Below are positions 1-64,000 of a stretch of DNA of 64,000 nt, in pieces. Location of the stretch: the NCBI RefSeq assembly GCF_006352065.1, contig NZ_CP040915.1, positions 310,001 to 374,000 on the forward strand, written 5' to 3'. The notes beneath the pieces were generated by a model that ran no database searches, had not been told where the DNA came from, and saw only the letters and a program-made list of their open reading frames with translations. How positions within the stretch are numbered: the first letter of the stretch is position 1; each line of letters opens with the position of its first letter. Origin of the DNA: Georgenia yuyongxinii (GTDB lineage Bacteria > Actinomycetota > Actinomycetes > Actinomycetales > Actinomycetaceae). A program made the translations under genes and the position numbers.

Positions 1-580
1 AGGTGACCCCCGCGGCGGCGAGCGTGTCGCCGAGCAGGCCGGGTGTGGCGTCGTAGGAGGCGGCGTCGGCGGCGCCGAGGTAGTCCGCCCAGCCGGGCAC
101 GGCGCCGTCCTCACGGGCGGGGGGCAGGTCCCGACAGGTGCCGAACTCTTCCATCGGCACGTCCGCGGCCCGCCGTCCGGCGGAGAGCGCGAGCCACCCG
201 TCGGCGGGGCAGGTGGAGGAGCGCACGGATCGGACCACCATGTTCGCGCTGGCGCCCTGCTGGGCCAGCTGCCACATGTTCGGGGTGGCGAGCGCGGAGA
301 GGTCCTGCCAGCGCACGCCGGTGGTGCCGATGACGACCAGGGGGGCCTCGGCCGTCACGGCCCCGGCGGGGGTGGTGGCGGCGCCGGTGGTGGCTGTGGG
401 GGCGGTGCTGGCTGCCGTGGCACTCACGGCCGACGCGCCTGACGCCGTCGTCCTCGCCGCCGGTGCGGCGACCGCGGACAGGAGCGGGAGGACGAACGGC
501 AGCACCAGTGCCAGCGCGACGACGAGGGCGAGGATCGTCGCCCGGCGCCGCTGCCGCTGCCGGCGCTGTGTGCTGCTCAC
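1..580 (-). CDS. Secreted or membrane-anchored protein, N-terminal part (runs off the window)
   Basis: The reverse strand is open from a GTG at 580 to the window edge, about 193 codons, so the C-terminus is missing. The product starts with a very basic stretch (MSSTQRRQRQRRR) followed by a hydrophobic helix (about residues 14-38) and an Ala/Thr-rich linker, which is a signal peptide or membrane anchor. The next part carries VVIGTTGVRWQDL and a CPADGWL segment, which I recall as typical of large secreted actinobacterial proteins that sometimes score as alkaline-phosphatase-like; I cannot confirm a fold from this fragment. It is divergent from pheA, and the 97-bp gap holds the promoters of both. 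Function unknown. Confidence 0.7.
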   Translation of the reverse strand, partial: MSSTQRRQRQRRRATILALVVALALVLPFVLPLLSAVAAPAARTTASGASAVSATAASTAPTATTGAATTPAGAVTAEAPLVVIGTTGVRWQDLSALATPNMWQLAQQGASANMVVRSVRSSTCPADGWLALSAGRRAADVPMEEFGTCRDLPPAREDGAVPGWADYLGAADAASYDATPGLLGDTLAAAGVT

Positions 581-677
581 GCTGGGAAGCCTACGTGCCA
601 GGTCCCGGACGGCGGCCGGGCGCATCCGCGCGCGGCACTAGGCTGCCGGCGATCAGGCCCCAGGCAGGAGGACCCCT

Positions 678-1727
678 ATGCACGACGACGCAAGCGACGT
701 CGAGCGCCCGGACGGCGCGGTCGCGACCCCCCGTGAGCCGCGCGACCGAGCGGCTTCGGCCGGCCGGCCCGCCACCGGCAACGGCACCGGGCGAGCCCGC
801 TACGCCTTCCTCGGCCCGGAGGGCACGTTCACCGAGGCGGCGCTGCTGCAGGTGACCGATCCCACCGAGGCCGAGCTGGTCCCGTGCCTGGACGTGATCA
901 CCGCCCTGGACCTGGTGCGGCGCGGTGAGGCCGACTTCGCCGTCGTGCCGATCGAGAACTCCGTGGAGGGCGGCGTCAACGCCACCCTGGACTCCCTCGC
1001 CACCGGGGCCCCGCTGGTGATCGTCGGCGAGATGCTCGTGCCGATCACCTTCTTCCTTGTCGCGCGTGAGGGCATGACCCTCGAGCACGTCCGGCGCATC
1101 TCCACCCACCCCCACGCCTGGGCCCAGTGCCGCGGCTGGGTCGCCGAGCACATCCCAGGTGCGGTCCACGTCCCGGCCACCTCGACGGCGGCGGCCGCCG
1201 CGCTGCTCGCCACCGACCAGGAGGCGCCGGGGTTCGACGCCGCGCTGGTCTCCCCGCTCTCGGCCGAGAAGTACGGCCTGCAGGTCCTCGACACCGGCGC
1301 GGCGGACAACCCGCACGCCGTCACCCGCTTCATCCTGGTCGCCCGGCCGGGCTACGTGCCCGAGCCCACCGGGGCCGACAAGACCACGCTGATGGTGCAC
1401 CTGCCCGACAACGAGGCCGGCGCCCTGCTGAGCATGCTCGAGCAGTTCGCGACCCGGGGCGTGAACCTGTCCCGGATCGAGTCCCGGCCGATCGGGGACT
1501 CGCTGGGCCGGTACTCCTTCTCCATCGACGCGGAGGGCCACATCGCCGAGGAGCGGGTGCAGGCGACACTCATCGGCCTGCACCGGGTCTGCCCGACGGT
1601 CCGTTTCCTCGGCTCCTACTCCCGGGCCGACGGGCACCGCCCGCACGTGCGGCCGGGCACCTACGACGCCGACTTCCGCGCGGCGCGCGAGTGGGTCTCC
1701 CGGCTGCTCGCCGGGCTGGCGGTCTGA
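678..1727 (+). CDS. pheA: Prephenate dehydratase
   Basis: Converts prephenate to phenylpyruvate in phenylalanine biosynthesis, in the cytoplasm. The 349-aa product has a non-conserved N-terminal extension of about 38 residues, then the catalytic domain beginning with YAFLGPEGTFTE. It carries the catalytic Thr-Arg-Phe motif (near 216-218, in HAVTRFILVA) and a C-terminal ACT domain from about residue 234 with the Phe-binding ESRP motif near 268-271. This means feedback control by phenylalanine is likely. The ATG at 678 has AGGAGG about 7 nt upstream; a later start just before the catalytic domain cannot be excluded. The gene ends 6 bp from the convergent peptidase gene. Confidence 0.95.
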   Translation: MHDDASDVERPDGAVATPREPRDRAASAGRPATGNGTGRARYAFLGPEGTFTEAALLQVTDPTEAELVPCLDVITALDLVRRGEADFAVVPIENSVEGGVNATLDSLATGAPLVIVGEMLVPITFFLVAREGMTLEHVRRISTHPHAWAQCRGWVAEHIPGAVHVPATSTAAAAALLATDQEAPGFDAALVSPLSAEKYGLQVLDTGAADNPHAVTRFILVARPGYVPEPTGADKTTLMVHLPDNEAGALLSMLEQFATRGVNLSRIESRPIGDSLGRYSFSIDAEGHIAEERVQATLIGLHRVCPTVRFLGSYSRADGHRPHVRPGTYDADFRAAREWVSRLLAGLAV

Positions 1728-1733
1728 GCCCGC

Positions 1734-4289
1734 TCAGGAGCCGGTCAGGTCCGTCACGGCAGCCAACCAGCGTGCCCGCAGGGCCGTGCCCTCGCTGAGC
1801 AGCTCATTGGCGGTCGCCAGAGTGGCGGCGTCCTGGTGCTCGACGGCGTCGGCAGCGAGCCGGGTCCCCTCGGTGAGCCGGGCCAGGGCCTGCACGACCA
1901 AGCCGTGGACCGCCGCCACCCGCTCGTCGGGAGGGTCGTAGGACCGCGCCTGTGCCTGCATGGCCGTCAGCGGCTCAAGAACCTCCTCACGCAGCCGCGC
2001 GGCCTGCGCGGCCGGGCTGACGGGGCCGGTGCTCCGCAGGCGTTCCTGCGCGGCGCCCACCGCCTCGAACTGCCGCATCAGCGGCAGCGCCACCTGCCCG
2101 GCATAGGCCTGGGCGTCGAGATCGTCTTGCACGGCCGCGAGCTCGGCGGCCAGGTCGACGGGGTTGCTCGTCAGGACAATCCGGCCGCCAAGCGCCGTGG
2201 CCGAGAGGGCGACGGCGAGCGTGGCGGCAAGCAGGGACCTCGCCGGGACCGCGACGCGCCGCACGGGAAGCAGTCCCACCCCCGCGACGAGCAGCGCCAG
2301 CATGAGTCCGGCGCCGAGCGGGCGCACGAGCAGCGGTTGGCCGAACGTGCGCGTGAGGTCGCCGCCCAGGGCGGTGTTCATCACCAGGAAGCCGGCGAGC
2401 GGCGTGAGGCCGGCGACGGGGAGCGCGACCAGCGCGGCGCCCACGGCCCGGACGCCCCCGGCGAGGCCCATCGCCACCATGGCCGCTGCCGCCGCCGTGG
2501 CGCCGACGAGGACGTACCCGAAGTAGCGGGCGAGCTGCTCGCCCCCCGTGCCGCCGGGGCCGGCGAGGAGCCGGAACGCCACGATGGCCGCGGCGCCCGC
2601 AAGTCCCGCGCTCAGCCCGACCATGAGGGTCCCGGCCAGGCCGGGACCCGGCCCGACGAGCCAGGCCGGGCGGTCGCCGAGCTCAACTGCCCAGGCGGGG
2701 GCGCGTGACCCGGTGCCGTGCCCGCGGAGCACGAGCGCGGTGGCCGCCGGCAGCGCCAACGCCGTCACCGTCACGAGCCAGGGCGGGTCGAGGTTTGTCA
2801 GCGCCACGAGTGCGAAGGCCCCGCCGCCGGCGTCGAGCGTGTCCACCAGTCGGCTCGCCGTCCACACCGCCACCGAGAAGACGACCGCGCTGGTCAGGAG
2901 CGCCCCCACCCAGTGCACCCGCGCGCTGGGCACGTTCGGCGCGGCGTCGGCCCACACCTCACCGAGGCCGGCGACGACCGCCGTGGCGCCCAACCCGGCC
3001 AGGCCCTGCACGAGCACCGTGAGCGGGTTGTCGGGCCCGATCCCGGACACGGTGCCCACCTGACCGAGCGAGAGCGCCCCGCCGAGGACCAGCCCGGCAG
3101 CGACCGCGAGAGCCACCGGGACGGGCCGTGGTGGTCGGCCGGAGAACCGGGCGAACAGGGCCGCACGCCACAGCCCCAGCCCGACGGCGACGCCGAGGAT
3201 GGCGCCGGCCACCGTGCTGGCGAAGAGCGTCGAGAGGTCGACGTTGCCGGATCCGGTCAGGGCCGGCGTGGCCGTGGAGCGCAGCACGGGAGCCACGGCG
3301 GCCGCGAGGAAGGCGGCCGTCAGCCCGTCCACCGCGGTGGGCCGGGACGCGGCGGTGGGGTCCTCAAGAACGACCAGCCGCTGCCCGACGGTCGGGTGCT
3401 GCGCCCGGAGCCGTCCCCAGAGGGACGGCCTGCTTCCGGGTCCGAGGGACGACAGCAGCGCGCCGAGGTCCCGCCGGCGCCCGTCGTCGCCGCGGGCGGC
3501 GGCCAGGTCGGCGTCGTGCTCGCGGGCCCGCAGCACCGCGTTCGCGACCAGCCGCACCACCGTGAGGACGAGGGCTGCCCGCCACGAGTAGTCGAGCGTG
3601 ACGCCGAGGTCCTCGCGCGCGAGCGAGATGGCCACCGGGACGAGCAGGATCGGGATGAAGGCGTACCAGACCGAGCGGGCCAGCCAGGCAAGGGCGACGT
3701 CGTGGTGGCGCACATGGGCCAGTTCGTGACGCAGCAGGGGGTCGAAGAGCGCGGAGTCACCGGGGCGCAGCGCCGCCTTCGGTGGCAGGGCGACCCGATA
3801 GGCGCCGGGTACGCCGTAGCTGAACGCGTCCCGCTGGGTGGCGCCGCCGATCATCAGCCGCGGCGGGCGGCGCAGGCCCTGCTCGGCCGCCAGCTGTGCG
3901 GCCCGCAGCCCGGCGCGGGCCAGTCGCGGGGGGAGCGGGCGCAGGCGCCGACGGCGCTCCAGCACCACGGGCACGGCGAGGAGGACGACGCCGCCGCCCA
4001 CCAGGGTGGCCGCGGCGCCACCGGCGCTGTACGCCGCGCGGCGGCGCTCGACGGCGGCCGTGCACCGTTCGAACGTCGCCTGCTGCTGGAGCGGGTCGGC
4101 CGCCGGGACCGTCGAGCAGCTCGTCACCTGCTGCTGCCAGGCCTCGCCCTCGAGGAGGGTGTGGGTCCAGGAACCCACGTACAGACCGCCGGCGAGGATG
4201 GCCAGCACGAGGAGCACGAAGCGTGCCGTCGTGGGCGAGGGATAGACCAACGTGTCAGGCCGGCCGCGGACGCCCGCGACGGTGCCCAC
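1734..4289 (-). CDS. Membrane-embedded M48/M56-type zinc metalloprotease
   Basis: An 851-aa polytopic membrane protein. After an N-terminal transmembrane helix (about 21-40) and a second one near 92-110 comes a cytoplasmic-type protease domain with HELAH near residues 188-192 (zinc ligands H188 and H192, catalytic E189) and a third-ligand candidate in AREHDAD near E257. This is the HtpX/BlaR-like arrangement. The C-terminal two-thirds is a series of hydrophobic helices, ending in a soluble helical tail of about 130 residues. The family does membrane protein quality control or regulated proteolysis; the substrate is unknown. The long multi-helix C-terminal part goes well beyond ordinary HtpX, so a specialised role is possible. 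It ends 9 bp downstream of the next minus-strand gene, suggesting a two-gene unit. Confidence 0.8.
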   Translation of the reverse strand: MGTVAGVRGRPDTLVYPSPTTARFVLLVLAILAGGLYVGSWTHTLLEGEAWQQQVTSCSTVPAADPLQQQATFERCTAAVERRRAAYSAGGAAATLVGGGVVLLAVPVVLERRRRLRPLPPRLARAGLRAAQLAAEQGLRRPPRLMIGGATQRDAFSYGVPGAYRVALPPKAALRPGDSALFDPLLRHELAHVRHHDVALAWLARSVWYAFIPILLVPVAISLAREDLGVTLDYSWRAALVLTVVRLVANAVLRAREHDADLAAARGDDGRRRDLGALLSSLGPGSRPSLWGRLRAQHPTVGQRLVVLEDPTAASRPTAVDGLTAAFLAAAVAPVLRSTATPALTGSGNVDLSTLFASTVAGAILGVAVGLGLWRAALFARFSGRPPRPVPVALAVAAGLVLGGALSLGQVGTVSGIGPDNPLTVLVQGLAGLGATAVVAGLGEVWADAAPNVPSARVHWVGALLTSAVVFSVAVWTASRLVDTLDAGGGAFALVALTNLDPPWLVTVTALALPAATALVLRGHGTGSRAPAWAVELGDRPAWLVGPGPGLAGTLMVGLSAGLAGAAAIVAFRLLAGPGGTGGEQLARYFGYVLVGATAAAAAMVAMGLAGGVRAVGAALVALPVAGLTPLAGFLVMNTALGGDLTRTFGQPLLVRPLGAGLMLALLVAGVGLLPVRRVAVPARSLLAATLAVALSATALGGRIVLTSNPVDLAAELAAVQDDLDAQAYAGQVALPLMRQFEAVGAAQERLRSTGPVSPAAQAARLREEVLEPLTAMQAQARSYDPPDERVAAVHGLVVQALARLTEGTRLAADAVEHQDAATLATANELLSEGTALRARWLAAVTDLTGS

Positions 4290-4298
4290 CGGTGCCCC

Positions 4299-4889
4299 TC
4301 AGCCGGACACGAGCACGCCGCCCGCGACGGCGTCGGCGAGCAGGGCGGCGCGCGGCTCCTCGATGCCGAGGTCGCGCGCCCGCCGGAACGCGATGTCGCG
4401 GACGGTGTGGGCCTGGTCCGGGGTGAGCGCCGGTGTCTTCCCGCCACCGGCCGGCGTACCGGTGCCCGGTCCGGCTGGCGTACCGGTGCCCGGTCCGGCT
4501 GGCGTACCGGCGCTCGGTCCGGCCGGCGTGCCCGCGCCGGGTCCGGCCGGTGTACCGGCGCCGGGGACCACGTGCCGGATGACGCCTCGGACCCAGGCCG
4601 CGATCGCCGGCTTGAGCTCGTCCTTGAGGGCGTCCCGGGCCACCCCGAGCAGGAACTGCACCACCGGCGCCAGCACCGCGAGCACGTAGGGCGTCAGGAG
4701 GGCCAGGTCGACGCCGAAGCCGACGGACTCGTCGGTGCGCCGGGGCCGCAGCACGCCGTCGGGATCGGCGAAGTACTCGGCACTGGTCTCCTCGAGGAGG
4801 TCCAGCTCCTCCGGCGCGGTCTGGGCGAGCACCGCCTCGGCCAGCTCGACGGCGAGCTGCTGCTCGTGCTCCGCGCCCGGATCGTCCAT
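4299..4889 (-). CDS. Hypothetical protein with Gly-Thr-Pro-Ala tandem repeat
   Basis: A 196-aa product, taking the ATG at 4889 (MDDPGAEHEQQLA) rather than an upstream in-frame ATG at 4967, because a G-rich ribosome site (gcggggggcgacc) lies just before 4889 and the protein reads naturally from there. It has an acidic helical N-terminus, a moderately hydrophobic segment (LALLTPYVLAVLAPVVQFLL), a 40-residue region of about five AGTPAGPG-type repeats, and a conserved-looking helical C-terminus (LTPDQAHTVRDIAFRRAR). I do not recognise the family. It lies 9 bp upstream of the zinc peptidase gene and is probably co-transcribed with it. Confidence 0.7.
   Translation of the reverse strand: MDDPGAEHEQQLAVELAEAVLAQTAPEELDLLEETSAEYFADPDGVLRPRRTDESVGFGVDLALLTPYVLAVLAPVVQFLLGVARDALKDELKPAIAAWVRGVIRHVVPGAGTPAGPGAGTPAGPSAGTPAGPGTGTPAGPGTGTPAGGGKTPALTPDQAHTVRDIAFRRARDLGIEEPRAALLADAVAGGVLVSG
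4453..4567. repeat. 24-bp in-frame minisatellite, about 4.8 copies
   Basis: The unit ggcgtaccggtgcccggtcc plus ggct (24 bp) repeats from 4453 with a few substitutions in the later copies. Because 24 is a multiple of three, the array encodes an 8-residue Gly/Thr/Pro/Ala linker in the hypothetical protein, and copy-number change would alter linker length without breaking the frame. Confidence 0.9.
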
Positions 4890-5018
4890 GGTCGCCCCCC
4901 GCTCGGCGGTCCTGCGCCGTATCCCGCACCAGCCAGGATCCTCCGCAGGCGGCGGAGCGGCAAGCACCGGCCGGCGGTGGTGTCGAGAGGGCGCGACTGT
5001 GCCCGTGCGGCCCCCGGC

Positions 5019-6275
5019 CTACGCCGTGCGGACGACCAGCGCGCCCGGCTCCACCCGCGCGTAGATCGTGGTGGCGTAACCGACGAGGTCGCCGTCCACC
5101 TGCACGTGCTCGGGCTCCTCGGTGCGCACGACCACCTCGTGGCTGCGCCGGAAGTTGATGGACCCCGTGCTGTAGGGCAGGAGGTCCTTGCGGATGCCCA
5201 CGCCCTGCAGGGTGACCTTGCGCAGCAGGTCCGCCCAGCCGATGATGCCGCCGCGCGTGTCGATGGCCGCGATGTCCAGCCAGCCGTCGTCGAGCTGGGC
5301 GTCGGGGAAGAGCACCACGCCGCCCGGCAGGCGCCCGACGTTGGCGAACAGGATGGTGCGGGCGGTGACGAGCTCGCGTCGGCCGGAGTCGCCGAACTCG
5401 ACCGTGGCGCGGATCCGCGGGCCGGTCAGGTGCCGCACGCCCGCGACGAAGTACGCCATCCAGCCGAGCTTCGCCTTCAGCTCGTCGTCGGCGCCGGCCA
5501 CCATCGCCGCGTCGAACCCCAGGCCGCCGATGACGAGGAAGACGTGCTCCTTGTCCGGGTCGTCCGTGTCGACCGGCAGGGTGCCCACCTCGACGCGGAC
5601 GTCGTCGTCCACGGGGACCGACGGGTCGAGGAAGCGGCCCTCCGCGGCCTCGCCGGACTCGGTCATCTCGGCGGAGCGTGCGGTGGAGGCGTCGGCCCGG
5701 CCGTGGACCTTCTCAGCCTCGTCGGGGGCGAGCGGCTCCGTGCGCAGCCAGCCCAGGTCCATCGTGCGGTTCCGGCCGGTCAGCGCGGTGACCACCATGT
5801 CCCGCCGGCTGCTCATCGGCAGCTCGAGGTTGCGGGCCAGCAGGTTCCCGGTGCCCAGCGGCAGCAGGCCCATCGGCACACCGGAGCCGGCCAGCCCCTC
5901 GGCGACGGCGCGCACGGTGCCGTCCCCGCCGGCCGCGATGATGACGGAGGCACCCTGCTCCAGGGCCGCGCGCGTCTGGCCCAGCCCGGGATCCTCCACC
6001 GTGGTCTCGAACCACAGGGGGTCAGGCATCCCGACGTCGTGCGCGGTGCGGGTGACGAGCCGGCGCAGCTCCTCGCCGTCGGCGCCCTTGGACGGGTTGA
6101 AGACGACGGCGGGCGGGCCGGTGCGCGGATCGTCGGCGGCCTCCTCCGGGCCCGGGTCCTCGTAGGAGAAGGTCGGGGTGCGGGGCAGTGCGGCGCGCCA
6201 GGCGACGACGCTCATGGCGAGGGCGAGCAGGGCCACGAGCAGCGCGGCCAGCGCCACCCAGGCTTCCCACGTCAT
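5019..6275 (-). CDS. Diacylglycerol kinase family lipid kinase
   Basis: A 418-aa protein with an N-terminal transmembrane helix (about residues 7-26) and a DAGK catalytic domain. The domain starts near [14 protein letters not shown], carries the nucleotide-binding motif [13 protein letters not shown] and then [14 protein letters not shown], the hallmark of the YegS/DgkB/sphingosine-kinase-like family. The family phosphorylates diacylglycerol or related lipids with ATP and recycles lipid intermediates; the exact lipid is not readable from sequence. A low-complexity acidic insert lies mid-protein. It is divergent from serS, whose ATG at 6341 is 65 bp away, so the short gap holds both promoters. 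Confidence 0.9.
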
Positions 6276-6340
6276 GGGGGCAACCTACCGCGCGCGGGCG
6301 CCGATCGGCCCGACGGGAGGCGCCCGTTAGGCTTCCAGCC

Positions 6341-7612
6341 ATGATCGACCTGCGAGCACTGCGTGAGGACCCGGAGAAGGTGCGCGCCAGCCAGCGCGCC
6401 CGCGGCGCGGACGAGGCCCTCGTGGGCACCCTGCTGGAGGCGGATGCGCGGCGCCGCACCACTCTGGCCTCCTTCGAGGAGCTGCGCGCCGAGCAGAAGC
6501 AGGTCTCGAAGTCCGTGGGAAAGGCCTCCGCCGAGGAGCGCCCCGCCGTGCTCGCCCGCGCCAAGGTGCTCGCCGAGCAGGTCAAGGCCCTCGAGGCGGC
6601 CGCCGGCACGGCGCAGACCGAGCTGGACGAGCTCGCCCGCACCGTGCCCAACGTGGTCGACCCGGCCGCCCCGGTGGGCGGCGAGGAGGACTACGTCGTC
6701 CTCAAGCACGTGGGCACCCCGCGTGACTTCGCCGCCGAGGGCTTCGAGCCGAAGGACCACCTCGACCTGGGCGAGAGCCTGCGCGCCATCGACGTGCGCC
6801 GCGGCGCGAAGGTCTCCGGCGCGCGGTTCTACTTCCTCACCGGCATCGGTGCCCGGCTCGAGCTCGCCCTCCTCAACTGCGCCATGGACCAGGCCCTGGC
6901 CAGCGGGTTCACGCCCATGATCACCCCGACCCTGGTGCGCCCGGAGACCATGCAGGGCACCGGCTTCGACGTCGCCCACGACGCCGAGATCTACCGCCTC
7001 GAGGCCGACGACCTCTACCTCGTGGGCACCTCCGAGGTGGCCCTCGCCGGCTACCACTCCGACGAGATCCTCGACCTCACGGCCGGCCCGGTCCGCTACG
7101 CCGGCTGGTCGTCCTGCTACCGCCGCGAGGCCGGCTCGCACGGCAAGGACACCCGCGGCATCATCCGCGTCCACCAGTTCAACAAGGTGGAGATGTTCTC
7201 CTACGTGCCCGTGGAGGACGCCGCCGCCGAGCACCAGCGGCTGCTCGCCTGGGAGGAGGAGATGCTCGCCAAGGTCGAGCTCCCCTACCGGGTCATCGAC
7301 ACCGCCGCCGGGGACCTGGGCGCCTCCGCCGCCCGCAAGTTCGACTGCGAGGCGTGGCTGCCCACCCAGCAGCGCTACCTCGAGCTGACCTCGACGTCGA
7401 ACTGCACCACCTTCCAGGCCCGCCGCCTCGGGGTGCGCGAGCGGACGGCCGACGGCGACACCCGCCCCGTCGCCACCCTCAACGGCACCCTGGCCACCAC
7501 CCGGTGGATCGTCGCGATCCTGGAGAACCACCAGCAGCCCGACGGGTCGGTGCGGGTCCCTGTGGGCCTGCGCCCCTACCTCGGCGGGCTCGAGGTCATC
7601 GAGCCCGTATGA
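6341..7612 (+). CDS. serS: Seryl-tRNA synthetase
   Basis: Charges tRNA-Ser with serine (class II synthetase, cytoplasmic). The 423-aa product starts [18 protein letters not shown], the typical SerRS N-terminus, followed by the two-helix coiled-coil arm that contacts the long variable arm of tRNA-Ser (about residues 30-100). The catalytic core follows with [13 protein letters not shown], motif 2 ([17 protein letters not shown], then HQFNKVEMF) and motif 3 ([18 protein letters not shown]). An open frame extends upstream to 6188, but conservation begins at 6341. Two of its tRNA substrates are encoded about 10 kb downstream. The stop overlaps the ATG of the HAD gene. Confidence 0.98.
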
Positions 7613-8544
7613 CGGGACCGGTGGCGGGCGGCGCCTGGCGGCCGCCGGGCGAGGAACGTCGCGGGGGCGCGGCGGGCAACGGTGTGCTGCCGCTGGGGGA
7701 GCGTGTCGCGCGCTGGCGCGAGGCGCTGCCGGCGACGCTGCCACCCGCGGACGACCTGCTGGTGGCGCTCGACATCGACGGCACCCTCCTCACTCACGAC
7801 GGCGACCTGAGCCCCGCCGTCGCCGACGCTGTCGCTGACCTGCGTGACGCCGGCGCCCAGGTGGTGCTCTCCACCGGACGGTCCGTCCAGGGCGTCACTC
7901 CGGTGGCCGCCCAGCTCGGCCTGACCGAGGGGTGGGCGGTGTGCTCCAACGGGGCGGTGTGCATCCGCCTGGACCCCGAGCTCGACGGCGGCCACGTGAT
8001 CTCCGACGTCGTCACCTTCGATCCCGGGCCGACCCTGCGGCTGCTGCGCGAGGAGCTGCCCAGCGGGTTGATCGCCGTCGAGGACCTCGGACGCGGCTTC
8101 AAGGTCAGCGCCCCCTTCCCGATGGGCGAGCTGACCGGGGAGGTGCAGGTGGTCGACTTCGAGGAGCTCGTCGCCGCCCCGGCCACCCGCGTGACCCTGC
8201 GGGCCCCCGAGCTCAGCTCGCAGGACTTCCACGACCTGGTCGAGCGGGTGGGGCTGCACGGCGTGGGCTACGCCGTCGGCTGGACCGCATGGCTGGACAT
8301 CTCGCCCGACGGCGTCAACAAGGCCAGCGCCCTGGAGACGCTCCGGGGCCGGCTCGACGTGCCCGCCGAGGCCACCGTGGCCTTGGGGGACGGGTCGAAC
8401 GACCTGGAGATGCTGGCCTGGGCCGCGCACGGCGTGGCGATGGGCGGCTCCGCGGAGGCCGTGCAGAGCGCCGCCGACGCGGTGACCGACGACGTCGCCC
8501 ACGACGGCGCCGCCGTGGTGCTGCGCGCGCTGCTCGACCGCTGA
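7609..8544 (+). CDS. Cof-type HAD-superfamily hydrolase (sugar-phosphate or phosphate phosphatase)
   Basis: A 311-aa product whose ATG overlaps the serS stop (ATGA), so the two are translationally coupled. HAD motif I is [16 protein letters not shown] (nucleophile Asp in DIDGT), motif II is VLSTGRS, the conserved Lys lies in the NKASALETL segment, and motif IV is [17 protein letters not shown] Cof-type (C2B) cap lies between motifs II and III. These enzymes dephosphorylate small metabolites in the cytoplasm; the substrate cannot be inferred. The placement directly behind serS is, as far as I recall, common in Actinobacteria. Confidence 0.92.
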
Positions 8545-8917
8545 CGCAGCCCGGTCGTCCGGCGGAGGCCCGCCGAGCGCGGGTGTTCGCGCGGAGCGCG
8601 GGTGTTCGCGCGGAGCGCGGGTGTTCGCGGCACGAGCGGGTGGCAGACCACCCGCCTGTGCCGCACGGAGCAGCGCTCGGCGCGGCCGGCCACACTACCA
8701 GGCCAGGCGGGCCCATGTCGCGGAGAAATCGACGATCCGCCGCGCTGTGCCGACTTGCCCCGTATTGGATGCTGAGATTTCACCCCCGATTGCTTTGTTG
8801 CTGAATCGTTACAGCGCTAAGGGACCAATGGTGTCCGATCTCACTGCGGGTTGCTGGTTGAGTGGGCCGCAGGAGCGCTTCCGCGCTCGACACGAGGACG
8901 TGACGAGGAGATATCGC
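8545..8917. promoter_or_regulatory. 373-bp intergenic region with tandem repeat and likely promoter of the sugar ABC operon
   Basis: No convincing gene. The first part (8575-8630) is a 19-bp tandem repeat. The second part (about 8755-8830) is clearly more AT-rich than its surroundings and is the likely promoter of the importer operon. It contains TTACAGCGCTAA (8809-8820), whose AGCGCT centre resembles the core of many actinobacterial LacI-family operators, but the flanks are not symmetrical, so this site is only a weak candidate. A ribosome site gacgaggag sits about 7 nt before the ATG at 8918. Confidence 0.45.
8575..8630. repeat. Three tandem copies of a 19-bp unit
   Basis: The unit gagcgcgggtgttcgcgcg is repeated exactly twice (8575-8593, 8594-8612), followed by an 18-bp third copy (8613-8630). 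It is noncoding and lies just after the HAD gene. Each unit can pair internally (gcgcg with cgcgc), so a transcript would fold into a row of small hairpins. Confidence 0.9.
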
Positions 8918-10297
8918 ATGAAGACGACGACGAGACGACGTGGCATAGCGACCCTGGCGGGTGCCGCGGCGCTGACCCTGGTGCTCACCGCGTGCGGCGC
9001 CGACGATCTCGACGGCGGCACCGGCGGCAACACGGCCGCGGGTGAGGAGACCGACGGGTCCGACGGACCGGACTGCTCCGCCTTCGAGGAGTACGGCACC
9101 TTCGACGGGGAGACCGTGTCGCTGTTCTCCTCCATCCGCGAGACCGAGGCCGACCAGCTCCAGGACACGTTCGCCGACTTCACCGAGTGCACCGGCATCA
9201 CCGTCCAGCACAACGGCTCCGGCGAGTTCGAGCAGCAGATCGTGGTGCAGGCCGAGGGTGGCAACGCCCCCGACCTGGCCGTCTTCCCGCAGCCGGGCCT
9301 GCTGGCCCGCATGGTCGCCGACGGGCACGTCATCCCGGCGCCCGAGGCCGTCGAGGCCAACGTCGACGAGGGTTGGTCGGAGGACTGGAAGGCCTACGGC
9401 ACCATCGACGGCAAGTTCTACGCCGCCCCGCTCATGGCGTCGGTGAAGTCCTTCGTCTGGTACTCCCCGTCCGGGTTCGCCGACGGGGGTTACGAGGTCC
9501 CGACCACCTGGGACGAGCTCATGACCGTCACCGAGGACATCGCCGCCTCCGGCGCCACCCCGTGGTGCGCGGGCATCGAGTCCGGCGGCGCCACCGGCTG
9601 GCCCGCCACCGACTGGATCGAGGACATGGTCCTGCGTGAAGCCGGCGGCGACGTCTACGACCAGTGGATCGCCCACGAGATCCCCTTCAACGACCCGCAG
9701 ATCGTCGCGGCCACCGACCGCGCCGGCTCGATCCTGAAGAACGACGAGTACGTCAACGGCGGCATCGGCGACTCGCGCTCCATCGCCACCACCTCCTTCA
9801 ACGACGGCGGCCTGCCGATCCTCGACGGCGAGTGCTTCATGCACCGCCAGGCCTCCTTCTACGAAGCCCAGTGGCCCGAGGGCACGGACGTCAGCGAGAA
9901 CGGTGACGTGTTCGCCTTCTACCTGCCCGGCCAGACGGCGGACGAGAAGCCGCTGCTGACCGGCGGTGAGTTCGTCGGCGCCTTCAACGACAACGACGCC
10001 ACCCAGGCCGTCCAGGCCTTCATGTCCTCCGGCGAGTGGGCCAACACCCGCGTCGAGATCGGTGGCGTGACCTCCGCCAACAAGGCGGTCGACGCCTCGC
10101 TGGCCTCCTCCGACGTGCTGCGCCTGGCGATCGAGCTGCTGCAGGACGAGGGCGCCGTCGCCCGCTTCGACGGCTCGGACCTCATGCCCTCCGAGGTCGG
10201 CGCCGGCTCCTTCTGGACCGGCATGACCAAGTGGATCGACGGCGCGGACACCACGTCCGTGCTCGCCGAGATCGAGGCCTCCTGGCCCGCCTCCTGA
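8918..10297 (+). CDS. Sugar ABC transporter substrate-binding lipoprotein (family 1)
   Basis: A 459-aa lipoprotein: basic N-terminus (MKTTTRRRG), hydrophobic segment and lipobox LVLTAC with the acylated Cys near residue 26, then an acidic Gly-rich linker. The mature part is an extracytoplasmic solute-binding domain, with TFADFTECTGITVQHNGSGEF, the NAPDLAVFPQPGLLARM segment and a hinge rich in Trp/Tyr (VWYSPSGF). It resembles alpha-glucoside (AglE-like) binding proteins. It acts outside the membrane and delivers a sugar or oligosaccharide to the two permeases encoded next. The start at 8918 is set by the signal peptide and the RBS; the longer upstream frame is intergenic DNA. Confidence 0.92.
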   Translation: MKTTTRRRGIATLAGAAALTLVLTACGADDLDGGTGGNTAAGEETDGSDGPDCSAFEEYGTFDGETVSLFSSIRETEADQLQDTFADFTECTGITVQHNGSGEFEQQIVVQAEGGNAPDLAVFPQPGLLARMVADGHVIPAPEAVEANVDEGWSEDWKAYGTIDGKFYAAPLMASVKSFVWYSPSGFADGGYEVPTTWDELMTVTEDIAASGATPWCAGIESGGATGWPATDWIEDMVLREAGGDVYDQWIAHEIPFNDPQIVAATDRAGSILKNDEYVNGGIGDSRSIATTSFNDGGLPILDGECFMHRQASFYEAQWPEGTDVSENGDVFAFYLPGQTADEKPLLTGGEFVGAFNDNDATQAVQAFMSSGEWANTRVEIGGVTSANKAVDASLASSDVLRLAIELLQDEGAVARFDGSDLMPSEVGAGSFWTGMTKWIDGADTTSVLAEIEASWPAS

Positions 10298-10309
10298 CCA
10301 GGTGACCCG

Positions 10310-10354
10310 CCCGGTGCGGGGGAGCGGCCGGCACGGCCGCCTCCCCGCACCGGG
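10310..10354 (+). terminator. Strong intergenic hairpin between binding protein and permease genes
   Basis: CCCGGTGCGGGGGAG (10310-10324) pairs with CTCCCCGCACCGGG (10341-10354) with one bulged G, and the interior cggccg/cggccg pairs as well. There is no T-run after it, so it is more likely an mRNA-stabilising or partial-termination element that raises binding protein over permease, a usual arrangement in ABC import operons. Confidence 0.75.
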
Positions 10355-10386
10355 CCACCCGGTTCAACGCCACGGGAGGGCATCGC

Positions 10387-11373
10387 ATGGACTTCTTCCT
10401 CAACTCCAAGACCGGCCAGATGCTCCTGGCCCTGATCGTCTTCGCCGCCGTCGTCGCCGCCCTCATGGTCGTGGCCCGGCTGGCGGACCGGTTCGCGGGA
10501 CGCAGCCGCATCGTCTGGACGCTGCTCGTCTTCGCCGGGCCCGCCGCCATCCTGCTCGGCGTGGGCCTGATCTACCCCGCGATCCGCACGATCGTCATGT
10601 CGTTCATGGACCGCCGGTCCGAGACCTGGGTGGGCCTGGCGAACTACGAGTGGGTGTTCACCAACCCCGAGTCCATCCAGTCGTTCGTCAACACGTTCTG
10701 GTGGGTCACGCTGGTGCCGCTGGTGTCCACCTCCGTGGGCCTGCTCTACGCGATCCTCGTGGACGGCAAGCGGTTCGAGCGGACCGCGAAGTCGCTGCTG
10801 TTCATGCCGATGGCGATCTCGTTCGTCGGCGCCGGCATCATCTGGAAGTTCGTCTACGAGTACCGCGGCCCGGCCCAGGAGCAGATCGGCCTGCTCAACG
10901 CGCTCCTCACCAGCCTGGGGATGGAGCCCGTGCGGTTCCTCCAGGACGGGCCGTGGAACACGTTCTTCCTTATCATCATCATGATCTGGGTCCAGGCCGG
11001 GTTCGCGATGGTGCTGCTCTCGGCCGCCATCAAGGGCATCCCCGGTGACATCGTCGAGGCCGCCCGGCTCGACGGCGTGAGCTCCTGGCAGATGTTCCGC
11101 TCGATCACCGTGCCGTCCATCCGGCCCACGCTCGTGGTGGTCCTGACCACCATCTCCATCGCCACGCTGAAGATCTTCGACATCACCCGCACCGTGACCG
11201 GCGCCCGGTTCGGCACCCAGGTGCTCGCCAACCAGATGTACGACCAGTCGTTCACGTTCGGCAACAACGGCGTCGGCTCGGCGCTCGCCGTCGTCATCTT
11301 CGTCCTGGTGATCCCGATCATCGTCTACAACGTCCGCCAGATGCTGCGGAACCGGGAGGTGCGTGGAGCATGA
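10387..11373 (+). CDS. Sugar ABC transporter permease (MalF/AglF type)
   Basis: A 328-aa inner-membrane permease with about seven to eight hydrophobic helices; the first (LLALIVFAAVVAALMVVARL) is an N-terminal extra helix, followed by VWTLLVFAGPAAILLGVGLIYP. The EAA loop that docks the ATPase reads IVEAARLDGVSSWQMFRSITVPSIRP. With the downstream permease it would form the heteromeric channel. The ATG at 10387 has gggagg upstream. The stop overlaps the next ATG by 4 nt. No ATPase gene lies in this operon, so a shared MsmK-like ATPase encoded elsewhere is expected. Confidence 0.93.
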   Translation: MDFFLNSKTGQMLLALIVFAAVVAALMVVARLADRFAGRSRIVWTLLVFAGPAAILLGVGLIYPAIRTIVMSFMDRRSETWVGLANYEWVFTNPESIQSFVNTFWWVTLVPLVSTSVGLLYAILVDGKRFERTAKSLLFMPMAISFVGAGIIWKFVYEYRGPAQEQIGLLNALLTSLGMEPVRFLQDGPWNTFFLIIIMIWVQAGFAMVLLSAAIKGIPGDIVEAARLDGVSSWQMFRSITVPSIRPTLVVVLTTISIATLKIFDITRTVTGARFGTQVLANQMYDQSFTFGNNGVGSALAVVIFVLVIPIIVYNVRQMLRNREVRGA

Positions 11374-12338
11374 GCGGCATGACACCCGCCAACCCCGCGG
11401 TCGCGACGGCGGAACGTCCCTCCGCGCGGAGCCTGCCGGACCCCATGCGGCCGCTGCCCCCGCGCGTCTCCGCGGCGAGCCGGACCAAGTCCATGCTCAC
11501 CAGCCAGGCCGGCTCCGCCGTCGCCATCGTGCTGGCGCTGATGTGGACGGTCCCGACCATCGGGCTGCTGACCAGCTCCGTGCGTCCCGAGGGTCAGATC
11601 CGCAGCACCGGCTGGTGGACGTTCTTCACCGACCCGTCCTTCACGCTGGCGAACTACCAGACCGTGCTGTTCGGGCGCGCCTCCAACGGCCAGCTGGCGA
11701 GCTTCTTCATGAACTCGCTGACCATCACGGTGCCGGCCACGCTCATCCCGCTGGTGCTCGCGACGATGGCGGCCTACGCCTTCTCGGTGCTGCGCTGGAA
11801 GGGCCGCGACACGGTGTTCGTCATCGTGTTCGCCCTGCAGATCGTGCCGCTGCAGATGGCGCTGATCCCGCTGCTGCGGATCTTCTCGGGTTCGCCGCTG
11901 GCCGAGGCGTTCCCGTTCCTACCGATCTGGGTGGCCCACTCCTCCTTCGGGCTGCCGCTGGCGATCTTCCTGCTGCACAACTTCATGGCCGAGGTGCCGC
12001 GCGAGCTCATCGAGGCGGCCCGGGTCGACGGCGCGGGGCACGTGACCGTGTTCTTCAAGGTGATGATGCCGCTGATGGTCCCGGCGATCGCGAGCTTCGC
12101 GATCTTCCAGTTCCTGTGGGTGTGGAACGACCTGCTCGTGGGCCTGACGTTCTCCGGCGGCAACAACGCCATCCAGCCGCTCACCGCCCGGCTCTCTGAG
12201 ATGGCCGGCTCGCGCGGGCAGGACTGGCACCTGCTCACCTCCGGCGCGTTCGTCTCCATGATCGTCCCGCTCATCGTGTTCTTCGCGCTGCAGAAGTACT
12301 TCGTCCGCGGCCTGCTGGCGGGCTCCGTCAAGGGCTGA
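11370..12338 (+). CDS. Sugar ABC transporter permease (MalG/AglG type)
   Basis: A 322-aa permease translationally coupled to its partner (ATGA overlap). A Pro/Ala-rich cytoplasmic N-terminus of about 45 residues precedes the first helix (AVAIVLALMWTVPTIGLLTS). Further helices follow, with the EAA loop near VPRELIEAARVDGAGHVTVF and a typical MalG C-terminus (FFALQKYFVRGLLAGSVKG). It belongs with the preceding permease and binding protein in a carbohydrate importer. The 20-bp inverted repeat beyond the stop separates it from the isomerase gene. Confidence 0.93.
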   Translation: MSGMTPANPAVATAERPSARSLPDPMRPLPPRVSAASRTKSMLTSQAGSAVAIVLALMWTVPTIGLLTSSVRPEGQIRSTGWWTFFTDPSFTLANYQTVLFGRASNGQLASFFMNSLTITVPATLIPLVLATMAAYAFSVLRWKGRDTVFVIVFALQIVPLQMALIPLLRIFSGSPLAEAFPFLPIWVAHSSFGLPLAIFLLHNFMAEVPRELIEAARVDGAGHVTVFFKVMMPLMVPAIASFAIFQFLWVWNDLLVGLTFSGGNNAIQPLTARLSEMAGSRGQDWHLLTSGAFVSMIVPLIVFFALQKYFVRGLLAGSVKG

Positions 12339-12359
12339 CCCGCCTCGCACGCCCCCGTG

Positions 12360-12441
12360 CGCGAGATGTCATCTTCTCCGCGACATGTCTCGGCCATGGC
12401 AGTGCGTCGATGACATCTGGTGGAGAAGATGACATCTCGCG
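12360..12441. repeat. Perfect 20-bp inverted repeat around a 42-bp spacer
   Basis: The left arm CGCGAGATGTCATCTTCTCC (12360-12379) is the exact reverse complement of the right arm at 12422-12441. The spacer contains a further copy of GATGACATCT (12409-12418) in direct orientation to the right arm, 19 bp apart, and a related CGACATGTCTCG. It lies between the permease stop and the isomerase RBS. It could be a terminator/processing stem, a set of regulator half-sites controlling the isomerase gene, or a short repeat element. Confidence 0.85.
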
Positions 12442-12468
12442 TCCCCCCGACGGCAGTCCGGAGGTCCT

Positions 12469-13746
12469 ATGGTCGCCGCGCCCACGACCGACTGGCTCGA
12501 CGCCGAGGGAGACGCGCTCCTCGCCTTCGCCGCCGGCGCCCGCACCCCGCTCGGCTTCGGCGCGCTCGACACCGCCGGCCACGTGCCGGAGCCGCGGCGG
12601 GCGGAGCTGTGGATCACGTGCCGCATGACCCACGTCTTCGCCCTCGGCGCGTTGCGCGGCCGGCCCGGCTGCGCAGCGCTCGCCGACCACGGGGTCGCCG
12701 CACTAACCACCACCTTCGCCGACGCCGAGCACGGCGGCTGGTTCACCGCCGTCGAGCAGGCCGACGGCGGGACGCACCTGTCCGACGGCGGCCCCCACCC
12801 GGGCACCACCGTGCATCCGGCGCCGGGCGACGGCGAGCGCAAGGCCGCCTACCCGCACGCCTTCGTGCTGCTCGCCGCGGCCTCGGCGACCGCGGCAAGC
12901 CGCCCCGGCGCGGCGGCCCTCCTCGACCAGGCATGCGCCGTCCAGGACGCCCACTTCTGGGCGGAGGACGAGGGCATGGTGCGGGAGAGCTGGGACCGCG
13001 CCTTCGCCGTCGAGGAGGCGTACCGCGGGGTCAACGCCAACATGCACACGGTCGAGGCCTACCTCGCGGCCGCGGATATCACCGGCGAGGACCGCTGGCT
13101 CGACCGGGCGCTGCGCATCACCCGCCGCGTGGTCGACGGGTTCGCCCGCGCTCACGCCTGGCGCCTGCCCGAGCACTTCACCCCCGCGTGGGAGCCGACG
13201 CTCGACCACCACCGCGACGACCCCGCCCACCCCTTCCGCCCCTACGGCGCCACGATCGGCCACTGGCTCGAGTGGGCCCGGCTCACCCTGCACCTGCGCG
13301 CCGCGCTGACCGCCCGCCACCGCCCCACCGAGGCCTGGATGCTGGAGGCGCCGCGCGCGCTGTTCGCCGCCGCCACCGCCGAGGGCTGGGCCGCCGACGG
13401 TGCCGCGGGGTTCGTCTACACGGTCGACTTCGACGGCGCCCCGGTGGTGCGCCAGCGCATGCACTGGGTGGTGTGCGAGGCGATCGGTGCGGCCGCCGCA
13501 CTGCACACGGCCACCGGCGAGGCCGACTACGCCCTCTGGTACGCCACCTGGTGGGACTACGCCCGCCGCCACCTCATTGAGGCACCGGGCCGCTGGCACC
13601 ACGAGCTCGCGCCGGACAACACCCCCGCCGCGGGCACCTGGGCTGGGCGCCCCGACGTCTACCACGCCTACCAGGCCACGTTGGTGCCGCGGCTGCCCCT
13701 CGCACCGGCCCTCGCCCCGGCCGTGGCGGCGGGCCTGCTGGCCTAG
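12469..13746 (+). CDS. YihS-like AGE-family sugar isomerase
   Basis: A 425-aa (alpha/alpha)6-barrel enzyme of the N-acylglucosamine 2-epimerase superfamily. From memory it tracks enterobacterial YihS closely along its length: TPLGFG near the start, the ELWITCRMTHV segment (Arg near 52), NANMHTVEAYL (His near 193), LPEHF (His near 236), GHWLEWARL (His265/Glu268) and DVYHAYQ (His near 400), ending LPLAPALAPAVAAGLL. YihS isomerises sulfoquinovose to sulfofructose and also acts on mannose/fructose; which sugar applies here is unproven. The RBS cggagg lies upstream of ATG 12469. Its position behind the sugar importer suggests it processes the imported sugar. Its TAG overlaps the opposite-strand TAG in a CTAG. 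Confidence 0.85.
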   Translation: MVAAPTTDWLDAEGDALLAFAAGARTPLGFGALDTAGHVPEPRRAELWITCRMTHVFALGALRGRPGCAALADHGVAALTTTFADAEHGGWFTAVEQADGGTHLSDGGPHPGTTVHPAPGDGERKAAYPHAFVLLAAASATAASRPGAAALLDQACAVQDAHFWAEDEGMVRESWDRAFAVEEAYRGVNANMHTVEAYLAAADITGEDRWLDRALRITRRVVDGFARAHAWRLPEHFTPAWEPTLDHHRDDPAHPFRPYGATIGHWLEWARLTLHLRAALTARHRPTEAWMLEAPRALFAAATAEGWAADGAAGFVYTVDFDGAPVVRQRMHWVVCEAIGAAAALHTATGEADYALWYATWWDYARRHLIEAPGRWHHELAPDNTPAAGTWAGRPDVYHAYQATLVPRLPLAPALAPAVAAGLLA

Positions 13747-14846
13747 GCGGGGTCGTCCACCACGACCGTGGCCTCCTCCCCGGTCGTGAGGAACCGCGCC
13801 ACCGCCGCCGCCTCCGCATCGACGGCGTCACGCGCGCCCGCGCCGAGCGGGCCGGACGGCGTCACGGTCAGCCGCGCGCCGTCGTCGTGGCGCAGCATCC
13901 ACGTGGCCGCCACCACGCCGTCGACCAGGACCGTGCCGAGGGCACCGCCCGGCCCGTGCGTGGGCGGGCCCACCACCAGGGGGCCGACCCCCATCCGCGA
14001 ACGGTCGGCGTAGCCGAGCAGGGCGTTGTCGTACTCAGGGAGAAACCGCACGGGGGCGGGCACGTCCGGGTCGGGGACCGCCGCGTCCGGCAGGTCGAGC
14101 AGCTCGGTGCCGTCCTCGGCGCGATAGCGGCGCAGGTCGATGGTGTCGGTGACCTCACGCAGCCGGGTGAGCCCGCACCAGGCCTGCGCGTCCCGCACGC
14201 TGGCGGGGCCGAACCCGGCCAGGTAGCGCCGCACCAGCTCCGAGACCGCCATGGCCGACGGCGCCGCGCCCAGCCAGGCCGCCATTGTGGTGAACGCCGG
14301 CGGGCCGCTGCGCCGCCACAGTCCTCGCGGCGTCGCCTGCACCACCGGCTCGAGGTACCCGAACGCCCACCCCAGCGAGGTGCCGTCCAGGTCCGGGAAG
14401 CGCGCGCCCAGCAGGCCGCCCAGCTCGGCGCGGGTGCGGGGTCGCTCCGCCACCAGCTCCCGGGCGACGGCGAACGCCTCGCCCAGGTCGACCCCGCGCA
14501 ACCGCTTGCCCCACGACGTGCTCGCGAACGTCCGGGCCAGCACCGGGGCCATGAGCGGCTGAAGTGCCAGCGCGTCGCGGGCCGTCACCGTGTGCAAGGT
14601 GGTGCGCATGAGCGGTGCCCGGACCACCGACCGGTCGGCCATCGCGGCGGAGAGCGTGGCCGGGTCGAAGTCCGCCAGCCTGCTCCACAGGGCGGTATAC
14701 GGCACACCGGGCACCTGGCCCTGCAGCCCGACGAGGCGCTCGAGGAGGTCGGGCACGCTCGTGTGCGTGCGGGCGAGGAGGCCCTGGCGGTCGAGCGTGG
14801 CGCGGCCCAGCGCCCTGCGCCCGAGCACCGGCCCGTCGGCTGCCAT
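13743..14846 (-). CDS. Winged-helix DNA-binding protein, AlkZ-like (HTH_42) family
   Basis: A 367-aa protein starting at the ATG at 14846 (MAADGPVLGRRALGRATLDR). The conserved LLERLVGLQGQVPGVPYTALWSRL segment carries a Gln-x-Gln, the catalytic signature of AlkZ/AlkX-type DNA glycosylases, which are built from tandem winged helices. Further family features are DRSVVRAPLMRTTLHTV, the RYLAGFGPASVRDAQAWCGL region and the C-terminal barrel (FLPEYDNALLGYADR). Known members remove bulky or crosslinking alkyl adducts, but many relatives are uncharacterised or sit in natural-product clusters. It is divergent from a hydrolase gene and convergent with the isomerase gene, sharing a CTAG stop overlap. Confidence 0.85.
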   Translation of the reverse strand: MAADGPVLGRRALGRATLDRQGLLARTHTSVPDLLERLVGLQGQVPGVPYTALWSRLADFDPATLSAAMADRSVVRAPLMRTTLHTVTARDALALQPLMAPVLARTFASTSWGKRLRGVDLGEAFAVARELVAERPRTRAELGGLLGARFPDLDGTSLGWAFGYLEPVVQATPRGLWRRSGPPAFTTMAAWLGAAPSAMAVSELVRRYLAGFGPASVRDAQAWCGLTRLREVTDTIDLRRYRAEDGTELLDLPDAAVPDPDVPAPVRFLPEYDNALLGYADRSRMGVGPLVVGPPTHGPGGALGTVLVDGVVAATWMLRHDDGARLTVTPSGPLGAGARDAVDAEAAAVARFLTTGEEATVVVDDPA

Positions 14847-14999
14847 GGCCGCGAGTGTGCCACGGTGCGCCCCGTGCCGGACCTGGTCGGCTCCTGGGCT
14901 GGCGGACCGTGGCGGCATCGGCGCTGGCGGACTTGCCGGCACCGCACCGACAGCCCTGTTCCCTTGCTGTCGGTGTCGGTGGCGAGCAACATTCGGAGC

Positions 15000-15800
15000 A
15001 TGGCCGTCGTCGAGGAAGGCACGCTGCGTGGTGGGCTGCCCTATCTGCGGCTCGGACGCGGCCCGGTCCTCGTGGACCTGCCGGGCCTGGAGCCGCGGCA
15101 CGCCAACCCGACGGGCCCGTCCCGCACGCTGCAGCTGCGCCAGCTGGCTCCGCTGGCCGAGCACTTCGAGGTGTGGGTGGTGCGCCGCCCGCCCGGGCTG
15201 CGCGCTGGGGCCACCATGGTCGACCTCGCCGCGATGCACGCCGAGGCGATGGTGGACCGGTTCGGCGGGCCCGTCAGGGTGCTCGGCACGTCCACCGGAG
15301 CCTCGATCGCGCTGCAGCTGGCAGTCGACCACCCGGCGACCGTGCGCCGGTTGGTGCTGCTCGCCGGCGCGTGCCGGCTCTCGGAGACCGGCCGGGCCGC
15401 CCAGCGCCGGATGGCCACCCGCACGGTGATGGGGGACCATCGCCGCGCCTGGGCGGCGACGGCGCCCGTGCTCACCCCGAACCCGGCCGGCGTGGCCGCG
15501 TTGGCGGCGGTGATGTGGCTGACCGGGCCGGTCATGGCACCGGACGACCCCGCAGACATGCTGCGCATGATCGAGGCAGAGGACGCCTTCGACGTCACCG
15601 CCCGCCTACACCTGGTGCGGGCCCCGACGCTCGTGATCGGCGGGGCACGGGACGGGTACTACGGCGCCGAGCTGTTCCGGCGCACCGCCGCCGGGATCCG
15701 GGGTGCCCGGCTGGTGCTGCACCCGCGCCTCGGGCACGCGGGCGTAGCCATGAGCCGCCGGGCGCTGCAGATCGCCGACCAGTTCCTGCGTGAGGACTAG
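15000..15800 (+). CDS. Alpha/beta-fold hydrolase
   Basis: A 266-aa product from the ATG at 15000, with cggag about 3 nt upstream. The nucleophile elbow is GTSTGASIAL (Ser in G-x-S-x-G). A candidate acid lies in VIGGARDGYY and the catalytic His in LHPRLGHAGV near the C-terminus, completing a serine-hydrolase triad. The usual HG oxyanion region is replaced by VDLPGLEPRHANP. The substrate is unknown. The upstream open frame is the antisense shadow of the winged-helix gene, from which it diverges with a gap of about 150 bp. Confidence 0.85.
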   Translation: MAVVEEGTLRGGLPYLRLGRGPVLVDLPGLEPRHANPTGPSRTLQLRQLAPLAEHFEVWVVRRPPGLRAGATMVDLAAMHAEAMVDRFGGPVRVLGTSTGASIALQLAVDHPATVRRLVLLAGACRLSETGRAAQRRMATRTVMGDHRRAWAATAPVLTPNPAGVAALAAVMWLTGPVMAPDDPADMLRMIEAEDAFDVTARLHLVRAPTLVIGGARDGYYGAELFRRTAAGIRGARLVLHPRLGHAGVAMSRRALQIADQFLRED

Positions 15801-15831
15801 TCAGAGCCCACTCGGCAGATCTGGGTCCAGG

Positions 15832-16800
15832 TCAGGCCACCAAGAGGATCTTGCCGAAGGCCCTCCCGGAGTCCAGCAGCACATGCGCCCGGTCCGCCTC
15901 GGCCAGCGGCAACCTGTCGGCGATCACGGGCCGCAGCCGGCCGTCGTCGAGCATCGGCCACACGCGCTCGCGGACGTCGGCGACGAGGGTCGCCTTCTGC
16001 TCGAGCGGCCGTGGGCGCAGGAGCGTGGCGCGAATCGTCCCCTGCTTGCTCAGCAGCTTGCCGAGATCCAGCTCGCCCCTTCGGCCCTTCTGGGTGCCGA
16101 TGATCACCAGGCGGCCCCAGGGGGCGAGCATCTCCACGTTGCCCGGCAGTCCGCCCGCGCCCAGGACGTCGAGGATCACATCCGCCCCGCGGCCGTCGGT
16201 CGCCGCGCGCACTGCCTCGACGACGTCCTCATCCTTGTAGTCGATGGCGACGTCGGCGCCGAGCTCGCGGCACCGCGCCGCCCGGTCCGCGCCGCCCGCC
16301 GTCGTCAGCACCCGCGCGCCGACGGCGACGGCGAGCTGGATCGCGGCCGAGCCCACCCCGCCCGAGCCGCCGTGGACGAGGACCGTCTCTCCGGCGCCGA
16401 GCTCGCCGGCGCGCACCAGGTTGTCCCACGCGGTACACACGGCCTCCGGCAGTGCGGCGGCGTCGACCAGGCTGACGGACCCGGGCACTGGCAGCAGCTG
16501 ACCCGCCGGCACGGCCACGAGCTCGGCGTAGCCGCCGCCAGCCAGCAGCGCGGCCACCTCGTCGCCCACCTGCCAGCCGGTCACGCCCTCGCCCAGCGCG
16601 GCGATCGTGCCGGAGACCTCCAGGCCGAGAATCTCGCTGGCGCCTGGCGGCACCGGGTAGTTCCCCGCACGCTGCAGCACGTCCGCACGGTTCACCCCCG
16701 CCGCGGCAACCTCGACAAGCACCTCGCCGGGGCCGGGCTCGGGGTCGGGGACGTTCGTCAGCGCAAGGTCCTGGTCGGCGGTCACGGTGATGGCACGCAT
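15832..16800 (-). CDS. NAD(P)H:quinone oxidoreductase, zinc-free MDR (PIG3-type)
   Basis: A 322-aa medium-chain dehydrogenase/reductase from the ATG at 16800 (MRAITVTADQDLAL); an in-frame ATG at 16818 would add six residues. The GroES-like N-terminal domain has NRADVLQRAGNYP (typical of the PIG3/TP53I3 quinone reductase group), then LPEAVCTAWDNLV and the NADPH-binding AGETVLVHGGSGGVGSAAIQLA. It lacks the zinc-binding Cys/His set of classical alcohol dehydrogenases. It probably reduces quinones or enals with NADPH in the cytoplasm. It is convergent with the hydrolase gene. Confidence 0.92.
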   Translation of the reverse strand: MRAITVTADQDLALTNVPDPEPGPGEVLVEVAAAGVNRADVLQRAGNYPVPPGASEILGLEVSGTIAALGEGVTGWQVGDEVAALLAGGGYAELVAVPAGQLLPVPGSVSLVDAAALPEAVCTAWDNLVRAGELGAGETVLVHGGSGGVGSAAIQLAVAVGARVLTTAGGADRAARCRELGADVAIDYKDEDVVEAVRAATDGRGADVILDVLGAGGLPGNVEMLAPWGRLVIIGTQKGRRGELDLGKLLSKQGTIRATLLRPRPLEQKATLVADVRERVWPMLDDGRLRPVIADRLPLAEADRAHVLLDSGRAFGKILLVA

Positions 16801-16957
16801 GGGCTCTATCTTGGCCAACTCCCAGCGGTCCGGCGGACAAAGCCGCAGGTGGGTGTCTGCCCGGCCTGGAGATCGTGGCGCGATCCGGATTATCAGGTAC
16901 CGGCCGTCGTCGCCCTAAACTGGTGTGCGCCGCGACGCCCCGTGGGTGCCGTGGCGA

Positions 16958-17042
16958 GGAGGGCTGACAGAGCGGCCGAATGTGACGGTCTTGAAAACCG
17001 TTGTGGGGCAACCCACCAAGGGTTCGAATCCCTTGCCCTCCG
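16958..17042 (+). tRNA. tRNA-Ser (anticodon TGA)
   Basis: The acceptor stem GGAGGGC (16958-16964) pairs with GCCCTCC (17035-17041), with discriminator G at 17042. The anticodon loop is cttgaaa with TGA at 16992-16994, decoding UCA. A long variable arm (tgtggggcaacccacca) gives the class II shape of tRNA-Ser, and the T-loop is ggttcgaatcc. CCA is not encoded. Confidence 0.95.
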
Positions 17043-17170
17043 CTCGCGCGGCTTCCTGCGCGCTGGATGTCAAGCGTGCACGTCCGCGGTGAGGTGAGTG
17101 AGGCGCGGCATGTCCGGTCGGTCGGTTTTGGTCGGGCGTGCCCGCGCCAGGTAACCTGTGCGATGTCCTT

Positions 17171-17259
17171 GGAGACGTCGCATAGTCAGGTCTAGTGCGC
17201 ATCCCTGCTAAGGATGTGACGGGGCAACCCGTCCGTGGGTTCAAATCCCACCGTCTCCG
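17171..17259 (+). tRNA. tRNA-Ser (anticodon GCT)
   Basis: The acceptor stem GGAGACG (17171-17177) pairs with CGTCTCC (17252-17258), discriminator G. The anticodon is GCT at 17207-17209, decoding AGC/AGU. A long variable arm (gtgacggggcaacccgtcc) and the T-loop ggttcaaatcc confirm class II. It forms a cluster with the TGA isoacceptor 128 bp upstream. Confidence 0.95.
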
Positions 17260-17288
17260 CTCGAGGATGTCGCAAGACATCGGCGACA

Positions 17289-17322
17289 GCCCGGACCCGC
17301 AAGGGTCCGGGCATCGTCGTTT
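17289..17322 (+). terminator. Rho-independent terminator after the tRNA-Ser pair
   Basis: A perfect 10-bp stem GCCCGGACCC / GGGTCCGGGC (17289-17298, 17303-17312) with a GCAA tetraloop, followed by the T-rich atcgtcgttt. It ends the tRNA-Ser transcript and lies just before the convergent VOC gene. Confidence 0.88.
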
Positions 17323-17350
17323 CTGACGGCTCGTTCTCGCCAGGTGTGAC

Positions 17351-17734
17351 TCAGCCCATCGGCGTGGCGACGCTGATGAGGTTGCCGCTCGGGTCCGCGA
17401 ACCACACCCCACGCATCCCGGAGATCGTGGCAACGCCGTCGGACCACTCGACGCCGTCCATGTCGAAGGTCTGGAACTCGACACCCTTGTCGCGCAGCGC
17501 GCCGATCTCCGAGTCGAACTCATCGGCCGGTACCTCGAACGACACGGCGGTCGCCTTGTTGGTCCCCGCGTAGGCCGACTCGTACACGAGGAAGTCGCCC
17601 GTGCCGTGGCGGTACCGAACGCCTTCCTCGTCGTCCCTGGAGACGCTGAAGCCGAGTGTGTCCCCGTAGAAGGACCGGGCTGCGGCGAGGTCCTTGACGC
17701 CGAGGGTCGGCATCGCGCTGTAGGTGGAGAGCAT
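17351..17734 (-). CDS. VOC-superfamily (glyoxalase/bleomycin-resistance-like) protein
   Basis: A 127-aa single-domain VOC protein from the ATG at 17734, with aggagg directly upstream (the longer frame to 17821 lacks a good start). It has the paired beta-alpha-beta-beta-beta pattern: AMPTLGVKDLAAARSFYGDT, then GLWFADPSGNLI-like GVWFADPSGNLISVA at the C-terminus. The DPxGN motif supplies a typical Glu/His-type site, but only some metal ligands are evident. Members bind or modify small molecules; the substrate is unknown. It lies between the tRNA-Ser and tRNA-Arg genes. Confidence 0.88.
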   Translation of the reverse strand: MLSTYSAMPTLGVKDLAAARSFYGDTLGFSVSRDDEEGVRYRHGTGDFLVYESAYAGTNKATAVSFEVPADEFDSEIGALRDKGVEFQTFDMDGVEWSDGVATISGMRGVWFADPSGNLISVATPMG

Positions 17735-17986
17735 GGCGGCCTCCTGTGCGGGTCGGGCGACCGTCGACCGACCGGCGATGTGACGGTAGGCCGCAGTGCT
17801 GGGGTGGTCAAGGGTCCGCACGATGCCGCCTCGGGGTCCGTTGGCGGATGCCTGACACGTCTCTCAGGTGGGTCGGCGGACTCCGAGTACCTCCCTCGGC
17901 GCGACGGGCGTGACCACCCTCACCGCAACCCGGGTTGGATCACATCGAACCGGCACGCTAAAGTCGTTTCTGGCCCAAGCGGTCAT

Positions 17987-18059
17987 GCGCCCGTAGCTCA
18001 ATGGATAGAGCATCTGACTACGGATCAGAAGGTTGGGGGTTCGAGTCCCTTCGGGCGCA
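17987..18059 (+). tRNA. tRNA-Arg (anticodon ACG)
   Basis: The acceptor stem GCGCCCG (17987-17993) pairs with CGGGCGC (18052-18058), discriminator A. D-arm tagctcaatggatagagca, anticodon ACG at 18020-18022, T-arm gggttcgagtccc. It decodes CGU/CGC after A34-to-I deamination. CCA is not encoded. Accessory-type DNA follows it, but I found no repeated 3-prime end that would mark an integrated element. Confidence 0.96.
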
Positions 18060-18066
18060 CAGGGTA

Positions 18067-18112
18067 GAAGCCCCGCTGACCTGCGGAAACGCTGGTAGCG
18101 GGGCTTCTTCGT
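18067..18112 (+). terminator. Terminator of tRNA-Arg
   Basis: Perfect 11-bp stem GAAGCCCCGCT (18067-18077) with AGCGGGGCTTC (18097-18107), followed by a short T-rich tail (ttcgtgt). It begins 8 nt after the tRNA. Confidence 0.85.
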
Positions 18113-18360
18113 GTCTGGGATGCGGGCGGCGTGCCATTTTTCGCGTGCCATTTCCTGCGGGCGGCGGCCGGCTAACCATCTGATCTTCGGGCCGGACCGG
18201 AGACATCTGGCCGGCCGTGCGGGTTCCTCCGAGGCATCCCCAGCTGGTTGATCGATCGTACGGAGCAGCAGTCGATCGCCAGTTCCCGGGCGCCCTTGCC
18301 TCGGGCTCGGTCGCGTCGCCGAGCCCATCGACGTTCTCTCGCCACTCCTACAGTGAGGGC

Positions 18361-18710
18361 GTGACCATCGATGCGAGCGACCTGCTGGCCGGTCCTCGGG
18401 GCGGGCGCCTGTGCCTCGAGCTTGCCCTGGCCGCGAGCTTGCACCGGGACCGGCGGGCGGTGAGGAGCTCGGTCTCGCAGCGTTCTATCGTCGTGTGCGC
18501 CGAGAGCGCCAACACCGCGGCCGTATCCACCTACCTCGCGGCCGGGCTCACCGCGCACGAGCCGATAGCCGACCTTCAGCGGGGTACCTGAGGAACCGCT
18601 GGGTGATCAAGGCGCCCAACAACCGCCTCGTCCGCTCCACCAACGGGACGCCCGACATCGGGCACGATCCGCGGCTCCGGGCGAGCATAGCCGCCCTCAA
18701 CGCGGCATGA
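18361..18710 (+). pseudogene. Probable decayed coding remnant, unidentified
   Basis: The frame from GTG 18361 reads VTIDASDLLAGPRGGRLCLE, which resembles the start of short actinobacterial hypothetical proteins (ASDLLAGPRGRRL-type), and stops near 18591. Another frame then carries a coherent end (NRWVIKAPNNRLVRSTNG, then GHDPRLRASIAALNAA) up to 18710. The two pieces in different frames suggest one or more frameshifts in an old gene or two abutting fragments. No function is assignable. Apart from this and a short direct repeat (cgtgccattt twice near 18130-18150), I see nothing in 18113-18732. Confidence 0.35.
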
Positions 18711-18732
18711 GCGCGCGTCTGGGCGCCAGCGC

Positions 18733-19485
18733 CTAGCGGCTGACCGACTCCAGCACCTTGGCGAGTTCCGCCGGTCGGCTCATCATCGGCCAGTGCCACG
18801 TCGGAAGCTCGACGTAAGTCCAGTCGCCGTCGACCATGTGCGCGAACACCGGTGCGTGTGGTGCCATCTGCTGCAGTTGCGCAAGGCTGAAGCTGCACAG
18901 TACGCCCGTCCGTGGCAGCCGCTGCCAGGCGCCGGTGAGCGCGACCGACTGGGTGGCGGTAAGCCAGGGCTGCGGCTGCGAGCCTTCGACCAGCGCGGCG
19001 ACGGCAGTGTCGTCGACGCCGGGCACCTCGGCGGCGAGTGCGGCCCAGGGCGGCGGCGGGAGCTTCCAGCCCTGGCCGTGTGTCATGACCAGATCGTCGT
19101 TGGCCGCGCGCGCGTCGGGTCCCTCGAAGTCGGCCTGTGCCATGCCGTTCGGCAGGGGCCCCGAGTCGACGTAGACCAGGCGCGCCACGCGCTCAGGTAC
19201 GCGGTCCGCCGCACCGGTCGTCACGAGGGCGCCGTAGCTGTGGCCGACGAGCACGACGTCATGCAGGTTCTGCTGCTCGAGCAGGTCCACGACCTCGTCG
19301 ATGTGTGTCGTCAGGTCGGTCGTCGGCGAGCTGAGGTGGGCGCGCTCGCCCATGCCTGAGAGGTCGACGGCGTGCACGACGTGCCCGCGCTCACTCAGCG
19401 AGTCTGCGACAGGGCGCCAGACCCAGGCGCCGAGCCAGAAGCCGGGGACGAGGACGTAAGTGGTGGGGGTGGTGGTGTTGTTCAT
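18733..19485 (-). CDS. Alpha/beta hydrolase (EstC-like esterase)
   Basis: A 250-aa product from the ATG at 19485 (MNNTTTPTTYVLVPGFWLGAW). The oxyanion region is LVPGFWLGAWVW, the nucleophile elbow is LVGHSYGALV (G-H-S-Y-G), and a catalytic His is likely in WHWPMM near the C-terminus. It belongs to the short esterase group typified by EstC/salicylate-esterase-like proteins. The gene is divergent from the WYL regulator at 19576. A 15-bp palindrome lies in the 90-bp gap, so the regulator probably controls it. Confidence 0.9.
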   Translation of the reverse strand: MNNTTTPTTYVLVPGFWLGAWVWRPVADSLSERGHVVHAVDLSGMGERAHLSSPTTDLTTHIDEVVDLLEQQNLHDVVLVGHSYGALVTTGAADRVPERVARLVYVDSGPLPNGMAQADFEGPDARAANDDLVMTHGQGWKLPPPPWAALAAEVPGVDDTAVAALVEGSQPQPWLTATQSVALTGAWQRLPRTGVLCSFSLAQLQQMAPHAPVFAHMVDGDWTYVELPTWHWPMMSRPAELAKVLESVSR

Positions 19486-19527
19486 GGCAACAACGCTAGG
19501 CTGGATTGTGGACAGATTCCGCCCGGT

Positions 19528-19542
19528 ATGCGGAGTCCGCAT
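19528..19542. promoter_or_regulatory. Palindromic candidate operator between esterase and WYL regulator
   Basis: ATGCGGAGTCCGCAT is a perfect 6-bp inverted repeat (ATGCGG/CCGCAT) around AGT, centred in the only promoter region shared by the two divergent genes. It is the obvious candidate site for the WYL protein; binding is inferred from position and symmetry only. Confidence 0.55.
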
Positions 19543-19575
19543 CACAGTTCTTTCCTAACAGCGCCGAGGAGGGCC

Positions 19576-20619
19576 GTGACCCGCCCGACCGCTCGCGTGC
19601 TAGCCATGCTGGAGCTGCTCCAGACGGGCGGGCAGCGCACGGTCGGCGATCTCGCTGCTCGGCTTGGGGTCGACGAGCGCACGGTCCGGCGCTATGCCGA
19701 GCACCTCGCCGACCTCGGCATCCCCGTCCAGGCGCAGCGGGGTAGGTACGGCGGCTACCGGCTCTCACCGGGCTACAAGCTGCCGCCGCTGATGCTCACC
19801 GACGACGAGGCCGTCGCCGTCGTCCTGGGCCTCAGGGCCGCGGAACGCGCGGGGCTTGCCACCACCGCCCACGCAGCGACGGCGAGCGCGCTGGCCAAGG
19901 TGTCGCGTGTACTGCCGCGGGCCCTGGGCCAGCGGCTCGACAGCCTGCTGTCGACCGCACAGTTCACGACCCCCGTGCGCGCCACCGCTCCCGCCGGCGC
20001 CGACACGCTGCTTGGTCTCGCCTCGGCTGCGCAAGCGCGGCGCACCGTCGTGATCGCGTACACCGCCTGGGACGGGCGGGAGTCGCAGCGTGAGCTCGAT
20101 GTCTACGGCTTGGTCTTCCACTCCGGCCGGTGGTACGCCACCGGACACGACCACAGCCGTGATGACGTGCGGACCTTCCGCTTGGACCGCATCGCCTCAG
20201 TCGAGCAGAGCGAAGGCTCCTACGTCGTGCCCGCCGGCTTCGACGCCAGGACGCAGGTCGTGTCGGGCATCGCGGCGGTCAGCTGGTCGCACGAGGTCTC
20301 CGTCGTCCTGCGGACCACCCTTACGGAAGCGGGTGAGCGACTGTCCCCGAGCGCGGGACGGCTGAGCGAGCACGCCGACGGGACGCTCCTCGAGACGCGC
20401 GCCGAGCACCTCGACGGCATGGCCCGCATGCTGGCCGGGCTCGGCTGGGACTTCGAGGTGATCACCCCGGACGCCCTGCGGGGCGAGGTCCTCGCCCTGT
20501 CCGACCGCCTCCGACTCAGCGCGACGCGCGGCGGCGTCGTCGGCGGCACGGCTACGCCGCGGAGTCTCCCTGAGCGACACCACCCGCCCGCCGAGCGGCA
20601 TGAGCGTGCATCGAAGTGA
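19576..20619 (+). CDS. WYL-domain transcriptional regulator (DeoR/YafY type)
   Basis: A 347-aa product from the GTG at 19576, with gaggaggg 3-10 nt upstream. The N-terminal winged helix reads RVLAMLELLQTGGQRTVGDL and LGVDERTVRRYAEHL, with the wing GRYGGYRL. The central WYL domain has YTAWDGRESQRELDVYGLV and GRWYATGHDH, followed by the C-terminal WCX part. Such proteins bind ligands or nucleic acid through WYL and repress or activate neighbours. It is divergent from the esterase gene and probably autoregulated through the palindrome at 19528. Confidence 0.9.
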   Translation: MTRPTARVLAMLELLQTGGQRTVGDLAARLGVDERTVRRYAEHLADLGIPVQAQRGRYGGYRLSPGYKLPPLMLTDDEAVAVVLGLRAAERAGLATTAHAATASALAKVSRVLPRALGQRLDSLLSTAQFTTPVRATAPAGADTLLGLASAAQARRTVVIAYTAWDGRESQRELDVYGLVFHSGRWYATGHDHSRDDVRTFRLDRIASVEQSEGSYVVPAGFDARTQVVSGIAAVSWSHEVSVVLRTTLTEAGERLSPSAGRLSEHADGTLLETRAEHLDGMARMLAGLGWDFEVITPDALRGEVLALSDRLRLSATRGGVVGGTATPRSLPERHHPPAERHERASK

Positions 20620-20643
20620 GCGCCTTGACACGGCTTTCGTCCA

Positions 20644-20881
20644 GGTGCGGGAACCGGTGCAGACGTCGACCAGATTCACCGATCGCTCCTCGAGCGCCGT
20701 TTTGACGTGACCCACACCGGTGCCAAGGAGAAGTACACCAAGAGCTACGGCACCAAGCTAGAGGCGAACCTGAAAGCAGCCCTCGGCTTCAACGGAGTCG
20801 CCAGCATCGGGCGTTGGGTCCGGCGCCGCCCTGGCCCACCACGATGGGTTGATCAGAAGCATGTCCGCTGCAGGGATTGAC
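20644..20881 (+). pseudogene. Decayed coding fragment of unknown origin
   Basis: There is no start, but the frame from 20644 to a stop near 20881 is protein-like: VDQIHRSLLERRFDVTHTG, then AKEKYTKSYGTKLEANLKAA and LGFNGVASIGRW. Just upstream a different frame reads RLDTAFVQVRE, suggesting a frameshift at about 20640. The lysine-rich composition is unlike the surrounding Ala/Arg-rich shadow frames. I do not recognise the family. It opens the decayed zone 20620-21969, in which I see no intact gene. Confidence 0.4.
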
Positions 20882-21121
20882 GTCCCCGTGGCGGGGCTCA
20901 TACTGGCCTCTCTCTTAATGGCTTTCACCCCGGGGCGGGCGCCGGCGACGACGTCCCGTCCCAGCGAGTGAAGAGGAGCATCGCATTGTCCAGGGCGCCT
21001 TCTACCGTGGCCGACTTCTATCCGTACGTAGACAGGGTCGACGCCCACGCCGCGACACACAGTTGCGCCATCGCTGGCCGACTTTTCGACTGTCGCTGAC
21101 AGCCGGGACGCCACCCGGTGA

Positions 21122-21645
21122 GTGACCGAGGAGACGCTTGAGGAGAACACCCGCCTCGCCGAGGAGATCACGGACGCACAGCGGGCCGTACAGGCCGCTG
21201 AGGAGGAAGCGGATGGTGCGCGGACGGTGGCGGCCCAGTTGCAGGAGAACCTGGCGGCCGAGCGCCAGCACCTGGTTGAAACCGAGGGGCAGCGTGACGC
21301 CGCCATGGCTAAGGCCGAGCGTGCCGAGACTGCGGCCGCCGACACCCGTAGTGAGATGGACGGGGCTTCGTGACGCATAGGTAACGACGCGCAGCGACCT
21401 GGCGACGTGCAGCGACCTGGCGACGGTGGCGGCCGAGCGCGAGGCCGCTCGGGCAGACATTGACCGGGAGCGTGAGCACGGCTCAGTGGATCGCGGACCT
21501 CCGGGAGCAACTCGCACGCCGCGAGGAAGAAGTTGACACGGTCCGGGAGGAGGCGCAGGTGCAGCGCAGCCGGGCGGACCGTGCCGAGGCCGAGTTGGAT
21601 GCTCTGAGCCGATCCGGGAACGAGAAGGGCGGTCAGGCACGGTGA
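21122..21645 (+). pseudogene. Frameshifted coiled-coil protein remnant (KfrA-like style)
   Basis: Two open pieces in different frames carry one continuous style of alpha-helical coiled coil: 21122-21373 (EENTRLAEEITDAQRAVQAA, then AAERQHLVETEGQRDAAMAK) and 21460-21645 (WIADLREQLARREEEVDTV, then RADRAEAELDALS). Between them a third frame reads VAAEREAARADIDRERE, and an 18-bp direct repeat (gcagcgacctggcgac twice, about 21391-21424) marks a duplication. Heptad-rich Ala/Glu/Arg proteins of this kind are common on actinobacterial mobile elements (KfrA-like DNA-binding proteins), but the DNA-binding head is missing here. It is best read as a pseudogene with at least two frameshifts. Confidence 0.6.
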
Positions 21646-21910
21646 GGAGGCACCCTCGACAACACGAAGGACGGGGTGTGGTGGGTGGCCACCGAAGGCG
21701 CGGGTTACGTCGTGGACCTCGACGCACATGTCGTCTCTCGCAAACCAGCCCCGACACCCAGGCAGGCCGCCTGCCCGATTTCACCACCCTGGTCAGCGTC
21801 GGCGAGTGCCGGGTCGGAGCGCCAGCTGTGCTCACGATCGACCCACACGACAGCGGCGCCACGAGGACGCACACCACAGATCGGGTGGTCGCGCTCGGGA
21901 TTCATGCTCG
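21646..21910 (+). pseudogene. Remnant of a short conserved actinobacterial protein
   Basis: The frame from 21646 reads DGVWWVATEGAGYVVDLDAH, then degenerates after VVSRKPAP. Another frame continues RLPDFTTLVSVGECRVGAP and VLTIDPHDSGATRTHTTDR. The order (aromatic-rich head, VGxxVGxPxxLxID, then a TxTTxVV tail) matches a small hypothetical protein I have seen in mobile actinobacterial regions. One frameshift near 21745 separates the parts. It lies next to the coiled-coil remnant, and both could come from the same lost element. Confidence 0.45.
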
Positions 21911-21969
21911 TTCCTACGGGGCGGCAAGCAGATACTACGGGCGGCGGGCGGCCTGGTGACGGCGGCCGG

Positions 21970-22350
21970 CTACGTTTCTGCGGTCTCCCATGTCCATGCG
22001 GTCCATATGATGAAGGTGTTGATGCCGAGGCTGAATACAATCAGGAGGTTGTCGAAGAACCCTTTGTAGGGCATTCCGGCGAGGTTGAAGATTGCGAGTG
22101 CGATTGAGACGCCGATCGTGAGCCATCGCAGTGGAGTCTCCGGGGTGAGCAGGGTGGTGAGGATCATCGCGATCGGCACGAGCATGATGGCGGCGATGAG
22201 CGTCCACATCCAGCCGGGTGCGGGCCGGTCGCCGAGTTTGCCCGGTTCGATGTGCCCGGCGAAGATCCTGAGCACGTCACCTAGCAGGTAGATCAGCATG
22301 AGGGTGATCCAGCTCCCGGCGAGCACGACCCTCGTCCAGTTTGCGGTCAT
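21970..22350 (-). CDS. Small four-helix membrane protein
   Basis: A 126-aa product from the ATG at 22350 (MTANWTRVVLAG), whose start overlaps the stop of the upstream dehydrogenase gene (22347-22349). Four hydrophobic helices are evident: VVLAGSWITLMLIYLLGDVL, MWTLIAAIMLVPIAMIL, LRWLTIGVSIALAIFNLAG and LLIVFSLGINTFIIWTAW. I cannot name the family with certainty. It is translationally coupled to the dehydrogenase and would be under the same TetR control. The membrane-protein/MDR pairing is echoed by the DUF4386/MDR pair at 27954-29710. Confidence 0.8.
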   Translation of the reverse strand: MTANWTRVVLAGSWITLMLIYLLGDVLRIFAGHIEPGKLGDRPAPGWMWTLIAAIMLVPIAMILTTLLTPETPLRWLTIGVSIALAIFNLAGMPYKGFFDNLLIVFSLGINTFIIWTAWTWETAET

Positions 22351-23357
22351 GTAGCGTCTCCCGTCGCGCCTGTCGTGATCGCCGCCGTGTTCGCGCGACA
22401 CGGCAGGATCACGAGGTTGCCGATCTTCCGGCTGGTGTCGATGCGCCGGTGCGCTTCGGACAGCGCCTCGAGCCCGCCGAGGGTTTCGACCAGCGGATCG
22501 AACTCGCCGCGCGCCACAAGGTCGAGGATCAGGGCGAAGTCCTCCTTGCGTTCGGGAGCCGCCCCGGCGATGACCCTGCTGCGGGCGGTCGCCGTGTCCA
22601 TGAGGCCCGCGACGGTGAGGATCACCAGGCCCTCGGTGCCCGCGAGATTGAGGCCGTCGGCACGGTTGAGGTTTCCCACCGCGTCGAATACGACGTCGAA
22701 GCGCTGGCTAAGCGCGGCGACCGGGGCCTCCCGGTAGTCGATCGTCTGCGCCGCGCCGAGTCGGCGCAACAGAGCGTGATTCCGGCTGCTGCTCACGGCG
22801 GTGACAGTCGCACCGAAGCGAGCCGCAAGCTGCACCGCTGCAGATCCGACGGACCCAGATGCCCCGTTCACGAGCACCGTCTGCCCGGCACGGATCCGCG
22901 CGCGGTCGCGGAGGAAATGCAGGGCGGTGCTGCCGCCGAAAAGCGCACCGGCGGCAGCCGCATGGTCCACGTCCTCGGGGAGCGGGGTGAGCGCCGTCAC
23001 CGGCACCGTCAGCAACTCGGCGTGCGCGCCGAGCCGGCTGCCTGTCATGCCCGCGACCGCGTCCCCTGCTGAGAGACTGGATGCCCCGTCGCCCGGGTGT
23101 TCGATCCGGCCGGAGAACACGGCGCCGGGGATCTTGCGGCGCGGTCCGCAGACGCCGATCGCCAGCCGAGCGGGGAGCGCGAAGCCGCGCGGGAACCGGC
23201 CCGCCCGGAGCCGGGCGTCGCCTGAAGTCACGGCAGCGGCCTCCACCCGCACCAGCACCTCACCGCGACCGGGTGCCGGGATCGGTGCCGCGGTGATCTT
23301 GATCGTTTCCGGCGGCCCGTACCGGTCGACGCGCGCCGCCCTCATCTGCATTTCCAT
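22347..23357 (-). CDS. Zinc-free medium-chain dehydrogenase/reductase
   Basis: A 336-aa product from the ATG at 23357 (MEMQMRAARVDRYGPPE), preceded by aaggggc. It has a GroES-like domain with EVLVRVEAAAVTSGDARLRAG, then ALFGGSTALHFLRDR, and the Rossmann motif GQTVLVNGASGSVGSAAVQLA, ending with DTSRKIGNLVI. No zinc-ligand set is seen, so it is a quinone-reductase-like MDR that reduces alkenals, quinones or similar electrophiles with NADPH. It is divergent from tetR, with two matching dyads in the gap, and is therefore the likely target of that repressor. It is 4 nt overlapped with the downstream membrane protein. Confidence 0.9.
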   Translation of the reverse strand: MEMQMRAARVDRYGPPETIKITAAPIPAPGRGEVLVRVEAAAVTSGDARLRAGRFPRGFALPARLAIGVCGPRRKIPGAVFSGRIEHPGDGASSLSAGDAVAGMTGSRLGAHAELLTVPVTALTPLPEDVDHAAAAGALFGGSTALHFLRDRARIRAGQTVLVNGASGSVGSAAVQLAARFGATVTAVSSSRNHALLRRLGAAQTIDYREAPVAALSQRFDVVFDAVGNLNRADGLNLAGTEGLVILTVAGLMDTATARSRVIAGAAPERKEDFALILDLVARGEFDPLVETLGGLEALSEAHRRIDTSRKIGNLVILPCRANTAAITTGATGDAT

Positions 23358-23366
23358 TCGGCGCCC

Positions 23367-23414
23367 CTTACGCATGTAAGACTTCGACGTGTAGAATACC
23401 CTTACGTGCGTAAG
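23367..23414. promoter_or_regulatory. Paired TetR-type operators
   Basis: Two 14-bp dyads, CTTACGCATGTAAG (23367-23380) and CTTACGTGCGTAAG (23401-23414), share the half-site CTTACG/TGTAAG-type arms, and their centres are 34 bp apart. They fill the gap between the divergent dehydrogenase and tetR starts, and the intervening gtagaatacc is AT-rich like a -10 region. This is a classical autoregulated TetR layout; binding is inferred. Confidence 0.75.
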
Positions 23415-23434
23415 ATCACAAAGAGGCGAACCTG

Positions 23435-24100
23435 ATGAGCACACGGGAGCCGCTGAGCGAGGCGCGCATCATCGAGGCCGCGGTGCGGGTCGCAGACGCC
23501 GGCGGGTATACGGCGATCAGCATGCGCAACGTCGGCAAGGAGCTCGGCGTCGAAGCGATGTCGCTCTACCACCACGTCACAAGCAAGGACGCGCTGCTCG
23601 ACGCGCTGGTCGACTCAGTGTTCGCGCAGATAGAGCTGCCAGGGCCGGGTATGCCGTGGCGGGAGGGCATGAGGCTGCGCGCCGCCTCGGCCCGGAACGT
23701 GCTGGTGAGCCATCCCTGGGCACTGACCCTGATCGATTCCCGCGCGACCCCCGGCCCTGCGCTGCTCAGACATCACGACGCGGTGATCGGATGCCTGCGC
23801 CGTGACGGGTTCTCGATCGAACTCGCGGCACAGGCCTTTTCCGCGATCGACGCCTATGTGTACGGCTTCGCCCTGACCGAGCGAAATCTCCCCTTCGACC
23901 CGGACACCAGCGACCAGGCGGTCGACTTCGCTGCTACGGCGATGCCTGCGCTGGTGGACTACCCACACCTGATCGAGCTCGTGCAGCACCTCACCGGATC
24001 GGGAAAGTACTCGTTCTCGAACCAGTTCACCAAGGGACTCGACATCATCCTCGACGAACTCGGGCACCGCTTGCGCACAGAAGCAGAACGCGGTGACTGA
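23435..24100 (+). CDS. TetR-family regulator with TetR_C-like domain
   Basis: A 221-aa product (MSTREPLSEARIIEAAV). The N-terminal HTH reads GGYTAISMRNVGKELGVEAM with the recognition part SLYHHVTSKDALLDALVD, which is the TetR/TetR_C_1 type seen in regulators of drug and solvent responses. The C-terminal domain is helical (AFSAIDAYVYGFALTER) and would bind a small hydrophobic ligand. Its gene faces the MDR gene across two dyads. Upon ligand binding it should release both promoters. A possible hairpin, GTCGACGA/TCGTCGAC (24108-24137), follows the stop. Confidence 0.92.
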   Translation: MSTREPLSEARIIEAAVRVADAGGYTAISMRNVGKELGVEAMSLYHHVTSKDALLDALVDSVFAQIELPGPGMPWREGMRLRAASARNVLVSHPWALTLIDSRATPGPALLRHHDAVIGCLRRDGFSIELAAQAFSAIDAYVYGFALTERNLPFDPDTSDQAVDFAATAMPALVDYPHLIELVQHLTGSGKYSFSNQFTKGLDIILDELGHRLRTEAERGD

Positions 24101-24205
24101 GCGCACGGTCGACGACCGAATGGATTTAATCGTCGACTATGAAGTGCGCTGGCCAGCGGCAAACCTCATAACAGCGGTTCTTACCGATGTCTTCGCTCTC
24201 CATTC

Positions 24206-24532
24206 CTAACGCAGAGCGCAATAGGACCCTGCGGTGATGGCGAGAGCCCAGGTGATCCAAAGGAGCGGGGACTGTCCCGTGGACATCACGATGTTCCAGG
24301 ACGATGTGGTGTCGGGCCGGCTGAATAGTGCGATGCCGACGCCTGCCATCGCAGGCAGGAGCCACCCGAACCGGCTGCCGAAGGCGGTGGCGGAGATGAT
24401 GGCTAGGGAGCTCCAGAACGTCACCAGCCGGGGCAGTGCCGTGAGGTTCGGTTCAGCAAGGACCACGGCCATCAGGACTCCGATGGCCACGGAAGTGATG
24501 AGCGGACGCCTTGCGGTCGGTGACGCGCTCAC
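24206..24532 (-). CDS. Small hydrophobic membrane protein (hypothetical)
   Basis: A 108-aa product with a GTG start at 24532 (VSASPTARRPLITSV) and no clear RBS. Three hydrophobic helices: LITSVAIGVLMAVVLA, LVTFWSSLAIISATAFG with WLLPAMAGVGIALF, and LLWITWALAITAGSYCAL. The positive-inside N-terminus and clean hydrophobic periodicity support real coding. I do not recognise a family. It lies tail-to-tail with tetR, and its start overlaps a second minus-strand frame (24453-24617). It may be a fragment of a longer protein that has lost its start. Confidence 0.5.
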   Translation of the reverse strand: MSASPTARRPLITSVAIGVLMAVVLAEPNLTALPRLVTFWSSLAIISATAFGSRFGWLLPAMAGVGIALFSRPDTTSSWNIVMSTGQSPLLWITWALAITAGSYCALR

Positions 24533-24617
24533 GGAAGTTCGCGAGGTACTGGCGGGAGATCTCGTGGAGACACGAGCACATTCCGTGATCCAGCGCTCGG
24601 CGTTCGGGCTCGGTCAT
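24453..24617 (-). CDS. Candidate 54-aa small protein overlapping the membrane protein start
   Basis: From the ATG at 24617 the reverse strand reads MTEPERRALDHGMCSCLHEI, then SRQYLANFRERVTDRKAS, a plausible charged helical segment before it degenerates into Arg/His-rich sequence. The membrane ORF starts inside it at the codons for RERVTD in another frame. Either these are two overlapping genes, or a single gene (soluble head plus three membrane helices) broken by a frameshift near 24530. There is no recognisable RBS. Confidence 0.3.
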   Translation of the reverse strand: MTEPERRALDHGMCSCLHEISRQYLANFRERVTDRKASAHHFRGHRSPDGRGPC

Positions 24618-24629
24618 GAGCCAGGTCGG

Positions 24630-24734
24630 TCCCCGCAGCGCACGGTGGAGAGCCACGTCCGCAACATCCTCGACGAGCTGGGCTTCGACAACCGTGCGCA
24701 GATCGCCGGCTGGATGGCCACATCGGACCAGTAG
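24630..24734 (+). pseudogene. C-terminal remnant of a LuxR-type HTH regulator
   Basis: The plus frame ending in TAG at 24734 reads SPQRTVESHVRNILDELGF, then DNRAQIAGWMATSDQ, which matches the recognition and dimer helices of a LuxR/NarL HTH (consensus TVexHvxnIlxKLg). Everything upstream of codon 24630 is unrelated, so only the last 34 residues survive. It sits 83 bp upstream of the intact LAL regulator, suggesting an earlier duplication or recombination at this locus. Confidence 0.75.
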
Positions 24735-24816
24735 CGTCCCGACGCTATCCGCGCCGCTACGGTGTGCGTTGCCGGCACCCGCCTGCGACTTCGCACCCGC
24801 TCCGAGGAGAGTGGTC

Positions 24817-27522
24817 ATGGCGGTCCCCCTGCTCCAGACCAAGCTCCACGTCCCCAGGACCAGGCACGCGCTGGTACCACGCCCGCGGCTGATCGCACGT
24901 CTGGGCGGTCCGGGGGAGTCGGCGCTGACGCTCGTGTCGGCGCCGGCCGGGTTCGGCAAGACGACCCTGCTGACCGAGTGGTTGGCCACCGCCCCCGCCG
25001 ACGGGTGGGCCGTGGCCTGGCTCTCGCTGGACCCCCGCGACAACGATCCGGCGCTGTTCTGGACGTACGTGGTGGCCGCGCTCGACACGGCGGCCGAGGG
25101 TGTCGGTGCGGGTGCGCGTTCGCTCCTGGACGCGGGGCAGGCGACGGAGACCGTTCTCGCGACCCTGATCAACGACCTGCACGCCGTCGCGCACGACGTC
25201 GCGCTCGTGCTCGACGACTACCACGTCATCGACTCGCCCCAGGTCAACGACGCGATGGGCTTCCTGGTGGAGCACATGCCACCGCAGCTGCACCTGGTGA
25301 TCGCCGGCCGCGCCGACCCGGCACTCCCGCTTGCCCGGCTGCGCGGGCGTGGCGAGCTCGCCGAGATCCGCGCGGCCGACCTGCGCTTCACACCCGACGA
25401 GGCGGCGGAGTACCTCAACGAGAAGATGGGCCTGACGCTGACGGCGCGGGACGTCGAGGCCCTGGAGCAGCGCACCGAGGGATGGGTCGCGGCCCTCCAG
25501 CTGGCCGCCCTGTCCATGCGGGGCCGCGACGACGTCGCCGCCTTCATCGCCAGCTTCGGCGGGGACGACCGCTACGTGGTCGACTACCTCGTCGAGGAGG
25601 TCCTGCAACGCCAGCCCGATGACGTCCGCAGCTTCCTGCTCCGCACCTCCGTCCTGAGCCGAGTGACCGGCTCCCTCTGCGATGCCGTCACCGGCCAGGA
25701 CGGCGGCACCGCGATGCTGGCGGCACTGGAGCGGGCGAACCTGTTCCTGGTCCCGCTGGACGACCACCGCCGGTGGTACCGCTACCACCACCTCTTCGCG
25801 GACGTGCTGCATGCGCGGCTGCTGGCCGAGCAGCCCGACGCCGCCCCCGGTCTGCACCGCCGGGCGAGCGACTGGTACGAGGAGCACGGGGAGCGGCCCG
25901 AGGCCATCCACCACGCGATGGCCGGCGAGGACTTCGAGCGGGCGGCGGACCTCGTCGAGCTCGCCATGCCCGCCCTGCGCCAGCAGCGGCAGGAGGCCAC
26001 GCTGCGCCGGTGGCTCGAGGGGCTCCCGGAGGAGGTCCTCCGCGCCCGGCCCGAGCTGAGCCTGTCGCATGCGGGCACCCTGCTCATGTACGGCGAGCTC
26101 GACGGCGTGGAGACCCGGCTGCGCGATGCGGAGCGGTGGGTGGACGCCAGGGTGGAAGGACATGACAGGCGTGACGCCGCTCCCGTCGGCGAGGACCCGC
26201 TGATCCGCAAGGTGCGCAGCGAGGTCGCCGTCTATCGCGCGGCGCAGGCACGGCTCCACGGCGACGTGGCCGGCACCGTGACCCATGCCCGGCGAGTGCT
26301 GGACCTGGTCGGTGAGGACGCCCCCCTCGAACGCGGCGCCGCCGCCGGGCTGCTGGGGCTGGCCTACTGGATGACCGGCGACCTCGCGCCGGCGCACCGG
26401 TCCTGGGCCGAGGCCGTGGCGAACCTGGAGCGGGCCGGGCACTTCGCCGACACGCTCGGGTGCACCATCGCCCTGGCGGACATCCGGACCGCGCAGGGCC
26501 GTCTCCACGACGCGGTCGTCCACCTCGAGCACGGCCTGCGCGTGGCGACCGCGCACGGCACGTCGGTGCTCCGCGGTGCGGCGGACATGCACGTGGGCCT
26601 GAGCGGCGTGCTCCGCGAGCGCAACGAGCTCGACGGCGCCCGGCAGCACCTGGCCACCAGCGAGGAGCTGGGCGAGCACGCCGGCCTGCCGCAGAACCGG
26701 CACCGGTGGCGGCTGGCCATGGCCCGGATCCGTGAGGCCGAGGGCGACCTGGACGGCGCACTGCAGCTGCTGGACGACGCCGAACGGGTGTACACCGCCG
26801 ACATGTTCCCCGACGTGCGGCCGCTTGCGGCCTGGCGAGCCCGGGTCCTTCTCGAGCGCGGTGAGCTCGGCGAGGCGCTCGCCTGGGTGCGTGCGCGGGG
26901 CCTGGCGGTCGACGACGACCTCTCCTACCTGCGCGAGTTCGAGCACCTCACCCTGGCCCGGGTCCTCCTGGCCCGGTCCGCGAGCGTGGGGGAGGAGCGC
27001 TCCCTCCGGGCGGCGACCGAACTGCTGGAGCGGCTGCTCAGAGCGGCGCAGGAGGGAGAGCGGACCGGCAGCGTCATCGAGATCCTGGTGCTGCAGGCGC
27101 GTGCGCACCGGTCGGGCGGAGACCTCCCCGCCGCGACGGCGGCACTTCGCCGCGCCGTCACGCTCGCCGAGCCGGAGGGCTACGTCCGGGTCTTCGCGGA
27201 CGAGGGCCCGTCCCTGGACGCAGTGCTGAGAGTGCTCGAGAAGGAAGGGCCCGCCCGCAGCTTCGTCCGCCGGCTCCTCGCCGCGACGAGCACGACGGCG
27301 GACGCCGCCCTCGCGGACCCGGGCCTGATCGAGCCGCTGAGCGACCGCGAGCTGGACGTGCTCCGGCTGCTCGGCACCGAGCTGAACGGTCCCGACATCG
27401 CGCGCCACCTCATCGTGTCCCTGAACACGGTGCGAACCCACACCAAGAACATCTACGCCAAGCTCGGCGTGAACAGCCGGCGGGCGGCGGTCCGCCGCGC
27501 CGGGGAGCTCGGTCTGCTCTGA
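24817..27522 (+). CDS. MalT-like LAL-type LuxR transcriptional activator
   Basis: A 901-aa regulator from the ATG at 24817 (MAVPLLQTKLHVPRTRHALV), with gaggaga upstream; the earlier in-frame ATG at 24616 lies in the LuxR remnant and is unlikely. It has an NTPase domain with Walker A APAGFGKTTLL (near residue 45-55), Walker B VALVLDDYH and the WVAALQLAALSM sensor region. Then comes a long helical/TPR-like repeat region (about 350-800) and a C-terminal LuxR HTH (PLSDRELDVLRLLGTELNG, TVRTHTKNIYAKLG). Members oligomerise with ATP and inducer and activate adjacent operons. The downstream cassette at 27663-30092 is the likely target, with a dyad between. Confidence 0.93.
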   Translation: MAVPLLQTKLHVPRTRHALVPRPRLIARLGGPGESALTLVSAPAGFGKTTLLTEWLATAPADGWAVAWLSLDPRDNDPALFWTYVVAALDTAAEGVGAGARSLLDAGQATETVLATLINDLHAVAHDVALVLDDYHVIDSPQVNDAMGFLVEHMPPQLHLVIAGRADPALPLARLRGRGELAEIRAADLRFTPDEAAEYLNEKMGLTLTARDVEALEQRTEGWVAALQLAALSMRGRDDVAAFIASFGGDDRYVVDYLVEEVLQRQPDDVRSFLLRTSVLSRVTGSLCDAVTGQDGGTAMLAALERANLFLVPLDDHRRWYRYHHLFADVLHARLLAEQPDAAPGLHRRASDWYEEHGERPEAIHHAMAGEDFERAADLVELAMPALRQQRQEATLRRWLEGLPEEVLRARPELSLSHAGTLLMYGELDGVETRLRDAERWVDARVEGHDRRDAAPVGEDPLIRKVRSEVAVYRAAQARLHGDVAGTVTHARRVLDLVGEDAPLERGAAAGLLGLAYWMTGDLAPAHRSWAEAVANLERAGHFADTLGCTIALADIRTAQGRLHDAVVHLEHGLRVATAHGTSVLRGAADMHVGLSGVLRERNELDGARQHLATSEELGEHAGLPQNRHRWRLAMARIREAEGDLDGALQLLDDAERVYTADMFPDVRPLAAWRARVLLERGELGEALAWVRARGLAVDDDLSYLREFEHLTLARVLLARSASVGEERSLRAATELLERLLRAAQEGERTGSVIEILVLQARAHRSGGDLPAATAALRRAVTLAEPEGYVRVFADEGPSLDAVLRVLEKEGPARSFVRRLLAATSTTADAALADPGLIEPLSDRELDVLRLLGTELNGPDIARHLIVSLNTVRTHTKNIYAKLGVNSRRAAVRRAGELGLL

Positions 27523-27552
27523 CGCCGCACAGTCGCGCACGTCGCGCCGTCG

Positions 27553-27583
27553 GATCACCACCTCAATCACCAGATGTGGTGAT
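27553..27583. promoter_or_regulatory. Candidate LAL-regulator binding site
   Basis: ATCACCAGATGTGGTGAT (27566-27583) is a perfect 7-bp inverted repeat (ATCACCA/TGGTGAT) around GATG, and an extra half-site GGATCACCACC sits at 27553-27563. It lies 31-62 bp after the LAL gene stop and about 80 bp before the ATG of the following operon. It could also be a weak terminator stem, but there is no T-run. Confidence 0.55.
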
Positions 27584-27662
27584 CCCCGCTCATCAGGTCC
27601 GCTCGTAGCTTTCCTTCCAGCCGAGCACTCGGCCGCCCACCGGGGCAAGCGGAAGGAGCGTC

Positions 27663-27932
27663 ATGAGCCAGGCATCAGCCCGGGACCACGACAGGCCCCG
27701 GTGGTACGAGATCCGGGTCCAGGGCCACCTCGACCCCCGGTGGGCCCCCTGGTTCGACGGGCTGAGCCTCACCCGCGACAGCGACGGCACCACGACCATC
27801 CACGGCCTGGTGCCGGACCAGGCGGCGCTGCACGGCGTCCTGCAGCGAGTGCGCGACGTCGGACTGCCGCTCCTCGCCGTCGCCCGGGTCGAACCCGACC
27901 CACCCGACGGACCCACCACCGACCCCCGATAG
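27663..27932 (+). CDS. Hypothetical 89-aa protein
   Basis: Starts at the ATG 27663 with ggaaggagcgtc upstream. It contains RPRWYEIRVQGHLDPRWAPW, then FDGLSLTRDSDGTTTIHG and DQAALHGVLQRVRDVGLPL. The pattern is a small alpha/beta protein (two beta-strands, a strand after the loop, then a helix). I recall this type of short protein beside DUF4386 and LAL regulator genes, but no function is known. It is first in the operon with DUF4386, MDR and GYD genes. Confidence 0.85.
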   Translation: MSQASARDHDRPRWYEIRVQGHLDPRWAPWFDGLSLTRDSDGTTTIHGLVPDQAALHGVLQRVRDVGLPLLAVARVEPDPPDGPTTDPR

Positions 27933-27953
27933 CTCACACCCAAGGAGACCGAC

Positions 27954-28682
27954 ATGACCACCACCGCCCCCACCACGGCGCCACCACGACGAGCAGCGAT
28001 GGACCCGTTACGGAAGACCTCCCTCACCGCCGGCGTGCTCTACGTGCTCACCTTCGTCTCGATCCCCACCCTCGCCCTCTACGGTGCGGTCAAGTCCCCG
28101 GGCTACGTCACCGGGCCCGGCCCCGACACCTCCGCCCTCCTCGGCGGCGCCCTGGAGACGGTCGTCGCGTTGGCCGGCATCGGCACCGCCGTCGTGCTCT
28201 ACCCGGTGGTCAAGCGGCAGAACCAGTCCGTCGCGCTGGCCTTCGTGGGCACCCGGGTCCTGGAGGCCGCCACCATCTTCGCCGGCATCGCCAGCCTCCT
28301 GACGATCGTGACCCTGCGGCAGGCCGGCGCCGGGACCGAGGCGTCCGGCGTCGCGCAGGCGCTGGTCGCCCAGTACGACTGGCTGTTCCGGCTCGGGCAG
28401 AGCACCATCCCCGCTGCGAACGCCCTCCTGCTGGGCTCCCTGCTGTACCGGTCCGGCCTGGTGCCGCGCATCCTTCCCCTGATCGGGCTGATCGGCGCGC
28501 CCATCCTCGTCGTATCGAACGTGGCCGTGGTGCTCGGCCTGTGGGGACAGGTGTCCGCAACGGCGGCGATCGCCGCGCTCCCGATCGCGGCGTGGGAGTT
28601 CTCCCTCGGCGTCTACCTGATCGTCAAGGGGTTCCGGCCCTCGCCCATCACCGCCGCTCGCTCCACCGGAGAGCTCCGATGA
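27954..28682 (+). CDS. DUF4386-family integral membrane protein
   Basis: A 242-aa protein with a Thr/Pro-rich N-terminus then RKTSLTAGVLYVLTFVSIPT, the characteristic DUF4386 opening. Six hydrophobic helices follow, with LGGALETVVALAGIGTAVVL and FVGTRVLEAATIFAGIASLL in the middle, and the RLGQSTIPAANALLLGSLLY segment. Function is unknown for the family. It is 21 bp behind the 89-aa gene, with aaggag upstream, and its stop overlaps the MDR start by 4 nt. Confidence 0.9.
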   Translation: MTTTAPTTAPPRRAAMDPLRKTSLTAGVLYVLTFVSIPTLALYGAVKSPGYVTGPGPDTSALLGGALETVVALAGIGTAVVLYPVVKRQNQSVALAFVGTRVLEAATIFAGIASLLTIVTLRQAGAGTEASGVAQALVAQYDWLFRLGQSTIPAANALLLGSLLYRSGLVPRILPLIGLIGAPILVVSNVAVVLGLWGQVSATAAIAALPIAAWEFSLGVYLIVKGFRPSPITAARSTGELR

Positions 28683-29710
28683 GGGCCGCGGTGTACCGCC
28701 GGTTCGGCGGTCCCGAGGTGGTGCGGGTCGCAGAGGTTTCCCAACCTTCCCTGGGCAGGGACGACGTCCTCATCCGGGTCCACGCGAGCACCGTCAGCGC
28801 CGCCGACCACCGTGCCCGCAGCCGCAACGTCCCCCGCGGCCTGTGGCTGCTGGCCGCCCTTGGCATCGGAGCGTTCCGGCCCCGCCACCGCGTCCTGGGC
28901 ATGGACGTCGCCGGCGTGGTCGAGGCAGTCGGCGCAGCCGTGACGATGTTCAAACCCGGGGACGAGGTGATCGCGATGCTCGGCGGCCAGTTCGGCGGGC
29001 ATGCCGAGTACGCCCGGCTACCCCAGGACGGCGCCATCACCGCCAAGCCGCGGAACATGACCTTCGAGGAGGCCGTGACCCTGGTCTTCGGCGGGATCAC
29101 CGCACGAGCCTTCCTGAACCGTGTCCCGCTCGGGCCGGGCACGACGGTCCTCGTCAACGGGGCGTCGGGCGCGGTCGGGACGGCGGCGGTGCAGCTCGCC
29201 AAGCACGCCGGAGCCCAGGTCACCGGCGTGTGCAGCGCGGCCAACGCCGAGCTCGTGACCTCACTGGGCGCGGCCCGGGTGATCGACTACGCCACCACTG
29301 ACTTCACCGGCGAGGCGACCACCTACGACGTCGTCATGGACTGCGTGGGCAACGCCGAGTTCGAGCGGGTCGAGGCGGTCCTCAACCCAGGCGGGGCCCT
29401 GCTGCTGGTCATCGCCGATCTCCGCGGTGCGCTGCTCGCGTCGTGGCGCACCCGGAGGAGCGGCAAGCTCGTCACCGCGAGCGTCGGCAGCTACCGGGCC
29501 GACGACCTCGCCCACCTGGTGCGGCTGGCCGAGTCCGGGCACTACCGCGCGGTCATCGACCGCACCTTCGACCTGACCGACATCGCCCAGGCGCACAGCT
29601 ACGTCGACACGGGACGCAAGAAGGGGAACGTGGTCCTGTCCGGTCTTGGCAGGCCCAGGCCGACGGCGGCACACGCGGTCGCCCCCGCCCCTTCCCTGGT
29701 CCGCGACTGA
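28679..29710 (+). CDS. NAD(P)-dependent MDR alcohol dehydrogenase-like protein
   Basis: A 343-aa product whose ATG overlaps the DUF4386 stop (ATGA). It starts MRAAVYRRFGGPEVVRVAEV, carries VLIRVHASTVSAADHRARSR in the GroES domain, VFGGITARAFLNRV, and the Rossmann motif TTVLVNGASGAVGTAAVQLA, ending with DTGRKKGNVVL. No structural or catalytic zinc ligands are apparent. It is a close relative in architecture of the MDR at 22347-23357; each is coupled to a small membrane protein. It likely reduces a carbonyl or enone. Confidence 0.9.
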   Translation: MRAAVYRRFGGPEVVRVAEVSQPSLGRDDVLIRVHASTVSAADHRARSRNVPRGLWLLAALGIGAFRPRHRVLGMDVAGVVEAVGAAVTMFKPGDEVIAMLGGQFGGHAEYARLPQDGAITAKPRNMTFEEAVTLVFGGITARAFLNRVPLGPGTTVLVNGASGAVGTAAVQLAKHAGAQVTGVCSAANAELVTSLGAARVIDYATTDFTGEATTYDVVMDCVGNAEFERVEAVLNPGGALLLVIADLRGALLASWRTRRSGKLVTASVGSYRADDLAHLVRLAESGHYRAVIDRTFDLTDIAQAHSYVDTGRKKGNVVLSGLGRPRPTAAHAVAPAPSLVRD

Positions 29711-29765
29711 GGCGGATCATGGCAGCCGCGGACCGAGCACACCCGTCGCCCGAGAGGACGAGCGC

Positions 29766-30092
29766 ATGCCCCTCTACCTGTCGAAGTTCAGCTACACGCC
29801 CGAGACCTGGGCGAGGCTGATCCGCAACCCCGAGGACCGCAGAGTCGCCGCCCAGGCCTACATCGAGTCGGTCGGCGGGAAGCTGCACGGGTTCTGGTAC
29901 GCCTTCGGGGCGCACGACGGCTTCACCCTGTGGGAAGCGCCGGACGACGTCTCGATGGCCGCGGTGGCCCTGGCGCTCAGCGGGGGCGGTGCGATCAGTG
30001 CGCTGGAGACGACGGTCCTGCTGACCGTCGACGAGACGATGGACGCCCTGCGCAAGGCGGCGCAGGTCCAGTACCGCGCCCCCGGCACGTAG
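29766..30092 (+). CDS. GYD-domain protein
   Basis: A 108-aa product from the ATG at 29766 (MPLYLSKFSYTPETWARLIR). The GYD family (ferredoxin-like dimeric alpha/beta barrel) is recognisable from FSYTPETWARLIxNPEDRR, YIESVGGKLHGFWYAFGAHD and MAAVALALSGGGAISALETT. Biochemical role unknown; relatives occur with oxidoreductases. It is 55 bp after the MDR gene and is probably the last gene of the LAL-controlled unit. Confidence 0.88.
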   Translation: MPLYLSKFSYTPETWARLIRNPEDRRVAAQAYIESVGGKLHGFWYAFGAHDGFTLWEAPDDVSMAAVALALSGGGAISALETTVLLTVDETMDALRKAAQVQYRAPGT

Positions 30093-30175
30093 CCGTAGCC
30101 GCCGCATCTGCCGCGTGAGCGTCGAGACCTGATCGTCCGCGGCGCGGCCGTGTCCTTTCTCGTAGGGCGTGGCGC

Positions 30176-30775
30176 TCAGCTGCGCGCGGCCACCAGGTCC
30201 GCCTCCCGGCGGGCCGGGCGGAGCAGGCCCTCCAGGCGGGCGAGCTCGTCGAGCATCGCACCGGCGGAGGCCTCGACGACGTCGTCGGGCAGGAAGCCGT
30301 CGGGCCCGAGGAGCCTGGCGACGAACGGGACGTTCACCGCTTCCACGGTCACCGCCATGCGCAGTGCGTCGAGCACCGGCTTGAGCTGCTGGGTGGCCCG
30401 GGTGCCCGCCGCGACGCCGCCGTAGCTGACAAGACCGACCGGCTTGTCCGCCCACTCGCCGTGCAGGAAGTCCAGGGCGTTCTTGAGCACGGCGTTGTAA
30501 CCGTGGTTGTACTCCGGCGTGACGAACACGAACGCGTCGGCGCCGTCGACGACGGCGGACCAGTCCTTGGTGTGCTGGTGGGTGTACTTGCGCTGCTTCG
30601 GGTGGTGGGGCTCGTCCATGAACGGCAGGGCCAGCTCGGCGAGGTCGGCGAACTGCACGTCGAAGCCCCCGTGAGCCCGCGCACACTCACGGAACCACTC
30701 ACCGACGTGAATGCCGACCCGTCCCGGACGGGTGGAGGCGACGACGACGAGGAGCGTGGGGTTCTCGGCACCCAT
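30176..30775 (-). CDS. NADPH-dependent FMN reductase
   Basis: A 199-aa flavodoxin-like protein from the ATG at 30775 (MGAENPTLLVVVASTRPGR). The FMN phosphate loop is ASTRPGRVG, and TPEYNHGYNAVLKNALDFL plus SYGGVAAGTRATQQL are signatures of the NADPH-dependent FMN reductase/azoreductase family. It reduces FMN or quinones in the cytoplasm and may supply reduced flavin. It is divergent from the catabolic operon at 31193 across a 417-bp region and could be co-regulated with it. Confidence 0.93.
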   Translation of the reverse strand: MGAENPTLLVVVASTRPGRVGIHVGEWFRECARAHGGFDVQFADLAELALPFMDEPHHPKQRKYTHQHTKDWSAVVDGADAFVFVTPEYNHGYNAVLKNALDFLHGEWADKPVGLVSYGGVAAGTRATQQLKPVLDALRMAVTVEAVNVPFVARLLGPDGFLPDDVVEASAGAMLDELARLEGLLRPARREADLVAARS

Positions 30776-31192
30776 GTGGTGTCCTTTCGTAGGCTGGAAC
30801 TGGCTGATCCTCGCAGGCTCGGCCGACGCCTGCGCCGGCCCGACCGCCCAGTGGACCCGCGTGCGGAAGGCGGCGACAGGCCCTCGTCCGCGGACTCGTG
30901 GATATGGACAAACTGGCCCTCCCTGCCGCACTCCCCGCAGGTGTGCTCAGCGGGTGAACTTCCCTTGACTTTGGCCTGACAGCATGTCAACTTAGTGGTC
31001 GTGACGTAAGGAGGGTCACACTCACCGGGTAGTGAATGACGCGCCAGGCGCGGACGGCGGGCCACCGGTGCACTGCCGTCCTTTTGTTGACTCCCGCCGC
31101 ACCGAGCGCCCGCTGGACCTGGTCCATGGTGGTGCGTGACCCTCCACAACGCGTGACGCCACAGCCGGTGTGACGCTGATGAAAGGTTTCCA
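30776..31192. promoter_or_regulatory. 417-bp control region upstream of the catabolic operon
   Basis: No clear gene. Candidate signals: TTGACT at 30965-30970 as a -35-like hexamer; the dyad TGACAGCATGTCA at 30977-30989, placed where a repressor would cover the promoter; and GTGAC/GTCAC arms at 31001-31005 and 31015-31019 around gtaaggagg. A short frame from ATG 31036 to a stop at 31173 (45 codons, MTRQARTAGHRCTAVLLLT) could be a leader peptide but lacks a well-placed RBS. The first operon gene starts at 31193 after aaagg. Confidence 0.5.
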
Positions 31193-32182
31193 ATGACGGA
31201 CGTACAGACTGCCGCGAGCAGAACCGTCAACACCGTTCTCGGTCCCGTTCCCGCCGACGACCTCGGTGTCGTCGCGGTCCACGAGGCGCTGCTCTCCGTG
31301 GTGCCGGGGGCCGAGCACGGATACGACATCACCATCGACCGAGCGGAGATCTTCGAGACCCTGGCCCGGAAGCTGAGGGATTTCCGCGACCACGGCGGCA
31401 AGACGATCGTCGACAGCACGGGCATGTTCCACGGCCGGGACGTCAAGCTCTACGAGGCGCTCTCCCGCTCGACCGGCGTGCACATCGTCGCCTCGACGGG
31501 GATGGGGCCGGAGGAGATGCTCGGCGGCTACTTCCTGACGCCGCAGACCAACCCGCCGACGCCGTGGCCCGCGGAGAAGTTCGCCGACCTCTTCACGAAG
31601 GAGGTCACCGAGGGCATGGTGGTCCCGCGCGTGGAGCGCCGCGGCGCCGCCGGGCTCGTGGCCACCACGGCCAGCCGCGCCGGCATGACACCGACCGACG
31701 AGAGCCTGTTCCGCGGCGCTGCCCGGACCGCCCTGGCCACGGGCGTGCCGGTGTCCATCCGATTCGGCGTCGACGCGCTCCAGGACCTCGACGTCGTCCT
31801 GGACGAGGGGCTGGAAGCCGACCGCGTCGTCGTCGGGGACCTGGACCGCAAGGACGCCGTCGCCGCGGGTGCGCCCCTGGAGGTGGCCCGCTGTGGCGCG
31901 TTCGTCGCACTTGACCACGTGGGTCTGGACGACGACGGCGCCTACGTCACCGACCGCGAGCGCGCCGCCCTGGTGGTCGAGCTCGTCAAGGCCGGCCACG
32001 GCAACCGGATCCTGCTCTCGAGCAACGCGATCGGCGTGGCCAAGGGGCACCCCGACCACGACCTGCCGTACAGCTACGTCTCCTCGACGTTCGTGCCCCT
32101 GGCCAAGTCCGTGGGCCTTCGCGACGAGGACGCCCGGCGCATCCTCGTGGACAACCCCCGCGACCTGCTGACCGTGCGCTGA
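31193..32182 (+). CDS. Phosphotriesterase-family protein lacking the metal site (pseudoenzyme)
   Basis: A 329-aa TIM-barrel amidohydrolase homolog, aligned along its length with the next gene product (NTVLGPVPADDLGVVAVHE against NTVLGAIPTEELGVVAIHE). The metal-binding positions are degenerate: HxH is HEA near 30-32; the bridging Lys segment reads GLVATTAS; the THL His is replaced in VSIRFG; GHVD is GDLD; and the final Asp is Asn (SSNAIG). Only the first His remains. By family knowledge it should not bind the binuclear metal centre. It may act as a partner or regulator of the downstream enzyme, or have a new activity. First gene of the operon. Confidence 0.85.
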   Translation: MTDVQTAASRTVNTVLGPVPADDLGVVAVHEALLSVVPGAEHGYDITIDRAEIFETLARKLRDFRDHGGKTIVDSTGMFHGRDVKLYEALSRSTGVHIVASTGMGPEEMLGGYFLTPQTNPPTPWPAEKFADLFTKEVTEGMVVPRVERRGAAGLVATTASRAGMTPTDESLFRGAARTALATGVPVSIRFGVDALQDLDVVLDEGLEADRVVVGDLDRKDAVAAGAPLEVARCGAFVALDHVGLDDDGAYVTDRERAALVVELVKAGHGNRILLSSNAIGVAKGHPDHDLPYSYVSSTFVPLAKSVGLRDEDARRILVDNPRDLLTVR

Positions 32183-32219
32183 GCCGCGACGTCGGCCCAG
32201 CCTCGAGACTTATTGGAGT

Positions 32220-33176
32220 ATGAGCATGTCTAAGGTCAACACCGTCCTCGGGGCGATTCCCACCGAGGAGCTGGGCGTCGTCGCCATCCACGAGCACATC
32301 GGGTACGGGATGCCCGGCTCCGAGCTGGACACGAAGTGGTGGAAGACGCCCGAGCAGCAGTACGAGGAGACCGTGCCGAAGCTGCGTCAGTTCCACGAGT
32401 ACGGCGGCGGGACCTTCGTGGACGCGACCGGCATCTGCAACGGTCGTGACGTCGACTACTACAAGTCCCTCTCCGCGAAGACCGGCGTTCACATCGTCGC
32501 CTGCACCGGCTTCGTCGGTGGTGACACCGCCCTGGCGCACTTCACGCGGGCCAGCGTGGAGTACCTGACCCGCCAGTTCGTCCACGAGATCACCGTCGGC
32601 ATCGGCGACACCGGCGCCCGCGCGGGCATCATCAAGGTCGGCGTCAGCCGCGGCGGGCGCATGACCGAGCTGGACAAGCGCATCTACCGGGCCGCCGCCC
32701 GGGCCGCGCTGGCGACCGGGGTGCCGATCATGACCCACCTCGCGATCGACGCCGAGAACGCGATCGCCATCTTCGCCGAGGAGGGCCTGGCGCTGGACCG
32801 CGTGCTCTTCGGGCACGTCGACGACGGCGTGAACTTCGACAAGACGCGCGACACCTGGATCGCCGAACAGGGCGGTCGCATCGGCTTCGACACCTTCGGC
32901 TACGAGACCGAGCTGGAGGACCCGCCGTTCTGGGCCCGCCCCCGCAAGGAGCGGCTGGACCACTTCCTGAGGTTCATCGGGCAGCACCTGGACAAGGCAC
33001 TCGCCTCCGCCGACGCCAACTGCAGCCCCCTGGGCTGGCCCGGCGTGAAGGGCCACACCGTCAACTACATCTTCGAGGACCTCTTCCCCGACCTGCGCGC
33101 GGCGGGCATCGACGAGGCCACGATCACGACGCTCTTCGTCGACAACCCCGCTGAGTTCCTGTCCATCCGCAACTGA
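32220..33176 (+). CDS. Phosphotriesterase-family metal-dependent hydrolase (lactonase/esterase-like)
   Basis: A 318-aa enzyme starting MSMSKVNTVLGAIP (an alternative ATG is two codons on). The complete binuclear-metal set is present: H24-x-H26 (AIHEHIGYG), bridging K139 (GIIKVG), H173 (IMTHL), H199 (FGHVDD) and D265 (ASADANCSP). The family hydrolyses lactones, phosphotriesters or esters; most PTE-like proteins of unknown partner are lactonases. The substrate is unknown. It is 37 bp downstream of its metal-less paralog, a tandem duplication in which only this copy kept the active site. Confidence 0.92.
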   Translation: MSMSKVNTVLGAIPTEELGVVAIHEHIGYGMPGSELDTKWWKTPEQQYEETVPKLRQFHEYGGGTFVDATGICNGRDVDYYKSLSAKTGVHIVACTGFVGGDTALAHFTRASVEYLTRQFVHEITVGIGDTGARAGIIKVGVSRGGRMTELDKRIYRAAARAALATGVPIMTHLAIDAENAIAIFAEEGLALDRVLFGHVDDGVNFDKTRDTWIAEQGGRIGFDTFGYETELEDPPFWARPRKERLDHFLRFIGQHLDKALASADANCSPLGWPGVKGHTVNYIFEDLFPDLRAAGIDEATITTLFVDNPAEFLSIRN

Positions 33177-33237
33177 TTTGCTCACCACCACAGACCCTCC
33201 GGGCGCACCGACGCGCCCCGCTCGAAAGGCAGCTCCT

Positions 33238-34350
33238 GTGAACACCTCAGACCTGAAGAACCTGAACATCGCCATCGTGGGTGCCGGGTACGGCGGTGCG
33301 GCCGCGGCCAAGGCGCTGAGCCAGCTCGGGGCGAACGTCAACGTGTACGAGCAGGCGACCGAGGTCCGAGAGGTCGGTGCGGGCATCGGCCTGCGGCCGT
33401 CCTCCATGGCCGCGTTCCGCCAGTGGGGGATCTTCGACGCCATCGCCGCCGTGAGCTCGGCGAGCGACTACTTCGAGATCCTCAGCGCCGGGGGCGACCC
33501 GATCATGAAGGACACCTGGCCGGAGTTCGGGGACGAGAAGAACACCTACCTCATCCACCGCAACGACTTCATCCAGGCCCTGCTGGGCACCCTGCCCGCC
33601 GGGATGGTCCACCTCGGTCACAAGCTGGAGTCCATCACCGAGCACGGCGACGGCGTGACGCTGGCCTTCACGAACGGCACGACCGTCGAGGCCGACCTGG
33701 TCGTCGGGGCGGACGGCATCAAGTCGACCGTGCGCAAGCAGCTGTTCAGCGACCAGGTGCCCCAGTTCGCCGGGGAGCACGCCTACCGCGCGGTCGTCGA
33801 CGCCGACGCCGCCCACGGCCTGGTGGTCGACGACAACCTGCGGATGTACATCGGCAAGGGCACCAAGGTCTACGTGCTGCCGCTGCGTCACCGCAACCAG
33901 CTGTCGTTCGACGTGACCGTCCTCAACCCCGACAGCACCTGGACGCCGGAGGTGTCCCAGGAGGACATGCTGGCCACGCTCGAGGGCTTCGACGAGCGCA
34001 TCGTGAACACCGCGAAGGACCTCGAATGGGACAAGGTCAGCATCCGCGCCGTCTACGACATCGACCCGGTCGACACGTGGCACTCGGACGCCGTCGTGCT
34101 GCTCGGCGACGCCGCGCACTCGATGTGCCACCACCAGGGCCAGGGCGCCAACTCGGCGATCCTGGACGCCGGCGCACTTGCCGACGCCCTGCGCGACGCC
34201 GGTTCCGTCAGGGAGGCGCTGGTCGAGTACAAGGCCGCCCGCAAGCCCGTCACCGACGAGCTGCAGCGGATCTCACGGCAGGGCTGGACCGAGGACGAGC
34301 TCAACGACGTCTTCCCCGGGCAGAAGCCCGCGACCCAGAGCCAGGTCTGA
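33238..34350 (+). CDS. FAD-dependent monooxygenase (salicylate hydroxylase-like)
   Basis: A 370-aa flavoprotein with a GTG start at 33238 (VNTSDLKNLNIAIVGAGYGG); aaagg lies upstream. It carries the FAD Rossmann motif VGAGYGGAAAAKAL, the DG motif VVGADGIKSTVRKQL (near 160), and the GD motif VLLGDAAHSMCHHQGQGAN near 285. This group-A hydroxylase layout resembles salicylate, hydroxybenzoate and nicotinate hydroxylases. It probably hydroxylates an aromatic or heteroaromatic intermediate with NAD(P)H and O2. It follows the PTE-like pair and precedes the esterase by 4 bp. Confidence 0.92.
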   Translation: MNTSDLKNLNIAIVGAGYGGAAAAKALSQLGANVNVYEQATEVREVGAGIGLRPSSMAAFRQWGIFDAIAAVSSASDYFEILSAGGDPIMKDTWPEFGDEKNTYLIHRNDFIQALLGTLPAGMVHLGHKLESITEHGDGVTLAFTNGTTVEADLVVGADGIKSTVRKQLFSDQVPQFAGEHAYRAVVDADAAHGLVVDDNLRMYIGKGTKVYVLPLRHRNQLSFDVTVLNPDSTWTPEVSQEDMLATLEGFDERIVNTAKDLEWDKVSIRAVYDIDPVDTWHSDAVVLLGDAAHSMCHHQGQGANSAILDAGALADALRDAGSVREALVEYKAARKPVTDELQRISRQGWTEDELNDVFPGQKPATQSQV

Positions 34351-34354
34351 CGCC

Positions 34355-35281
34355 ATGGCACTGCACCCCGAGATCGCCAAGATCGTCGCCAGCCTGCCGA
34401 AGGGCGACCATTCGGCGCCCGACGTGGCCGGCTGGCGCGCCGCCGAGGAGGGCCGCGTCCCGCCGCTGGACGAGCGCACCCCGCGGCTGCACGCCGTCGA
34501 GGACGCCACCGCGGAGACGTCGGCCGGGAACGTGCCCGTGCGGATCTACACGCCGGTCGAGGCGGACGTCTACGGCCTGCTCGTGTACTTCCACGGCGGT
34601 GCGTTCTTCTCCGGCAGCCTGGACACCCACGACCACGTCGCACGGTCGCTCGCGAAGGAGACCGGGCTCAAGGTGGTCTCGGTCGGCTACCGCCGGGCGC
34701 CCGAGGACGCTTTCCCGGCCGGCCTCGAGGACTGCTACGGCGTGGTCCGGTGGGCCGCGGAGAACGGCGAGGACCTGGGATGGGACGGCCGCACCCTGGC
34801 GATCGCCGGCGACAGCTCCGGCGGCACGTTCGTCGCCGCCGTCGCCGCCAAGGCCCACGACGACGGCTTCGACCGCATCACGCACCAGATCCTGTACTAC
34901 CCCTCGGTCGACCTCGACTTCGACGTCGACCGCTACGCCTCCCTGCGGGAGAACGCCGAGGGGTACGGCTTGGAGACGGCCGGGCTGAAGCCGCACAACT
35001 CCTTCTACATCGCCGGCGGTGCGGACCCGGCGGACCCGCTCGTCTCCCCGATCAAGCGGGAGGACCTCTCGGGTCTGCCGCCCGCCCTCGTCGTCACGGC
35101 GGAGCACGACCCGCTACGCGACGAGGGGGAGCTGTACGCCTCGCGGCTGCGTGAGGCGGGCGTGGACGTGACGGTCAGCCGGTACGCGGGCGCCAACCAC
35201 GGGTTCGTCCAGAACTTCTCCTGGATCCCGGAGTACTACCGGGTCTTCGAGGAGACCGCCGCCTACCTGGGCCGGCGCTGA
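34355..35281 (+). CDS. Alpha/beta hydrolase, HSL-type esterase
   Basis: A 308-aa enzyme (MALHPEIAKIVASLPKGDH). HSL/GDXG hallmarks: oxyanion motif YFHGGAFFSGS, nucleophile IAGDSSGGTF (GDSSGG), catalytic Asp in VTAEHDPLRDEG and His in AGANHGFVQ. It should hydrolyse a carboxylic ester (or lactone) in the cytoplasm. Spacing of 4 bp from the monooxygenase implies co-translation. Its family includes enzymes acting on small acyl esters; the substrate is unknown. Confidence 0.93.
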   Translation: MALHPEIAKIVASLPKGDHSAPDVAGWRAAEEGRVPPLDERTPRLHAVEDATAETSAGNVPVRIYTPVEADVYGLLVYFHGGAFFSGSLDTHDHVARSLAKETGLKVVSVGYRRAPEDAFPAGLEDCYGVVRWAAENGEDLGWDGRTLAIAGDSSGGTFVAAVAAKAHDDGFDRITHQILYYPSVDLDFDVDRYASLRENAEGYGLETAGLKPHNSFYIAGGADPADPLVSPIKREDLSGLPPALVVTAEHDPLRDEGELYASRLREAGVDVTVSRYAGANHGFVQNFSWIPEYYRVFEETAAYLGRR

Positions 35282-35312
35282 CCTGCCGGGCCCCCGCCCA
35301 GATGAGGAAGTC

Positions 35313-36269
35313 ATGACGTCACGCGTACCCGTCCACCCCCTGGTCTCCCCGTGGGGCCGATTCGGGCTGTACAGCTTCTTCATCGACGCCCCCGAACCGG
35401 CCATTGTCGACACCGGGATCGCCTCGTCGCCGGCCGAGGGTATGGCCCCCGCGCTCGAGGCCCTCGGCAGGCGAATCCAGGACGTCCGGTGGATCCTGCT
35501 GACCCACGGCCACATCGACCACCTCGGGGGCGCGCACGCCCTGTGGGAGCTCACCGGCCGGCGCGCCCAGGTCGTGATCCACGAGGCGGACGCGCCCCTG
35601 CTGCGCTCCCGGCGCGCCCACGTCCAGGAGTACCTGGACGTGCGCCAGCAGTACCTGCAGGACCCGGACGGCGAGGCCAAGCAGACCGCGGCGGCCGCAC
35701 AGGTCATCGCCGGCGAGATGGAGCCGACCCTGCTGGTCCGCGGCGGGGAGACGCTGTCCCTCGGCGGTGACGTCACCGTCTCGGTGCACGCCATCCCGGG
35801 GCACACGGCCGGCTCCGTCGCCTACGTCATCGACGGTCAGGACGACGTGTTCGTCGGCGACGCGGTGCAGATCCACGGCGCCGCCAACGGCTTCCCCGGG
35901 TACGAGGACCCGGCCGCCTACCGGGCGAGCCTGCAGCACCTGCGTGACCTGCGCCCGCAGCACCTGTACCTCGGCCACCCCTACCGAGGGGCGGACGGGG
36001 TGCCCCACGGCGTCGAGCTCGATAGCGAGCAGGCGCAGCAGGCGCTCCAGGAGAGCCTGGATCTCGAGGCCCGCGTCGCCGGCGCCGCGCACCGGCACCT
36101 GGGCGGGTGTGCGCGCGAGACGGACTCGGTGTACTCGCCCTTCGCCGGCGTTGCCAAGGATCTCGGCTACGAGAAGGACCCCACGCTGGAACCGTCCCCG
36201 TTCTTCACCACGCTTCACGGCTATGCCGCACAGTTCGACGCTGAAAGGGAGCCGCGCTCCGATGGCTGA
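35313..36269 (+). CDS. Metallo-beta-lactamase-fold hydrolase
   Basis: A 318-aa enzyme with the zinc motif LLTHGHIDHLGGAHAL (HxHxDH) near residue 65-72, the next His in IPGHTAGSV, an Asp in VFVGDAVQ, and a His in LGHPYRG. A helical C-terminus of about 90 residues follows. The family includes lactonases, glyoxalase-II-like thioesterases and arylsulfatases. In this operon it is a third metal or serine hydrolase and may open a ring or thioester formed by the monooxygenase step. Its stop overlaps the start of the CocE gene by 8 nt. Confidence 0.92.
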   Translation: MTSRVPVHPLVSPWGRFGLYSFFIDAPEPAIVDTGIASSPAEGMAPALEALGRRIQDVRWILLTHGHIDHLGGAHALWELTGRRAQVVIHEADAPLLRSRRAHVQEYLDVRQQYLQDPDGEAKQTAAAAQVIAGEMEPTLLVRGGETLSLGGDVTVSVHAIPGHTAGSVAYVIDGQDDVFVGDAVQIHGAANGFPGYEDPAAYRASLQHLRDLRPQHLYLGHPYRGADGVPHGVELDSEQAQQALQESLDLEARVAGAAHRHLGGCARETDSVYSPFAGVAKDLGYEKDPTLEPSPFFTTLHGYAAQFDAEREPRSDG

Positions 36270-38010
36270 TTCCAAGACTCTCGAGACCGACATCAAGACC
36301 TGGGACGCCGGTGGGCAGACCATCCACATCCGCAAGGACCTGCGGGTGCCGATGCGCGACGGCGTCGAGCTCGCCGCCGACGCCTACCACGGCGCGGCGG
36401 ACAAGCCGCGGCCTGCGCTGGTGGCGCTGAGCCCGTACGGCAAGGAGCTGCAGGCCCTTGCCCTGACGATGCCGCCGCAGCGGCGTCCGAGCCCGATGTG
36501 GGACGGCTGCATCGAGGCCGGGGACATCGCCCGCGTGGTCGCCGAGGACTACGTCCACGTCATCGGTGATCTGCGCGGGTCCGGTGCCTCCGAGGGCGAG
36601 CACATCGGCAACTACAACGCCGGTGGCGTCTCCCTGGGTCAGGACGCGTACGACTTCATCGAGTGGGTCGCCGCCCAGCCGTGGTGCGACGGCAACGTGG
36701 GGATGATCGGCATCTCCTACTTCGGCTCCATGCAGGTTTTTGCCGCCGCCGAGCGGCCGCCGAGCCTGAAGGCGATCTTCGTCAGCGGCGGCCACTACGA
36801 CTTCTACGAGACCACCTATCACGGCGGCATCATGTGGCTCATGCCCCGCGCCGCCCGCGAGGGCCGCGGGGGTGACTCCGGTTGGGCGTTCACCGACCGC
36901 ATCAAGTCCCGCATGCTCGAGACGTACTCCCCGGCGGAGGTCAAGGAGCGGGTCGCCAAGCGCCTGCAGGACCCGGACGTCGCCGCCTGGCCGAACCTGG
37001 TGCACGTGCTCCACTACCCGACGAACCACGAGGCCTGGTTCGACATCGTGATGAACGAGCTGGACGGGGAGTGGTACGAGGAGCGCAACCCGATCAACCT
37101 GGCCCGGAACATCGACATCCCCGTCTACCTGCAGATCGACCAGGGCCGCGGCTGGACCCTGGACGGCCACATCGAGCTGTTCAACGTGCTCAATGGCCCC
37201 AAGCGGCTGGACATCGGCTCCTACCCACCGATGCAGTCGCGTCCCTGGGTCGAGGAGCACGACAAGATGTTCCGCTGGTACGAGTACTGGCTCAAGGGCG
37301 TCGACAACGGCGTCATGGACGAGCCGGCCGTGCAGGTCTTCGTCGAGGGCTCGCGCGAGGTGGTCACGGCCGAGCAGTGGCCACCGAAGGAGGTCGAGCA
37401 CCGGGCGCTGTACCTGCGTCCGCGCCGGAAGCTGTCCCCGGAGCCGGAGCTGATGGGGGTGGAGCACGCCGGCCCGGACGGGTTCTTCCAGGCCCCCCTC
37501 ACGGTGACCGACAAGGTCGAGATCCTGAGCTGGAGCACCGATCCGTTCGCCGAGCCCACCGAGCTGATCGGCACCGGCGCCGCGCACATCTTCGCCGAGA
37601 TCGACCAGGACGACACGAACTTCATCCTGCGGCTGTGGGACGTCGCCCCGGGCGGCGCCCGTCAGCTGATCACCAGTGGCTACCTCAAGGCCTCGCACCG
37701 GGAGCTGGACGAGCGCACGACCGAGGGCGACCCGTACCACCCGCACACCCGTGCGGTGCCGGTGGAGCCGGGGACGATCGAGGAGTACGTGCTCCGGCTG
37801 TACCCGTTCGCGGCCACGTTCCGGCCGGGGCACCGCCTGACGGTGGAGCTGTCCAACAACGAGCCGCTGGTCGACGAGCACAACTCGCTGCTGCCGCCGG
37901 ACGCCTTCCATCTGCCGGTGGGCCGGCCCGTCACCCACAAGATCTACCGCGACGCCGCCCACCCGTCCCGGCTGGTGCTGCCGTTCACGCGCACGGTGGT
38001 GGAGGGCTGA
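36262..38010 (+). CDS. CocE/NonD-family hydrolase (X-Pro dipeptidyl-peptidase S15-like)
   Basis: A 582-aa enzyme from the ATG at 36262 (MADSKTLETDIKTWDAGG), overlapping the MBL gene. The S15 alpha/beta domain contains VPMRDGVELAADAYHG, DLRGSGASEGEH and the nucleophile elbow GMIGISYFGSMQV (G-I-S-Y-F-G), followed by a C-terminal jelly-roll (FAEIDQDDTNFILRLWDVAPG). Relatives hydrolyse cocaine esters, lactones, amino-acid esters and acylated amides. There is no signal peptide, so it is cytoplasmic. It is the last gene of the operon; a hairpin follows at 38032. Confidence 0.93.
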   Translation: MADSKTLETDIKTWDAGGQTIHIRKDLRVPMRDGVELAADAYHGAADKPRPALVALSPYGKELQALALTMPPQRRPSPMWDGCIEAGDIARVVAEDYVHVIGDLRGSGASEGEHIGNYNAGGVSLGQDAYDFIEWVAAQPWCDGNVGMIGISYFGSMQVFAAAERPPSLKAIFVSGGHYDFYETTYHGGIMWLMPRAAREGRGGDSGWAFTDRIKSRMLETYSPAEVKERVAKRLQDPDVAAWPNLVHVLHYPTNHEAWFDIVMNELDGEWYEERNPINLARNIDIPVYLQIDQGRGWTLDGHIELFNVLNGPKRLDIGSYPPMQSRPWVEEHDKMFRWYEYWLKGVDNGVMDEPAVQVFVEGSREVVTAEQWPPKEVEHRALYLRPRRKLSPEPELMGVEHAGPDGFFQAPLTVTDKVEILSWSTDPFAEPTELIGTGAAHIFAEIDQDDTNFILRLWDVAPGGARQLITSGYLKASHRELDERTTEGDPYHPHTRAVPVEPGTIEEYVLRLYPFAATFRPGHRLTVELSNNEPLVDEHNSLLPPDAFHLPVGRPVTHKIYRDAAHPSRLVLPFTRTVVEG

Positions 38011-38031
38011 CTGCCCCACCCGGCAGCCGCG

Positions 38032-38063
38032 GGCCGTGACGTCAGGTCCTCGACGTCACGGCC
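38032..38063. terminator. Bidirectional hairpin between the catabolic operon and tetR
   Basis: A perfect 12-bp inverted repeat GGCCGTGACGTC (38032-38043) / GACGTCACGGCC (38052-38063) with an 8-nt loop, located between the convergent stops at 38010 and 38113. It is symmetric enough to serve both directions; no T-run is present, as often in high-GC genomes. Confidence 0.8.
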
Positions 38064-38112
38064 GGCGTCGTCGTCGACGCGACGGACCCTGGCTGCGCCT
38101 CGGGCCGCGACG

Positions 38113-38724
38113 CTAGCTGCGTGGGCCGTCGTCCGTGAGGAGGTGGCACCAGGAGTCGGTCAGGATCCCGAGTGCGGTCTCCCTGTCCACGAGGTTCCAG
38201 CCCCGCTGCATCCACCGCACCGAGAGCCACTCGAGCTCGCCGAAGGCGAGCGAGCAGCGGACGAGGCGGGTGTCCGGCTCGAACCTGCCGGCGTCATCAA
38301 GTCCGTGCTGCATCTCCGCGATCGTCGCCTCGTACCACTGTTCCCGGGTGGCAGCGATGTCGGGCTCGACGGCGGCTGCCTGGTTGGCGGCGATGACGTA
38401 CGAGCGGGTGGCCGGCCACTGGTCGGCCTTCGTCTCGATGAAGGCACGGACGAGGCGCCGGTCGCCGGAGCTCACGACCTGGCGCAGCGGTGGGTCGTCG
38501 GCGCTGGTGAAGATCTCGTCGAGCACGGCCACGAGCTCTTGCATGAGCTGGGCCTTCGACGAGAAGTGCATGTAGAACGTCGTCCGGGTGGTCCCCGCAG
38601 CCGCCGCGATGTCGTCGATCGTCGTCGCCGCGTAGCCCTTGACCTCGAAGATCCCGAGTGCCTGCTCCAGCAGCAGACGACGGGTCATCTGCTTCTGGGC
38701 TTCTCGCAAGCGGGGGCGGGGCAC
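38113..38724 (-). CDS. TetR/AcrR-family regulator of the catabolic cluster
   Basis: A 203-aa product (MPRPRLREAQKQMTRRLLLE). The HTH reads GIFEVKGYAATTIDDIAAAAG with TTRTTFYMHFSSKAQLMQELV. The C-terminal ligand domain is helical with FIETKADQWPATRSYVIAAN and GELEWLSVRWMQRGWNLVDR. It is convergent with the six-gene operon and divergent from the orphan binding lipoprotein gene. By position it probably represses one or both and responds to an operon substrate. A GTCAGCTGAC dyad lies 50 bp upstream. Confidence 0.9.
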   Translation of the reverse strand: MPRPRLREAQKQMTRRLLLEQALGIFEVKGYAATTIDDIAAAAGTTRTTFYMHFSSKAQLMQELVAVLDEIFTSADDPPLRQVVSSGDRRLVRAFIETKADQWPATRSYVIAANQAAAVEPDIAATREQWYEATIAEMQHGLDDAGRFEPDTRLVRCSLAFGELEWLSVRWMQRGWNLVDRETALGILTDSWCHLLTDDGPRS

Positions 38725-39031
38725 CGGCCCACCCTATAGCCCCGTGCAGTCCACACAAGCGACAAGGAAGCCAGTCAGCTGACGAGGTGTCGCAGTGGGG
38801 AGGGCTCGTGCGTCACGACGGACCCAGGTCGGCGGAATCCGTTGAATCATGGCTCGATCGGACGATTGAGCCCAGTAGTCACCCCTTGCTCACAGGTGGC
38901 CTGCGACAACGCGCACATGTGCGTACCTCGGCTCCGCCGTCGGGAATGCCCTTGGTCCTTGCTCACCGAGAGCAGTGCCCGGTCGGTGTCGTCGCCGAGC
39001 CGGGCCCCGCACGAGATCGGAACACTCGACT
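38725..39031. promoter_or_regulatory. 307-bp divergent control region with three dyads
   Basis: No gene seen. Three palindromes: GTCAGCTGAC (38774-38783), GGCTCGATCG-GA-CGATTGAGCC (38851-38872, one mismatch) and CGCACATGTGCG (38912-38923). The first is nearest the tetR start and a candidate autoregulatory site; the others are nearer the lipoprotein gene. The motifs differ from each other, so more than one regulator may act here. The lipoprotein ATG at 39032 has no strong RBS. Confidence 0.5.
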
Positions 39032-40222
39032 ATGAAGAAGTCCGTCAAGGTCCTGGGAGGCCTGGCCGCCGCGGGCCTCCTCCTCGCCGGCTGTGGTGCC
39101 TCCGGCGTCACCCCGGCGGCCCCCTCCGTGGAGGCCCGCTCCGACGCCGCCACACCGGCCGCGGTGACCACGGACGGCGACCCGGGAGTGGCGGCAGCCC
39201 AGGAGCTGGTCGCCCAGGTGACCGCGGCAAGGGAGGAGTTCACGCCTCCAGGGCCCGGGCTGGGTGACCTCTCCGGCCTGACGGGGAAGACGGTCTACTT
39301 CGTCCCCGCGAACTACAGCATCCCGTTGTTCCGCATCATCGGGGACTCCCTGGCCACAGCCCTGGAGACCGCGGGCGTCGACGTTCAGGTGTGCGACGGC
39401 CAGGCCAGTCCCGCCTCCATGGCCGGGTGCCTGGCCGAGGCGGTCGACGCCGGGGCGGACGCCGTGGTGTCCGGCTCGGTCCCCGAGGAGCTGGCCTCGG
39501 TCGCGTTCCAGGCCGTGCGCGACGCGGACATCCCGCTCCTGTACATGCTCTTGGCGCCGGTCGGCCCGGGGGCGCCCGAGAAGGTCGGGTACCTCACCCC
39601 GGACACCACCACGCTGCAGTCCTGGAACGCCAACTGGGTGATGGCCGACTCCGACGGTGAGGCGGATGTCCTGGTGGTGAGGGTGACCGACACGCCCGCC
39701 ACCACCATGTGGACCGGCCAGGGCGCTATCGCGGTCTTCGAGGAGGCCTGCGAGGGCTGCACCGTGACCGTCGTCGAGACGAACACCGGCCAGCTGCACA
39801 AGCTCCCGGGCCTCGTCCATGACGCGCTGGTGCGTCACCCGGACATCGACTACGTCCAGGTGCCCTTCGACGTCGTCGTACAGCCGACGGTCCAGGGCCT
39901 GCAGAGCGCGGGCAGGACCGATGTGAGGATCAGCAGCCTGGACGGCACCCTCGCGGTGATGCAGATGCTCGGCGAGGACCAGGTGGTCGCCAGCGAGGTC
40001 GGCACCAACCTGGACGCCCTGGGCTGGTACGGCGCGGACCAGGTGCTCCGCATGATGTCCGGCAAGCCCAGCGTGCAGAACCTGGAGTTCCCCTACCGTC
40101 GCCTGTTCACGGCGGAGAACGTCGGTGAGCTGGCCCTGACCCCCGAGGCCGAGGCCGCGGGCTCGTGGTACGGAGGCACGGACTACCACGACGGGTTCAA
40201 GGAGCTGTGGGGCGTGAGCTGA
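39032..40222 (+). CDS. Orphan periplasmic-binding-protein-like lipoprotein (sugar-binding/RbsB fold)
   Basis: A 396-aa product starting MKKSVKVLGGLAAAGLLLAG, with lipobox LLLAGC (Cys near 21), so it is anchored outside the membrane. After a Thr/Ala linker the type-1 binding fold is recognisable: KTVYFVPANYSIPLFRIIGD, DAGADAVVSGSVPEEL, DIPLLYMLLAP, and the C-terminal RISSLDGTLAVMQML and LDALGWYGADQVLRMM. No ABC permease or ATPase gene is adjacent. It may feed a transporter encoded elsewhere or sense the compound degraded by the neighbouring operon. Confidence 0.85.
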   Translation: MKKSVKVLGGLAAAGLLLAGCGASGVTPAAPSVEARSDAATPAAVTTDGDPGVAAAQELVAQVTAAREEFTPPGPGLGDLSGLTGKTVYFVPANYSIPLFRIIGDSLATALETAGVDVQVCDGQASPASMAGCLAEAVDAGADAVVSGSVPEELASVAFQAVRDADIPLLYMLLAPVGPGAPEKVGYLTPDTTTLQSWNANWVMADSDGEADVLVVRVTDTPATTMWTGQGAIAVFEEACEGCTVTVVETNTGQLHKLPGLVHDALVRHPDIDYVQVPFDVVVQPTVQGLQSAGRTDVRISSLDGTLAVMQMLGEDQVVASEVGTNLDALGWYGADQVLRMMSGKPSVQNLEFPYRRLFTAENVGELALTPEAEAAGSWYGGTDYHDGFKELWGVS

Positions 40223-40312
40223 TCGCCCTTCCCCCGTTGCGCCGAGGCTTCGCTCGATAGGCTCCGGTGGGACCCGCCGTCGGGCCCCCACACAACCCCG
40301 GGAGAACCAGCC

Positions 40313-41035
40313 ATGGCCGTCCACGGATCCTTGTTCCGCGACTTCCACGAGACCACGTCGCCGGACCCGTTCTCGAACCAGAACAAGAAGCTCCTCAAGA
40401 TCCAGATGAGCTACGGCCCGGTGTGGGCGAAGAACGGCTCGATGGTCGCCTACCAGGGCGACGTCCGCTTCGAGAACAAGGGCGCAGGCGGCCTCGGGAA
40501 GATGTTCAAGTCGGCCGTCACCGGCGAGGGCGTCGACATGATGCAGTGCACCGGGCAGGGCGACCTGTTCCTCGCCGACAACGCCCACGACGTCCAGATC
40601 CTCTACCTCGAGGACGACGCGCTGTCCGTCAACGGCCGGAACGTGCTCGCGTTCTCCGCCTCGATCGCCTGGGACATCCACCGGCTCCAGGCGCGGGGCG
40701 CGGCGATGACCGGCGGGCTGTACAACGTCTCCCTCCGCGGCACCGGGTTCGTCGCCGTCACGACCGACGGTGAGCCGGTCGCCCTCGACGTGGCGAGCGC
40801 CCCCACCTTCGCCGACGCCCAGGCCGTCGTCCTGTGGACCGCCGGGGTGAGCTCGGACATCCGGGTGAGCACCGGTGGCCTGAAGTCGATGGTCCGCGGT
40901 GGCACGGGCGAGACGTTCCAGATGGCCTTCGGCGGCCAGGGGCACGTGCTCGTCCAGCCCAGCGAGTCGGTGGGCGGCGGGGGTCAGCAGTCCAGCGGCA
41001 AGTCCGGCGGCGGGCTCGGCGACCTGTTCGGCTGA
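40313..41035 (+). CDS. AIM24-family protein
   Basis: A 240-aa beta-rich protein (MAVHGSLFRDFHETTSPDPF). The AIM24 fold is indicated by KKLLKIQMSYGPVWAKNGSM, VDMMQCTGQGDLFLADNAHD, GRNVLAFSASIAWDI and GGTGETFQMAFGGQGHVLVQ, with a Gly/Ser-rich tail. Bacterial members are uncharacterised; related proteins occur near stress or envelope genes. A good promoter is not obvious. It is followed by a 132-bp gap before the convergent YciI gene. Confidence 0.9.
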   Translation: MAVHGSLFRDFHETTSPDPFSNQNKKLLKIQMSYGPVWAKNGSMVAYQGDVRFENKGAGGLGKMFKSAVTGEGVDMMQCTGQGDLFLADNAHDVQILYLEDDALSVNGRNVLAFSASIAWDIHRLQARGAAMTGGLYNVSLRGTGFVAVTTDGEPVALDVASAPTFADAQAVVLWTAGVSSDIRVSTGGLKSMVRGGTGETFQMAFGGQGHVLVQPSESVGGGGQQSSGKSGGGLGDLFG

Positions 41036-41167
41036 CCGGGCGGCCGACGGCCGCTCGACGGCGGAGCCGGGCTCGATCCCGGCGGCGTCGCGCCGCTGCC
41101 GTGAGCTGTCGACGGCGCTGTCGACGATGTGGCCGTCCTCGTCCTCGTCCTCGTACTCGTGGTCCCC

Positions 41168-41467
41168 TCAGGGTGCGGGACGGAGGAACGCCGCCCGGAA
41201 GGGTCGCAGCTCCCCCCGGCCGATGCCGCTGGCGATGGTGGGGTCCTCGGCCATGTAGCGGCGCGCGGCGTCCTCGTCGGGCGCCTCGAAGACGCAGATG
41301 CCCGTGTTGACCGGACCGAGGGTGGGCCCGGCCAGGATGAGGCTGCCCTCGTCGAGCCGCCGCTGCAGCAGCTCGGCATGCTCGCCCCACACCCGTTGCT
41401 CCGCGGCCGTCATCGTCGCGGCGAAGTCCTCGCGCGGCGCATGGATGAAGTAGATCCACTCGCTCAT
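41168..41467 (-). CDS. YciI-like (YCII) protein
   Basis: A 99-aa ferredoxin-like dimeric alpha/beta-barrel protein (MSEWIYFIHAPREDFAATMT). The family signature is seen in HAELLQRRLDEGSLILAGPT, TGICVFEAPDEDAARRYMAE and DPTIASGI. Members are putative small-molecule-modifying enzymes or accessory proteins with a His-Asp active site. The ATG overlaps the MarR stop by 4 nt, so it is translationally coupled to the regulator. Confidence 0.88.
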   Translation of the reverse strand: MSEWIYFIHAPREDFAATMTAAEQRVWGEHAELLQRRLDEGSLILAGPTLGPVNTGICVFEAPDEDAARRYMAEDPTIASGIGRGELRPFRAAFLRPAP

Positions 41468-42009
41468 GACGCGCCGTCCGCAGCGGCCAGCGCCTCGCCG
41501 ACCACCGCGCATGCGTCGCCGCCACCCACCCCGCGCAGGTCGCAGGCGACCTTGCGCAGCAAGGCACGGAAGCTGTCCCGCTCGGGCGGTTCCAGCGCGG
41601 CCAGCGTGACGTCCTCGGCCTCGCGCACGCGTCGCTCGAGGTCGGCGAGCGTGCGTGCGCCGGTACCAGTGGCGACGATCTTGCGCTGCCGGCGGTCGGC
41701 CGGATTGAGCTGCCGCTCGACCAGGCCCGCGGCCACCAGGTCGTCGATGAGGTAGGTCATGACGGTGCGGTCGATGCCCAGGTACGCCGCGAGGGCGAGC
41801 TGGCTGGGTTGGTCCCCGTGGACGACGGTCGTGAGGACCTGGTAGCCGCGGTGGCCGTGCGGGCACGCCCCGACGGCGGCGCTGACCCCGTCCTTGTAGG
41901 CGCGCAGGAGCACGCCCAGCGACCAGCCGAGGTCGGCCTCGGCGCCGCCGCCCGACCGTTCGAGCGGCGCCACGGATGAGCCCGCGGGTGTCGTCCTGGT
42001 CGTAACCAT
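41464..42009 (-). CDS. MarR-family transcriptional regulator
   Basis: A 181-aa regulator with a 25-residue variable N-terminus. The winged helix reads HRGYQVLTTVVHGDQPSQLA, LAAYLGIDRTVMTYLIDDLV and AAGLVERQLNPADRRQRKIV (DxRxR wing). It is divergent from the F420-reductase-like gene at 42106 and probably represses both; a TGTTGC/GCAACA dyad sits in the gap. MarR proteins commonly respond to phenolics or oxidants, in keeping with the flavin enzymes downstream. Confidence 0.9.
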   Translation of the reverse strand: MVTTRTTPAGSSVAPLERSGGGAEADLGWSLGVLLRAYKDGVSAAVGACPHGHRGYQVLTTVVHGDQPSQLALAAYLGIDRTVMTYLIDDLVAAGLVERQLNPADRRQRKIVATGTGARTLADLERRVREAEDVTLAALEPPERDSFRALLRKVACDLRGVGGGDACAVVGEALAAADGAS

Positions 42010-42034
42010 GTGGGAAGTTTACGCACCGACTGGT

Positions 42035-42061
42035 TGTTGCACCACTCATAGACGAGCAACA
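42035..42061. promoter_or_regulatory. Candidate MarR operator
   Basis: TGTTGC (42035-42040) and GCAACA (42056-42061) form a 6-bp inverted repeat with a 15-bp spacer in the AT-richer gap between marR and the plus-strand oxidoreductase gene. Additional GTTGTT and GCAACG half-sites flank it. Identity as the MarR site is inferred from position. Confidence 0.45.
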
Positions 42062-42105
42062 TCGTCTGTTCCGCAACGCAACACACTGATCCGTGGAGGA
42101 AGCCC

Positions 42106-42819
42106 GTGCCACACAGGTCCTCGACCGGCACCCCCGACGGCGTGACCGCCACTCCCGACGGCGTGACCGCCACCATCGCCACCATCGGCATCCTCGGCGC
42201 CGGCCGGGTCGGCACTGCCGTCGCCCGGCAGGCCTTGCGTGCCGGCTACCGCGTGCTGGTCGCCGCGTCCGGCGACCCCGCCGCCATCGAGCTGATCGTC
42301 GAGGTCATGGCGCCGGGCGCGACCGCGGTGACCGCGGCCGAAGCCGCCCGGGCGGGTGACGTCGTCGTCCTGTCCCTGCCGCTGCGAAAGTTCGACACCC
42401 TCGACCCCGACCTGCTGGACGGCACGGTCGTCATCGACGCCATGAACTACTGGGCCGAGACCGACGGCGACATGCCCACGCTGGCTGCGGCGCCGTCGTC
42501 CTCGGAGATGGTCCAGGACTTCTTGCCCGGCGCCCGGCTGGTCAAGACGCTGAACCACATCGGCTATCACGAGCTGGAGTCGGACTTCCGCCCGGCCGGC
42601 ACGCCGGAGCGGCGTGCGCTCGCGGTGGCGGGGGACGACGGCGACGCCCGGGCGACGGTGATGGACGTCGTCGAGCGCCTCGGCTACGACGCCGTCGACG
42701 CCGGCCCCCTCACCGCCGGCGCCGCGCTCGAGCCGGGCACCGAGGTCTTCACCGGGCGGCACGACCGCGCCGCCCTCGAGCGGCTCCTCGAGCGGGTGCC
42801 GGTGCCCGCGACCCGCTGA
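42106..42819 (+). CDS. NADPH:F420 oxidoreductase-like NAD(P)-binding protein
   Basis: A 237-aa product with a GTG start at 42106 (gtggagga upstream). After a Thr/Gly-rich N-terminus the Rossmann motif is IGILGAGRVGTAVARQALR, followed by RVLVAASGDP; a serine in AASGDP suits the 2-prime phosphate of NADP. KTLNHIGYHELESDFRPAG resembles F420-dependent NADP reductases. It should interconvert NADPH and reduced F420, or be a related reductase. The LLM enzymes downstream could use F420H2, which gives the set a joint purpose. Confidence 0.85.
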   Translation: MPHRSSTGTPDGVTATPDGVTATIATIGILGAGRVGTAVARQALRAGYRVLVAASGDPAAIELIVEVMAPGATAVTAAEAARAGDVVVLSLPLRKFDTLDPDLLDGTVVIDAMNYWAETDGDMPTLAAAPSSSEMVQDFLPGARLVKTLNHIGYHELESDFRPAGTPERRALAVAGDDGDARATVMDVVERLGYDAVDAGPLTAGAALEPGTEVFTGRHDRAALERLLERVPVPATR

Positions 42820-42875
42820 TCCCCCCATCCGCGCGCCGATCCCGGCGCGCCCACCCGCACGCGAAGCGAGGCACC

Positions 42876-43880
42876 TTGACGGACTACGGCCACGACCTGC
42901 TCTTCGGGTCCTTCATCACCCCGACCAACGCCGCCCCCGACCGGGTGGTCGCGCTGGCGCAGGCGTCGGAGGCGGCCGGTCTGGACCTCGCCACCTTCCA
43001 GGACCACCCCTACCAGGCCGGGTTCCTCGACACCTGGACCCTGCTGAGCTACGTGGCCGCCAGCACCGAGCGCATCCATGTCTCCGCCAACGTGCTCAAC
43101 CTGCCGCTGCGCCCGCCCGCCGTCCTCGCCCGCGCCGCCGCCAGCCTCGACCTCCTCTCCGGCGGCCGCCTCGAGCTGGGCCTGGGCGCCGGCGGCTTCT
43201 GGGACGCGATCGAGGCGATGGGCGGCCGCCGGCTCACCCCCGGCCAGGGGGTCGAGGCGCTCGAGGAGGCCATCGACATCATCCGCGGCACCTGGGACGC
43301 CGACGACCGCTCCTACTTCCGGGTGGACGGGACCTACTACCGGGTCGACGGCGCCAAGCGCGGCCCCGCCCCCGCGCACGACATCCCCATCTGGCTCGGC
43401 GCCCTCAAGCCCCGGATGCTCCGGCTGACCGGCCGCAAGGCCGACGGCTGGCTGCCCTCGCTGGCCTACCTCAAGAGCCTGGACGCGCTCGCGGACGGCA
43501 ACGCCGTCATCGACGCCGCCGCCACCAGGGCCGGCCGCGACCCACGCACCGTGCGCCGCCTGCTCAACATCGGTGGCCGGTTCACCGCGCAGCCGGGCGA
43601 CCGGCTGCTGACCGGCCCGCCCGGGCAGTGGGCGGAGCAGCTCGCCGTCCTCACCCTCGAGTACGGCGTCTCCGCGTTCATCCTCATGGGCGACGACGCC
43701 GCCACCCTCGCCGTCTACGGCCAGGAGGTCGCCCCCGCGGTGCGCGAGCTCGTGGACGCGGAACGCGCCGTGCGCGGCGTCGTGGCGGCGACCGCCGGAC
43801 GGGGTGTCGCACCGACGGACGCTGGTCGCGCCGCCGAACCCGTGGCAGCCCGCGCCGGGCGCGCCGACGCGGACGCCTGA
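42876..43880 (+). CDS. LLM-class flavin/F420-dependent oxidoreductase
   Basis: A 334-aa TIM-barrel luciferase-like protein with a TTG start at 42876 (gaagcgag upstream). Signatures: FGSFITPTNAAPDRVVALAQ, AGLDLATFQDHPYQAGFLD, ARAAASLDLLSGGRLELGLG and LGALKPRMLRLTGRKADGWL. Whether it uses FMN or F420 is not decidable here, but the nearby F420-reductase-like gene favours F420. The C-terminal 40 residues are a Gly/Ala/Arg-rich tail. Its stop is 1 bp before the fusion gene start. Confidence 0.9.
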   Translation: MTDYGHDLLFGSFITPTNAAPDRVVALAQASEAAGLDLATFQDHPYQAGFLDTWTLLSYVAASTERIHVSANVLNLPLRPPAVLARAAASLDLLSGGRLELGLGAGGFWDAIEAMGGRRLTPGQGVEALEEAIDIIRGTWDADDRSYFRVDGTYYRVDGAKRGPAPAHDIPIWLGALKPRMLRLTGRKADGWLPSLAYLKSLDALADGNAVIDAAATRAGRDPRTVRRLLNIGGRFTAQPGDRLLTGPPGQWAEQLAVLTLEYGVSAFILMGDDAATLAVYGQEVAPAVRELVDAERAVRGVVAATAGRGVAPTDAGRAAEPVAARAGRADADA

Positions 43881-43881
43881 G

Positions 43882-46149
43882 GTGCGCGCCGTGGACTACG
43901 GGCACCCTCTCCAGGCCGGCACGCTCGTCAGCCCGGCCAACGACGCGCCGACCGCCGTCGTCGACCTCGCCCGGCTGAGCGAGGAGCTCGGCCTCGACCT
44001 GGTCACCTTCGCGGACCATCCCCACGAGCCGACCCGCCACGACGCGTGGACCCTGCTCGGCTGGGTGGCCGCCCGCACGGAGCGGATCCGCCTCGCCGCC
44101 AACGTCCTCAGCACCCCGATGCGCCCTGCGCCGGTCCTGGCCCGGGCCGCCGCCAGCCTCGACCTGCTCTCCCACGGCCGGGTCGAGCTGGCGCTGGGTG
44201 CCGGCGACGCCTGGGACGCCCTGGAGCGGATGGGCGCCGAGCGGCTGAGCCCGCACGAGGCCGTCGACGCGCTGGGCGAGGCCGTCGACGTCATCCGCGA
44301 GATCTGGGCCGCCGACCCCGCGCCCCTGACCTACCGCGGCGAGCACCACCGGCTCACCGGTGCCCAGCGCGGCCCGGCGCCGGCGCACAACGTCCCCATC
44401 TGGCTCGGCGGGACCGAGCCCGGGCTCCTGCACCTGGTCGGCGCCAAGGCCGACGGCTGGCTGGCCTCGCTCGACGACCTGCGGCCCGACGACCTGCGCG
44501 CCGGCAACGCCGCGATCGATGACGCCGCCGCGGCGGCCGGGCGGGACCCGCGAGAGATCCGCCGCCTCCTCACCATCGGCGGCCGGTTCGCCGGAACACG
44601 GGCCGGCGTGCTGGACGGGCCGAGCCACACCTGGGTCGAAGACCTCCTGCCCCTGGCGCTGGACGGCGTCAGCACCTTCCTCCTCGCCTCCGACGACCCG
44701 GAGACCCTGCGCCGCTTCGCCGGCGAGGTCGTGCCGGCGCTGCGCGAGGCCCTGGCCGCCGAACGGTCGGTGCGTGGCACGCGGGAGGGCACCGTGCCCA
44801 GTCTGGCGATCCGCGCCGCCCGGCGGGACGGCCTCGACTACGACGCCGTGCCGGCGTCCCTGCGCGGCGACGCGGTCGAGCCGGGCGACGCGCGCTACGC
44901 CGCCACCCGCTCCGGTTACATGCGCGGCGGCGCTCCCGGCCTGGTGCTCCGCCCCGGCAACCCGGCCGAGGTGGCCGAGGCGCTCGCCTTTGCCCGCAGC
45001 CAACCGGTCCCGCTGTCGGTGCGCAGCGCCGGGCACGGCATCAGCGGCCGCTCCACCAACGACGGCGGCATCATCCTCGACGTCTCGCGGCTGAACACCA
45101 TCGAGGTGCTGGACCAGGCCACGCGCCTGGTGCGCGTCGGCCCCGGTGCCCGGTGGGGAGAGGTCGCCGCCGCCCTGCAGCCCTACGGCTGGGCCATCAC
45201 CTCGGGCGACTACGGCGGGGTCGGCGTCGGCGGGCTGGCCACCGCCGGCGGCATCGGCTTCCTCGGCCGCCGGGACGGGCTGACCATTGACCGGGTCCGC
45301 GCCGTCGAGCTGGTCCTCGCCGACGGGACGCTCGTGCGCGCCTCCGCAGAGGAGCACGCCGACCTGTTCTGGGCGGCGCGCGGTGCCGGGTTCGCCCTCG
45401 GTGTCGCGACCGCGTTCGAGATCGAGGCCGCCAAGGTCGGGGAGGTCGGGTTCGCCCAGCTCGTCTTCGACGCCGACGACACCGCGGGCTTCCTGCAACG
45501 ATGGGGTGCCGTCGTCGAGGCCTCCCCGCGCGACGTCACCAGCTTCCTCATCATGGGTGCGCCCCGCGGTGGCCAGGTGGTGGCGCAGACCATGACGGTG
45601 ATCGACTCCGACGACGCCGACACCATCCTCGCGCGCCTGCAGCCGTTCGCCGGGCTGGGGCCGCTGGCGGGCCAGGCCGTCCAGATCGTCCCCTACGCCG
45701 GGGTGGTCGCCCCGCAGGACCCGCACCACGGCCAGGGCGAGCCCGTCGCTCGCAGCGGGCTCCTGGAGCACGTCACTCCCGCGTTCGCGGCAGACGCTGC
45801 GCGACTGATCCGCAGCGGGGAGACGTACTTCTTCCAGATCCGCGCGATGGGCGGGGCCATGGCGGACGTCGCACCGGACGCGACGGCGTTCGCGCACCGC
45901 TCGGCAAACTTCTCCGTCGTCGCGTTCGGGGCGGGCGCCGAGCGGCTGGACCGCTTCTGGGACCCGATGCGCCAGCACTTCACCGGCCTGTACGTCAGCT
46001 TCGAGACCGACCGGCACCCCGAACGCCTGCGCGAGGCCTACCCGCCGCGGACGCTGGACCGGTTGCTCGACATCAAGCGCCGGTACGACCCCGAGAACGT
46101 CTTCCGCGACAACTTCGACCTCGGCCCGGCGCTCCTGCCGGTGCGCTGA
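43882..46149 (+). CDS. Fusion of LLM oxidoreductase and BBE-type FAD-linked oxidase
   Basis: A 755-aa protein from the GTG at 43882 (VRAVDYGHPLQAG). Residues about 1-300 repeat the LLM fold of the upstream gene (ARAAASLDLLSHGRVELALG, GGTEPGLLHLVGAKADGWL). From about 330 comes an FAD-binding PCMH domain: RPGNPAEVAEALAFARS, VRSAGHGISGRSTNDGG (His for covalent FAD), then GVGGLATAGGIGFLGRRDGL. The BBE tail is YDPENVFRDNFDLG. The Cys of bicovalent BBE enzymes is absent (GLTID where GLxCD is usual). It could couple F420/FMN chemistry to O2-dependent oxidation of one substrate. The reading frame is continuous, so the fusion is real in this sequence. Confidence 0.88.
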   Translation: MRAVDYGHPLQAGTLVSPANDAPTAVVDLARLSEELGLDLVTFADHPHEPTRHDAWTLLGWVAARTERIRLAANVLSTPMRPAPVLARAAASLDLLSHGRVELALGAGDAWDALERMGAERLSPHEAVDALGEAVDVIREIWAADPAPLTYRGEHHRLTGAQRGPAPAHNVPIWLGGTEPGLLHLVGAKADGWLASLDDLRPDDLRAGNAAIDDAAAAAGRDPREIRRLLTIGGRFAGTRAGVLDGPSHTWVEDLLPLALDGVSTFLLASDDPETLRRFAGEVVPALREALAAERSVRGTREGTVPSLAIRAARRDGLDYDAVPASLRGDAVEPGDARYAATRSGYMRGGAPGLVLRPGNPAEVAEALAFARSQPVPLSVRSAGHGISGRSTNDGGIILDVSRLNTIEVLDQATRLVRVGPGARWGEVAAALQPYGWAITSGDYGGVGVGGLATAGGIGFLGRRDGLTIDRVRAVELVLADGTLVRASAEEHADLFWAARGAGFALGVATAFEIEAAKVGEVGFAQLVFDADDTAGFLQRWGAVVEASPRDVTSFLIMGAPRGGQVVAQTMTVIDSDDADTILARLQPFAGLGPLAGQAVQIVPYAGVVAPQDPHHGQGEPVARSGLLEHVTPAFAADAARLIRSGETYFFQIRAMGGAMADVAPDATAFAHRSANFSVVAFGAGAERLDRFWDPMRQHFTGLYVSFETDRHPERLREAYPPRTLDRLLDIKRRYDPENVFRDNFDLGPALLPVR

Positions 46150-46620
46150 CGGTGGACGTCTGTCCTGTTTCGCGGCGCCCGGGCGCCATGGTCTGGGCGC
46201 CATGGGCGGGGCGCGATGGACCGGGCGCCACAGTCCGGGCGCCCCGGGCGTCATGGGCGCGTGAAGTCGCGCCACGGGCTGGTAGTACAAAACTCAGGCT
46301 ATGCCCGAGTTTTGTACTACCAGCCTGACCGCACGAAGGCGGAGGGTCGACCGGGCGCCATAGTCCGGGCGCCCGCGCCCGCGCTCGCGCCGGTCGGTCC
46401 ACGGGAACCGGCCCCCACGTCGGCTACGCAAACGGGCAGCTCCTAGGGCCCTGCGTGGACAGCGACTGAAACGAGATGGCGAAAATGGCTGGTACGGCAA
46501 CCATCTCGACCATGTCGTTGGTCGGCACCGCCGGACCGATGTGGTGATGTCCTGTGAGGCTGCGGACCAGACCGATGACTGATTCGTACCGCCGGCTAAC
46601 TCCTCGGTCCGCGCATGGAC
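46150..46620. other. 471-bp gene-free region around a long palindrome
   Basis: Dominated by imperfect direct copies of gggcgccatggtccgggcgcc-type units (about 46170-46250 and 46352-46375) on either side of the palindrome at 46277-46325. Between 46424 and 46620 the reverse strand has an open, partly hydrophobic frame without its own start (NDMVEMVAVPAIFAISF), which may be a fragment. No intact gene is seen. Confidence 0.6.
46277..46325. repeat. 49-bp near-perfect palindrome
   Basis: GGCTGGTAGTACAAAACTC (46277-46295) is the exact reverse complement of the sequence at 46307-46325. The 11-nt centre pairs further (GGC/GCC) apart from one mismatch, leaving a TAT loop. Its AT-rich core (TAGTACAAAACTC) stands out from the GC-rich flanks. 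It may be a bidirectional terminator (T-run tttt in either arm), a phage- or IS-derived site, or a regulator target. Confidence 0.9.
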
Positions 46621-47304
46621 TTAGGTGTCCTTCCGGCTCACGATCTCGGTGATCCAGATGGGCGCGAACGGGGACGTGCAGTTCGGTGGTGTCGGATAGT
46701 CCTTGAGCACCTCCAGGCGTTCGCCGATGTCGAGGGCACGGCCGCGGTGCTCGGCGTGCTCGATGCCGATCGTGGCGAGGCAGGTGTTCATGGCCCACTG
46801 CAAGCGATCCGGGGCGCCCTTCATCTCCGCCTCGATGACGTCGAGGAGTCCGGGGAGGTCGAGGCCTTCGGGCTTCTTCGCCACTCGCTCGCTGGTCAGC
46901 GTCCAGCCGGCGCTCGCCACCACCGGGTCCGGGTCGGCGGACCAGGCCAGGCGGAGCTCTTCAGCGTGCGGGCTCTTCTTGACCACGTAGTTCACGAGCC
47001 AGTCCTGCACCTTGGGGGTCCGTGCTTGGCGCAGCATGGTGCCCAGCTCGTCGCGATCGAACGCCTTCGGGCGGCAGATCAGGAGTGATAGCAGTCTCGC
47101 GGCGGTGTCGTCGGTCGCCCAGAGCTCACGCGCCAGCTCCTGCTGGGTCTTCAGTCGCGTGGCGATCGCGCGGAGCTTGCTGAGGTTCACGCCGTGGTCG
47201 TCACCGTGCCGGGCGTTCACCTCGCGGATCCTGGGGTCGTCCAGCTCGGCCACCTCGGCCATCACCTCGGCCACCGTCACGCCCGTCACTGCCGCCTGGG
47301 TCAT
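46621..47304 (-). CDS. DNA alkylation repair-like HEAT-repeat protein
   Basis: A 227-aa all-helical protein from the ATG at 47304 (MTQAAVTGVTVAEVMAEV), with aggagaa upstream. The AlkC/AlkD-like region includes HGDDHGVNLSKLRAIATRLK, QQELARELWATDDTAARLLS and QDWLVNYVVKKSPHAEELRL, the pattern of the tandem HEAT glycosylases that excise positively charged alkylated bases. The catalytic Asp is not unambiguous from sequence alone. It is divergent from the LexA-boxed small gene, consistent with a DNA-damage neighbourhood. Confidence 0.8.
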   Translation of the reverse strand: MTQAAVTGVTVAEVMAEVAELDDPRIREVNARHGDDHGVNLSKLRAIATRLKTQQELARELWATDDTAARLLSLLICRPKAFDRDELGTMLRQARTPKVQDWLVNYVVKKSPHAEELRLAWSADPDPVVASAGWTLTSERVAKKPEGLDLPGLLDVIEAEMKGAPDRLQWAMNTCLATIGIEHAEHRGRALDIGERLEVLKDYPTPPNCTSPFAPIWITEIVSRKDT

Positions 47305-47429
47305 GTGCGTTCTCCTGTTCGTCGCGTGCGAGATCACCCTAAGCGGAAGGTCTCGGCGTCCCGGTCGACGGCCGGTGGCATCAGTAACAGATGCCCGGAC
47401 GTCCGAGCGCCCCAGCGCCCCAGCATCCG

Positions 47430-47445
47430 TCGAACAGACGTTCGA
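47430..47445. promoter_or_regulatory. LexA (SOS) box
   Basis: TCGAACAGACGTTCGA is a perfect match to the actinobacterial/Gram-positive LexA consensus CGAAC-N4-GTTCG with extended symmetric flanks (TCGAAC/GTTCGA). It ends 22 bp before the ATG of the 82-aa gene and 125 bp from the divergent alkylation-repair gene, so it should put at least the small gene under SOS control. Confidence 0.85.
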
Positions 47446-47467
47446 CAAATTGATGTAGCCTTCTTCC

Positions 47468-47716
47468 ATGGCCGTCGAGCAGGTTCCCCTGAGCGAGCAG
47501 GCCCACAGCCTCGGCCCGGCGCAGTACGGCGAGCCGGTCACACGGCCGGACGAGCCCCCGCCCGTGCGGGCCTGGATCCACACCCGCACGGGGCACGAGG
47601 CGGTCGACGGCGTCGCCGTCGCGTGGACACCGCGCGCGGTGCGCCTGCGATACACCGACGGGCACGGTCGTGAAGGGTTCGCCTGGGTCTGGGCGAACGC
47701 CGTCGCCCGCCGGTGA
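47468..47716 (+). CDS. SOS-controlled small hypothetical protein
   Basis: An 82-aa product (MAVEQVPLSEQAHSLGPAQY). After a flexible N-terminus the C-terminal 50 residues look like a small beta-rich domain: PPPVRAWIHTRTGHEAVDGV, VAWTPRAVRLRYTDGHGREG and FAWVWANAVARR. The Trp/Arg-rich surface suggests nucleic-acid contact. I recall this kind of short protein near translesion polymerase genes in Actinobacteria, but none is present here. The LexA box 22 bp upstream is the strongest clue that it acts in the DNA-damage response. Confidence 0.85.
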   Translation: MAVEQVPLSEQAHSLGPAQYGEPVTRPDEPPPVRAWIHTRTGHEAVDGVAVAWTPRAVRLRYTDGHGREGFAWVWANAVARR

Positions 47717-47804
47717 CGCCGTGGCGGCTGCCGTCTCCCGCCGACGCCCAGAGGAACGCCGTCGCCGCCCGTTGATGTCGCGCGCGCCGGGCGAGGATGG
47801 TGCG

Positions 47805-48740
47805 ATGGCGGACATGACCGCGCACGAAGCGGAGGGCCGGGCGGATCTCGCCGCGGTGGCCGAGGCGCTGTACGCGCTCGTGCCGGGCGAGTTCACCCGC
47901 GCGCGCAACGACCGCGCCACCCAGCTGCGCGCCGACGGCGAGAAGGACCTGGCCGACGCCGTCAAGGCGCTGCCCAAACCCTCGGCCGGTGCCTGGCTGG
48001 TCAACATGATGGTCCGGCAGATGAGTGAGGAGATCGGCCAGGTGCTCGAGCTCGGGGCCGCGCTGCGCCAGGCCCAGGAGCAGCTCGACGCCGCGCAGCT
48101 GCGTGCGCTGAACACCCAGCGGCGCCGGCTGACCTCAGCCGTCGTCCGGCAGGCGGTCAAGGTCGCCGCCGGCCTCGGGCAGAAGGTGAGCCCCGCCGTC
48201 GCCGACCAGGCGGAGGCGACCCTCCACGCGGCCATGACGGACGACGGCGCCGCGGCCGCCCTGCGCACCGGCCTGCTCGTCGCGCCGATGGAGGCGGTCG
48301 GCCTGAGCGGGGTGGACCTCGCCGGGGTGGTGGCGGTGCCCGGCGCCATGGACCACGTGCCCCGGACGGTGGAAGCGGAAGCGGCGGCCGAGGAGTCGCC
48401 GGCGCGGCGGCTGACGGTCGTGCCCGACCGCACCCGGCTGCTCGAGGAGGCCACGGAGGCGCTCGAGGCGGCTCAGTTCCTCGCCGACGGCGCCGCGCGG
48501 GCGCTGCGCAAGGCCGAGGACCACGTGAGCCGGCTCGAGGCGCGCGGTCTGCAGCTGCGCGCGGAGATCGAGGAGCTCCAGCGGCAGATCGACGAGCGTG
48601 AGACGACGCTGCAGAGCGTCGAGGACGACCTCGGCGAGGCCGACGAGCAGCGCGAGGCCGCGGTGGAGACCTACGACGAGGCGCAGGCCGCCCTCGACGC
48701 CGCGAGACAGAAGGTGGCCAAGCTGAAGCGCCGGCGCTGA
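47805..48740 (+). CDS. Coiled-coil hypothetical protein
   Basis: A 311-aa product from the ATG at 47805 (MADMTAHEAEGRADLAAVA). The first part has a conserved-looking segment VPGEFTRARNDRATQLRADG with LADAVKALPKPSAGAWLVNM, which I recognise only as an actinobacterial hypothetical family. The last third is a long coiled coil (LRKAEDHVSRLEARGLQLRA, EIEELQRQIDERETTLQSV) ending in a basic tail KLKRRR. No signal peptide. A structural or DNA-associated role is possible. It is 88 bp behind the LexA-boxed gene and may be read through from it. Confidence 0.75.
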   Translation: MADMTAHEAEGRADLAAVAEALYALVPGEFTRARNDRATQLRADGEKDLADAVKALPKPSAGAWLVNMMVRQMSEEIGQVLELGAALRQAQEQLDAAQLRALNTQRRRLTSAVVRQAVKVAAGLGQKVSPAVADQAEATLHAAMTDDGAAAALRTGLLVAPMEAVGLSGVDLAGVVAVPGAMDHVPRTVEAEAAAEESPARRLTVVPDRTRLLEEATEALEAAQFLADGAARALRKAEDHVSRLEARGLQLRAEIEELQRQIDERETTLQSVEDDLGEADEQREAAVETYDEAQAALDAARQKVAKLKRRR

Positions 48741-48764
48741 CGGCCGCCTCCCTTGACGCAGCGG

Positions 48765-49880
48765 TCAGGCCACCTCCCCGAACGCCGCCGTCAGCACCGC
48801 GCGCACCTCCGCGGTGCCCACCGGGCGCGGGTTGGCGATCGGCAGCTCGGCGCTGACCCGGTCGATGGCCTCCTCCAGCTGGTCCGGCCGCAGCCCGATC
48901 TGTGCCAGGGTGCGCGGCGCCCCGACCTCGGCGTAGAGCCGGCGCATGCCGGAGACCGCCTCCTCCGCCCCCAGGGCGTGCGCGATTCGCTCGCCGACCA
49001 CGGGTACTGCCGGCAGGTTGAGCGCGAGCACGTTGGGCAGCACGACGGCGTGCGTGGCGGCGTGCGGCAGGTTGAAGGCGCCGCCGAGGACGTGGCAGAT
49101 CTTGTGGTGGAGCCCGGCGCCCGTGACGGCGTATGTGCCGCCGGCGAGGAAGGCGCCGTAGAGGAGCTGCTCACCGGCGGCGGCGGGGGTGCCCGCCCAG
49201 GTGGCCACCGGGTCACGCAGGGAGGCCTCCGGTGAGGCCGCGCGCTGCAGCCCCTCCCGGCCGATCGCCCGCAGACCGGTGGCGAGCGCCGTCGTCGCCT
49301 CGTCGGCCAGGGCCGAGCTGACCGGATTGGCCCGCGGCGCCCAGTGGGCCTCGACCACGTGCGCGAGCGCGTTCAGCGCGGAGCTCACGGCCAGCCGGCG
49401 GGGGAGCTGGTCGGTGAGGTTCGGGTCCAGGACGACGGTGCGGGGCTGGACGGCCGGGTCGGTGCCGGTCTCCTTGTGGCCCGAGCGGGTCAGCCCCCAC
49501 ACAGGGGTCATCTCCGAGCCCGCGTAAGTGGTGGGCACCGCGAGGATCGGGATGCCGGTCTCCCGGGCGACGATCTTGGCCGTGCCGGTGGTGGACCCGC
49601 CGCCGATGCTGAGCACGCCGTCGGCCCGGGCACGCCGGGCCACGACCACGGCCTGCTCGGCGACGTCCGCCGGCACGTGCTGCTCGACCTTGGTGAACCA
49701 GGCGACCACGGCGTCCGCGAAAGGGCCAGTGACCTCGCGCGCCAGGGGTTCCAGGGCCCGGGCGCTGACCACCAGGAGCCGCTGAATGCCCAGCCGCTCG
49801 ACCTCCTCGGGCAGTGCCGTGCGCACGGTGCCGCGGCCGAACACGACGCGCGCGGGCGAGGTCTCGAAGGAGAACTGCAT
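48765..49880 (-). CDS. Maleylacetate reductase-like iron-containing alcohol dehydrogenase
   Basis: A 371-aa enzyme from the ATG at 49880 (MQFSFETSPARVVFGRGTV), the typical maleylacetate reductase opening. NAD(P) site VLSIGGGSTTGTAKIVA, then AVPTTYAGSEMTPVWGLT, and the metal/active-site segment GAGLHHKICHVLGGAFNLPH. The family reduces maleylacetate to 3-oxoadipate in hydroxyquinol and chlorocatechol degradation. No ring-cleavage dioxygenase is in the window, so its pathway partners must be elsewhere. It could relate to the aromatic-type catabolic operon, but that is conjecture. Confidence 0.88.
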   Translation of the reverse strand: MQFSFETSPARVVFGRGTVRTALPEEVERLGIQRLLVVSARALEPLAREVTGPFADAVVAWFTKVEQHVPADVAEQAVVVARRARADGVLSIGGGSTTGTAKIVARETGIPILAVPTTYAGSEMTPVWGLTRSGHKETGTDPAVQPRTVVLDPNLTDQLPRRLAVSSALNALAHVVEAHWAPRANPVSSALADEATTALATGLRAIGREGLQRAASPEASLRDPVATWAGTPAAAGEQLLYGAFLAGGTYAVTGAGLHHKICHVLGGAFNLPHAATHAVVLPNVLALNLPAVPVVGERIAHALGAEEAVSGMRRLYAEVGAPRTLAQIGLRPDQLEEAIDRVSAELPIANPRPVGTAEVRAVLTAAFGEVA

Positions 49881-49999
49881 CCGAACCCCCTTGGTCGCTC
49901 GGAGGGAGGTCACCGGCACGCAGGCCGGTCCGCCCTGACTCCATGATGACCCCGCCGGGGGCGGTGCGGGGGTGGTTACGGCATTCGGTGCGGGGGTGG

Positions 50000-50935
50000 T
50001 TACGGCGTTTGGCGCGGCGGTGCTGACGGCGGGCGGTGCGGCGGTGCAGACGGCGGGCGGCGCGGCGGCAGCACGAACCGGTCGAGGTCGGCGGCCGCCA
50101 CCACCCGTGCCTGACCCGCGCGGGCCCGGGCCTGGGCCGCGAGGTGCGTGACGTCGGGGTAGCGCGCCGAGAAGTGGGTGAGCACGAGGGTGCCGGCGCC
50201 GCCGTGCCCGGCGAGCCCGCCCGCCTGCCCCGCCGTCAGGTGCAGGTACGCCCCGGCCAGGTCGGCGTCCTCGTCGGCGAAGGTGCTCTCTGTGACGAGG
50301 AGGTCGGCGCCGTCGGCGAGCTCTTCGGCGCCGGCACACACGGCGGTGTCCATCACCAGCGCGAACCGCTGCCCCCGGCGTGGCACGCTGACGTCCTCGA
50401 GGCGCACGCCGTCCACCCGGCCCTCGCGCTGCAGCCGGCCCACCGCCGGGCCGGACAAGCCGACGGCGGCGAGCTGCTCCGGGACCAGGGTGCGGCCGTC
50501 CGGCTCGACCAGTCGGTAGCCGAAGGCGGCGATCCGGTGCCGCAGCGGCACGACCGTCAGCCCCGGCGCCACCTCATCCGCCGAGCCGTGCGGCACCAGC
50601 CGGACGTCGACGCCGGGACCGGCCAGGGCCACCAGGGCACGCACCACCTCCTCGCCCGCAGCTGGGTAGTGCAGGTGCACCGGGTGGTCGGCGCCGTCGA
50701 CGGCCATCCTCGCGAGCACCCCGGGCAGCCCGAAGCAGTGGTCGCCGTGGACGTGGGTCAGGCAGATCCGGGTGATCGACGGCGCCGCGACCCCGGCGTG
50801 GATCATCTGCCGCTGGGTGCCCTCACCCGGGTCGAACAGCAGGCTCTCCCCGTCCCAGCGCAGCAGGTAGCCGTTGTGGTTGCGGGTGCGGGTGGGCACC
50901 TGGGAGGCGGTGCCCAGCACGATCAGCTCTCGCAC
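50000..50935 (-). CDS. rnz: Ribonuclease Z (MBL-fold tRNA 3-prime endonuclease)
   Basis: A 311-aa product with a GTG start at 50935 (VRELIVLGTASQVPTRTRNH). Motifs: FDPGEGTQRQM, the zinc motif ICLTHVHGDHCFGLPGVLA (HxHxDH), PLRHRIAAFGYRLVEP, LVMDTAVCAGA and VLTHFSARYPD. RNase Z removes the 3-prime trailer of tRNA precursors, and none of the tRNA genes in this window encodes CCA, so the enzyme is needed for their maturation. The last 20 residues are a Pro/Ser/Arg tail (PPSAPPHRPPSAPP) encoded by a short G/C-rich repeat. The frame upstream of 50935 has no conserved sequence. Confidence 0.93.
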   Translation of the reverse strand: MRELIVLGTASQVPTRTRNHNGYLLRWDGESLLFDPGEGTQRQMIHAGVAAPSITRICLTHVHGDHCFGLPGVLARMAVDGADHPVHLHYPAAGEEVVRALVALAGPGVDVRLVPHGSADEVAPGLTVVPLRHRIAAFGYRLVEPDGRTLVPEQLAAVGLSGPAVGRLQREGRVDGVRLEDVSVPRRGQRFALVMDTAVCAGAEELADGADLLVTESTFADEDADLAGAYLHLTAGQAGGLAGHGGAGTLVLTHFSARYPDVTHLAAQARARAGQARVVAAADLDRFVLPPRRPPSAPPHRPPSAPPRQTP

Positions 50936-51101
50936 CCGTCGAGTCTCACCCGTGCGTGGGGACGGCGCCCGCGGGTGAAGCGGGTGTCCGAGGGGCACGC
51001 GGGTGGCCGGGCACCGGCGTCGTGCGCGCAATCTCGCTGGCGACCCCCCAGAAGTAGGGGGTGGCAAGATTCGCCCGGCTTCGAGTGGGTCCCGCCACGA
51101 T

Positions 51102-52304
51102 ATGCGCATGGCGAATCCGGGCGTGGAGGCGGTGCGTGGCCGGCTGGAGCGCGCCGCGCGCGCCGGTCTGGACCCGGCCGCGTACGCCCACGAGTCACTG
51201 TCGGTGCTGGGTCGGGCCGTGCCGTTCGACGCCGCGTGCCACGGCAGCCTCGACCCGGGGACCGGTCTGATCACCGGCTCCACGAAGGTTGCGCTCCCGA
51301 GCGACCACGACGTGGAGTTCCTCGCCCACGAGTACGTCACCGACGAGGTGAACCTCTTCGTCGACCTCGCCCGCCGGCCGCGCCCGGTGGGCGTCCTCGT
51401 GGACGACACCGGCGGCGACCCGAACCGCAGCACCCGCTACCGAGACCTGCTCACCACCCGGTACGGGCTCCAGCACGAGCTACGGGCCGCGCTGGTCGTC
51501 GGGGGCGCCGCGTGGGCCACGCTGGCCCTCTATCGTCAGGGCTCGCGCGGGTTCAGCGCGAGCGAGGCGGACCTGGTGGCTGCAATCGCCCCGGTGCTCG
51601 CCCTGGGGGCACGTGCCGCGGTGGCGGCCGGTGCGGCCCAGCGGCTGCGGCAGGCCCCACCTGCCGCGTCTGCCGCGGCCGCCGCGTCTGCCGCGTCTGC
51701 CGCGGCCGCCGGCGGGTGGCAGGCGGGTGAGGGTGGAGCGCCGGGCGTGCTCGTGGTCGACTCCGCGGGCCGGGTGGTGCAGTCCACCACGACGGCCGAG
51801 CACCTGGTCGCCGAGCTCGGCGGCGCCGTGCACGGTGAGCTGCCGATCGCCGTCGTCGCGACGATCGCCGCAGCCCGCGCCCCCGCACGCCGGGGCAGGC
51901 TGCTGCAGGCCCGGGCGCGGGTCCGCACCCGCACCGGCCGGTGGCTCGTGGTGCACGGCGCGGCGCTCGCCGACCACGCCGGCGACCGCCGGCACGTGGT
52001 CGTCACGATCAAGCAGGCAGGCCCGCCGGAGGTGGTGCCGGTCGTCGTCGCCGCGCTGGGCCTCAGCGCCCGCGAGCGCGACGTCGTCGCGGGAGTGCTG
52101 CGTGGGGCCAGCACGGCGGAGATCGCCGCGGCCCTGCACCTCTCGCCCTACACGGTGCAGGACCACCTGAAGTCCGTCTTCGACAAGGCGGGTGTCTCCA
52201 GCCGTCGTGAGCTCGTCGCGAAGGTGTTCTTCGACCAGTACGCGCCACGGCTCGGCGGCGCGCTGAGCCCGTCGGGCTGGTTCGCGCCCCCGTCGGCTCC
52301 GTGA
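51102..52304 (+). CDS. LuxR-family transcriptional regulator with GAF/PAS-like N-terminus
   Basis: A 400-aa product from ATG 51102 (an ATG two codons on is equally likely). N-terminal 170 residues look like a GAF-type sensor: PFDAACHGSLDPGTGLITGS, HEYVTDEVNLFVDLARRP and LRAALVVGGAAWATLALYR. An Ala-rich linker encoded by gccgcgtct-type repeats (about 51660-51710) follows, then a second small domain and the HTH (GLSARERDVVAGVLRGAST, LSPYTVQDHLKSVFDKAGV). It probably senses a ligand and binds as a dimer; targets unknown. It is divergent from rnz. Confidence 0.88.
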   Translation: MRMANPGVEAVRGRLERAARAGLDPAAYAHESLSVLGRAVPFDAACHGSLDPGTGLITGSTKVALPSDHDVEFLAHEYVTDEVNLFVDLARRPRPVGVLVDDTGGDPNRSTRYRDLLTTRYGLQHELRAALVVGGAAWATLALYRQGSRGFSASEADLVAAIAPVLALGARAAVAAGAAQRLRQAPPAASAAAAASAASAAAAGGWQAGEGGAPGVLVVDSAGRVVQSTTTAEHLVAELGGAVHGELPIAVVATIAAARAPARRGRLLQARARVRTRTGRWLVVHGAALADHAGDRRHVVVTIKQAGPPEVVPVVVAALGLSARERDVVAGVLRGASTAEIAAALHLSPYTVQDHLKSVFDKAGVSSRRELVAKVFFDQYAPRLGGALSPSGWFAPPSAP

Positions 52305-52376
52305 GTGCGGCAAGGAGCGGCGCGGTTCGGGCGCGACAGGACTTGCCCACGCCGCGGGTGGGGCCACCATGGGGTC

Positions 52377-52721
52377 ATGGCCATCCAGATCGCGCGCGTC
52401 TACGACCCGCCGGAGGACGACGGCGCGGCCCGCGTGCTGGTGGACCGGCTGTGGCCTCGCGGGGTCGCCAAGGCCGACGTGCACGTCGACCTGTGGCTCA
52501 AGGAGATCGGGCCCTCGACCGAGCTGCGCACGTGGTTCGGCCACGAACCGGCGAAGTTCGAGGAGTTCGCCCGCCGCTACCGCGCCGAGCTCGACGCCAA
52601 CCCGGCAGTCGGCCGACTCCGCGACCTCGAGCGTGAGCAGGGCACCGTCACGCTGGTCTACTCGGCGAAGGACACCGAGCACAACCAGGCCGTCGTGCTG
52701 CGGGACTACCTGACCGGCTGA
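52377..52721 (+). CDS. DUF488-family protein
   Basis: A 114-aa product from the ATG at 52377 (MAIQIARVYDPPEDDGAARV). The DUF488 hallmark VLVDRLWPRGVAKADVHVD and WLKEIGPSTELRTWFGHEP is complete, with LVYSAKDTEHNQAVVLRDYL at the end. Function is not established for the family. It is 72 bp after the LuxR gene on the same strand. Confidence 0.92.
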   Translation: MAIQIARVYDPPEDDGAARVLVDRLWPRGVAKADVHVDLWLKEIGPSTELRTWFGHEPAKFEEFARRYRAELDANPAVGRLRDLEREQGTVTLVYSAKDTEHNQAVVLRDYLTG

Positions 52722-52787
52722 CACCCGCGCGGCGCCGCACCGGCGCCCCCGCCTGGAGCCTCATGCCTCCGCTCATGCCACCCGACC

Positions 52788-53465
52788 TCACGTCGGCCGG
52801 TGCCGGCCCAGCCCCGCGGCGCGGGCGCGGGCGAGGGCCGCCTCCCGGTCCGGCACGCCCAGCCTGCGTGGGATCCCCGTGAGGTAGTTGCGTACCGACT
52901 TCGTGCTCAGATGGAGCCGGCCGGCGATGCGGGCGACGTCGTACCCCGAGGCGAGCAGGTCGAGGATCTCCCGCTCACGCTCGCTGAGCTCCGGCAGCGG
53001 CGGGGCATACGGTGCACCGCCCGCCCGCAGCATCGCCCGGGCGTGCGCCACGGCACTGGGCCCGAAGTGCAGCTCCCGCCGGGCCGCCGCGTGGACGACC
53101 TCGAGCAGCTCGTCCTCGTCGGCGCCCTTGAGCACGTAGCCCACCGCACCGTGCCGGATCGCCTCGGCCAGCTGCTCGGCGTCGTCGACCATCGTCAGCA
53201 TGACCACGGCGACGTCGGGGGCGAGCACCTGCAGCCGGGAGGTGACCGCGATGCCGTCCTCGTCCGGCATGCGGATGTCCATGAGCATCACCTGCGGCCG
53301 GGCGGTGACCGCCACCTTGACCGCTTCCGCACCGTCGGCGGCGGACCCGACGAGCTCGACGTCGGCGCGAGAGTCGAAGAGAGCCCGCAGGCCCTCGCGG
53401 AAGAGGGTGTGGTCGTCGGCGACCGCCACCCGGATCGGCGGGCCGACGGCGGGTGTCTGGCTCAC
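52788..53465 (-). CDS. NarL/FixJ-family response regulator
   Basis: A 225-aa product with a GTG start at 53465, overlapping the kinase stop by 4 nt. The receiver domain has VAVADDHTLFREGLRALFD (acidic pocket DD), the phosphoacceptor Asp in VMLMDIRMPDEDG, Thr/Ser in MLTMVDD and Lys in VLKGADEDEL. The HTH is ELSEREREILDLLASGYDV and LSTKSVRNYLTGIPRRLGV. It is phosphorylated by the adjacent kinase and controls unknown genes; the recognition helix is intact. The preceding membrane protein gene may encode a co-sensor. Confidence 0.95.
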   Translation of the reverse strand: MSQTPAVGPPIRVAVADDHTLFREGLRALFDSRADVELVGSAADGAEAVKVAVTARPQVMLMDIRMPDEDGIAVTSRLQVLAPDVAVVMLTMVDDAEQLAEAIRHGAVGYVLKGADEDELLEVVHAAARRELHFGPSAVAHARAMLRAGGAPYAPPLPELSEREREILDLLASGYDVARIAGRLHLSTKSVRNYLTGIPRRLGVPDREAALARARAAGLGRHRPT

Positions 53466-55615
53466 AGGTCCGCCTTGGTGAGGCCCGGCCCGGGCAGCCG
53501 CGGGCCGGCGGGCTTTGGCAGCCGCGGGTCGCTGGGCTCGGGCAGCGGCAGCGACGCGGTCACGACGGTGCCGTGGACGTCGGAGGCGATGCGCACGCTG
53601 CCGCCGAGCTCGCGCGCCCGGTCGAGCATCGACGTCGTCCCCACCCCGGGCGTGCCCTGGAGCCTCGCCCCGTCCGGTGCGTCGGCGTCCGGTCCGGCGG
53701 TGGGTGCGCCGCCGCTCCCGTCGTCCCGCACGGTCAGGCGCAGTGCGCCGGGCTGGAGCTCGACCCGGACCTCGCACCGGGTGCCGCTCGAGTGCCGCCA
53801 CGCGTTCGCGACGGCCTCGACAGCGATCCGGTAGGCGGCGACCTCGATGGCGGCGGGCAGCGCGGCCCGCCGCACGGCGTCGTCGGCGCGCACCTCCACC
53901 GGCATCGTCGAGGCGGTGCGGGTGAACGCGGTCAGGGCACCGACCAGGCCCAGCTCGTCGAGCGCGGGCGGACGCAGCCCGTAGACGAGCCGGCGCACCT
54001 CCACCACCGCGCCACCGACGTGCCGGCGGGCGTCCTCCAGCAGGGCCGCGGCGCGCGCCGGGTCCGTCGCGAGGTGGTTGCCGGCGGCGGCCAGGGACAG
54101 GCGCACCGCGCCGAGCGTGGGGCCGAGCCCGTCGTGCAGGTCGTTGCGGATGCGGCGCCGCTCCTCCTCGCGGGCGCTGACGAGCGCCCGGTAGGAGTGG
54201 GCGAGCCGCCGGTCGAGCGTGGTCGCGTGGGCGAGGACGCCGAGGTGGGCGAGCGTCGGGTCGAGGGCGTGCCGGCTCGCGCGGTCGGGCTCGCCCACGA
54301 GGACGAGCTCGCCGACCGGCGTGCCCGCGTGGACCAGACCGAACGCACGACGCGGCGCCGTCGCGGGCGCGGTGCCGGCGTGCACGACCTCGCCGCCGGG
54401 CAGGGTGATCTCCACGGCGGCCAGCCGCAGCGACCGGCGCAGCGTCGCCACGGCGGTCTCCAGGGCATGACCGGTGCCTGGGGCGGTGGTGAGGGCGGCG
54501 AGCAGGACGGCGGGATCATCGCGGGTGCCGTACAGGGCGCGGTTGACCACGGCGCGCACGGCCAGGAAGGCCGGGTGGACGGCGACGGCGACCGCCCCGG
54601 CCGCGACCACCGCAGCCCCGGTGGGGTCCAGCGCGACGGTCACCGCGATCGCGACGACCACCAGGTACACCGTCACGGCGCCGACGCCGAGCAACGCGTA
54701 GGTGGCGGTCCGGGCGATCGCGGACGTGGCGTCCCAGAGCCCGCGGCGCAGCACCGCAGCCGCGACGGCCAGCGGGACGAGCTCGAAGCTCAGCACGATC
54801 CCGGCCTGGACGACGAGGTCGGCGACCGTGCCCGGACCGACGCCTAGGGCTTGCTGGGCCACCGTCGCCACCAGCAGCGCCGTCCCGGCGATCGTGAACG
54901 CCCCGGCGACCCACCGCGCCTGAGACCGTCCCGCCGGGTCCGTGCGGTGGTACCGGCTCAGCACCACGAGCACCACCACACCCAGGAGCGCCACCGTCCC
55001 GGCGGTCTCCACCGGGCCGGGCAGGCCCGCCCCGACCATCCCGGCCAGCTCGACCAGGACCACCAGCGCGATCAGGAGCGCGGTCCACCGCGGGGCGAAA
55101 CGCCCGGTCGGGAACGTCAGCAGCCAGGCCACGAACGCGACCAGCACCGCGGCGTCGACCACCGCCACGACCCTGGTCCAACCCGGCGACGCGGCCGCGA
55201 GCGCGGGCAAGGTCTGCGGGAACACCAGCCCGACTCCCACCAGTACCGCGGCCGCCGTCAGCGCCTCTGGGCGGGGGCCGGCCACCCGGACCAGCAGCAC
55301 CGCCACCGCGAGGTACGTCAGCACCAGCAGGCTCAGCAGCACGATGCCGGCGACGGCGTACCCCACCGGGGTCAGCCCGAGCCCGTTCAGCCCGGCCACC
55401 TCCGCGGGGGTGAGCGCACCGGGCGGGCAGGGGCTGGCCGCGCACACGGCGGACCCGGCCGCGATGGCGGCTGGCACGCTCAGAGCGAAGAGCGCCGCTG
55501 CCGCCAGCGCTGCGGCGAGGATGCCCGCCCGGGCCAGGGCAGACCACCGCGCGGTCGCGACCGGCGCCGTCGCCGGCACGGTCGGGGCAACGATGCCTGG
55601 GGCGACGGCGTCCAC
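53462..55615 (-). CDS. Membrane histidine kinase (NarX/DesK-type, HisKA_3)
   Basis: A 717-aa kinase with about ten hydrophobic helices in the first 370 residues (e.g. ILAAALAAAALFALSVPAAI, VALLGVVVLVVLSRYH) and a linker GAF-like region near 400-470. The dimer/phosphoacceptor helix is EEERRRIRNDLHDGLGPTLG (His in DLHDG), and the ATPase domain has AYRIAVEAVANAWRHSSGTR (N-box) and GTPGVGTTSMLDRARELGG. This multi-helix HK architecture is common in Actinobacteria; the signal is unknown. It is coupled to the response regulator by a GTGA overlap and follows a small membrane protein gene at 55632. Confidence 0.94.
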   Translation of the reverse strand: MDAVAPGIVAPTVPATAPVATARWSALARAGILAAALAAAALFALSVPAAIAAGSAVCAASPCPPGALTPAEVAGLNGLGLTPVGYAVAGIVLLSLLVLTYLAVAVLLVRVAGPRPEALTAAAVLVGVGLVFPQTLPALAAASPGWTRVVAVVDAAVLVAFVAWLLTFPTGRFAPRWTALLIALVVLVELAGMVGAGLPGPVETAGTVALLGVVVLVVLSRYHRTDPAGRSQARWVAGAFTIAGTALLVATVAQQALGVGPGTVADLVVQAGIVLSFELVPLAVAAAVLRRGLWDATSAIARTATYALLGVGAVTVYLVVVAIAVTVALDPTGAAVVAAGAVAVAVHPAFLAVRAVVNRALYGTRDDPAVLLAALTTAPGTGHALETAVATLRRSLRLAAVEITLPGGEVVHAGTAPATAPRRAFGLVHAGTPVGELVLVGEPDRASRHALDPTLAHLGVLAHATTLDRRLAHSYRALVSAREEERRRIRNDLHDGLGPTLGAVRLSLAAAGNHLATDPARAAALLEDARRHVGGAVVEVRRLVYGLRPPALDELGLVGALTAFTRTASTMPVEVRADDAVRRAALPAAIEVAAYRIAVEAVANAWRHSSGTRCEVRVELQPGALRLTVRDDGSGGAPTAGPDADAPDGARLQGTPGVGTTSMLDRARELGGSVRIASDVHGTVVTASLPLPEPSDPRLPKPAGPRLPGPGLTKADL

Positions 55616-55631
55616 GCCTGGACCCTAGCGA

Positions 55632-56237
55632 CTACGCCACGGCGGGGTGGGTGGTACCAGCCCGCCAGGTGCGCCGGCGAGCGGCGGCCGCGACACCGAT
55701 CCAGACGAGCGCCATGAAGGCGGCGTTGAGCGGCACCAGGAACATGATCGGCAGGTAGAGCGCGACGCCGAGGCCCACCGGCCAGGGCCACGTGCCCGCG
55801 CGGACCCCCGTCACGGCGGAGCCGACCATCCCGACGAGCGCGATGAGAACTTCGGCGGTGACGAGCCCTGACGGCGGCTCGGTGCCCGTGACCACCACCC
55901 CGATCATCGACAGCCCGCTGGCCGCCAGCCCCAGGACCGCCAGCCACCACCACGCCCGGCGCCCCGCCGCCTGCCACCACAACCCCCGGCCCGCCCGCCC
56001 CCGCGTCGGCACCAGCGCCGCGAGCGCGAGCGCACCCAGGAGGAAGGCCACGCCGACGAGGCCCTCCGAGACGCGGCCGAGTCCCTGGCTGTGGTCGTCC
56101 AGCGCGGCGGGGTCGACCATGCTGACGGCGACGTCGCCGAGAAGTGCCGCCGCCGCCAGCAGCGCGGCCACGGCGGCCAGGCGGCGTCGGGTCGGTGTGA
56201 TGGCGGGGGCCGTGCGGGTGGTGGTCGTGGCGGTCAT
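55632..56237 (-). CDS. Small polytopic membrane protein linked to the two-component system
   Basis: A 201-aa product (MTATTTTRTAPAITPTRRRL) with about five to six hydrophobic helices (AAVAALLAAAALLGDVAVSM, GVAFLLGALALAALVP, AWWWLAVLGLAASGLSMIGV, GLGVALYLPIMFLVPLNAAF). I do not recognise the family. It ends 17 bp before the kinase start and is very likely in one operon with kinase and regulator, possibly as an accessory sensor. The 201 bp between it and the modBC stop hold nothing clear. Confidence 0.8.
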   Translation of the reverse strand: MTATTTTRTAPAITPTRRRLAAVAALLAAAALLGDVAVSMVDPAALDDHSQGLGRVSEGLVGVAFLLGALALAALVPTRGRAGRGLWWQAAGRRAWWWLAVLGLAASGLSMIGVVVTGTEPPSGLVTAEVLIALVGMVGSAVTGVRAGTWPWPVGLGVALYLPIMFLVPLNAAFMALVWIGVAAAARRRTWRAGTTHPAVA

Positions 56238-56438
56238 CGGTGCCTCCTGGTCCGGCCCCGGACGGGGCGTGTACCGGGAAGCCTGGCGCCGGGGAATGCC
56301 CGGGCGACCACGGGACGGTCCTGAATGACGGGAACCGGTGTCCCGACGGCGAGGCCGATGTCGTCGCCGACGGCGCCACCACCACCGTGACGCGGGGCGG
56401 CGCGATGTCGGGTGCGACGCGGTGCGTCGCCCGTCTCG

Positions 56439-58547
56439 TCAGGCCGGGAAGATCGCCACCTCGGCGGCCTTGACCGTGAACAGCGCCGCGGCGCCCGCGT
56501 CAAGCTCCAGCGCGGCGACCGCGGCGGGCGTGATGTCGGCCGCCAGCCGGTGCCCGTCGGCGGTGCCGGCGTGCACGCGCACCAGCTCGCCGAGGTGCTC
56601 CAGCGACGCCACGACCACCGGCACGGTGTTGCGCGGGCTGCCGCCGGGCGGGTCGCGGTGGACGCTGACGGCGCGGGGGCTGAAGGTCGCCGCCACCTGC
56701 TCGTCGGGCCGACAGGCCGGGTCGACCAGGCCGTGCACCACCAGCGGGCCGGGCTCGGCCACCACCGCTCCGCCGTCGGCGTCACCGAGCCGCAGCGACC
56801 CGGCGACGAGGTTCACTCCCGCGAGCCGCGCCGCGAAGGCGGACCGCGGACGGGTCAGGACCTCGAGAACCGGGCCGTGCTCGACCACCCGGCCGCCCTC
56901 CAGGACGACGACGTCATCGGCCAGTGCCAGGACGTCCAGCAGGTCGTGGGTGACGAGGACCGCGGTGCGGCCCGACTCGCGCAGGACCGTCCGCAGAGCC
57001 TGGCGCATGGCCACCGCGGCGTCGACGTCGAGCGCGGAGAGTGGCTCGTCCAGCAGCACGACGTCGGGCTCGGGCGCCAGTGCCCGAGCCAGTGCCACGC
57101 GCTGCGCCTGCCCGCCGGAGAGCTGGTGCGTCCGGCGCCCGGCCAGGTGTGCGGCCCCGACCCGGCCCAGCGCGTCCTGGGCCACGCCGCGAGCCACGGC
57201 GCGGGGCGTGCCCGTGGCGCGCGGACCGAAGGCGACGTTGCCCAGCGCGTCCAGGTGCGGCAGGAGCAGCGGCTCCTGGGCGAGCAGGCTCACGCGGCGC
57301 GCGTGGGGCGCCACCCATGCGTCCGGCCCGGCGACCGTGCGGGCGCCGATGCGCACGGTCCCCGCCGCGGGGCGCACGAGCCCGGAGAGCAGCCCGAGCA
57401 GCGTCGACTTTCCGGCCCCGTTCGGGCCGAGGACTGCGAGCACGCCACCGCCCGGCACCTCCACGTCGAGGTGGATGTCCCGCTCGGGCACGCTCGCGTG
57501 GACTGAGATCGGCGTGGCAGGTACCCGTGGCCGCCCCGGCGGGCGGACCGGGGAGCTTTCGTCGGGCAAAGCCTGACGGATCGTCCCCGATGTGGGCGAG
57601 GCGGTCGCCGCTGCGGCGCCGGGCCGGGAATCGGGTGGGGGCCGCCGCTGCGTCGCGAGCACCATCACCGCCGCCACGGCGATGAGGACCACGGACAGCG
57701 CCAGCGCCGCATCGGGATCGGTCTCGCGCTGCAGGTAGATCTCCAGCGGCAGGGTGCGCGTGACGCCCTGCAGCGAGCCCGCGAACGTTAGCGTCGCGCC
57801 GAACTCGCCGAGCGCCCGGGCGAAGGCGAGGGCGGTGCCCGAGGCCAGGGCCGGGAGCAGCAGCGGCACGGTGACGCGCCGCAGGACCGTGGTGGGGCGC
57901 GCACCCAGGGTGGCGGCGATCCGCTCGTAGCGTTGCCCGGCGGTACGCGCGGCCCCCTCGAGGGAGAGCACGAGGAACGGCAGCGAGACGAACGTTTGCG
58001 CGATCACCACCGCGGTGGTGGAGAACGCGATGTCGACCCCCAGCGCCTCGAGCCGGGCGCCGAGCAGACCCCGGCGTCCGAGCGTGGTCAGCAGGGCCAG
58101 TCCCGAGACCACCGGCGGCAGGACCAGCGGAAGCAGGACGACGGTGCGCAGCACCCGCAGCCCTGGCAGCCGGCCGCGGGCCAGCACGAGGGCCAGCGGC
58201 ACCCCGAGGAGCACGCACAGCACGGTGGCGCTCAGCGACGTGCGCAGGCTCAGCACCAGCGCTGCGACCGACGCCTCGGAGGAGACCAGGGCGGGGAACC
58301 GGGACCACGGCACCCGCAGCAGCATCCCCAGCACCGGTACGACGATGACCAGCACCGCCGCGCCGGCTGGCAGGAAGACCCATCCCGGCAGCCCCGCGTC
58401 CTCGGCGGCACCTCGGCCCGCCCGCCGGCGGTCGTTCGGCCCCCGCCCCGCCCGCCGGCGGTCGTTCGGCCCCCGCCCCGCCCGCCGGCGGTCGTTCGGG
58501 CCTCGTCCCGCCCGCCCGGCGCGGGCCTGGCGCGGGATCGCGGTCAC
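56439..58547 (-). CDS. modBC: Fused molybdate ABC permease and ATPase (ModB-ModC)
   Basis: A 702-aa fusion from the GTG at 58547 (overlapping the modA stop). Residues about 1-45 include a repeated [10 protein letters not shown]-type tract, then the ModB permease with [13 protein letters not shown]-type helices, [20 protein letters not shown] and the EAA loop [18 protein letters not shown]. After a Pro/Ser/Arg linker the ModC ATPase follows: Walker [15 protein letters not shown], signature [19 protein letters not shown], Walker [13 protein letters not shown], switch VTHD, and a C-terminal TOBE-like domain ([18 protein letters not shown]). It imports molybdate/tungstate with ModA. The split genes are more usual, so the fusion is noteworthy. 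Confidence 0.93.
58417..58510. repeat. 30-bp in-frame minisatellite, about 3 copies
   Basis: The unit cccgccggcggtcgttcggc plus cccgccccg (about 30 bp) repeats three times on the plus strand. On the coding strand it specifies three copies of a [10 protein letters not shown] decapeptide at the very N-terminus of ModBC, before the first membrane helix. The basic repeats would lie on the cytoplasmic side. Confidence 0.9.
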
Positions 58548-59461
58548 GGCAGGCGGAACCCGGCGTCGGCCAGGATCTCGCGCCCGGCCTCCCCGGTGAG
58601 GGTGTCCACCCATAGCTGCGCGAGCTCGGGCGCCTGGCTGTCCTGAAGGATCGCCACCCGGTACCGGTTGACCACCTGGTCGGCCTCGGGCACCGCGATG
58701 ACCTCGATGGCGTCCCCCGCGCCCGCGGCGTCGGTGCTGTAGACGAGGCCCGCGTCCGCCTGCCCGGAGGTGACCTTGCCGAGCACGTCGGTCACCGCGG
58801 ACTCCTCGCTCACCGGGTTCAGCGTGACTCCCATCAGCTCGGCGAGCTCCACGGTCGCCGCACCGCACGGCACCTGCGGGGCGCACACCACGAGCGAGGC
58901 GCCGTCGAGGCTCGCATCGAGGCCGGCCACGCCGGCCGGGTTGCCCGCCGGGACGATGAGCGTGAGGACGTTCTCGGCGACCAACGTCGGCTCGCCCGCC
59001 ACCGCGCCGCCCTCGACGGCCTGCGTCATGGTCGACTCGTTGGCGGTGGCCAGCACGTCGGCGGGGGCGCCCGCGAGGATCTGGCTGACCAGGTCGGAGG
59101 AGCCGGCGAAGGAGAACGTCACGCTGACCTCGGGGTGTGCCTGCTCGACGGTGGCGCCCAGCTCCTCGAAGACCTTGTTCAGCGAGGCGGCCGCGAAGAC
59201 CGTGAGCTCGCCGCTCAGCGCGTCCTCGGCCGGGGTGGCCGTCGTCTCCGAGGTGTCGCCCGTCCCGCTGACGCCGTCCGCCGGCTCGTCGGTGCCGTTC
59301 GTGCCTCCGCACGCGGCCAGCGCCAGCGCGGGCAGCAGGGCCAGGGGGACGACGGCGGCACGGAGCCTCCCCGGGCACGTGACCCTGGCGCGAGGCCGGC
59401 CGTCGTGTCCGCCGGGCCGAGCGTCGTGTCCGCCGGGCCGAGCACCCTGAATACGCTTCAC
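58544..59461 (-). CDS. modA: Molybdate-binding lipoprotein
   Basis: A 305-aa lipoprotein with a GTG start at 59461 overlapping the stop of the TOBE regulator. A long Arg/Gly-rich N-terminus leads to the hydrophobic signal and lipobox LALAACGG (Cys near 51). The ModA fold follows: [38 protein letters not shown] (anion-binding Ser), [19 protein letters not shown] and [13 protein letters not shown]. It captures molybdate outside the cell for ModBC. The molybdenum cofactor is needed by the narGHI reductase 1 kb upstream. Confidence 0.94.
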
Positions 59462-59868
59462 AACGCCGCCTTCGGGGTCTCGATGATCACGGTCGTGGCC
59501 TTGACGACGGCGGTGGCCAGGGAACCAGGCTCCAGGCCGAGCTCTTCGGCAGCCTCACGGCTGATCAGGGAGACCACCCGGTACGGGCCGCACTGGAGCT
59601 CCACCTGGGCCATGACCCCGTCGGCGAGGACGCGGGTGACCAGGCCCGTGAAGCGGTTGCGCGCGGAGCGACCCACGCCGTCCTCGCCCGGTCCGTTGAC
59701 CTGGGCGGCATGCTCCTGGGCCCGGCGGGCGAGGTCGACGCCCTGGACCACCTTGCGTCCGGCGGCATCCGTGGAGGACGGGAGGCGTCCGTCGTCGACC
59801 CAGCGGCGCACGGTGTCATCGCTGACACCAAGAAGCCCCGCGGCCTCACTGATTCGAAATTGCGACAC
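59458..59868 (-). CDS. HTH-TOBE molybdate-responsive regulator (ModE-like, MerR-type head)
   Basis: A 136-aa product from the GTG at 59868 ([20 protein letters not shown]); upstream in-frame codons are less well supported. The N-terminal excisionase/MerR-type HTH ([20 protein letters not shown]) is followed by a linker and a C-terminal molybdate-binding TOBE/Mop domain ([38 protein letters not shown]). It probably represses modABC when molybdate is abundant. It heads the mod operon. The 227 bp upstream to narI hold the terminator at 60003 and a 21-bp direct repeat (gggttcgtcgggcgacccga twice, 59951-59995). Confidence 0.88.
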
Positions 59869-60002
59869 AAAACGGAGTGTAGCGCCGCATCTGCGGATCC
59901 CGGGTCGCAAATTGAGGCAGCACAGGCCATGGCCCGCTCGATCAACCCCCAGGGTTCGTCGGGCGACCCGACCCCGGGGTTCGTCGGGCGACCCGACAAG
60001 GC

Positions 60003-60037
60003 GTCAGCCCGGCCGAGCTGGCGTCGGCCGGGCTGAC
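60003..60037 (-). terminator. Terminator hairpin after the nar operon
   Basis: A perfect 14-bp stem GTCAGCCCGGCCGA (60003-60016) / TCGGCCGGGCTGAC (60024-60037) with a 7-nt loop, about 60 bp downstream of the narI stop in the direction of transcription. It separates the nar operon from the mod operon, both on the minus strand. Confidence 0.85.
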
Positions 60038-60095
60038 AGGTGCCGGAGCGGGAACACTGGCCCCTCGAGCCGGAGAAAGCCGGGGGAGGCAACGC

Positions 60096-60872
60096 TCAGG
60101 TGGTGGTGCTCGTCGGCCCCGCGTGCCGGCCCTTCGGCGTCGGCGACTGCTCCCAGCCCGGGCGGGCCGGCCGGGCGCCGGCGCCCTCCTTGCGGGAGCG
60201 GTAGACGATGTACGGCCGCGACGCGTAGGGCAGCGGGGCGGAGAACACGTGGACCAGCCGCGTGAACGGCCACACGAGGAACAGCAGGAACGCGGCGACG
60301 ATGTGCAGCTTGAACGTCAGCGGCACGTCCGCCATCAGCTCGGGCTGCGGCTGGAAGTAGAACAGCGAGCGCAGCCAGGGCGAGATGGTCTCGCGGTAGT
60401 CGTACCCGTGCTCCCCGGCCAGGATCTGATGCTGGATGGTGGACCACATGCCCAGCAGGATCGGCAGCGCCAGCAGCACGTACATCAGCTTGTCCACCCG
60501 GGTGGTGGCCAGGAACACCGGCCCGGTGGTGCGGCGGCGGTAGATGAGGATGGCCAGGCCCACGATCGTCGCCAGCCCGGCCACCGACCCCATGTAGGTG
60601 GCGATGAAGTGGTACGCGGTCTGCCCGAAGCCGACCGCCTCGGTCCACGCCTTCGGGATCAGCAGGCCCATGAAGTGGCCCAGCGCCACGAAGATGATGC
60701 CGAAGTGGAACAGCGGCGAGCCCAGCCGCAAGATCCTGTGCTCGTACAGCTCGGAGGAGCGTGTGGTCCACCCGAACTTGTCGTAGCGGTAGCGCCAGAT
60801 GGCGCCCACCACGAACACGGCCATCGCCACGTATGGGAACACCACCCACGCGAGGGTGCTTGTGGCACTCAT
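60096..60872 (-). CDS. narI: Respiratory nitrate reductase gamma subunit (cytochrome b)
   Basis: A 258-aa membrane protein from the ATG at 60872 (MSATSTLAWVVFPYVAMAVF). Five helices are visible; heme-ligand candidates lie in GSPLFHFGIIFVALGHFMGL (two His) and in KLHIVAAFLLFLVWPFTRLV-HVFS (two His), matching NarI. It oxidises menaquinol and passes electrons to NarH. A basic Pro-rich tail of 40 residues follows the last helix. The start overlaps the narJ stop by 4 nt. Confidence 0.96.
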   Translation of the reverse strand: MSATSTLAWVVFPYVAMAVFVVGAIWRYRYDKFGWTTRSSELYEHRILRLGSPLFHFGIIFVALGHFMGLLIPKAWTEAVGFGQTAYHFIATYMGSVAGLATIVGLAILIYRRRTTGPVFLATTRVDKLMYVLLALPILLGMWSTIQHQILAGEHGYDYRETISPWLRSLFYFQPQPELMADVPLTFKLHIVAAFLLFLVWPFTRLVHVFSAPLPYASRPYIVYRSRKEGAGARPARPGWEQSPTPKGRHAGPTSTTT

Positions 60873-61567
60873 GCCCTGACCTCCGAGCTGGCGGCCCCCT
60901 GCGGGGCGAACGGTTCCAACGGTCCCAGCGCGCTCAGCCCCACCATCTCCGTGGGAGGGCCCGCGGTGATGAGCTGCAGCAGGCGGTCCTCGACGGCGGC
61001 GCTGGGCTTGGGCAGCACCAGGCAGATCGCCTCGACCACCGCCGCGTACGCGCTGCCCATCTGGGTCAGCGCCGAGCGCAGCACCTCGATGCCCTCGCGG
61101 TGCGAGGCCAGCAGGGCGCTGCCGAGCTCGGCGTCCCCGACGGCGGTGAACTCCAGCACGATCGGCAGGAAGTCCGGCAGCTCGTTGCGGTCCACCTCCC
61201 ACCCCGCGGCGCGGTACGCCTCGACGAACCGCACCAGTGCGGTGCCGCGGCGCCGGGTGTCGCCGGTGAGGAAGTAGGACAGGTACATCGAGCACTTGCG
61301 CTTGGTGTCGAAGGTGTCGACGTAAGCGCGGGCCAGCTGCTGCGGGTCGGCGGCCAGCGCGTGCTCGGCGAACCCTGCGATCCGGGACCGCACGGCCTCG
61401 GGCAGCTGGGCGACGCCGTCGCGCACCGTGGCCATCCGAGCCACCTGCTCGGCGGTGGGGTAGTCGAGCAGCACGGAGGCCGCCATGCAGGTCAGCGCCC
61501 GCTGCCGGGCCGTGACGTGCACCGGGCGCAGCGGCTCCAGCGCGGGCACGCGGACGAAGGAGCTCAT
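60869..61567 (-). CDS. narJ: Nitrate reductase assembly chaperone
   Basis: A 232-aa cytoplasmic chaperone of the NarJ/TorD family that binds apo-NarG and helps Mo cofactor and membrane assembly. It shows RQRALTCMAASVLLDYPTAE, YVDTFDTKRKCSMYLSYFLT (typical DTF/S-T-LY region), and NELPDFLPIVLEFTAVGD (PDFLPxxLEF signature). It overlaps narH upstream and narI downstream by 4 nt each, so the operon is tightly coupled. Confidence 0.96.
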   Translation of the reverse strand: MSSFVRVPALEPLRPVHVTARQRALTCMAASVLLDYPTAEQVARMATVRDGVAQLPEAVRSRIAGFAEHALAADPQQLARAYVDTFDTKRKCSMYLSYFLTGDTRRRGTALVRFVEAYRAAGWEVDRNELPDFLPIVLEFTAVGDAELGSALLASHREGIEVLRSALTQMGSAYAAVVEAICLVLPKPSAAVEDRLLQLITAGPPTEMVGLSALGPLEPFAPQGAASSEVRA

Positions 61568-63354
61568 CGGTGCCCCTCGGCGGCGTCGGAGCCGGGCCGG
61601 GCGTCGTCCCGGGAGATACCGGGGAAGCCCCCGGGGTTGGGGTCGTCGCGGAACGTGCCGGCGGCGGCGTCGGGGTCGGTCACCGTCAGCGACTCCGGCT
61701 CCGGGGCGCGGCCGGAGCCCGGCGGGAACAGCCCGCTGGCGCTCCCGCGCCCGTCCCAGTTGAGCAGGTTGACCCGCCCGCGCCCGGACGGGGTGTGCGG
61801 GCTGTCCGTCGTCTGGCGTTCCTTCAGGGCGTGGAAGGTCTCCACGCTGGCCGGCTGCGGGACGCCGGAGGAGGTGCCGAACGGGCCGGTGCCGCCCATG
61901 CCGGGGCCGCCCTCGAAGTCGAGCGAGCAGGCCATCTCCTCCAGGCCCTGCGCCACCTCGGTGTGCGCGGTGGGGATGACGTAACGCTCTTCGTACTTGG
62001 CGATGGCCAGGAGCCGGTACATCTCCTGGATCTCCGTGCCGGTCATGCCCACGGCCGCGGCGATCCCCTCGTCGGGCTCCTCCCCGAGGTTGATGTCGCG
62101 CATGTAGGAGCGCATGGCGGCCAGGCGGCGCAGCGTCTTCTCCACAGGGGCGGTGTCCCCGGCGGAGAACAGCCCGGCCAGGTACTCCAGCGGGATGCGC
62201 ATCGTGGACAGCGCCGTCAGCAGCGTCTTGGCGTCCTCACCGTCGTTGCCCGAGGCGGTGACGACGTCGACCACCGGGCTCAACGGCGGGATGTACCAGA
62301 CCATCGGCAGGGTGCGGTACTCCGGGTGCAGCGGCAGCGCCACCTCGTAGTCGCTGATGAGCCGCCAGATCGGGGAGTTCTGCGCGGCCTCGACCCAGTC
62401 CGCCGGGATGCCGTCGCGCCGGGCGGCGGCGACGACCTCCGGGTCGTGCGGGTCGAGGAAGACCGAGCGCTGCGCGGCGAGCAGGTCGTGCTCGTCCTCG
62501 ACGGCGGCCGCCTCACCCACCCGGTCGGCGTCGTAGAGCACCAGGCCGAGGTAGCGCAGCCGGCCCACGCAGGTCTCCGAGCACACGGTCGGCAGGCCGA
62601 CCTCGACGCGCGGGTAGCACAGCGTGCACTTCTCGGCCTTGCCGGTCTTGTGGTTGAAGTAGACCTTCTTGTACGGGCAGCCCGTCAAGCACATGCGCCA
62701 CCCGCGGCACTGCTCCTGGTCCACGAGCACGATGCCGTCCTCGGCCCGCTTGTACATCGCGCCGGAGGGGCACGAGGCCACGCAGGACGGGTTGAGGCAG
62801 TGCTCGCAGATCCGCGGCAGGTAGAACATGAAGGTCTTCTCGAACTCCATGGCCACGTGGTCGTTCATGTGCTTGAGCACGGGGTCCAGGGTGGCGATCT
62901 CCTGGGAGCCGCCGAGGTTGTCGTCCCAGTTGGCCGACCACTCGATCTTCGTGGGCTCGCCGGTGAGCAGGGACTTCGGGCGCGCGACCGGGGTGTGCCG
63001 GGAGTTCGCCGGGGCGGAGAGCAGCGCGTCGTACTCGTACGTCCACGGCTCGTAGTAGTCGTGGATGGTGGGCATCTTGGGGTTGGAGAAGATCGTCGCG
63101 AGCTTCTTCAGCCGCCCGCCCGCGCGGAGCTTGACCTTCCCCCGCTTGGTGCGCACCCACCCGCCGCCCCACCGCTCCTGGTCCTGGTAGGTGCGGGGGT
63201 AGCCCAGCCCGGGCCGGGTCTCGACGTTGTTGAACCAGACGTACTCCATGCCGGTGCGGTTGGTCCACGCCTGCTTGCACGTCACCGAGCAGGTGTGGCA
63301 CCCGATGCACTTGTCCAGGTTCATCACCATGGACATCTGCGCCATGACCTTCAT
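61564..63354 (-). CDS. narH: Respiratory nitrate reductase beta subunit (Fe-S)
   Basis: A 596-aa ferredoxin-like subunit (MKVMAQMSMVMNLDKCIGCH). Iron-sulfur ligand sets: CIGCHTCSVTCKQAW (near 16-24), ICEHCLNPSCVASCPSGAM, CRGWRMCLTGCPYKK (Trp where the fourth Cys of a 4Fe cluster would be, giving the 3Fe-4S centre of NarH) and CTLCYPRVEVGLPTVCSETC. It relays electrons from NarI to NarG on the cytoplasmic side. The C-terminal 90 residues are Pro/Gly-rich and not conserved. Confidence 0.97.
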   Translation of the reverse strand: MKVMAQMSMVMNLDKCIGCHTCSVTCKQAWTNRTGMEYVWFNNVETRPGLGYPRTYQDQERWGGGWVRTKRGKVKLRAGGRLKKLATIFSNPKMPTIHDYYEPWTYEYDALLSAPANSRHTPVARPKSLLTGEPTKIEWSANWDDNLGGSQEIATLDPVLKHMNDHVAMEFEKTFMFYLPRICEHCLNPSCVASCPSGAMYKRAEDGIVLVDQEQCRGWRMCLTGCPYKKVYFNHKTGKAEKCTLCYPRVEVGLPTVCSETCVGRLRYLGLVLYDADRVGEAAAVEDEHDLLAAQRSVFLDPHDPEVVAAARRDGIPADWVEAAQNSPIWRLISDYEVALPLHPEYRTLPMVWYIPPLSPVVDVVTASGNDGEDAKTLLTALSTMRIPLEYLAGLFSAGDTAPVEKTLRRLAAMRSYMRDINLGEEPDEGIAAAVGMTGTEIQEMYRLLAIAKYEERYVIPTAHTEVAQGLEEMACSLDFEGGPGMGGTGPFGTSSGVPQPASVETFHALKERQTTDSPHTPSGRGRVNLLNWDGRGSASGLFPPGSGRAPEPESLTVTDPDAAAGTFRDDPNPGGFPGISRDDARPGSDAAEGHR

Positions 63355-63405
63355 AGGGTCACGCTCCCCCTTCGCTCGTGCCTCGCTGCGGAGCTCGCCG
63401 TTCCG

Positions 63406-64000
63406 TCATGAGTACTGCACCTCCTGGCTGCGGCGACGGATGACCGTCACCTCGTCACGCTGGTTGCCCGTGGGGCCGATGTAGTTGAACGCGTAGCTCA
63501 GCTGGGCGTAGCCGCCGATGAGGTGGCTGGGCTTGAGCAGCACCCTGGTCACGGAGTTGTGGATCCCGCCGCGCAGCCCGGAGGTCTCCGCCACCGGCAC
63601 GTCGATGACGCGGTCCTGGGCGTGGTGCATGTACACCGTGCCCTCGGGCATGCGGTGGGAGACCACCGCGCGGGCCACGATCACGCCGTTGCGGTTGTAA
63701 GCCTCGATCCACTCGTTGTCCTTGACGCCGATCTTGGCGGCGTCCTGCACCGACATCCAGATGCTCGGGCCGCCGCGGGAGAGGGCGAGCATGAACAGGT
63801 TGTCCTGGTACTCGGAGTGGATGGACCACTTCGAGTGCGGCGTCAGGTAGCGCACGGCCACCTCGGCCACCCCGGCGGGTGCGGACCCGGTGGGTGTGGT
63901 GTCGCCGGGGATGGCGTCACCGAACAGCCGGTGCATGTCCAGCGGGGGCCGGAAGACGGGCAGGTTCTCCCCGATCTCGCTCATCCAGTCGTGGTCGAGG
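63406..64000 (-). CDS. narG: Respiratory nitrate reductase alpha subunit, C-terminal part (truncated by window)
   Basis: The frame is open through the window edge; 198 codons of the C-terminus are visible. The segment has KWSIHSEYQDNLFMLALSRG, SIWMSVQDAAKIGVKDNEWI and NRNGVIVARAVVSHRMPEGT, the molybdopterin-dinucleotide-binding domain of NarG, with YMHHAQDRVIDVPVAETSG near the end. The catalytic Mo-binding part lies beyond position 64000. The gene precedes narH by 51 bp. Confidence 0.95.
   Translation of the reverse strand, partial: LDHDWMSEIGENLPVFRPPLDMHRLFGDAIPGDTTPTGSAPAGVAEVAVRYLTPHSKWSIHSEYQDNLFMLALSRGGPSIWMSVQDAAKIGVKDNEWIEAYNRNGVIVARAVVSHRMPEGTVYMHHAQDRVIDVPVAETSGLRGGIHNSVTRVLLKPSHLIGGYAQLSYAFNYIGPTGNQRDEVTVIRRRSQEVQYS

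Follow-up and report, generated by a model that had tools for sequence, protein, structure and literature searches.

The 64,000-nucleotide stretch of Georgenia yuyongxinii DNA analyzed here (the window) contains an operon-like set of six genes on the + strand at positions 31193-38010, as seen from the list of open reading frames and family profile searches. The first gene (PTE1, 31193..32182) encodes a pseudoenzyme with the phosphotriesterase (PTE) fold and a lost metal site, and the second (PTE2, 32220..33176) a predicted metal-dependent hydrolase of the same family with six metal ligands (PF02126, E = 1.4e-48). They are followed by a group A FAD monooxygenase (FMO, 33238..34350, PF01494), which starts at a GTG at 33238 or at a TTG at 33178, by an HSL-family alpha/beta hydrolase (34355..35281; PF07859, E = 2.4e-67) and an MBL-fold metallo-hydrolase (35313..36269; PF00753), both with kept motifs, and by a CocE/NonD-family protein with an altered active site (36262..38010; PF02129 and PF08530, TIGR00976). 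The gaps between successive genes from PTE1 to CocE are 37, 61, 4, 31 and -8 bases. The six reading frames and their families, including the group-A flavin hydroxylase, are as given in a preliminary description of the locus.

A TetR regulator gene (38113..38724, - strand, PF00440) is convergent to CocE. Between the two lies a hairpin with a 12-bp stem (38032..38063), a possible bidirectional terminator; the stretch 38020-38080 around it has a folding energy of -37.8 kcal/mol (z = -3.33). The hairpin has no T-run and is not among the sites of the terminator-like scan, which was uninformative (2 sites vs 2.1 expected), as was the promoter scan (0 sites vs 0.4 expected). Further downstream is a sugar-type ABC substrate-binding lipoprotein (39032..40222, + strand, PF13407). 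On the other side of the block, a divergent NADPH-dependent FMN reductase (30176..30931, - strand, PF03358) is a possible accessory; a 76% identical gene lies upstream of the block in one other genome (G004), and there is a partial match in G001.

Conservation of the block

With PTE1 as bait, Actinobacteria, Bacillaceae and Caballeronia yielded 82 loci, PTE1 being present in them by construction; 80 of 99 relatives were kept. This search, of the kind proposed in the preliminary description, recovered all six genes in the same order and strand at 62 of the 82 loci, and at 10 further loci an inverted MBL gene is the sole difference. The full six-gene set is absent from the remaining ten. Such agreement in gene order and strand goes well beyond what chance would produce. 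The order is kept across Actinobacteria and on a Caballeronia plasmid, and Bacillaceae have the same genes in a different order. Among 12 plasmid records matched by PTE2 at an E limit of 1e-20, Caballeronia insecticola alone exceeded 60% identity. Members of the TetR cluster occur in 58 of the 82 loci. The earlier view of a dedicated gene set with a TetR of its own is supported.

The binding lipoprotein had been called an orphan. This holds in the window, where neither an ATPase nor a permease stands beside it, but not in two relatives (L026 and L028, duplicates of L048 and L053 that were excluded from the 82-locus counts), where the arrangement is TetR-ATPase-permease-binding protein and the ATPase is of sugar type. 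Of the 82 loci, 4 have the ATPase cluster and 3 have the permease cluster within the flanks examined. The lipoprotein is the remainder of an ABC importer that some relatives carry.

Frequent neighbors of the block include a CYP199-like P450 system, transporters, a 3-oxoacid CoA-transferase (pairs near the block in 17/82 loci), a thiolase and 3-hydroxybenzoate/gentisate genes. Aromatic acid/H+ symport-type transporters, so called from a best match to TIGR00895 that scores below the cut-off of that model, occur in blocks of Kocuria (L050) and an Arthrobacter MAG (L049) and in a Neobacillus operon (L136). CYP199 gives the best alignment for the cluster P450, but the two differ around the segment that binds the carboxylate of benzoate, and a benzoate-binding role like that of CYP199 was set aside.

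The PTE, MBL, HSL and CocE families all include members that hydrolyze xenobiotics or lactones, and catabolic genes cluster in islands. The block could accordingly be a broad-specificity detoxifying or scavenging esterase/lactonase island, acting on pesticides, antibiotics or quorum-signal lactones and found in aromatic catabolic islands by chance. We consider this quite unlikely given that the order of the six genes is conserved and the genes are co-inherited, that CocE proteins of Actinobacteria and Bacillaceae share 57-92% identity with that of the window and the Caballeronia one 77%, that nearly every locus has the FMO and several have aromatic-acid-type transporters, and that the same downstream genes are linked repeatedly. 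A block conserved from Streptomyces, Arthrobacter, Rhodococcus and Nocardia to Bacillus and Caballeronia would be expected to act on a compound that is common in soil. Despite this wide conservation, we found no pathway assigned to the block and no description of the gene set in the titles and abstract starts of papers from an open-access library, in line with the earlier remark that no characterized pathway has exactly this set. Passages of PMC12343579 have no mention of phosphotriesterase or CocE.

Active sites of the encoded proteins

The alignments on which the following comparisons are based exclude loci below identity or coverage limits and sequences whose BLAST match is interrupted by a stop (8 of 78 for MBL, 1 of 75 for CocE). 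PTE2 shares all six metal ligands of the phosphotriesterase/PTE-like lactonase family (two HxH histidines, a carboxylated lysine, two histidines and one aspartate), and they are kept in 77 of 77 sequences. Its best solved relatives are parathion hydrolases/PTE, its identity to the plasmid-borne OPH is 35%, and it is a probable lactonase or esterase. PTE1 shares the PTE-type TIM barrel fold of the family but not the six ligands of an active enzyme: H57, K169, H201 and H230 are lost in all 84 sequences compared and D301 in 83 of 84, with H55 retained in 83 of 84. The protein had been described as degenerate, which is correct but understated, since the metal site is completely lost. PTE1 is also under purifying selection, and we therefore regard it as a conserved pseudoenzyme adjoining an intact PTE, an adjacency of dead and intact copies in which the block differs from the known family. 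PTEs are homodimers, and PTE1 may pair with another protein, most likely PTE2, without itself being catalytic; alternatively it may be a ligand-binding subunit. The intact enzyme and its conserved dead paralogue form a natural pair for asking what pseudoenzymes do, and the pair is also useful for studying the natural uses of the pesticide-hydrolyzing PTE family.

The HSL (Abhydrolase_3) family is marked by an HGG oxyanion motif, GDSxG, an Asp and a His, and no less than 98.5% of the 74 HSL sequences in the alignment keep HGGAF, GDSSG, DP.RDEG and HGF. The metallo-beta-lactamase hydrolases are marked by HxHxDH, His, Asp and His; here THGHxDH, PGH, F..D and LGH are likewise retained by no less than 98.5% of the 71 MBL sequences compared. 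The CocE-like protein shares the domain architecture of cocaine esterase (CocE/NonD) and keeps the nucleophile motif GISY. It differs at the aligned Asp and His positions, where conserved GRGW and PPM replace the GWADG and GPWSH of a Georgenia paralogue. Its predicted structure (pLDDT 53) is too poor for judging the Ser-Asp-His triad. Of the four hydrolase folds said to have visible active sites, those of PTE2, HSL and MBL do, whereas CocE by alignment lacks the usual Asp and His. The earlier proposal of a hydroxylation followed by successive ester, lactone or amide cleavages of one compound is a hypothesis. Since two of the five "hydrolases" (PTE1 and, by alignment, CocE) are devoid of canonical catalytic residues, a full five hydrolytic steps appear unlikely.

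The block FMO shares the family and the FAD motifs of group A enzymes of the 6-hydroxynicotinate 3-monooxygenase/salicylate hydroxylase type. Its best solved relatives are 6-hydroxynicotinate 3-monooxygenase, tropone 2-monooxygenase and salicylate hydroxylase, the first with 154 bits. Its matches to family models are far below the listed equivalog cut-offs.

Association with 3-hydroxybenzoate catabolism

Of the 82 loci, 22 have at least two of four gentisate-route clusters (FAH, MPI, 3HB6H-like and GDO) in the flank examined, to the left or the right of the block; the module is absent from that flank in the other 60. Genome-wide, the GDO family (TIGR02272) was found in 51 of 61 block genomes (7/7 and 44/54), hand-chosen from about 82 with L067 left out, compared with 40 of 296 genomes of the class background (p = 1e-26 by Fisher's exact test). 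None of the GDO matches reaches the curated cut-off of its model (0/7, 0/58 and 0/296). The background includes the block genomes G000 and G107 as well as two whose coordinates match those of G718 and G734, so the test is conservative. By genus, in a hand tally without G107, the counts are 22/26 for block and 20/106 for background. In all seven GDO neighborhoods examined there is also a 3HB6H-like FMO together with a FAH-family gene, including in the window's genome, where an operon of IclR, 3HB6H, GDO, FAH and MPI-like genes lies at ~576.8-581.5 kb of contig C1 (L182). Among block-free Georgenia, GDO is present in two of four and a MobA-like gene in one of four.

PMC3572157 describes two established alternative routes for 3-hydroxybenzoate, via gentisate and via protocatechuate. 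In our data, a MobA-like FMO is present in 9 of 10 block genomes without GDO vs 14 of 36 with GDO, and at an identity of at least 57%, a cut set after seeing the data, in 8/10 vs 3/36. The MobA-like genes match the NCBIfam model named phenol 2-monooxygenase, to which MobA presumably belongs. At the limits used, neither route is present in Kocuria atrinae (G709). Intradiol dioxygenases are absent from 7 of 35 block genomes, which ruled out the idea that the block requires an intradiol (catechol/protocatechuate) sink.

The 3-hydroxybenzoate/gentisate pathway (mhb/gen operons) is linked to or co-occurs with the block in most block genomes examined, although none of its enzymes is in the block, which would lie upstream. 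This link, based on physical linkage and genome co-occurrence, is new here. It may be that catabolically versatile genomes carry both for unrelated reasons. We favor, with moderate confidence, the reading that the block is a peripheral catabolic pathway converting an aromatic precursor, probably an acid or conjugate releasing a 3-hydroxybenzoyl unit, to 3-hydroxybenzoate; we infer the substrate class, direction and reaction order. The substrate would be supplied by different means depending on the host, in some by a P450 or Rieske system and in others by an aromatic-acid transporter, and the FMO would insert oxygen. PTE2, HSL and MBL would hydrolyze the lactone or ester formed after the FMO step, and the CoA-transferase and thiolase would remove a beta-keto acid side product. 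Depending on the species, 3-hydroxybenzoate would be opened via gentisate (3-hydroxybenzoate 6-hydroxylase and gentisate dioxygenase) or converted to protocatechuate by a MobA-like 4-hydroxylase. The block would in this sense be a testable source of 3-hydroxybenzoate.

Linkage alone gives no direction, and the block, not being a producer, could be a second consumer of 3-hydroxybenzoate or gentisate beside the linked operon. Its FMO does resemble aromatic-acid ring hydroxylases, several of which are decarboxylating. Redundant side-by-side routes in one island would be unusual, however, and five hydrolase-fold proteins would have no obvious role after a simple ring hydroxylation, so that parallel consumption seems to us very unlikely.

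Another scenario is that the block itself is a ring-opening route, with the FMO dearomatizing an aromatic acid taken up from outside or opening its ring, in the manner of 2-methyl-3-hydroxypyridine-5-carboxylate oxygenase, and the hydrolases yielding a beta-keto acid for the CoA-transferase and thiolase; no ring-cleaving dioxygenase would be required and the 3-hydroxybenzoate genes would be merely co-selected. There is indeed no dioxygenase among the six genes. In Bacillaceae and Kocuria the block has an AAHS-type transporter and seems complete in itself; in Bacillaceae it also has a CoA-transferase, an SCP2-type thiolase and DUF35. Of the seven genomes without intradiol dioxygenases, Nocardiopsis algeriensis also lacks LigB, and its extradiol-model matches are just two short ones. 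Yet all seven carry a GDO-family gene, so each of the 35 genomes tested has some ring-cleaving dioxygenase. The scenario would also leave the complementarity of GDO and MobA unexplained, and we regard it as unlikely.

Returning to the production of 3-hydroxybenzoate, one may speculate further that the block is a widespread aerobic route that dismantles a bicyclic or aryl-ketone natural aromatic to 3-hydroxybenzoate and a beta-keto acid without a ring-cleaving dioxygenase, through an FMO and a series of hydrolases, a hetero-oligomer of PTE pseudoenzyme and enzyme, and a protein of CocE fold whose active site has been rebuilt. We regard this extended version as doubtful.

Regulators related to those described above recur in these neighborhoods, which speaks for the favored link to 3-hydroxybenzoate. 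TetRs 55-60% identical to the window's adjoin a 3HB6H-like FMO (L148, the same as L088), adjoin P450 and MobA-like genes (L181), or stand after CocE (L062). IclRs 40-72% identical to a gentisate-side representative adjoin five of seven gentisate operons, and IclRs 38-42% identical to it adjoin three of ten MobA-like genes.

The six-gene block and its distribution

ORF, family-model and spacing checks bore out the preliminary description, in which six ORFs of assigned families were placed in tight succession at window positions 31193..38010. All six are on the + strand. The window (G000:C1:310001-374000; GC content 72.4%) belongs to a genome of 4.17 Mb. The genes encode a phosphotriesterase-fold pseudoenzyme (PTE1), its intact neighbour PTE2, a flavin monooxygenase (FMO), HSL, MBL and CocE. 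The TetR gene (38113..38724, -) is convergent with CocE, and the interval between the two contains a hairpin. The nucleophile motif of CocE is conserved. In the alignment, however, GRGW and PPM of the block protein take the place of GWADG and GPWSH in a Georgenia paralogue; the structural model of CocE was of poor quality. An FMN reductase gene (30176..30931, -), divergent from PTE1, is kept upstream of the block in genome G004, with a partial match in G001. Nitrate reductase subunit-like genes, recognized by eye, occupy 60869..63984 (-).

PTE2 has matches of 87–95% in four of eight other genomes of the genus and no match at E 1e-3 in the other four. The same six-gene order is found in all four genomes with PTE2; in one of these, HSL and MBL are separated by a transporter gene. 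A PTE1 scan in a collection of 84,980 species yielded 99 relatives, of which 80 were kept; with Caballeronia insecticola plasmid p2 and genome G107 these make up 82 loci. The genome search for a conserved block, proposed in the preliminary description, recovered the six genes in one order and on one strand in 62 of the 82 loci. MBL is inverted in 10 further loci with the block order otherwise as usual, and the remaining 10 lack at least one block gene at the limits used, at least three of them lying at contig or flank ends or having genes in a different order.

Each of four Bacillaceae genomes contains FMO at 47–48% identity. In the stretches examined, which are on separate contigs in two of the four, the genes are arranged as PTE1-PTE2-SCP2 thiolase-DUF35 and as CocE-MBL-CoA-transferase A/B-GntR-FMO-HSL, some genomes having an AAHS-type transporter between GntR and FMO. 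A search of 249 genomes of the same taxonomic order gave two matches, G450 itself and G642; the latter has PTE1 to MBL, and neither FMO nor HSL was seen in the stretch examined. Two Bacillaceae operon versions are followed by a lipoprotein-like gene with an RNase Z-like MBL fold (L136:10311-11273, L137:8779-9777; model match checked in L136 only), possibly an exported hydrolase acting on the same substrate as the operon.

Genes adjoining the block

Neighbours were clustered by single linkage at 35% identity and counted over the 82 loci. The most frequent are TetR (58), P450 (42; nearest relative CYP199), ferredoxin reductase (40), ferredoxin and a DHA2 transporter (29 each) and LysR (26), followed by FAH-family and mycothiol maleylpyruvate isomerase-like genes (22 each), a 3-hydroxybenzoate 6-hydroxylase (3HB6H)-like FMO (19), CoA-transferase A and B (17), gentisate dioxygenase (GDO; 15), thiolase (13) and GntR (11). 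The best family models were 3HB6H, GDO, CoA-transferase and PcaF-like thiolase; cut-offs were reached by both CoA-transferase subunits and the mycothiol-enzyme domain and missed for 3HB6H, GDO and PcaF. Loci differ in the side of the block on which the gentisate genes are found, a pattern that speaks for repeated selection for linkage. TetRs close to that of the window adjoin the 3HB6H-like FMO and a P450-MobA-like pair, a placement that fits a link of the block with 3-hydroxybenzoate.

In two relatives (L026 and L028) the block is followed by TetR-ATPase-permease-SBP, SBP being a sugar-type binding lipoprotein. In a Blastococcus locus (L110) permease and ATPase clusters come directly after the block, with an SBP match in between. 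Of these ABC transporter genes the window retains only SBP (39032..40222, +).

Ring cleavage and the role of the block

Intradiol dioxygenases occur in 28 of 35 block genomes and are thus not required. All seven genomes without them have a GDO-family gene, four have extradiol-model matches above cut-off and five have LigB. A GDO-family gene is present in 51 of 61 block genomes compared with 40 of 296 in the class, and in two of four block-free Georgenia; throughout these sets, every match falls below the model's curated cut-off. In seven of seven genomes the GDO neighbourhood examined contained a FAH-family gene and a 3HB6H-like FMO, the latter matching the cluster representative at 43–71%. 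The window's genome has two further tandem GDO-family genes with identical scores (L183, G000:C1:3272209-3274578), apart from the 3-hydroxybenzoate operon at ~577–581 kb and with no adjoining 3HB6H. An FMO like MobA (3-hydroxybenzoate 4-hydroxylase) occurs in 9 of 10 block genomes without GDO compared with 14 of the 36 that have GDO; when ≥57% identity is required, the counts are 8 of 10 and 3 of 36. This FMO is also present in one of four block-free Georgenia and was not found in the window's genome.

Both known routes, via gentisate and via protocatechuate, have 3-hydroxybenzoate as their shared substrate (PMC3572157; PMC12343579). Most likely, the block supplies 3-hydroxybenzoate from some aromatic precursor. 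FMO would first oxygenate the precursor, PTE2, HSL and MBL would then hydrolyse the oxygenated product, and a beta-keto acid may be the by-product. Counting against this supply role, linkage does not give direction, catabolically versatile genomes confound the co-occurrence with GDO and MobA, the assignment of the MobA-like FMO is tentative, and the gentisate module is absent from 60 of 82 loci within the flank examined.

Facing the block in Georgenia sp. SYP-B2076 (L025, L145; G008:C7:1-32000) are a Rieske dioxygenase/ferredoxin/dihydrodiol dehydrogenase set, a catechol 2,3-dioxygenase-like gene, a beta-keto acid cleavage enzyme, a 3-oxoacid CoA-transferase and caprolactamase/acetophenone-carboxylase-like HyuA/B, perhaps an upper pathway for the compound degraded by the block. 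Before PTE1 in Bacillus sp. OK048 (L125:1-9534) lie Rieske, SDR, extradiol, aldolase-like (by eye) and aldehyde dehydrogenase genes, which resemble a bicyclic-aromatic upper pathway.
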